Part shown: in pieces, positions 1 to 21,243 of the stretch | Numbering within the stretch: the stretch's first letter is position 1 | Layout: every line of letters begins with the position of its first letter | Source of the DNA: a virus | Virus record (IMG/VR): IMGVR_UViG_3300017782_000276 | Coordinates: 1 to 21,243 of that record | Length of the DNA stretch: 21,243 bases | Strand: one strand, 5' to 3' | Position numbers and translations under genes: made by a program | The notes under the pieces: generated by a model | Told to the model about the DNA's origin: nothing | What the model saw: the letters and a program-made list of their open reading frames with translations, nothing else | Databases searched by the model: none

Positions 1-1529
1 CCTATTCTGATTATCCTAGATTTTAGTGGTTTCTTGAAATTATAACCTAAAAAGTTAACGCTTCCACCAAAACTTGCAGCGGAGGATGCCATGGTCAATG
101 CAAGTGCATCTGCTTTGTCGGGTGATTTAATTCCACGCTTACGCATTTCATCTTTGCTTTCTATTTTTATTTTGCCAGTAGACGTATATTTATAAAGGGG
201 TGCAGCAAGTTCTGCAACGAGTTCATCGTCCTGTGGCAATCTGCAATCACGTTGCGTCAACCAGTCTTTAATCGCGAACCATAATTCTGCGCGTAGGTTT
301 AAATAATTCTTTTTAGTAGATGGTGCTTCTGCGACATTGACTCCACGCACGGGCAAGTTCTGCTCGGCGAGTCTGTCGACCACGCCTGCGCCTAGTCCGA
401 TTACATCTACCAGTATTTCTTGCGGTTGCTCTATATTGGTACATTCGTCATACATATTTTTTATCACACCGCATAACTGCATCAGATCCATAGACTTAAA
501 TGACTTAATACTCATTACATGATTACCTTGTCTAATACATAGCGCGGAGTTATCACCGCCGAATCGTGCGACATCCAATCCCCAAATAATCGGTGCGTTA
601 GCTGTAAGTGATACATCTCTATCGATAGCAGCTTTCACCAAGCTCATTGGTATTACAGTATCGTCATCAGCCGATGGAAACTCGCCCATCACCTCCACGC
701 GCGCGACTGTGGAATCTTCGCCGTACTGCTCAATCATCGTTTGAAAGAGCTTTTGGTCTGTGCCTTCTACAGTTCGCGAGTCTATCTGTTCGTTCTTCCA
801 AAAGGATTGTTTAGAGTTGAAACTATCATAAAAAGGCCCGCTGTTCCTGCGCGGGTTGGAAAAGGTAAACCAATATCTATTGGTTGTTGGCTCGGAGAAG
901 AATCCCTCTGATACTGAATAGATAGGAGCTGGAATACCAGATGCCTCGTCCATAATTAAGCAAACACCATAAGAAGAGTGAATACCCGCGAACGCGTCTG
1001 GATTCTCTTCGCTCCATAACTGCGCCTGGGCGTAGTAATAACCAGTATCTATTTTTAGATCATTAATCAGCGCATCTTCAAACCAAGGTGCTGGTTTTAT
1101 GGTTGTTGCTGTTTTATGAAACCAGTGAGAGTTAATTGCTAGAGTAAGCCACTTACCTAACTCCGCCCAGGTTCTTGATCTGAGCTGTTGTTCGGTGTTG
1201 GCGGTAACAATAATGGTAGATCCAAGCCTGGTAGATAACATCCATAAAATAATCCATGCGACTAAAGCAGATTTACCAATACCACGTCCAGAGGCTACAG
1301 CAAGTCTAAACATCTCTGGTAAATCTAATACATTGTTACGCTCAATGTGTATTGCCATTTCTCGTAAAATTTTTTCTTGCCACTTTCTTGGCCCTTTAAA
1401 CTCTTCAAGGGGGGTATCCTTTTGTCCCCAGGGGAATACATACTTAACAAAGTTTACTGGATTGTCTTTGATTGGCCCTGACCATAGTTCGGTCATTAGT
1501 TCTCGTTCTTGTTTTATTCCATATTTCAT
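1..1529 (-). CDS. terL: Terminase large subunit (TerL), 3' end cut by window edge
   Basis: Packaging motor: an ATPase that pumps DNA into the prohead and a nuclease that cuts it. The frame is open from ATG at 1529 to base 1, about 509 residues, with no stop, so the C-terminus lies outside the window. Visible motifs: Walker A SGRGIGKS near residue 80, Walker B VCLIMDEAS near 189-197, and an RNase H-like nuclease domain with GLDVARFG (Asp near 319), VDVIGLG (Asp near 375) and SPDKADALAL (Asp near 471/474). All are standard TerL signatures. No clear SD precedes ATG 1529. A second in-frame ATG at 1496 is possible. It lies downstream of terS on the same strand with a 110-base gap. A portal gene would be expected next, beyond the left edge (inference). 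Confidence 0.96.
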   Translation of the reverse strand, partial: MKYGIKQERELMTELWSGPIKDNPVNFVKYVFPWGQKDTPLEEFKGPRKWQEKILREMAIHIERNNVLDLPEMFRLAVASGRGIGKSALVAWIILWMLSTRLGSTIIVTANTEQQLRSRTWAELGKWLTLAINSHWFHKTATTIKPAPWFEDALINDLKIDTGYYYAQAQLWSEENPDAFAGIHSSYGVCLIMDEASGIPAPIYSVSEGFFSEPTTNRYWFTFSNPRRNSGPFYDSFNSKQSFWKNEQIDSRTVEGTDQKLFQTMIEQYGEDSTVARVEVMGEFPSADDDTVIPMSLVKAAIDRDVSLTANAPIIWGLDVARFGGDNSALCIRQGNHVMSIKSFKSMDLMQLCGVIKNMYDECTNIEQPQEILVDVIGLGAGVVDRLAEQNLPVRGVNVAEAPSTKKNYLNLRAELWFAIKDWLTQRDCRLPQDDELVAELAAPLYKYTSTGKIKIESKDEMRKRGIKSPDKADALALTMASSAASFGGSVNFLGYNFKKPLKSRIIRI

Positions 1530-1639
1530 ATTAAAAAAAATTAAAAAATTTTAGTTCAGTAGTTATACATACAACACCACCGCAATTTTTTAAAAGGGGG
1601 GGCATAAGTAAGCATTAAAAAGGATAATTAAAAACGCAC
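1530..1639. other. terS-terL intergenic segment with a G7 tract
   Basis: Noncoding 110 bases between the two terminase genes. It is very AT-rich except for a run of seven G on the plus strand (1596-1602) that follows TTTTTTAAAA. No hairpin with a T-tract, no convincing small ORF and no SD before terL were found. Packaging (cos/pac) sites often lie close to terminase genes, but nothing here proves one. Confidence 0.3.
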
Positions 1640-2128
1640 TCACTCGCGCCCGCTCCCGGTATTTTTTACACGCTCTCGCGCCTTCTCGCTCGCTCTGGTC
1701 AATTCTTTTGGTTGTTGGATAATCCTGGCATCATCTGGCTTATGATCTATCACGCGCGCCCGTGCTTGCGTGAGTACGTCGCCCAGGTTCAGATTATGTT
1801 CTACTGTTTGCTTGTCCGCCCAGGTCTCGCGATCAGCTGATTTGAGATATAGCTGTATGCTGTTGAAATCGCCGTCTTGTATTTTTTCCATTAGTTTAGT
1901 TGTCGCTAGCTGCAAGCCTTTAGCTTTCCCCCTGTTCAATGCTTCCGCTAATTCCGAGTTTTTTTTATTTCTATGCTTGTTAAACGTATCCCAACCAACG
2001 CCCAGAGATCGGCAAATATCCATGATACCAAGGTTAAGAGAGGCCAAATATTCAGCCCTTTCATAATCTATAACTATAGGTTTTCTACCTCTTTTTTTAG
2101 GTAATTTTATTGGTTTTTTATCTGTCAT
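1640..2128 (-). CDS. terS: Terminase small subunit-like DNA-binding protein
   Basis: 162 residues. The N-terminus is basic (KKRGRKP), followed by a helix-turn-helix-like stretch (residues about 22-55, containing LGIMDICRSLGVGWDTF) and a helical middle part ending in KSADRETWADK. Short HTH proteins of this shape directly before terL are usually the small terminase subunit, which recognises the packaging site. The assignment rests on position and fold pattern, not on a diagnostic motif. The C-terminus is rich in Arg, Glu and Lys and is encoded by a run of GC-rich words (GCGAG, GCGCG) unlike the AT-rich surroundings. The start is the first ATG of the frame. Only a weak ribosome-binding site is seen. 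It is divergent from the small-gene operon at 2270. Confidence 0.75.
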   Translation of the reverse strand: MTDKKPIKLPKKRGRKPIVIDYERAEYLASLNLGIMDICRSLGVGWDTFNKHRNKKNSELAEALNRGKAKGLQLATTKLMEKIQDGDFNSIQLYLKSADRETWADKQTVEHNLNLGDVLTQARARVIDHKPDDARIIQQPKELTRASEKARERVKNTGSGRE

Positions 2129-2205
2129 AATCCGATTAATTATAGCTTAAATACCTTATAAATACGGGCTTTTGTAAATTAATTAATATAATTGCAGTAG
2201 ATATG

Positions 2206-2233
2206 TTGACTATAGAGTATACATATGCATAAT
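2206..2233 (+). promoter_or_regulatory. Sigma70-like promoter of the small-gene operon
   Basis: TTGACT at 2206-2211, a 16-bp spacer, and CATAAT at 2228-2233: five of six matches to each bacterial sigma70 hexamer. It sits 36 bases before the first gene, whose SD TAGGAGGT (2257-2264) is close to ideal. This suggests the operon is read by host RNA polymerase early in infection (inference). Confidence 0.6.
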
Positions 2234-2269
2234 AGGATTTATATTAATTAGTACTTTAGGAGGTACAAC

Positions 2270-2725
2270 ATGACAAACACAGCAAAACAATTAACTTGCA
2301 AAGACTTAGTACAAGGTCAGTTCAACCACGTTGAGCAAACATATAGAGAGGCGGAACAATACTTTAATGACTATGACAACGCCACAGAAGGCGAACAGAT
2401 AGCCATGAAGGTTATTGATAAACACAAAGGCGACTATTTCAACGAATACGAGGATTTATTTGATTATGCAAATAATAATGCTCTCTCTTGGGACTATGTA
2501 GAAGCTGGAACTTTTAACAGTAAAGAGGCGGGCTATTATAGGCTTCAACTTTCATGGGGCGGCCCTTCTGACGAGTTCAGAATATACACAGCACAAAATG
2601 ACCATAGTGTTGATGTCATCGAATACCATTATATAGACTGGTTTGATGGCGCATCTATAAACGTGCCACAAAATTCTATCTCTTGGGATGTTTGCCAGAT
2701 GTTTTTAAATTGTGAGGTTGCGTAA
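2270..2725 (+). CDS. Conserved-looking phage protein, function unknown (151 aa)
   Basis: First and longest gene of the plus-strand operon, with a near-perfect SD (TAGGAGGT, 2257-2264) at good spacing. The product is acidic and rich in Asp, Glu, Tyr and Trp. It has a central segment YYRLQLSWGGPSDEFRIY (residues about 89-106) followed by an aromatic part containing EYHYIDWFDGA. The LSWGGPSDEF stretch resembles a motif I recall from small uncharacterised proteins in phages and accessory DNA. I know no function for it. The stop overlaps the next start (TAATG), so the two are probably translationally coupled. No membrane segment or signal peptide is seen. Confidence 0.85.
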   Translation: MTNTAKQLTCKDLVQGQFNHVEQTYREAEQYFNDYDNATEGEQIAMKVIDKHKGDYFNEYEDLFDYANNNALSWDYVEAGTFNSKEAGYYRLQLSWGGPSDEFRIYTAQNDHSVDVIEYHYIDWFDGASINVPQNSISWDVCQMFLNCEVA

Positions 2726-2907
2726 TGACTTACATTAATAGAATAGATGATAAAGGCAACCTTGAAACAGTTGACCAATTTAACCAAGGTAGAAGGTACG
2801 CTATAGAAATGCTTAAAGAATATCGCTTAAGTGATCTCAGTGCATATTATTACATGAGTCAAAAGCCTTGTAAGGCTTGGATGGAGGAATCAAAACATGA
2901 CATTTAA
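2725..2907 (+). CDS. Small uncharacterised phage protein (60 aa)
   Basis: Starts in a TAATG overlap with the preceding gene, with GAGG upstream. The product has a short N-terminal strand (TYINRIDDKGNLETVDQF), a central helix (RYAIEMLKEYRLSD) and a C-terminal SQKPCKAW motif. Small ORFs ending in a similar YYxSQxxCKxW pattern are, as I recall, often placed beside proteins like its upstream neighbour, which suggests a conserved two-gene pair. The function is unknown. Its 3' end overlaps the next gene by 11 bases. Confidence 0.8.
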   Translation: MTYINRIDDKGNLETVDQFNQGRRYAIEMLKEYRLSDLSAYYYMSQKPCKAWMEESKHDI

Positions 2908-3079
2908 AGACTACACAAGAGCAGAACTTGTTAAGAAATACGGAAAGAGTAACAAGCATCTAAATGTTTATAAAAAATACGACTATATAAACCATGAATA
3001 TATTTATGAGTTAAGAAGCGTAAAAAATAAACCACACGAGAACCATACAACAATAGATGAAATTTTAGAGGAGGTGTAA
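2897..3079 (+). CDS. Small basic uncharacterised protein (60 aa)
   Basis: ATG at 2897 has GGAGGA (2883-2888) upstream and overlaps the end of the previous gene. The product is Lys- and Tyr-rich (KKYGKSNKHLNVYKKYDY) with an acidic end (IDEILEEV). It may fold as a small alpha/beta domain. No family is recognised. Its first nine coding bases, ATGACATTT, are shared with three other genes of this operon. Confidence 0.7.
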   Translation: MTFKDYTRAELVKKYGKSNKHLNVYKKYDYINHEYIYELRSVKNKPHENHTTIDEILEEV

Positions 3080-3081
3080 CC

Positions 3082-3180
3082 ATGACATTTAAACAACTAC
3101 TAACCAAACTAACCGAAAAGCCACGTAATAAAAAAGCGTGGCATGGTTCATATTTAATTAATCATTTTTTAAAAAACTAG
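3082..3180 (+). CDS. Micro-ORF (32 aa), basic
   Basis: ATG at 3082 lies two bases after the previous stop and is preceded by GAGGAGG (3068-3074). It encodes MTFKQLLTKLTEKPRNKK then AWHGSYLINHFLKN, a short basic, probably helical peptide ending at TAG 3180. The strong SD, the tight fit between neighbours and the shared ATGACATTT start support it as a real gene despite its length. The coding region contains an inverted repeat (CCACG 3121-3125, CGTGG 3137-3141). The function is unknown. Confidence 0.6.
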   Translation: MTFKQLLTKLTEKPRNKKAWHGSYLINHFLKN

Positions 3181-3191
3181 GAGGCCGCTTA

Positions 3192-3467
3192 ATGACATTT
3201 GCAGACAAGTTCATAGATGATTTTTATATCTGGGAAGATCATATCCCTGGAATAGATAAACCTGTTTTATGGGAATACAAAAACAAAGAAAAATGTTTTT
3301 ACCAATACCCAACTTACAAAAGATCAGATTATAAAATCCTTATAGAACTAACCAAGGACCAAAAAAAGATTGCCCTGGACTACTTAGAGGAACTACACAA
3401 ACCATTGAATGAGGAAACAAGGCAACACAACAACGAGAAGGCGCGACTAAGGAGGGCCGCTAAATGA
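3192..3467 (+). CDS. Small uncharacterised protein (91 aa)
   Basis: AGGAGG (3179-3184) overlaps the stop of the previous micro-gene and gives a good start at 3192. The N-terminal half is aromatic and acidic (ADKFIDDFYIWEDHIPGIDK). The C-terminal half is a charged helix (LTKDQKKIALDYLEELHK to RLRRAAK). No known motif. The stop overlaps the next start (ATGA, 3464-3467). The ribosome-binding context GGAGGCCGCTTAATGA closely resembles that of the next gene. Confidence 0.8.
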   Translation: MTFADKFIDDFYIWEDHIPGIDKPVLWEYKNKEKCFYQYPTYKRSDYKILIELTKDQKKIALDYLEELHKPLNEETRQHNNEKARLRRAAK

Positions 3468-3688
3468 ATGAATTAATAAATACTAAAATGGATGAATGGC
3501 AAGAACAAGGCGACAACGTGAGCATGTTTAAATTTGCATCAATGCTATACATAACAGCACCCAAACAACAAGAATCAAAACTTGCGGAGATAGAAGAATT
3601 TGCACAATGTATAGCATCTGACATGAATGATATTGAACTAGCAAAAGCCAAAAAAGAAATAGAGCAATTAGTGGAGCAAACACAATGA
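3464..3688 (+). CDS. Small acidic helical protein (74 aa)
   Basis: The start at 3464 is coupled by ATGA to the upstream gene and has AAGGAGGG upstream. The product is predicted largely alpha-helical and acidic (KLAEIEEFAQCIASDMNDIE, then a Lys/Glu-rich helix KAKKEIEQLVEQ), compatible with a helical hairpin or short coiled coil. No family is recognised. Its end overlaps the next gene by ATGA (3685-3688). Confidence 0.75.
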   Translation: MNELINTKMDEWQEQGDNVSMFKFASMLYITAPKQQESKLAEIEEFAQCIASDMNDIELAKAKKEIEQLVEQTQ

Positions 3689-3783
3689 GCAACACAATAT
3701 CAATAATAATAATATTCTCGTTCATGGCTTTTTGCCTACACGGGACATATCTTTTACTAACCAAGGAGGATGAAGATGAGTAA
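3685..3783 (+). CDS. Predicted single-span membrane micropeptide (32 aa)
   Basis: The start overlaps the previous stop (ATGA), with a GGAG upstream. Residues about 5-25 form a hydrophobic helix (ISIIIIFSFMAFCLHGTYLL), followed by an acidic tail LTKEDEDE. This fits a small inner-membrane protein with one span. Such peptides in early phage operons can act on host membrane processes, but no function can be assigned. It overlaps the next gene by eight bases. Confidence 0.6.
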   Translation: MSNTISIIIIFSFMAFCLHGTYLLLTKEDEDE

Positions 3784-3937
3784 TGAAGATATAAGAACTT
3801 GTGACACTTGCGGAGAACAAACAGATATAAATGTTTGTTGGACAGATAGCGGTGATTATTGGTGTACTGATGAATGCGTTCCGCAATGGAAATGGAATCA
3901 AATGTTTGGAGAGGTAACTAACCATGAAAATAGATAG
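3776..3937 (+). CDS. Small CxxC/CxxxC zinc-finger-like protein (53 aa)
   Basis: ATG 3776 is preceded by CAAGGAGGATGAAG, an SD at usual spacing. The product has cysteines at 9, 12, 21, 30 and 34. The pairs CDTC and CTDEC are spaced like a treble-clef or zinc-ribbon metal site, with Trp-rich surroundings (WTDSGDYW, VPQWKWNQMF). It probably binds one zinc ion. The partner, whether protein or nucleic acid, is unknown. It overlaps the next gene by 14 bases. Confidence 0.65.
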   Translation: MSNEDIRTCDTCGEQTDINVCWTDSGDYWCTDECVPQWKWNQMFGEVTNHENR

Positions 3938-4019
3938 GAGGCGAATACCAAAACACTTAAGGCATTTATCAAACGATAAGATCTTATTATTAATCCAACT
4001 ATTTAAGGCGAGACTATGA
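3924..4019 (+). CDS. Basic micro-ORF (31 aa)
   Basis: ATG 3924 has GGAGAGG upstream and overlaps the end of the zinc-finger gene. The peptide is strongly basic at its start (MKIDRRRIPKHLRHL) with a Leu/Ile-rich second half (KILLLIQLFKARL), so it could be an amphipathic helix. The stop overlaps the next start (ATGA, 4016-4019). It is supported only by context, SD and coupling. No family is recognised. Confidence 0.5.
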   Translation: MKIDRRRIPKHLRHLSNDKILLLIQLFKARL

Positions 4020-4201
4020 CATTTACTCAAGCACTAGCAAAGTACACGGCACATCAACGAGACTTAGGTATTACAGGCGAGTTGCCTTTTATATCTAAAG
4101 AAGCATCAAAGACAAACGATTCTAAAGACTCATGGCTGCTTTTTGATACAAATGGTACTAGGATAGCCTTGGTAGATAATAAAGGCGTGTACGGGGCTTA
4201 G
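4016..4201 (+). CDS. Small uncharacterised protein (61 aa)
   Basis: Coupled to the previous micro-ORF by ATGA, with AAGGCGAG upstream. An N-terminal helix (FTQALAKYTAHQRDLGI) is followed by a beta-rich end (SWLLFDTNGTRIALVDNKG) that looks like two strands joined by a turn. The function is unknown. It shares the ATGACATTT start with the genes at 2897, 3082 and 3192. Confidence 0.7.
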   Translation: MTFTQALAKYTAHQRDLGITGELPFISKEASKTNDSKDSWLLFDTNGTRIALVDNKGVYGA

Positions 4202-4203
4202 AA

Positions 4204-4365
4204 ATGACCAGAGAGGAATTATTAAGAGACATAAGGAAAAAATACGGCTTAAACCAAAACAGAGGCTTTAAAAGTAGACTCACCCTAGAAAAAATACTTA
4301 GGATCGTTTCTAAAGACGACCGCGAGAAAATAATCAAAGCATATAACCTAAACCAAAAGGATTAA
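4204..4365 (+). CDS. Small basic helical protein (53 aa)
   Basis: ATG 4204 lies two bases after the previous stop. The SD is weak (GGGGCTTAGAA). The product is charged and helical (TREELLRDIRKKYGLNQN, then LEKILRIVSKDDREKIIKAY), of HTH-like size, but no clear DNA-binding motif is seen. It ends one base before the next start. Confidence 0.6.
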   Translation: MTREELLRDIRKKYGLNQNRGFKSRLTLEKILRIVSKDDREKIIKAYNLNQKD

Positions 4366-4366
4366 C

Positions 4367-4552
4367 ATGAGCGTAATACACAACGAGCAACAGCTAGAAA
4401 ATATATACGATGAAGTTGTTGAAATGGATAATAAAGGATTATTAGAAATAGAAATAACAGACATGGTTATTAACTACGGCTTACACCCAGATGATGATCG
4501 CGATGAAATATTACAGCTAATAGCAGAATCATTTTTAAATGACCAGGAGTAA
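4367..4552 (+). CDS. Small acidic protein (61 aa)
   Basis: Follows the previous gene with one base between stop and ATG. The upstream AAAAGG is a modest ribosome-binding site. The product is acidic (EQQLENIYDEVVEMDNKG, then HPDDDRDEILQLIAESFLND), likely a helix, short beta and helix arrangement. No homologue is recognised. A DNA-mimic-like charge is notable but does not establish a function. Confidence 0.7.
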   Translation: MSVIHNEQQLENIYDEVVEMDNKGLLEIEITDMVINYGLHPDDDRDEILQLIAESFLNDQE

Positions 4553-4555
4553 AAT

Positions 4556-4705
4556 ATGACGGGCAAGGGCAGTAGACCAAGACCAATACCAGATAGAAAA
4601 AGATATGAAGCGGAATTTGATAGGATCTTCGGCAAAAGAAAAACAAAAGACTATCAACGAGATAAAGAGGAAAAGCAAAAGAAAGGAAATGATAGAGGCA
4701 CTTAA
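4556..4705 (+). CDS. MTGKGS-type basic phage microprotein (49 aa)
   Basis: ATG 4556, with an AGGAG overlapping the end of the previous gene. The sequence begins MTGKGSRPRPIPDRKRYEAE and continues FDRIFGKRK. Short proteins with this MTGKGSxxRP...FxxxFDxIFGK layout recur in phages and marine viral metagenomes as far as I remember. They have no assigned function. The C-terminus is highly charged and probably disordered. It overlaps the following membrane-protein gene by 17 bases. Confidence 0.75.
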   Translation: MTGKGSRPRPIPDRKRYEAEFDRIFGKRKTKDYQRDKEEKQKKGNDRGT

Positions 4706-4793
4706 ACTAATAATATTAACTATGGCACTAGCTACCATTACAGCTCTACTTGTTGTAGAGTTAATAGTTAGATGGATTAATCGTTTAGATTGA
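4689..4793 (+). CDS. Predicted single-span membrane peptide (34 aa)
   Basis: Last gene of the operon. Residues about 5-29 form one long hydrophobic helix (LKLIILTMALATITALLVVE, then LIVRWI) with a short polar end. I chose ATG 4689 (AAAGGAA just upstream). The longer frame from 4605 has no SD and would overlap the previous gene almost completely. It could be a small holin-like or host-membrane-acting peptide, but no endolysin gene lies next to it, so no role is assigned. Confidence 0.55.
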   Translation: MIEALKLIILTMALATITALLVVELIVRWINRLD

Positions 4794-4802
4794 TCCACCA
4801 AC

Positions 4803-4856
4803 GAGCGCGCACGGGGATCAAAGTACCTCCTCATATACCAAACCTCGTGTGCGTTC
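4803..4856 (+). terminator. Stem-loop at the operon end, terminator or structured RNA
   Basis: A 14-bp stem pairs 4803-4816 (GAGCGCGCACGGGG) with 4843-4856 (CCTCGTGTGCGTTC) around a 26-nt loop. Three positions are G-U pairs in the plus-strand RNA. The same positions become A-C mismatches in the minus-strand RNA, so the structure favours plus-strand transcripts. It lies just after the last small gene and just before the convergent stop of the initiator gene. No U-tract follows, so rho-independent termination is not certain. The loop contains ACCTCCTC, complementary to SD sequences. Confidence 0.55.
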
Positions 4857-4858
4857 AC

Positions 4859-5290
4859 CTATAATAAATCCACCAGGCCCACTAAAAGAAAATGCTTCTT
4901 ACCACCAGGTTGAGACTTCCTTAATCTTTTCTGCTCACCTTCTAACACACACCAAACCACCTCGTTATCAATCAGCTCCGTCATAGCTCGCCCAGAGGTT
5001 TTCCTATTCACCCCCGTCATCTTTGCATAATAACTAATCGCATCGTGACTGCTCCAGGTTTCATACCTCCACCGCTCGCACACCGCCCAAAGAATCAGCT
5101 TCGCACTCACGGACAGATCCGTTCTCCCGCACTCACGCCTGAACCATGCCCACACCACCCCGCGCACTCGCGAGAAGTCTCCCTCTCTCCTGGCTAGCTC
5201 TAAAGGAACAAATACTCCCGCGCGCTCACGCTCGCTCGTGTGAGCCGTGATCCACCAGTGATCCTTGTCTATTGTTTTAAATCTTTTCAT
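4859..5290 (-). CDS. Winged-helix replication-initiator-like protein (143 aa)
   Basis: Residues about 58-118 (LSVSAKLILWAVCERWRYET, then SSHDAISYYAKMTGVNRKT, then SGRAMTELIDNEVVW) match the helix-turn-helix plus wing pattern of phage O-type and plasmid Rep N-terminal domains. The likely role is origin recognition and helicase loading (inference). Supporting context: it lies directly downstream of four 22-bp-spaced direct repeats, and a primase-helicase gene precedes it on the same strand. The start ATG 5290 has AGGGAAGAG just upstream. A 13-bp hairpin precedes that site. The gene is visibly GC-richer than its neighbours and uses many GCG, CGG and GTG codons, which suggests separate origin. 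It could instead be a repressor that binds the same repeats. Confidence 0.7.
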   Translation of the reverse strand: MKRFKTIDKDHWWITAHTSERERAGVFVPLELARREGDFSRVRGVVWAWFRRECGRTDLSVSAKLILWAVCERWRYETWSSHDAISYYAKMTGVNRKTSGRAMTELIDNEVVWCVLEGEQKRLRKSQPGGKKHFLLVGLVDLL

Positions 5291-5302
5291 CTTCTCTTCC
5301 CT

Positions 5303-5334
5303 GGAAGCTGAACCCCCTCAAGGGGTTCGCTTCC
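5303..5334 (-). promoter_or_regulatory. Hairpin in the leader of the initiator-like gene
   Basis: GGAAGC (5303-5308) and GAACCCC (5310-5316) pair with GGGGTTC (5322-5328) and GCTTCC (5329-5334). This gives 13 base pairs with one bulged base (5309) and a 5-nt loop. In the minus-strand mRNA it ends just before the AGGGAAGAG ribosome-binding site of the gene at 5290. It could control translation, attenuate transcription or be a structural element of the origin. There is no T-tract for a normal terminator. Confidence 0.65.
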
Positions 5335-5337
5335 TAT

Positions 5338-5354
5338 ATTCCATATAATGGAAT
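5338..5354. promoter_or_regulatory. Perfect palindrome ATTCCAT-ATA-ATGGAAT
   Basis: Two perfect 7-base arms around ATA, in an AT-rich stretch between the direct repeats and the leader hairpin. It looks like the binding site of a dimeric protein. By analogy with iteron plasmids, the Rep dimer often represses its own gene at such an inverted repeat (established for that class, inferred here). Confidence 0.55.
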
Positions 5355-5359
5355 GGATA

Positions 5360-5447
5360 TATGTCCCTGTCTTACTAGAGTTACGTCCCTATCTTGGTCA
5401 GGGTATGTCCCTAACACTCCCATACTATGTCCCAAACACTCCCTATG
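5360..5447. repeat. Four direct repeats with exact 22-bp period (iterons)
   Basis: Cores TATGTCCCT (5360-5368), TACGTCCCT (5382-5390), TATGTCCCT (5404-5412) and TATGTCCCA (5426-5434) start exactly 22 bp apart, about two helical turns. All four copies thus face the same side of the DNA. Units 3 and 4 also share AACACTCCC after the core and match at 17 of 22 positions. Units 1 and 2 are more diverged outside the core. This is the typical length and phasing of iterons bound by replication initiators. Confidence 0.85.
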
Positions 5448-5451
5448 GCAT

Positions 5452-7281
5452 TTAAAAATTATCATATAAATTACTGGTATCCAGCGGTTCATTTAATGGT
5501 TCTAATACACCATTGCGTCTGAATAATGTTTTAGAGGAATAGTCTACACCTCCGCTGTTGGATTTTACTAATGCGCCTCTAACCACCGCCATCCTATCGT
5601 AAGGTACATGCTGCTCTTCACAAATCCTTTCACAATCCTCAACACTTGCCAGGGCCATTGTCAGGCAGAACCTCTGCGAATCTACTAATGAGCTAGCCCC
5701 ACGCACGCTCGTTCTCTGCACCATTGAATCATCTGAGTCTACAGTTAAACCTTGTTTGTTTAAGTGGTGAATGGTTAGCGTGCAGCACTTTAATCTTGCG
5801 CTGATGTTTGCGCAGTAAGATCCCCAAAGCTGGCCTACCTCGTTACTGCTTGATACATTACCTGTAGTAAATGCCTGGAGCGGATCAAAACAAACCAGCT
5901 TAACATCTGGTATTGATTTTATTTCCTCTACTAGCTCCATCGCCAATTCAGTAACACCCTCTTCTCTCAATAAAATCATTGGTTCTTTTTGTTCTGGAAT
6001 TGGAAAGATATAAACCTCATGCTCTGACTTAAATCTTTTTCCCTGGGGATCTAAAAGTTCTAGCCTTCTATGTATCTCTGGAAGATCATCCTCACTGGCA
6101 AAAATAATAGAGTTACCACGTTCAGTAACATCCTTACCCCACCAACGACCACCACAGCAAATCGCCAGGGCTAACTGAATTACACTTAAAGACTTTCCAA
6201 CTCCACCAGATGCTGCTAGCAGTCCAGGCTTACCCATAGGTATCAAACCATCAACCAAAAACCTCTGTGGCTCTGGCTTACCCTTCAAATTTCTAATCGC
6301 ATACTTTTTTATGCCAAGCTTATGATCCATAAGTTCTGCTCTAACCTTGTCCAAACCATGCCTTAAATATAAATCATTGTAGTCACCTATCTCGCTGGGC
6401 AGGCGCACGGCCACGTTTGTGATAGCTGATGCACATTCCTGGGCTTTCTTTTCACCAACGCCACTCTCATCGTGATCCAGGGCTAAAATTATCCTAGATC
6501 CAGTAAGCTTGCGCAGATTAGAGACTGCATCCAACGCGAAGTTGGCACTAAACACGCAAGCAACTGGAAATCCTGTAGCTTCATATATTGTGGCGGAAGT
6601 TGAGTAGCCTTCAGCTACCACCAACTTTTCACAATTAGCTAATTCATTAAATGTAGTTCCAATTAAAAATACATTACCTTTAATTTCAGACGAGGAAGCA
6701 AACTTTTTACCCCCTTTTTTATCAATATACTGTATAGATCTTATTTCACCTGTAGTAGAATACACGGGAACAATCAAGCTATCGTACGATTGTTTTAACC
6801 CATAGTTTTTAACCTTTTTATTTGTGAGATAATCATGCTCAAGAACATTTTGGCATTTGTTAAATTTTTCCCTTACCTCTATAGCCACCTCATCTTGCCG
6901 AGCTTGTCGCTTAATTTTCTCTTCCTTCGCAGCCTCTTCCATCTTTTTTTGTAGGGCTTCTCTATCAACCTGGCTTAATGTAGAAGAGCTAACAGAACTC
7001 CACTTACCCTCAAACCCAGTTTTCCAATTACCATAAGTAGCAAAGTAATGGCCATTAAATGTATTAACTACATACCAGCCTGATCTAGAATTTCCTAAAT
7101 CTGGTTTCATTCCTGGTAATGCTGTTGGAACTCTAACTATAGCTCCAGATGCTTCAATATGATTTACTTGCAAACCTTGCGCCTGCATTTCATTTATTAA
7201 ATCATTTATTGTTTTTGTTTCTTTGTTGTCGCTTAATTCAAATATTATGTTTCGATCTTTGCAGTATTTCTTTAGATCCAT
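5452..7281 (-). CDS. Primase-helicase (TOPRIM plus RepA/DnaB-like ATPase)
   Basis: A single protein of about 609 residues that probably primes and unwinds DNA at the fork. Positions below count from the upstream alternative start at 7299. The N-terminal part has a GWYV...FATYGNWKTGFEGKW stretch common in phage primases. A TOPRIM domain is at about 220-330, with VVAEGYSTSA (catalytic Glu) and ALDHDESG (DxD). A RecA-fold ATPase follows, with Walker A AASGGVGKS near 365, Walker B VCFDPLQAF near 470 and a downstream IHHLNK motif. The frame opens at 7299, but ATG 7281 (MDLKKYC) has AAAAGGGG at proper spacing, while GGGAAG touches the 7299 ATG, so I prefer 7281. The 5' end overlaps the preceding gene. 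No separate DNA polymerase is in this window. Confidence 0.9.
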   Translation of the reverse strand: MDLKKYCKDRNIIFELSDNKETKTINDLINEMQAQGLQVNHIEASGAIVRVPTALPGMKPDLGNSRSGWYVVNTFNGHYFATYGNWKTGFEGKWSSVSSSTLSQVDREALQKKMEEAAKEEKIKRQARQDEVAIEVREKFNKCQNVLEHDYLTNKKVKNYGLKQSYDSLIVPVYSTTGEIRSIQYIDKKGGKKFASSSEIKGNVFLIGTTFNELANCEKLVVAEGYSTSATIYEATGFPVACVFSANFALDAVSNLRKLTGSRIILALDHDESGVGEKKAQECASAITNVAVRLPSEIGDYNDLYLRHGLDKVRAELMDHKLGIKKYAIRNLKGKPEPQRFLVDGLIPMGKPGLLAASGGVGKSLSVIQLALAICCGGRWWGKDVTERGNSIIFASEDDLPEIHRRLELLDPQGKRFKSEHEVYIFPIPEQKEPMILLREEGVTELAMELVEEIKSIPDVKLVCFDPLQAFTTGNVSSSNEVGQLWGSYCANISARLKCCTLTIHHLNKQGLTVDSDDSMVQRTSVRGASSLVDSQRFCLTMALASVEDCERICEEQHVPYDRMAVVRGALVKSNSGGVDYSSKTLFRRNGVLEPLNEPLDTSNLYDNF

Positions 7282-7648
7282 CAGTACCCCTTTTATCATC
7301 TTCCCTGGCTCTTGCGTTAGCCCAGTTTAGATATTCTCTTATGATTGAAACAAATACCTTTTTTCTATCTTCGCGTTTCCACTTGTGTAATGGATCTTCT
7401 TTGTTTGCAATCAATAATTTTTTATATAAATCTTTGGTTGATGCTATGGCGTACTCTGCCCCAATATCATTAAGTTGGGCTTTGTTTGGAAGGCGTTTAC
7501 CTTCTTTTATTTTATCTAAGTGAGCCATACAGCATGCTCCAATCCAGTGTTCTTTATCTTGGTATAAGAATGGCCCAGCTGGGGATTTACAATATCCACA
7601 CAGCGTGGGCCTATCTTCCTCGAGATTAAAACGGCGCGTCTTCATCAT
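7238..7648 (-). CDS. Zinc-ribbon-like protein of the replication block (136 aa)
   Basis: Cysteines 17 and 20 (CGYC) with C39, C40 and H43 (GACCMAH) suggest a metal-binding N-terminal ribbon. The rest is a Lys/Arg-rich helical region (LYKKLLIANKEDPLHKWKRE, then REYLNWANARAREDDK). No family is recognised. A nucleic-acid-binding accessory role in replication fits the position between SSB-like and primase-helicase genes (inference). Its start overlaps the end of the SSB-like gene, and its end overlaps the primase-helicase start, so the three are translated as a coupled set. No strong SD is seen before ATG 7648. Confidence 0.75.
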   Translation of the reverse strand: MMKTRRFNLEEDRPTLCGYCKSPAGPFLYQDKEHWIGACCMAHLDKIKEGKRLPNKAQLNDIGAEYAIASTKDLYKKLLIANKEDPLHKWKREDRKKVFVSIIREYLNWANARAREDDKRGTDGSKEILQRSKHNI

Positions 7649-8123
7649 CTAAAGTTGTTGATCCCATTTTTTCTAGATCAGCAGCTGAAGGTGATGCCTC
7701 AATAGGCTTCTCGCTTACAGTTTTTTGTTTTTTATTAGTAGCTTCCCAGGTTCTGCCCCAGTCTTGATCTACCTCAAAGAAAGTGCTTCCCTCTTTTTGC
7801 TTTATTACAGCTGAAACACTTTTACCCATAAAGGCACTTTCAGTGTCACTTGGTAGCTCTTTTAAACCCATAGCCTTGCACATTGCTAATAAAGATTTTA
7901 ATCCATTCTGCACAACTTTTTCATTGTCATGCCTGGTTGTAAATAGAGCGTCAACAGTTTGCGCAGTATCCTCTACTTCAAACTTTGCGCTGTATCCTTC
8001 CCAGCTTGGATTCTTTTCACTTGTTAATACCTTTTCACCTTGAAAGTGTAAAACGTATCTACCAGGCTTTAAATTAACTCTGCCGTCAGTATCGGCTTCT
8101 ACTTTATAATTACTTAAGTCCAT
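7626..8123 (-). CDS. SSB-like DNA-binding protein with acidic tail (165 aa)
   Basis: The N-terminal about 115 residues are beta-rich (GRVNLKPGRYVLHFQGEKVL, then YSAKFEVEDTAQTVDALF). The end is a disordered linker closing in LDDEDAPF. That tail closely matches the DDDIPF-type C-terminal peptide by which single-strand-binding proteins recruit partners. DUF669-like phage proteins, which occupy the same gene position, show this design. The likely role is coating single-stranded DNA and supporting the neighbouring Sak4-like recombinase. SD AGAGGAG lies at good distance before ATG 8123. Confidence 0.75.
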   Translation of the reverse strand: MDLSNYKVEADTDGRVNLKPGRYVLHFQGEKVLTSEKNPSWEGYSAKFEVEDTAQTVDALFTTRHDNEKVVQNGLKSLLAMCKAMGLKELPSDTESAFMGKSVSAVIKQKEGSTFFEVDQDWGRTWEATNKKQKTVSEKPIEASPSAADLEKMGSTTLDDEDAPF

Positions 8124-8138
8124 ATTATTTCTCCTCTG

Positions 8139-8267
8139 TTATATCCAACATTTATATTCAACGCAATCGTCTTGCTTAGATCCACAATAGTTACAATAAC
8201 CATCTGTGTATTGCGGATCATCACCAGGATCAAACTCGTTATATTCTAATAAAATTATTTCGTTCAC
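8139..8267 (-). CDS. Cys-rich microprotein with GTG start (42 aa)
   Basis: GTG at 8267 overlaps the TGA of the Sak4-like gene (GTGA) and has GGGAGGA about ten bases upstream. The product reads MNEIILLEYNEFDPGDDPQY, then TDGYCNYCGSKQDDCVEYKC and WI. It has an acidic N-terminus and cysteines 25, 28, 35 and 40 spaced as a compact zinc-binding knuckle. It fills the gap between two replication genes exactly, in the same direction. No family is recognised. Without this ORF the gap would be an unexplained 140 bases. Confidence 0.65.
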   Translation of the reverse strand: MNEIILLEYNEFDPGDDPQYTDGYCNYCGSKQDDCVEYKCWI

Positions 8268-8989
8268 TTTAACATTTCCTCCCTTATGATCTTCCAATCC
8301 ATAGGTATTTCATCTGGAAGGTTGTATCTGTTTTTAGCTAAGAAAGCTGGCTCTTCATTTGTGTAAATGATTCTATCACCACTAACAGTTTTAGTAGTCA
8401 TTCCACCGCTCTTACCTTGTACTTTGATAGTGCCAAGTTTTTTTGCTGCAAAGAAACAAGCGTCTGAGTGTTCTAACAATAATGCAGATGCTTTTCTATG
8501 CAGTTTTAGTGAATACCTATCATAAGGTTCTATTCTAGGATCTTCTACTTTTCTTACTTCACTGTGACATATCTGAAATATCATCATACCTTTCTCTCTT
8601 AATACATTAAGAGCGTCAATGTACTTGCGCCAGTAGTTCAGTGTTTCAGTATAGCCCTTACCAAAAGAAGGTTGATCGATTGATTTCCACCCATTGTCCT
8701 GGCAAGCTTTTTCCCATAATAAATTTTCTAACCAATCAAGAGAATCAATACATACTGTTTTATAGTCATGTTCCTCTGTGGCTAGCTCATGTAGATTTAC
8801 CATCACATCTTCATAAGATTTACAACGGATGTTATCCATTTCGATCTTACCCAAACCATCCTCTACATCTAATAGTATTGGATTTTTTGTTTGTGATGCT
8901 AAATGCGTTTTACCAACAGCAGGGCCACCATGAACAATAATTCTAGGTGGCTTCTGCTTTGATTTTTTTCTTATATCAGCTAATCCCAT
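8264..8989 (-). CDS. Sak4-like RecA-fold ATPase, single-strand annealing recombinase
   Basis: 241 residues. Walker A is VHGGPAVGKTHLAS (about 19-32), Walker B is YKTVCIDSLDWLE near 80. Further conserved parts are the FGKGYTETLNYWRKYIDAL stretch and an MIFQICHSEV strand. This is the layout of phage AAA_24/Sak4 ATPases, RecA-like core proteins that promote strand annealing with an SSB partner. The SSB-like gene and a PD-(D/E)XK nuclease beside it complete a typical phage recombination set. The start overlaps the previous stop by one base. Confidence 0.88.
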   Translation of the reverse strand: MGLADIRKKSKQKPPRIIVHGGPAVGKTHLASQTKNPILLDVEDGLGKIEMDNIRCKSYEDVMVNLHELATEEHDYKTVCIDSLDWLENLLWEKACQDNGWKSIDQPSFGKGYTETLNYWRKYIDALNVLREKGMMIFQICHSEVRKVEDPRIEPYDRYSLKLHRKASALLLEHSDACFFAAKKLGTIKVQGKSGGMTTKTVSGDRIIYTNEEPAFLAKNRYNLPDEIPMDWKIIREEMLK

Positions 8990-9234
8990 TATTCAGTCTC
9001 AATTAAAGATTCTGATTCAACGGCGCCTTTCAATTGTCTAGCATATTCAGCTCTAAGAATATCAAGCTTTTCAATTTCAAAGTTTGCATTGCCAACAAAT
9101 TCATTCTTTTGCCTTTCAACAGTTGCTAATTTGTTATATAGCAATTTATTGTCGTCTGTTAGACTATCAAACTCATATTCAGTTCCGCCCTCTTCAAAGC
9201 TAAACTTAATTGGTTCTTGTTGTACTTCAGTCAT
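8989..9234 (-). CDS. Short coiled-coil phage protein, DUF6447-like (81 aa)
   Basis: A short beta N-terminus (IKFSFEEGGTEYEFDSLTDD) is followed by a long amphipathic helix (LYNKLATVERQKNEFVG to YARQLKGAV). This resembles the small DUF6447-type phage proteins with a G-x-x-Y-x-x-x-x-L-S/T-D start and one coiled coil, which have no established function. It is coupled to the nuclease gene by a 4-base overlap and to the Sak4-like gene by one base, so it is probably co-translated with both. The family name is from memory. Confidence 0.75.
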   Translation of the reverse strand: MTEVQQEPIKFSFEEGGTEYEFDSLTDDNKLLYNKLATVERQKNEFVGNANFEIEKLDILRAEYARQLKGAVESESLIETE

Positions 9235-9962
9235 TTTTTTTCCTCGTTATGTAGTTTATATAAATCACAGATGCTTCTTGCGTTGCACCAGCGACAGTGA
9301 TCCCCAAATACAAATTTAGGGTTTTCCTCTTCGCACGCCACCACGGCAGGCTGTAAGAAATCGTAGGCCCAATCCACTAAATATTCAGCGGTTGTGAGCC
9401 ATGTCTTGATAGGGCCACCGCCCCATGTTGCTCTTGGTTGTACGATAGTAATCTCAACTTCTGTGTCTTCACTACCATATCTTGATAATGCGCCTAGCGC
9501 ATATATCATTGCTTGTTTGTTGTTATCTGGGCTGACGGGAAATTTACCAGTTTTAAGATCTATAACGCACATCTTTTGGGGAGTAATGATTAGCGCGTCT
9601 GCATATCCATAAAGGTTATCTGAAATCTCTTCAAGCCTAACCTTTTGTTCAACTAGCAGTCTCCCGTCTAATTGTTTTGTTCTGTTTTGTACATAATCAA
9701 CATACACTTTTGCACAGTCAATCATGTCCTGGTCAACTTCTATTTCAAAGTCTTCCACATATTCTTTTTTACCAAGCCAATAGTCCTCCAGGCTTACATC
9801 AACCAAAAAGCCTTTAAGTAATTGTTCAGTCATGGAATGTATTAAAGTACCTACAGCTGCGGGTAAGCCTACCTGATAGTCAACTTTAGCAGCTAACTTT
9901 GGCATACCTGGACATTTTGTCCATTTGTCTGATGCTGATGGGCTAAGTAAGGCGTGCTTCAT
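9231..9962 (-). CDS. Cas4/AddB-like PD-(D/E)XK nuclease (DUF2800 type)
   Basis: 243 residues. A conserved start LSPSASDKWTKCPGM carries the first Cys (17). Nuclease motifs follow: GTLIHSMTE (motif-I His), GYADALIIT, VIDLKTGK (D-x-K core) and QAMIYALGA. A C-terminal cluster CRWCNARSIC supplies three more Cys. Four Cys in this order usually hold an iron-sulfur cluster in Cas4/AddB-type nucleases. The role is probably exonucleolytic DNA processing for recombination with the Sak4-like ATPase. The start overlaps the HTH gene by 20 bases. Confidence 0.88.
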   Translation of the reverse strand: MKHALLSPSASDKWTKCPGMPKLAAKVDYQVGLPAAVGTLIHSMTEQLLKGFLVDVSLEDYWLGKKEYVEDFEIEVDQDMIDCAKVYVDYVQNRTKQLDGRLLVEQKVRLEEISDNLYGYADALIITPQKMCVIDLKTGKFPVSPDNNKQAMIYALGALSRYGSEDTEVEITIVQPRATWGGGPIKTWLTTAEYLVDWAYDFLQPAVVACEEENPKFVFGDHCRWCNARSICDLYKLHNEEKK

Positions 9963-10146
9963 TTGATACCTTTGACTCCTCTTCGATCTTCAAGATCTCC
10001 TCTATGTCATACACAACTTTGCCTGCTAGCTTTACATAGTCTGGTCCTATCTTTTTGTTTCTCCAGTTCTCTATTGTTCTTGGAGATCTCATCCAGCGTT
10101 CAGCAAGTTGTTTAGTATCTATAAACTTTTTTTCACTATTGCTCAT
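9943..10146 (-). CDS. Excisionase/MerR-type HTH DNA-binding protein (67 aa)
   Basis: IDTKQLAERWMRSPRTIENW (residues about 9-28) followed by RNKKIGPDYVKLAGKVVYDI is the classic HTH_17 winged-helix form found in Xis, AlpA and small phage regulators. No integrase is seen, so a transcriptional role is more likely than excision. It is the first gene of the leftward replication operon and faces a rightward operon across 85 bases. It is therefore well placed to regulate both. SD AAAAAGGAATAAT precedes the ATG and is mirrored in front of the divergent gene. Confidence 0.85.
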   Translation of the reverse strand: MSNSEKKFIDTKQLAERWMRSPRTIENWRNKKIGPDYVKLAGKVVYDIEEILKIEEESKVSNEARLT

Positions 10147-10231
10147 ATATTATTCCTTTTTGTGTTCGTTTCGCTTATGATATACTCACTTCTACTATTA
10201 AACAAGAAGTATTTAAAAAAAAGGAATAATT
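10147..10231. promoter_or_regulatory. Divergent promoter/operator region
   Basis: Contains an exact 13-base inverted repeat, ATTATTCCTTTTT (10149-10161) and AAAAAGGAATAAT (10218-10230), that supplies the ribosome-binding site of both divergent genes. A second inverted repeat lies inside, ACTTCT (10188-10193) and AGAAGT (10205-10210), 11 bases apart and operator-like. A leftward promoter TTGTTT-17-TATCAT and a rightward -10 TATACT (10181-10186) are plausible but weak. Confidence 0.55.
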
Positions 10232-10549
10232 ATGACAATAGATAAATTAACACCAAAAGAATGGGATCAAGCAATAGATAAGCTTGCCACCAATAATCAG
10301 GTTGGCGGTGAACATTACAACACTTTAAAAATACAGCCGATTGATTATATTTATGCTAATAAGCTATCCTATAACTTAGGAAGTTGTTTAAAGTACATTA
10401 CTAGAAACAAAGGTGAAAATGAAGACAGGATTAAAGATCTGTTAAAAGCAAAACATTTCATTGATCTGGAATTAGAAATGGTACACGGAGTAGATAAAGA
10501 TGGAAATAACATTGGTCAATACTCTATTGAGGTATCAATAAACAAGTAG
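10232..10549 (+). CDS. DUF3310-family phage protein (105 aa)
   Basis: The core (residues about 21-80) carries QVGGEHYNTLKIQPIDYIYA, LSYNLGSCLKYITRNKGEN and IKDLLKAKHFIDLELE. These are the defining features of DUF3310, a common phage family often annotated as a nucleotide kinase without firm proof. The role is possibly in nucleotide metabolism during phage DNA synthesis (uncertain). The SD AAAAAGGAATAAT lies in the mirrored leader shared with the divergent HTH gene. Confidence 0.88.
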   Translation: MTIDKLTPKEWDQAIDKLATNNQVGGEHYNTLKIQPIDYIYANKLSYNLGSCLKYITRNKGENEDRIKDLLKAKHFIDLELEMVHGVDKDGNNIGQYSIEVSINK

Positions 10550-10556
10550 GTTGATT

Positions 10557-10772
10557 ATGAATTTATGTGAGTTTAACGATCCAATCTTTGAAGAAAGGAA
10601 TGGTAGAAAGCCTATATATATAAATAAACATCTAGCTAAAAAGTTTGTTGATTTTTGTAATACGGAAAACAAACATCCGCATGAAGTTGCGGAGTATTTA
10701 ATATCACTTGGTATTAATTCTGTTAAGTATTATGAAGATCAGAAAGTGTCTCTGGACATCCAAGCTCTTTAA
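10557..10772 (+). CDS. Ribbon-helix-helix-like small protein (71 aa)
   Basis: I chose ATG 10557 (TAGGTTG upstream) over the TTG two codons earlier. Residues about 18-55 read as a strand (KPIYINK), a helix (HLAKKFVDFCNTENK) and a second helix (HPHEVAEYLISLGI). This matches an Arc/CopG ribbon-helix-helix pattern and suggests a DNA-binding regulator (inference). It follows the DUF3310 gene by seven bases. Its last 50 bases overlap the 3' end of the convergent endonuclease gene. Confidence 0.7.
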   Translation: MNLCEFNDPIFEERNGRKPIYINKHLAKKFVDFCNTENKHPHEVAEYLISLGINSVKYYEDQKVSLDIQAL

Positions 10773-11154
10773 ATAGATCTTTTGTATTTTGCAACGAGTC
10801 AGTTGCCTGGATATCCTCGTCTTGAAAGGTTATCTGTTTCCTACCATCTGGAAAGAAAAACATTACCTTTTGACAGTTTAATGCAACTAAAGCATACACA
10901 TCTATATCGCCTTTATTATAAAACCTAGTCTTAGAATGAGATCCGCATCTAAGATCAAACCTCCAGCTCTTTCTAGCTTTCTCTATTTGTTTTTGTGTTT
11001 TGACCTGGCACTTGTAAAGAGTCTGGCCAACCTCAAAGATGATGTCGGCTTTAGAACCATGTGGCATAACAGTTACAGTATCAGAAAAAGCAGAAAGCAC
11101 CGAGGCTACTAAATATTCTCCAGATCGGCCAACTCTTTCTGTTTGGCGCGCCAT
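10723..11154 (-). CDS. PD-(D/E)XK endonuclease, HJR-like or intron-type (143 aa)
   Basis: The N-terminus GRSGEYLVASVL (Glu near 13), then MPHGSKADIIFEVGQTLYKC and QVKTQ (Asp near 37 and a QxK near 50-52), is the PD-(D/E)XK signature of small Holliday-junction-resolvase-like and group I intron endonucleases. It may resolve junctions during packaging or act as a free-standing selfish nuclease. The gene lies at the boundary between replication and virion genes, four bases downstream of the giant virion gene. Its 3' end overlaps the convergent gene by 50 bases. A QxK in place of ExK is common in this family. Confidence 0.8.
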   Translation of the reverse strand: MARQTERVGRSGEYLVASVLSAFSDTVTVMPHGSKADIIFEVGQTLYKCQVKTQKQIEKARKSWRFDLRCGSHSKTRFYNKGDIDVYALVALNCQKVMFFFPDGRKQITFQDEDIQATDSLQNTKDLFKELGCPETLSDLHNT

Positions 11155-11158
11155 AAGG

Positions 11159-14100
11159 TTATTGGGTTTGCCCCAGCTCCTTCATTAGTTCTTGCATTTG
11201 TTTATCTAAAAGTTCTGGATTTTTGTAAAAGGTTCTTTCTCTAGCTTCTTTTTGATCTTCTGAAAGAATACTTTTTATAGCCTCAATTTTAACCATTGGT
11301 GGAAGGTTGTCATAGCCAGGGCTTTCAATAAAAGCTTTAATTTTATTTTTAGTATTTAAAGATAGCATTTCTTTAAGCATGCCCTCATATTGTCTTGAAT
11401 CCATATCAACACCATATATTTGTCTTTTAGGTTTCACAGGAACTATTTTTAATTTTGCTAATTCCTCAAAAACTACATCATTTTTTATTGTAGATGTGGC
11501 GACTGGTGAAAAAGTTTCCCCTATACCGCCCATCCACTTTGGCGCAGCACCTTTTGAGAAGGTTCTTATTTCACCAAACACATTTCTTTTAGCTGGTAGC
11601 TCTGTAGACAATCCAGGTATTCTGTTTAGATACTGATCTGTTAAGGTTTGCGCATCCCTCATAATTGGATCTTCAGATTTCCTTACATAGTAAGAAGCGG
11701 TTGGAACAAAACTTGATAAAAATCTTTGTATAGATGCTTCACCATATCTATCTGGATTAAAAATGACATTAATAAAATCACTTACACCAGTTAAAAATGT
11801 TTTATTAGTAATGTTTTCTGTGAATGATCCTGCCAACATCATGGCCAACTTTTCAAGCTCTGGGCCATTTTCCTCAGTAAAAGATTTATCAGCGTATTTA
11901 TAAATATCCGCCCAGTCAGCCGCTAATCCAAATAGTATGCCTACAGGTTCAAATCTATTATAAGCATAATATGTATCTCCTACTCTGATTGAATATGGTT
12001 GCCACCCTGTTCCTCTTAAAACATTGTTTTCTCTATAATCCGCTGGCCCTCTTCCCGTTATCAATCCATCATTTGCTAACATAGCAACACTAGCCATTGC
12101 GGTTGATCCAAGAGCAACTCTTGCTCTAGCTAAGTCAGCTTCAGCTCCGCCTTTTTTTATAGCATCTTTATAAGACTTAGCAAAAATTCCAAAAGGAGTT
12201 CTTTGTCCAGCATATTTAACTATGTTTACTGGAGTTCTAACAAAGGGAGCTATATATCTAAGAGATGGAACTTTACTAATGAATTTTTGTGGAAGCTGTC
12301 CAAGTTCCCCAAGAGGGCTTGTAAATGTTTGATACCTTGCTGTCTCCTGAGCTTTTAAGTGTATATCTGGAAAATTTTTGGCTGGATCATCCATGATCTC
12401 GTAAGCTCTTTTAATTCCCTCGCCCTCAGCTTTTGCTTTTCTTAGGGCTTGCCCCCATAGCTCTTGTCTATAACCAACAGATTTAAACAGCTGGTCTTCA
12501 GCGGTTAGAAATCTTCCAGGTAGTCTTATTATCTCTCCCTTTATTCCAGATATAGAGTTTTGTCTTTGTAGTTCTAATTTTGTTAATGGATCGTCTACTG
12601 ATTTTGGATCAATTAAGGCATCTTTAAATGCTCTTAAGCCATCAAGAAGGCCATACATGCTACCATAAATTCTACCGCCAACTTCGGTAAAAGATATTTT
12701 GTCTGATCCTTTTCTTGCAGCACCAAATAAAGCTCCCACAGCATACTCAGGCATACGAGTAGCTGCAACAATACCATTAGAAACTACGTTTACAATATGA
12801 GTTGATGGTGATGATAGAAGCGCATTGATCCAAGCTTCTTGTAATTTATCTCTGAATTTTGGTTTAAGTGCGTCTTTGCTAAATTTTGCAATTTGTTCAG
12901 GAGTGTCAAGGTTGCTAATCAATACAGCCATTTCCTCTATATTGCCTGCGCCTTTTGCTTGCACATATTCACCAATAGCTTTTGCTTGTATAGCTTCCTC
13001 GGATCTAGCTGTTTCCCTGAATTGTCTTAAAGCTCTTCCAGCCTCTGCTGTTATACCTGCTAATTGCTCTTGTATAGCAACATGTTTGGTGAGAGCTTTC
13101 TCGAAATTGTAAAAATCATTAGGGCTTGCATCTGTACCTTGCGCTTTTTTTGCAAGCTTAACAAGATCAGTTGCGGACTCTTGGTTTATAAGACGAGCAG
13201 CATAAGCGGTTTCTGCATTAAATGCAGATCCTTTTTTTCTGCTTATTAATTGATCTGCGGTCAAACCAGTCTCTTCTGCTAAAGCTCGTAACTCTGCTCC
13301 ATCCGATCCAAACTTAACAACACCCCTTCTTGCTTCCATAAAAGCATCTTCATTTTCTGCAATAGCATTTATAGCGTTTTTTATTTCATCTGGAGAATCA
13401 ATTTTGTTTAAATTAATATTGCCAGCAAAATCTGGTGGAGTTTCATTTACCTTATTAATAAAATTAGAAGGCATCCTTGGCTCTAATTTTGATATGTCCT
13501 GTTCGTATAGTTCTATGGGAGGAGATTCGATTGTTGTTTTAAAACTGGGTGGAACTGGAACTTGAAGCACATCTTCAAACTCAGATATAGCGTCTATGAT
13601 TTCTCCAACCTCTTCATTTGTTTTTCCTTTTAAAGAGTCTGGATCTATATCAGCTCTTTCCAGGGTGCTTGTCAATGAATCATATTGATTTAATTTTTCT
13701 AAGTATTCGTCATACTTTGCAGCGTATGCTGGTAGCGGTGGATTTTTTTCTAATATCTGTAAAGCGTCCGCTTGTCCAAAATCGTTAACTCCTTTTTCAT
13801 CTATAAATCCTCTTTTACCAACAAGAGGTGCCATTTGCAGTTCATTTAATTTTTCTGTTAAATTTTCCAAAGCATCTGATTGAACTCTAACCTCTCCAGT
13901 AGCAGAAACACTTTCTGGGGCTTTTTTTGTTTTGTAATAGTCTGGCAATGTATCAGCGCTATAACCCATAGCCCTTGCTATCTCTTCAAGTTGTGGATCA
14001 TTTTTAGGTATAGATCCTCTCAATAAAGAGCTAACTCTTGTAAGGCCTTTTGGTTGCTTAGGCTTCACCAATATTTCTGGCATCTTATTGGGGCGCGGTC

Positions 14101-14857
14101 TTTTTTTAGGAGCTTCTATCTTAGGCTCAACCACGGGCGCATCAGCCTGGGCTAACGGGCGCGGGCCTATGAATGGATCTGGTTTAGGTCCTACAAACGG
14201 CTGTTCTGCTTTTGCCCTGCTAGGTATTTTAATCTTAGATACCTGCCTTAATAAATAATCAAAAGGCACTCCTATTGCAGCTCCTTCTACAGCCATTTTA
14301 AATCTAGCGACTGCTTCACTGTCTTCTGGATCTGCTTGTAGAAATTCAGTTACAGGATTTTGTAAAGCTGGGTACTGTTGAACTAAATTAGATACTCTTT
14401 GCTCATAAGGGCTAAAAGCAAATTGCTCTGCTACGCCTCCAATACCAGCACCTTTTGCTATTTTTTGACCTGTAGTTAAATCAGTAAAAGGGCCAGCTCG
14501 TTTCGATATGCCAACATAAGGAATTGCAAATCCAGTAAGATCTCTGACAACACTACCGCCTGGATATGTGGGTTCAGGAACTGTAGGAACGCTTTTTATT
14601 GCTTGCTCTAAAACACTTGGATCTGTGGCTATCTCTTCTAATGTCTTGCCTTCTCTTATACCTTTAGCAACATTTAATGGGCCGAACCTATCTTTTGGTA
14701 AAAGCAATTCAGCAGTTGCCACGCCTACATCCCTTGCAGCTCCACCAAGAGTTCTATATAAATTTTCACCAAAGCCAACACCTTCTTGTTTAGGTTTTGC
14801 AAATGGATCTTTGGATTTTGCGAATGGATCCCTTTTTTTGAATGGATCTGTAGACAT
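11159..14857 (-). CDS. Giant virion protein, putative ejection/polyvalent protein (1232 aa)
   Basis: The largest gene in the window. The N-terminus repeats a DPFxK unit (DPFKKRDPFAKSKDPFAKPK). A Pro/Lys-rich linker lies near 225-275 and a charged helical region near 490-670. A stretch near 676, WINALLSSPSTHIVNVVSN, is shared by many very large phage proteins of the polyvalent/ejection type. Another recognisable region near 915-985 has a hydrophobic helix (TAMASVAMLAN) and GRGP...GWQPYSIRVGD. Together with the Gln-rich and GNAT-like genes upstream it resembles a podovirus internal-core set whose members enter the cell with the DNA. No RNA polymerase, lytic transglycosylase or protease active site could be identified. 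The start overlaps the upstream stop (TAATG). Confidence 0.7.
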   Translation of the reverse strand: MSTDPFKKRDPFAKSKDPFAKPKQEGVGFGENLYRTLGGAARDVGVATAELLLPKDRFGPLNVAKGIREGKTLEEIATDPSVLEQAIKSVPTVPEPTYPGGSVVRDLTGFAIPYVGISKRAGPFTDLTTGQKIAKGAGIGGVAEQFAFSPYEQRVSNLVQQYPALQNPVTEFLQADPEDSEAVARFKMAVEGAAIGVPFDYLLRQVSKIKIPSRAKAEQPFVGPKPDPFIGPRPLAQADAPVVEPKIEAPKKRPRPNKMPEILVKPKQPKGLTRVSSLLRGSIPKNDPQLEEIARAMGYSADTLPDYYKTKKAPESVSATGEVRVQSDALENLTEKLNELQMAPLVGKRGFIDEKGVNDFGQADALQILEKNPPLPAYAAKYDEYLEKLNQYDSLTSTLERADIDPDSLKGKTNEEVGEIIDAISEFEDVLQVPVPPSFKTTIESPPIELYEQDISKLEPRMPSNFINKVNETPPDFAGNINLNKIDSPDEIKNAINAIAENEDAFMEARRGVVKFGSDGAELRALAEETGLTADQLISRKKGSAFNAETAYAARLINQESATDLVKLAKKAQGTDASPNDFYNFEKALTKHVAIQEQLAGITAEAGRALRQFRETARSEEAIQAKAIGEYVQAKGAGNIEEMAVLISNLDTPEQIAKFSKDALKPKFRDKLQEAWINALLSSPSTHIVNVVSNGIVAATRMPEYAVGALFGAARKGSDKISFTEVGGRIYGSMYGLLDGLRAFKDALIDPKSVDDPLTKLELQRQNSISGIKGEIIRLPGRFLTAEDQLFKSVGYRQELWGQALRKAKAEGEGIKRAYEIMDDPAKNFPDIHLKAQETARYQTFTSPLGELGQLPQKFISKVPSLRYIAPFVRTPVNIVKYAGQRTPFGIFAKSYKDAIKKGGAEADLARARVALGSTAMASVAMLANDGLITGRGPADYRENNVLRGTGWQPYSIRVGDTYYAYNRFEPVGILFGLAADWADIYKYADKSFTEENGPELEKLAMMLAGSFTENITNKTFLTGVSDFINVIFNPDRYGEASIQRFLSSFVPTASYYVRKSEDPIMRDAQTLTDQYLNRIPGLSTELPAKRNVFGEIRTFSKGAAPKWMGGIGETFSPVATSTIKNDVVFEELAKLKIVPVKPKRQIYGVDMDSRQYEGMLKEMLSLNTKNKIKAFIESPGYDNLPPMVKIEAIKSILSEDQKEARERTFYKNPELLDKQMQELMKELGQTQ

Positions 14858-15780
14858 TATTGATTCTTATAATATATCGTTTCGTCGCCCTCTATCTTAA
14901 ATGCGTCTCCATCTTTTAAATTTGCATATTTTGGATCTTGACCATCTTTTACAACTGGGGTTTCCGTGTTTGCTTCTGGAACTGGCGTGTTTACATATCC
15001 CCTCGCTAAATTATTAATTAATTGCTTCATGGGATCTGTATTAGATACAGTGTCCAAGACTTGTATATCTTGTGGAGTTAATTTATATGTTGGATTTTCA
15101 GCAGTTGGAACATGACTGGTAATTTTAGTTAATATGTCTACAACAAAATCGCTTTTATTAAGCTTTGAAGGTTTGTCTTCACTTAATCCAGCGAAAGATC
15201 CAATTAATTCTTTTGGATTATTTTCTGCAGCACTAATTGCTTCTTGGTCATAAGCAGATATGGATCTTATTGGCTTGCCAGTTTCTCTGTCATATACAGT
15301 ATATCTTTGTGTCCCTTTCTTTTCTTGTTTTGGATAAAACTGTGATTGTATGTATGAATCTGGTAATCCCATTTTTTTCATATTGTATATTTGTCTTTGT
15401 TCTGGAGTCATAGAAGCTAACATTCTTTGGGTTTGTGCTTCTTGCTCTTGCGCTTGCCTCGCTTGTTGTCTTCGTACAATACCAGCATCTGCATCTTTAC
15501 CTGCAAAAGCCTGTCCCACCCTCATTAATGTTTCAGATATACCAGCGCCTCTAGCCTTTCTTCTTTCTGCTTCGTATTCATCTACTTGCTGTTGCGTCAT
15601 TCCGCGCAGTTGTTCTTGAGGTAATACATCAAAACCGCCACGCTCTGCCATTCTGTTGCCGTATCTAGTAAACCTAGGAACTTCTGCTTGAGGTCTTATC
15701 TGTTGCAAGCTTTCTAACAATTCTTCCTCTGGAGTTTTTTCTGCTTGTTCTATAAATGTGGGTAAATTTAATATTGCCAT
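14857..15780 (-). CDS. Virion-associated protein, Gln/Glu-rich (307 aa)
   Basis: The frame is open to 15831, but ATG 15780 (MAILNLPTFIEQAEKTPEEE) begins five bases after the upstream stop, whereas the longer form would overlap 47 bases. I prefer the shorter one. A helical, polar region (MTQQQVDEYEAERRKA, then RRQQARQAQEQEAQTQRML) is followed by MTPEQRQIYNMKKMGLPDS and a mixed C-terminal part. It has no catalytic motif. Position between the Gln-rich protein and the giant protein suggests an internal virion or ejection role. Confidence 0.7.
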   Translation of the reverse strand: MAILNLPTFIEQAEKTPEEELLESLQQIRPQAEVPRFTRYGNRMAERGGFDVLPQEQLRGMTQQQVDEYEAERRKARGAGISETLMRVGQAFAGKDADAGIVRRQQARQAQEQEAQTQRMLASMTPEQRQIYNMKKMGLPDSYIQSQFYPKQEKKGTQRYTVYDRETGKPIRSISAYDQEAISAAENNPKELIGSFAGLSEDKPSKLNKSDFVVDILTKITSHVPTAENPTYKLTPQDIQVLDTVSNTDPMKQLINNLARGYVNTPVPEANTETPVVKDGQDPKYANLKDGDAFKIEGDETIYYKNQ

Positions 15781-15784
15781 AATT

Positions 15785-16678
15785 TTATCCAAACGCTCCT
15801 GATCCTCCAGCACCATACAAAAAGTTGCCAAGTTCTTCTAGGCTTGCTGTTTTGAAAGATTCTGTACCAGTACTACCCATAAGTTTTGGCATCATGCCTA
15901 AACCTTGGCCAAGTAATCCTAATTGATATGCTGGGTATTGTTGTTGTCTCATAAATTCGCTGAAGTCAAAGTCTCTACCTTGTTGATCTAGTCCTCTAGC
16001 TAAAGCACCATAACCACCAAGTAATCCTAGTGCTTGCTGTTGCCCGCCTAATAAACCACCTAATAAGCCAGCTTGTTGTTGTCTGCCTCTCAGCTCCAGC
16101 TCGGGCGCGAGCATGGCCAATTGCTGTTGTCTTGCAATATCACCCTCGGCAGCTCTTTGCGCTTGTTCAAATCCTGATTGTCGTAAACCTGCAACTGTTC
16201 TTGCTTCTTGTTCTTGTAAAGGCCTTAATGCTTCTTGCTCGTATATAGTTCCTCTTGATCCACCAAAAGCACCAGATCGCATTGCTACATCTTCTGCTTG
16301 TTGTCTTTGTAAATCTCTACGTCTAGCAAAATCTTGCTCTGTTAGATCTATGACTTGTTGTTGATAAGGTGATTGATACGCGCCAATATTTACATCTAAT
16401 AAAGATGGAACATCTCCTAACTGTGGAGCTTGTTGACCAGCTAATTGTTGTAATTGTGCAGTAGGATCAAATCCACCAAAAGCACTACCAAATAAGCTTT
16501 GAATACTTGCACCCATCTGTTGTTCTTCTGGGGACATACCAGCAAACCTATCTCCAGTATATGCTTGGAATGGAGTGTCAGCAGCTTCCTTTGCCCTAGC
16601 ATAGTAATCTTTAAATAAATCCATTTGCCAATCTGGCATTGTGGTTTGTTGTTGTGTTCTGCTTTTTCCTTTACTCAT
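15785..16678 (-). CDS. Gln/Gly-rich virion protein, putative ejection protein (297 aa)
   Basis: The start region MPDWQMDLFKDYYARAKEAA and the later NIGAYQSPYQQQVIDLTEQ, AMRSGAFGGSRGTIYEQEAL pattern are typical of virion proteins in marine podoviruses and some other phages. The central region is a long Gln-rich helix (RQQQLAMLAPELELRGRQQQ), then Gly/Leu-rich repeats (GLLGGLLGGQQQALGLLGGY) that could insert in a membrane. A DNA-ejection role is an inference from composition and position. The start overlaps the stop of the GNAT-like gene (ATGA). Confidence 0.75.
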   Translation of the reverse strand: MSKGKSRTQQQTTMPDWQMDLFKDYYARAKEAADTPFQAYTGDRFAGMSPEEQQMGASIQSLFGSAFGGFDPTAQLQQLAGQQAPQLGDVPSLLDVNIGAYQSPYQQQVIDLTEQDFARRRDLQRQQAEDVAMRSGAFGGSRGTIYEQEALRPLQEQEARTVAGLRQSGFEQAQRAAEGDIARQQQLAMLAPELELRGRQQQAGLLGGLLGGQQQALGLLGGYGALARGLDQQGRDFDFSEFMRQQQYPAYQLGLLGQGLGMMPKLMGSTGTESFKTASLEELGNFLYGAGGSGAFG

Positions 16679-17052
16679 AAATCTTTTCTAATTAAATGTT
16701 CTGTTACAAATCCAAGATGTTTAAGCTTTCTTGTCCATCCTTTTCTGCCACCGCCGTAAAGCCTTTTCACTCCACATTGCTTTGCATACTCTTCTATGTG
16801 TGGCAACATTGCCTCTAATTCTTTATAGTCACCACCGCAAAAAAGTAAATTCATTGCAGTGTGCTGTGGAAATATTACAAACTCTGTTACAAAGGCTGCG
16901 TTTTTACTAGCCCAGAGTAGGAATATTCCTTCTCTTATTTTATCTTCTATGTCATCAATTGTATAGGCATCTTGATGTTTAACAGCTTTTGCTATAAGAG
17001 GTTTGGTTCTTATCCATTCCTCTTGCCAGCTTTCTTTAATCGCCTTTTGCAT
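16675..17052 (-). CDS. GNAT-like phage protein, gp13-type (125 aa)
   Basis: DIEDKIREGIFLLWASKNAA, TEFVIFP, LLFCGGDYKELEAMLPHIEE and YAKQCGVKRLYGGGRKGWTR, then LKHLGFV form the reduced GNAT fold seen in small phage virion-assembly proteins similar to T7 gp13. The acetyl-CoA loop (Q/RxxGxG/A) is not evident, so it may be a structural relative without enzymatic activity. It overlaps its upstream neighbour by 17 bases and its downstream neighbour by 4. Confidence 0.7.
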   Translation of the reverse strand: MQKAIKESWQEEWIRTKPLIAKAVKHQDAYTIDDIEDKIREGIFLLWASKNAAFVTEFVIFPQHTAMNLLFCGGDYKELEAMLPHIEEYAKQCGVKRLYGGGRKGWTRKLKHLGFVTEHLIRKDL

Positions 17053-17398
17053 ATTCTACTAAGCTAACTACTATGTTTAAATTTGTATGGTTAGCCTGTG
17101 CCTTTAATATCTCACCAGCTTTTAATACCAGGTCTCTGGTTAATAATTCGTCTGTTGCGTGTGCGCTTATATTGTGTTCTTTAAATATATGAAACACGTC
17201 TGATCCAGAAGTAATAGAAAAGTCTACGTTGGTTTGTTGGTTGTCATGGTCGCATACTAAAATAGATTCAATAATTACATAATCAAAATCATCACCACTG
17301 GGAGCTGTATATACAGTTGTTAAGTTTGTAGTGTTTAAATCTAGCTTCGCGCTAGTTACCCTTTGTATGTATTGGGCTTTGCTTTCTGGAGATATCAT
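17036..17398 (-). CDS. Small beta-rich virion protein (120 aa)
   Basis: Alternating strands (NTTNLTTVYTAPSGDDFDYV, IIESILVCDHDNQQTNVDFS, LVLKAGEILKAQANHTNLNI) suggest a beta-sandwich like small phage adaptor or decoration proteins. No specific family is identified. SD AGAGGTAGAAG precedes the start, which overlaps the stop of the large tail gene by 4 bases. Its 3' end overlaps the GNAT-like gene by 17 bases. A structural role is inferred from its position. Confidence 0.65.
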   Translation of the reverse strand: MISPESKAQYIQRVTSAKLDLNTTNLTTVYTAPSGDDFDYVIIESILVCDHDNQQTNVDFSITSGSDVFHIFKEHNISAHATDELLTRDLVLKAGEILKAQANHTNLNIVVSLVEYAKGD

Positions 17399-19170
17399 CT
17401 TCTACCTCTTGGTTTACCATCTACTCTTATAACACCAACTTGGAAATCTTCTGTTAGAGATCCTGTAATTTTCATTTGTACTTGCCTTGCGCTAAACCTT
17501 GCATCTGTATAGCCATCTGTTTGAAAAGTAAAATTACCAAAATCTGTTTCAGATCCAAGCGGAGTAAACTTACCCTTAAATCCTACTGTTATGCCTGGTA
17601 AATTATCAGACTCTTCATCTGGAATAATTTGGTTTACTTGTATCACCCTATCACCATTACCTATCTCTATAGGCGCGCTAGTGCAAAAAGGTACTTGATC
17701 GCCTATACCTGGTGAATTAAATAAAGCTCTTTTGTCATGTTCATATACATAACCACTTGAATCGCATGATATTGGATTATCAAACACACCTTGATCTATC
17801 CAACATGTTCTATCCATAGAACCAATAGACCAAACATTATCTAAATAATTCCAGATAACATATTTGTTTGGAGTTGATTGATTTATATCACCAGCTGGAA
17901 AAAACCACCAAATTTCATTGTAATCTACATTGTGCGTTCCAAATGTATTTTTTTGCATAACTGGCTGTATGTTGTCAAATATATAATCATGCACGTTTGA
18001 TTTTAATTCTTTGACTGTTCCTGTATATGTAAAGAATGAATTTTCACCAATCCAAGATATAAAATCACCTGAAGCAGCTATAGCTCTTGGTGACATTGCT
18101 TTACAATTTACGCCAGCATCTTGTATGCCATATACAAACGGAGATCCAACGTAATACATTTTATTAATGCCAATATCAGTAAATATAATAATGCTGTTTT
18201 GCCATTTGACTGCATATAAAGCTCTACCACCTGTTGCTATCTGTAAGTCTCCAGCTGTATTTCTTGCTGTTGCAGTCCAATTAGTATTATCTTCTCTATC
18301 ACTCCAGGCTATTTTTCTTGGATCGCTGTTAGATCCAATAGCAATTAAATGCCTTTCGTTTGTAACTATTATTGCCTGGCATCCTACTGGTGAATTTGTT
18401 ATTTGTGTTGCTATAGTGTCTGGTGATCCAGATCCCGCATTTGGTCGCCATTGATATATCTTACCATCACTAGAACAACAAAATACTAAATGCTCACCCC
18501 AATTGTCAAAAGAAAAAGAATCAACTTTAGAAACTAGCGTTGATGCGCTTCTCTCATCACCATAATCCTCCTCACCATAATCGTATGTTCCATAACCAGT
18601 TGATGAATTGACAATATCACCAACAAATCCAGATGGCGTTATGTCATACCATGTGTCTGATAATAAAACAAAAACTTTTCTTCTCGTTCCTATTGCTAAA
18701 ACCTTATCCCCACCATTAGTTCTATATGTGTACATTGCTATTGGATCGTCTGGAAAAATTATATTAGCAGATGCCGATGTTGCGCCTGATGTTGCCTGTT
18801 CTGAAATTTTTACTGTAAATGTTGTTGTTGTTGGAGCTGAAGCAATAAAAAAATATTTATTTATAATATTTTCTGCGACTCCGCCTACAGAAGCAAACCC
18901 CTCTAGAGATACTCTATCTCCAGCAGAAGAGCCATGAGCAGAGCTAGTGGTTACTGTTATAACGTCACTAGATGCTGTTGTAGTAATAGTGCCAGTTTTT
19001 GCAGTAGCATATTCTAATTGAACATTTTTAAAATACGTCCAACCACCAATAGGTTTTAAATAACCATTTTCAAAACGCACTAAATCACCATCTACCCAAC
19101 GTCCTTTGTTGGCGTAGTCAGTGCCGTTTTTTACTATTCCTGCTGGTGGGGTGATTGGGTATAGGGCCAT
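17395..19170 (-). CDS. Tail/stabilisation-type structural protein (591 aa)
   Basis: The N-terminus MALYPITPPAGIVKNGTDYA, then KGRWVDGDLVRFENGYLKPI is the hallmark of a widespread podovirus structural protein, usually compared with tail tube or P22 gp10-like stabilisation proteins. The body is beta-rich with recurring W/Y-containing blades (VFVLLSDTWYDITP, KMYYVGSPFVYGI, EIWWFFPAGD), compatible with a propeller. It probably forms part of the tail nozzle (inference). SD GGAG at good spacing before ATG 19170. The stop overlaps the next gene by 4 bases. Confidence 0.8.
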   Translation of the reverse strand: MALYPITPPAGIVKNGTDYANKGRWVDGDLVRFENGYLKPIGGWTYFKNVQLEYATAKTGTITTTASSDVITVTTSSAHGSSAGDRVSLEGFASVGGVAENIINKYFFIASAPTTTTFTVKISEQATSGATSASANIIFPDDPIAMYTYRTNGGDKVLAIGTRRKVFVLLSDTWYDITPSGFVGDIVNSSTGYGTYDYGEEDYGDERSASTLVSKVDSFSFDNWGEHLVFCCSSDGKIYQWRPNAGSGSPDTIATQITNSPVGCQAIIVTNERHLIAIGSNSDPRKIAWSDREDNTNWTATARNTAGDLQIATGGRALYAVKWQNSIIIFTDIGINKMYYVGSPFVYGIQDAGVNCKAMSPRAIAASGDFISWIGENSFFTYTGTVKELKSNVHDYIFDNIQPVMQKNTFGTHNVDYNEIWWFFPAGDINQSTPNKYVIWNYLDNVWSIGSMDRTCWIDQGVFDNPISCDSSGYVYEHDKRALFNSPGIGDQVPFCTSAPIEIGNGDRVIQVNQIIPDEESDNLPGITVGFKGKFTPLGSETDFGNFTFQTDGYTDARFSARQVQMKITGSLTEDFQVGVIRVDGKPRGRR

Positions 19171-19179
19171 TGTCAGCTC

Positions 19180-20034
19180 CTATACTGTACGTTTCCACAT
19201 ATAAGCAACTATGTATGGTTGTAAGTTGTTATGCGCTCCACCACCGCCTGTGGCTTGCGTTGTTTGAGTTGATGTTGGCGCACCACCAGCAACTTCTATT
19301 TCTCCAGTTCCTCCTGGATTATCGCTAGTGCTTAATGAATGTGTATGTGATGGTATTTCGCTAATAGAAAGTGTGTGTGTTTTTGCACCGCCAGTCTCTT
19401 CTGCTGTGTCAAAATCCGTGTCACTAGAATCCAAACCAACTATAACTTTACCAGCTCCAAAAGCCACCCAAGTACCAAAGCCAAGCAATGTTGCTGGATT
19501 GGTGCTTACACTTGCATTTATATAAATAGATCCAACTGGATATACTTTTTCTAGTACGTTAGTACCATTGATTTGTAGCTCGCCACCAGTAGTGTTTACA
19601 TTACCGCTAGCTGTAACTGTTGTTGCTGTTACTGTAGTTGCTGCAACAGTTGACGCGCTATTTGCACCAATAACAGTACCATCTATAGCACCACCATTTA
19701 TATCTACTGTAGCTAATGTAGCTAAACCAGTTGTTGACAAAGTAGTAAAAGCTCCTGTTGACGCTGAGTTAGCACCAACAGTAGCACCATCCACAGATCC
19801 TCCGTTTATATCAACAGTTGTAAAAGATGCAGATCCAGTAGAGGTTAAAGTACCTGCTACTGTTATGGTTTTACCAGAGCCAACATTTAAACCAATACTA
19901 GTTCCTGTACCATTAGCAACAAAAATGCCGTCTAAGGTATCAAGATCTGTGTTTATTTTTCCACCCCAGGTATTTGTAGATGCTCCTACTTCTGGCTTGG
20001 TTAGGTTTAAGTTTGTGGTAAAGGTATCTGCCAT
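19180..20034 (-). CDS. Tail fibre with collar domain (284 aa)
   Basis: The N-terminal part ([20 protein letters not shown]) is an attachment motif common in phage fibres. The middle carries two copies of VDINGG(S/A)(V/I)DG...GANSAST (74-93 and 110-129), a triple-stranded beta shaft. The C-terminal half is a tail-collar domain: [28 protein letters not shown] and the [11 protein letters not shown]-x-H motif, ending in [16 protein letters not shown]. The role is host receptor binding. Collar-type HxH motifs often hold metal ions in trimers. Confidence 0.9.
19648..19815 (-). repeat. Fibre shaft repeat pair
   Basis: Two in-frame coding repeats in the tail-fibre gene, at 19756-19815 and 19648-19707. 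Each encodes a 20-residue unit VDINGG-x-x-DG-x-x-x-GANSAST; the copies start 36 residues apart. Such units can change in number by recombination and adjust fibre length. Confidence 0.7.
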
Positions 20035-20039
20035 AATGC

Positions 20040-20147
20040 TTACTTCTTAAATTTAGATAGTATTTGATCTATCCATTCTGGTTTTATTGTATTTATTATA
20101 AAGTATATCACTCCAATTATAATAATAAATTGAAAAAGCGTTTCCAT
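20040..20147 (-). CDS. Predicted single-span membrane peptide (35 aa)
   Basis: ATG 20147 follows the upstream stop by one base (TAATATGG). Residues [20 protein letters not shown] form a hydrophobic helix, followed by an amphipathic tail [15 protein letters not shown]. It fills the gap between two virion genes. A holin-like or membrane-associated role is possible, but there is no neighbouring lysis gene. No strong SD, so coupling to the upstream gene is likely. Confidence 0.55.
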
Positions 20148-20148
20148 A

Positions 20149-20385
20149 TTAAGACCAAACCGCTCCTGCGATATCTTGTACTAGTTGATCTTCACCAGTT
20201 ACATCATCGCCTTGGCTTAAGTGTACTACCTTAGTAGCTGTTACTGGTAATTGATCATCATCTGGATCATCAAATACATCGTTATACACCACCATAAGTG
20301 TTGGATAAGTTGTTTCACCCTCTTCTGCTGGTGCTGCTGGATAGGTTTCTATCCTTTGTACTGTTCTTGTTAATGTTATTGCCAT
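20149..20385 (-). CDS. Small acidic virion-cluster protein (78 aa)
   Basis: Beta-rich start (AITLTRTVQRIETYPAAPAE) and acidic middle (NDVFDDPDDDQLPVTATKVV). GGAG lies before ATG 20385. No known family. It lies between the tail-fibre region and a larger uncharacterised virion-cluster gene, one base from the latter's stop, so co-expression with tail genes is clear but its function is not. Confidence 0.7.
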   Translation of the reverse strand: MAITLTRTVQRIETYPAAPAEEGETTYPTLMVVYNDVFDDPDDDQLPVTATKVVHLSQGDDVTGEDQLVQDIAGAVWS

Positions 20386-20386
20386 T

Positions 20387-20743
20387 TTATTCTCCTATAG
20401 TTTTTGTTTCAGTAGTAGGGTTTATTTGTTGATCGATATTTGTATCTAAAGAAGATTTTAAGTTTGCTACCTCTTCTTCTCCCATTATACCTTCTACCCA
20501 ACCAGTGACTATTTCATTTGTTAAGTCTGCAAAAGGTATAAAGTCTGAACCAACATCCTCTAATGATAATGATTGAGTGCCATAAACACTGGCAGTATAT
20601 GGAACTTCTTGACCATCCACTTCGTGATTTTCGCTACTTGTTGCATTTAATCTCCAATGAACATTATAAACTGTATCTGTATATTCCTCGTATTCAGGAT
20701 ATACATCTACTGTTTTACAATTCCATTCGTATGTATTTGCCAT
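20387..20743 (-). CDS. Uncharacterised protein common next to tail fibres (118 aa)
   Basis: The N-terminus ANTYEWNCKTVDVYPEYEEY, then NVHWRLNATSSE and VYGTQSLSLE is followed by IPFADLTNEIVTGWVEGIMG and a C-terminal LKSSLDTNIDQQINPTTETK helix. I remember similar small proteins in marine phage genomes beside tail-fibre genes, without an assigned function. AGGAG precedes ATG 20743. Its stop lies one base before the next start. Confidence 0.7.
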   Translation of the reverse strand: MANTYEWNCKTVDVYPEYEEYTDTVYNVHWRLNATSSENHEVDGQEVPYTASVYGTQSLSLEDVGSDFIPFADLTNEIVTGWVEGIMGEEEVANLKSSLDTNIDQQINPTTETKTIGE

Positions 20744-20752
20744 CTCGTTCTC

Positions 20753-21243
20753 CTATAAAGTTGTAATTATGAAAGCTAGGAGTTCATTATACCTTACTCC
20801 AAGCCTTGTTTGCTCATTACCATCATCATCAGTCCAAGTGCTAGATATAAACATACCATAATCACCTGCATCTAATCCTTCAGCTTCAAACGCATCTTGT
20901 AAGTCTTGTGCTATAACCCCAAAATGATATCTAGCTGTTTCATCAGAATCAGGATTATTATCTTTTTCTGCTACTGAGTCTTGCCATCTAAATCTTTTAA
21001 TCAAACCTTTACACGCTGTAGCTACTCTTTGCTCTGCATCTGTTAAGGCTTGTATGTCTTGCTTTTCGTTTCTATCAGAAGTTTGGATAGTGCCATTGGT
21101 TGCATAGATATCATCAAATCTTACTGATGAGCTTCCAAGATCAATAGCATTGTCACTATCTGCACCATCTGTACCGCAAGGCAAAATAGCTTTATAAGTA
21201 ATATAAGATTCAAATTTAAGACCAGTGCTAAAAGTTGCTATAA
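20753..21243 (-). CDS. Tail protein C-terminal part with S74 self-cleaving chaperone, 5' end cut
   Basis: The frame is open through the window's right edge, so the N-terminal part is outside. The visible part ends a receptor-binding or spike domain (IDLGSSSVRFDDIYATNGTI) and then carries the S74 intramolecular chaperone: TSDRNEKQDIQAL with the Ser and Lys of the S-D-x-x-x-K cleavage site, LIKRFRWQDSV and RYHFGVIAQDLQDAFE. In this family the C-terminal domain helps the trimer fold and is then cut off before the Ser. A TTG at 21184 could be read as a start, but the uninterrupted upstream frame and the truncated domain argue against it. Confidence 0.88.
   Translation of the reverse strand, partial: IATFSTGLKFESYITYKAILPCGTDGADSDNAIDLGSSSVRFDDIYATNGTIQTSDRNEKQDIQALTDAEQRVATACKGLIKRFRWQDSVAEKDNNPDSDETARYHFGVIAQDLQDAFEAEGLDAGDYGMFISSTWTDDDGNEQTRLGVRYNELLAFIITTL

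Follow-up and report, generated by a model that had tools for sequence, protein, structure and literature searches.

The closest described counterparts of the locus analysed here are replication origins that contain iterons. In the oriV of IncQ plasmids such as RSF1010, iterons are accompanied by a GC-rich segment, an AT-rich segment and two palindromes, including ACCCCCGGAGGGGGT (PMC7557826); RepC opens the DNA at the iterons, RepA unwinds it, and ssi sites are where the primase begins (PMC6925257). Lambdoid phages combine four phased iterons with the winged-helix initiator O and adjacent AT-rich DNA (PMC7466680); in lambda, the ori is part of the O gene itself, and each iteron is an imperfect inverted repeat. 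In the SaPI Rep and SCCmec Cch2 systems, the iterons are directly downstream of the gene for the initiator helicase, whose own C-terminal domain binds them (PMC7581432). In PLE, a satellite of V. cholerae, the DNA-binding domain of the initiator RepA varies together with the repeats of the origin, the two forming a swappable module, and origin-targeting nucleases and escape from them are known between ICP1 and PLEs (PMC8263062).

The window, which is the whole stretch of 21,243 nucleotides analysed (IMG/VR record IMGVR_UViG_3300017782_000276), has a 161 bp gap between two genes, p615 and p143. Read along the minus strand, the gap holds an array of 22-bp units, the motif ATATCC, two hairpins (H2 and H3) and a likely ribosome-binding site. 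Since about 90 distinct related sequences share this layout, it is very probably the replication start site of this phage group, and the module is read with good confidence as an iteron-type origin of a tailed dsDNA phage, with p143 as the putative iteron-binding initiator. Targeted literature searches found no paper describing this module. Its features, and those of the adjoining genes, are as follows.

7626..9962, minus strand: remainder of the replication/recombination operon, comprising a 165-aa protein of unknown function, a Sak4-like annealing protein, an 81-aa ORF and an exonuclease (DUF2800)
5452..7299, minus strand: p615 (615 aa), a Toprim primase fused to a RepA-type AAA_25 helicase (Pfam AAA_25, 6.6e-31; Toprim_3, 2.1e-7)
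5360..5447, minus strand: iteron array of 88 bp, the core of the module, made up of four 22-bp units (5360-5381, 5382-5403, 5404-5425 and 5426-5447)
5355..5360, minus strand: ATATCC (GGATAT on the plus strand), adjoining the array and kept in 204 of 204 loci
5338..5354, minus strand: H2, an AT-rich palindrome (ATTCCAT-TAT-ATGGAAT) and candidate unwinding or cruciform site, with stem complementarity in relatives
5303..5334, minus strand: H3, a hairpin rich in GC (GGAAGC-GAACCCC-TTGAG-GGGGTTC-A-GCTTCC), whose 3' arm has a single bulged A and which has a counterpart in relatives
4859..5290, minus strand: p143, a winged-helix protein and putative iteron-binding initiator (HTH_36, PHROGs, AlphaFold2 fold and co-variation with the array)

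The original prediction had placed four TAYGTCCCW cores at 5360, 5382, 5404 and 5426, with an exact 22-bp period and an end at 5447, and all of this was confirmed. These are the only exact matches in the 21,243 bases on either strand (expected, 0.33), and four copies were reached in none of 100 dinucleotide shuffles; allowing one mismatch added eight scattered matches, which is the chance number. When four equally spaced copies (spacing 15-30) were compared, 7 of 9 columns were identical, against a maximum of 5 in 200 shuffles, and the strongest periodic element of the window has a period of 22 and begins at 5356 (45 of 66 positions; runner-up, 36). On the gene strand, the word of the array is GGGACATA. 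Tandem Repeats Finder did not report the array, whose copies are presumably too dissimilar. The original prediction had seen the array and overlooked ATATCC, H2, H3, the primase-helicase gene at 5452-7299 and the 21-bp subfamilies described below.

The 143-aa product of p143, a gene convergent with plus-strand ORFs that end at 4793, had been called initiator-like on the basis of a winged helix, and this description held. HTH_36 is matched by 24 of 29 family members (best, 2e-6), with the window copy scoring under Pfam's cut-off, and members match three PHROGs families, all named replication initiation protein. At E 0.01, HTH_36 was the only Pfam match of the 29 members, with none to the RepC or O families. 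The AlphaFold2 model (29 sequences) is a winged helix with a mean pLDDT of 67; its core blocks mostly reach about 77-92, dropping to 61 over residues 71-80. Structure comparison returned many winged helices with tied Z below 8.3 and no specific relative, and the fold therefore names no family. RctB domain 1, from an iteron-binding initiator, was listed at Z 6.8 with the first, poorer p143 model only, and the weak Foldseek rows, in which winged helices are numerous, include a putative O protein (E 0.07). Against solved structures, the p143 sequence gave a single weak match (E 0.064). Relatives of p143 were absent from 50,697 phage records, and relatives of either p143 or p615 were absent from the cellular genome contigs searched.

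The only solved structure matched by the helicase half of p615 is that of RSF1010 RepA (1G8Y/1NLF, phmmer, E 4.1e-8), which places it with the RepA family of hexameric helicases. As in IncQ, the helicase gene is accompanied by a separate gene for an iteron-binding protein (here p143, putatively), and iterons, an AT-rich segment and palindromes occur together. In contrast to IncQ, the primase is a Toprim domain fused to the helicase and not a RepB' protein, p143 has no Pfam match beyond HTH_36, the repeat unit is 21-22 bp and of unrelated sequence, and the system belongs to a phage. The plasmid-like replicon of the original prediction thus fits the RepA-type helicase, but relatives of RepC and RepB' were not found, and the module may therefore work like IncQ without being a member. 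The proposed likeness to lambda O/ori is functional only: a phage here too has four phased iterons next to AT-rich DNA, together with a winged-helix protein as the putative initiator. However, the array is intergenic and thus outside the initiator gene, its units are mostly direct repeats, the helicase is phage-encoded and RepA-type with no helicase loader recognised, and no O-family match was obtained. Overall, the module may work like IncQ oriV, lambda ori or SaPI ori without necessarily belonging to any of them.

Relatives were IMG/VR loci encoding homologues of p143 and p615. They were drawn from several scans, some of which gave identical contigs, and so do not count as independent. ATATCC lies 40-140 bp before p143 in every one of the 204 loci (up to L249; 90 distinct sequences) that include the start of p143 and 150 bp or more of sequence upstream of it, and it is retained even when 0.4-1.9 kb of other sequence separates p615 from p143. 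Among loci with enough sequence, none had p615 without p143. The best direct period in 89 distinct arrays was 22 (38 arrays), 21 (24), 44 (19) or 43 (8), with a median z of 5.9. The words themselves are specific to subfamilies: GGGACATA-type words in the group of the window, and elsewhere ACTATAGTAGAACTTGGACATA, a 21-bp GGGAA/GGGACATA, TTGCGACAAAAGTGGTACC, GTGGACATTTTGTACC, TTGTAGCAAAGCGCTACAA, TGTGGCGTAGAGTGACA and others. In most subfamilies the units are direct repeats rather than clear dyads. A dyad model for all units, prompted by words such as GGGAGTGTT/AACACTCCC and by clear dyads in L226-L241, was rejected, as inverted self-similarity is within chance in most subfamilies (median z 0.6, distinct arrays).

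Absence of the repeats from close relatives that keep the gene would have refuted the original prediction, but such relatives do carry them, and the repeats change together with p143. For the 53 loci with both proteins, the Spearman correlation of array distance was 0.81 with p143 distance and 0.63 with p615 distance; the partial correlation with the array was 0.67 for p143 (given p615) and 0.22 for p615, values that no permutation reached. For instance, p615 of L161 and L163 is about 31% distant from that of the window, as far as that of L031, and yet both loci keep a window-type array and a window-type p143. The array thus tracks p143 far better than p615, which argues for p143 as its partner. 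Across eight groups, 21-bp arrays go with SVG in the p143 recognition helix and 22-bp arrays with other helices, an association read from sequence in few independent cases (L050 versus L006 and relatives). Unit words also differ where p143 is closely similar, as in the last unit of L004 versus L008, which counts against the reading because it blurs which base contacts recognition would need. One idea is that words are exchanged among phages with closely similar p143 as an escape from origin-targeting nucleases. The co-variation resembles that of PLE RepA and its origin repeats.

The locus therefore has the properties by which an iteron origin would be recognised: at least three phased repeats of one word in non-coding DNA, an AT-rich ATATCC/H2 segment adjoining the array in the window and its relatives, and an adjacent winged-helix initiator-like gene that co-varies with the repeats. 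That the repeats are iterons of the initiator, and hence an origin, is favoured by their retention and co-variation, but GC skew lends it no support: a skew turn had been expected at the array, whereas on eight long relatives the skew follows gene strand and orientation and leaves no mark there.

Co-variation with p143, together with a position directly upstream of it in most relatives, would also be expected of an autoregulatory operator, through which p143 or another regulator would control p143 and the end of the operon with no role in starting replication. Iteron initiators often serve both as initiator and as autoregulator, and an operator role for p143 is inseparable by sequence from an origin role; both may be true. 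As the sole function, however, an operator is improbable. No sigma-70-like promoter was found in the region, albeit by a weak kind of scan, and the module is intact, with a period of 21 bp, in L276-L282, where a small ORF lies between it and p143. The conserved ATATCC and two hairpins would be superfluous for such a site, and distant phages that lack p143 keep word arrays at the same place.

These are the isolated phages PB15, CGphi29 and 1N2-2, which encode distant homologues of the primase-helicase (28% identity). In the gap directly after the primase-helicase gene, PB15 has 12 copies of GGTTCAY (2 in the rest of the locus), CGphi29 has 6 of GGGACAY (1 in the rest) and 1N2-2 has 11 of GGTACAY (none in the rest), the words standing in both orientations. 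These arrays are likely to be the phages' own origins, and their place is that of the iterons downstream of the helicase genes of SaPI Rep and SCCmec Cch2. Unlike in those systems, where the helicase binds its iterons, the separate p143 appears to do so in the window. The window's p615 is 45-53 aa shorter than the homologues in isolated phages, and its C-terminus matched no DNA-binding domain in Pfam. By analogy, we infer that the DNA-binding part sits on the helicase in the isolated phages and on a separate gene in the family of the window. The arrays in the isolated phages, which are phages of Alteromonas, Salicola and Idiomarinaceae, occupy stretches without an annotated feature (L266:5451-5901, L267:5406-5647 and L268:5157-5421).

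The two hairpins were also compared among relatives. Of 43 distinct sequences, 95% have a hairpin at the place of H2, compared with 2% of shuffles, and 15 of 15 distinct 6-bp stems are perfectly complementary, versus 44% (maximum, 70%) when arms were re-dealt between sequences. In 27 distinct H2 hairpins, 198 of 200 stem pairs are Watson-Crick, with no G-T or A-C, a count that is suggestive only because the hairpin finder itself favours Watson-Crick pairs. Read in this way, the pairing would be easier to reconcile with a role at the DNA level (as a cruciform, in template-switch repair or as an exposed single strand) than with an RNA element. H3 varies as well, and its 13 stems are 88% paired, versus 65% when re-dealt (maximum, 81%), the GC-rich inner stem being less informative. 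Folded with RNA parameters, H3 has 6% G-U pairs, almost all of them T-G (55 of 64); these were taken, without a pair-by-pair check, as extra loop-closing pairs, and H3 is therefore no arbiter between RNA and DNA.

Since H2 and H3 lie just before the ribosome-binding site and the pairing of H2 is kept while its sequence changes, the region could instead be a structured RNA leader of the p143 mRNA, acting for example in processing or translation control, with the repeats as part of the RNA. The gene strand as RNA does fold better than shuffles (z -3.2), but each strand also folds well as DNA (z about -4.5), there is no Rfam match, the absence of G-U and A-C pairs from H2 is unlike typical RNA stems, and the exact 21/22-bp phasing points to double-helical DNA, all of which makes a leader very improbable. 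That another protein binds the region as a packaging (pac/cos) or partition site is scarcely credible: such sites can hold repeats and the terminase genes lie at least 3.2 kb away in the window, but the large terminase is 85-98% identical across relatives with completely different arrays, the array tracks p143, and the window has no recognisable partition gene of the ParA/ParM type.

If the module is an iteron origin, p143 would occupy one face of the DNA by binding the four phased 22-bp units, as helical phasing and co-variation suggest, and the nucleoprotein complex would then strain or open the adjoining AT-rich ATATCC/H2 segment, judging from its location and composition. The helicase part of p615, which is RepA-type, would be loaded at the opened segment, and the Toprim part would prime synthesis. 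Possibly, H2 and H3 are exposed as single-strand hairpins that aid helicase or primase entry, which is the weakest step of the scheme. In a more specific version, which we consider rather unlikely, H2 and H3 would act as single-strand initiation hairpins, becoming exposed as the origin is opened by p143 and the RepA-type helicase and giving an IncQ-like start of the strand-displacement type with a Toprim primase; the words would also be exchanged as modules within a fixed layout, perhaps escaping origin-targeting nucleases or parasites.

For a group of uncultured phages, with relatives of 34-37 kb and about 38% GC, the analysis thus predicts both an origin and its initiator. The initiator-iteron pairs, which differ in their words and have one of two periods, form a natural series for learning how winged-helix initiators choose DNA. 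The results also suggest that several phage groups share a replication layout in which a word array closely follows the gene for a RepA-type primase-helicase.

Several minor observations were made. At 10232-10549 on the plus strand, opposite to the flanking genes, the window has a 105-aa ORF that matches many PHROGs families, several of them named nucleotide kinase. In the arrays of L046 and L031-L045, neighbouring units have long complementary stretches (AGTAAGTTCTAC / GTAGAACTTACT), and alternative one-strand hairpins are possible. An origin-directed nuclease beside the array was considered and rejected, as the recognised genes in the slot between p615 and the array are modification enzymes and none are nucleases. 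The window itself has no gene inserted between the primase-helicase gene and the array. In relatives, this slot is a swap site for DNA-modification genes, including the Mom family, a C5 cytosine methylase, N6/N4 methylases and a PAPS-reductase-domain protein, with inserts at L008:5252-5830, L118:6704-7360, L024:4551-5834, L042:146-1432, L058:744-1397, L143:8017-8958 and L083:3337-4308.
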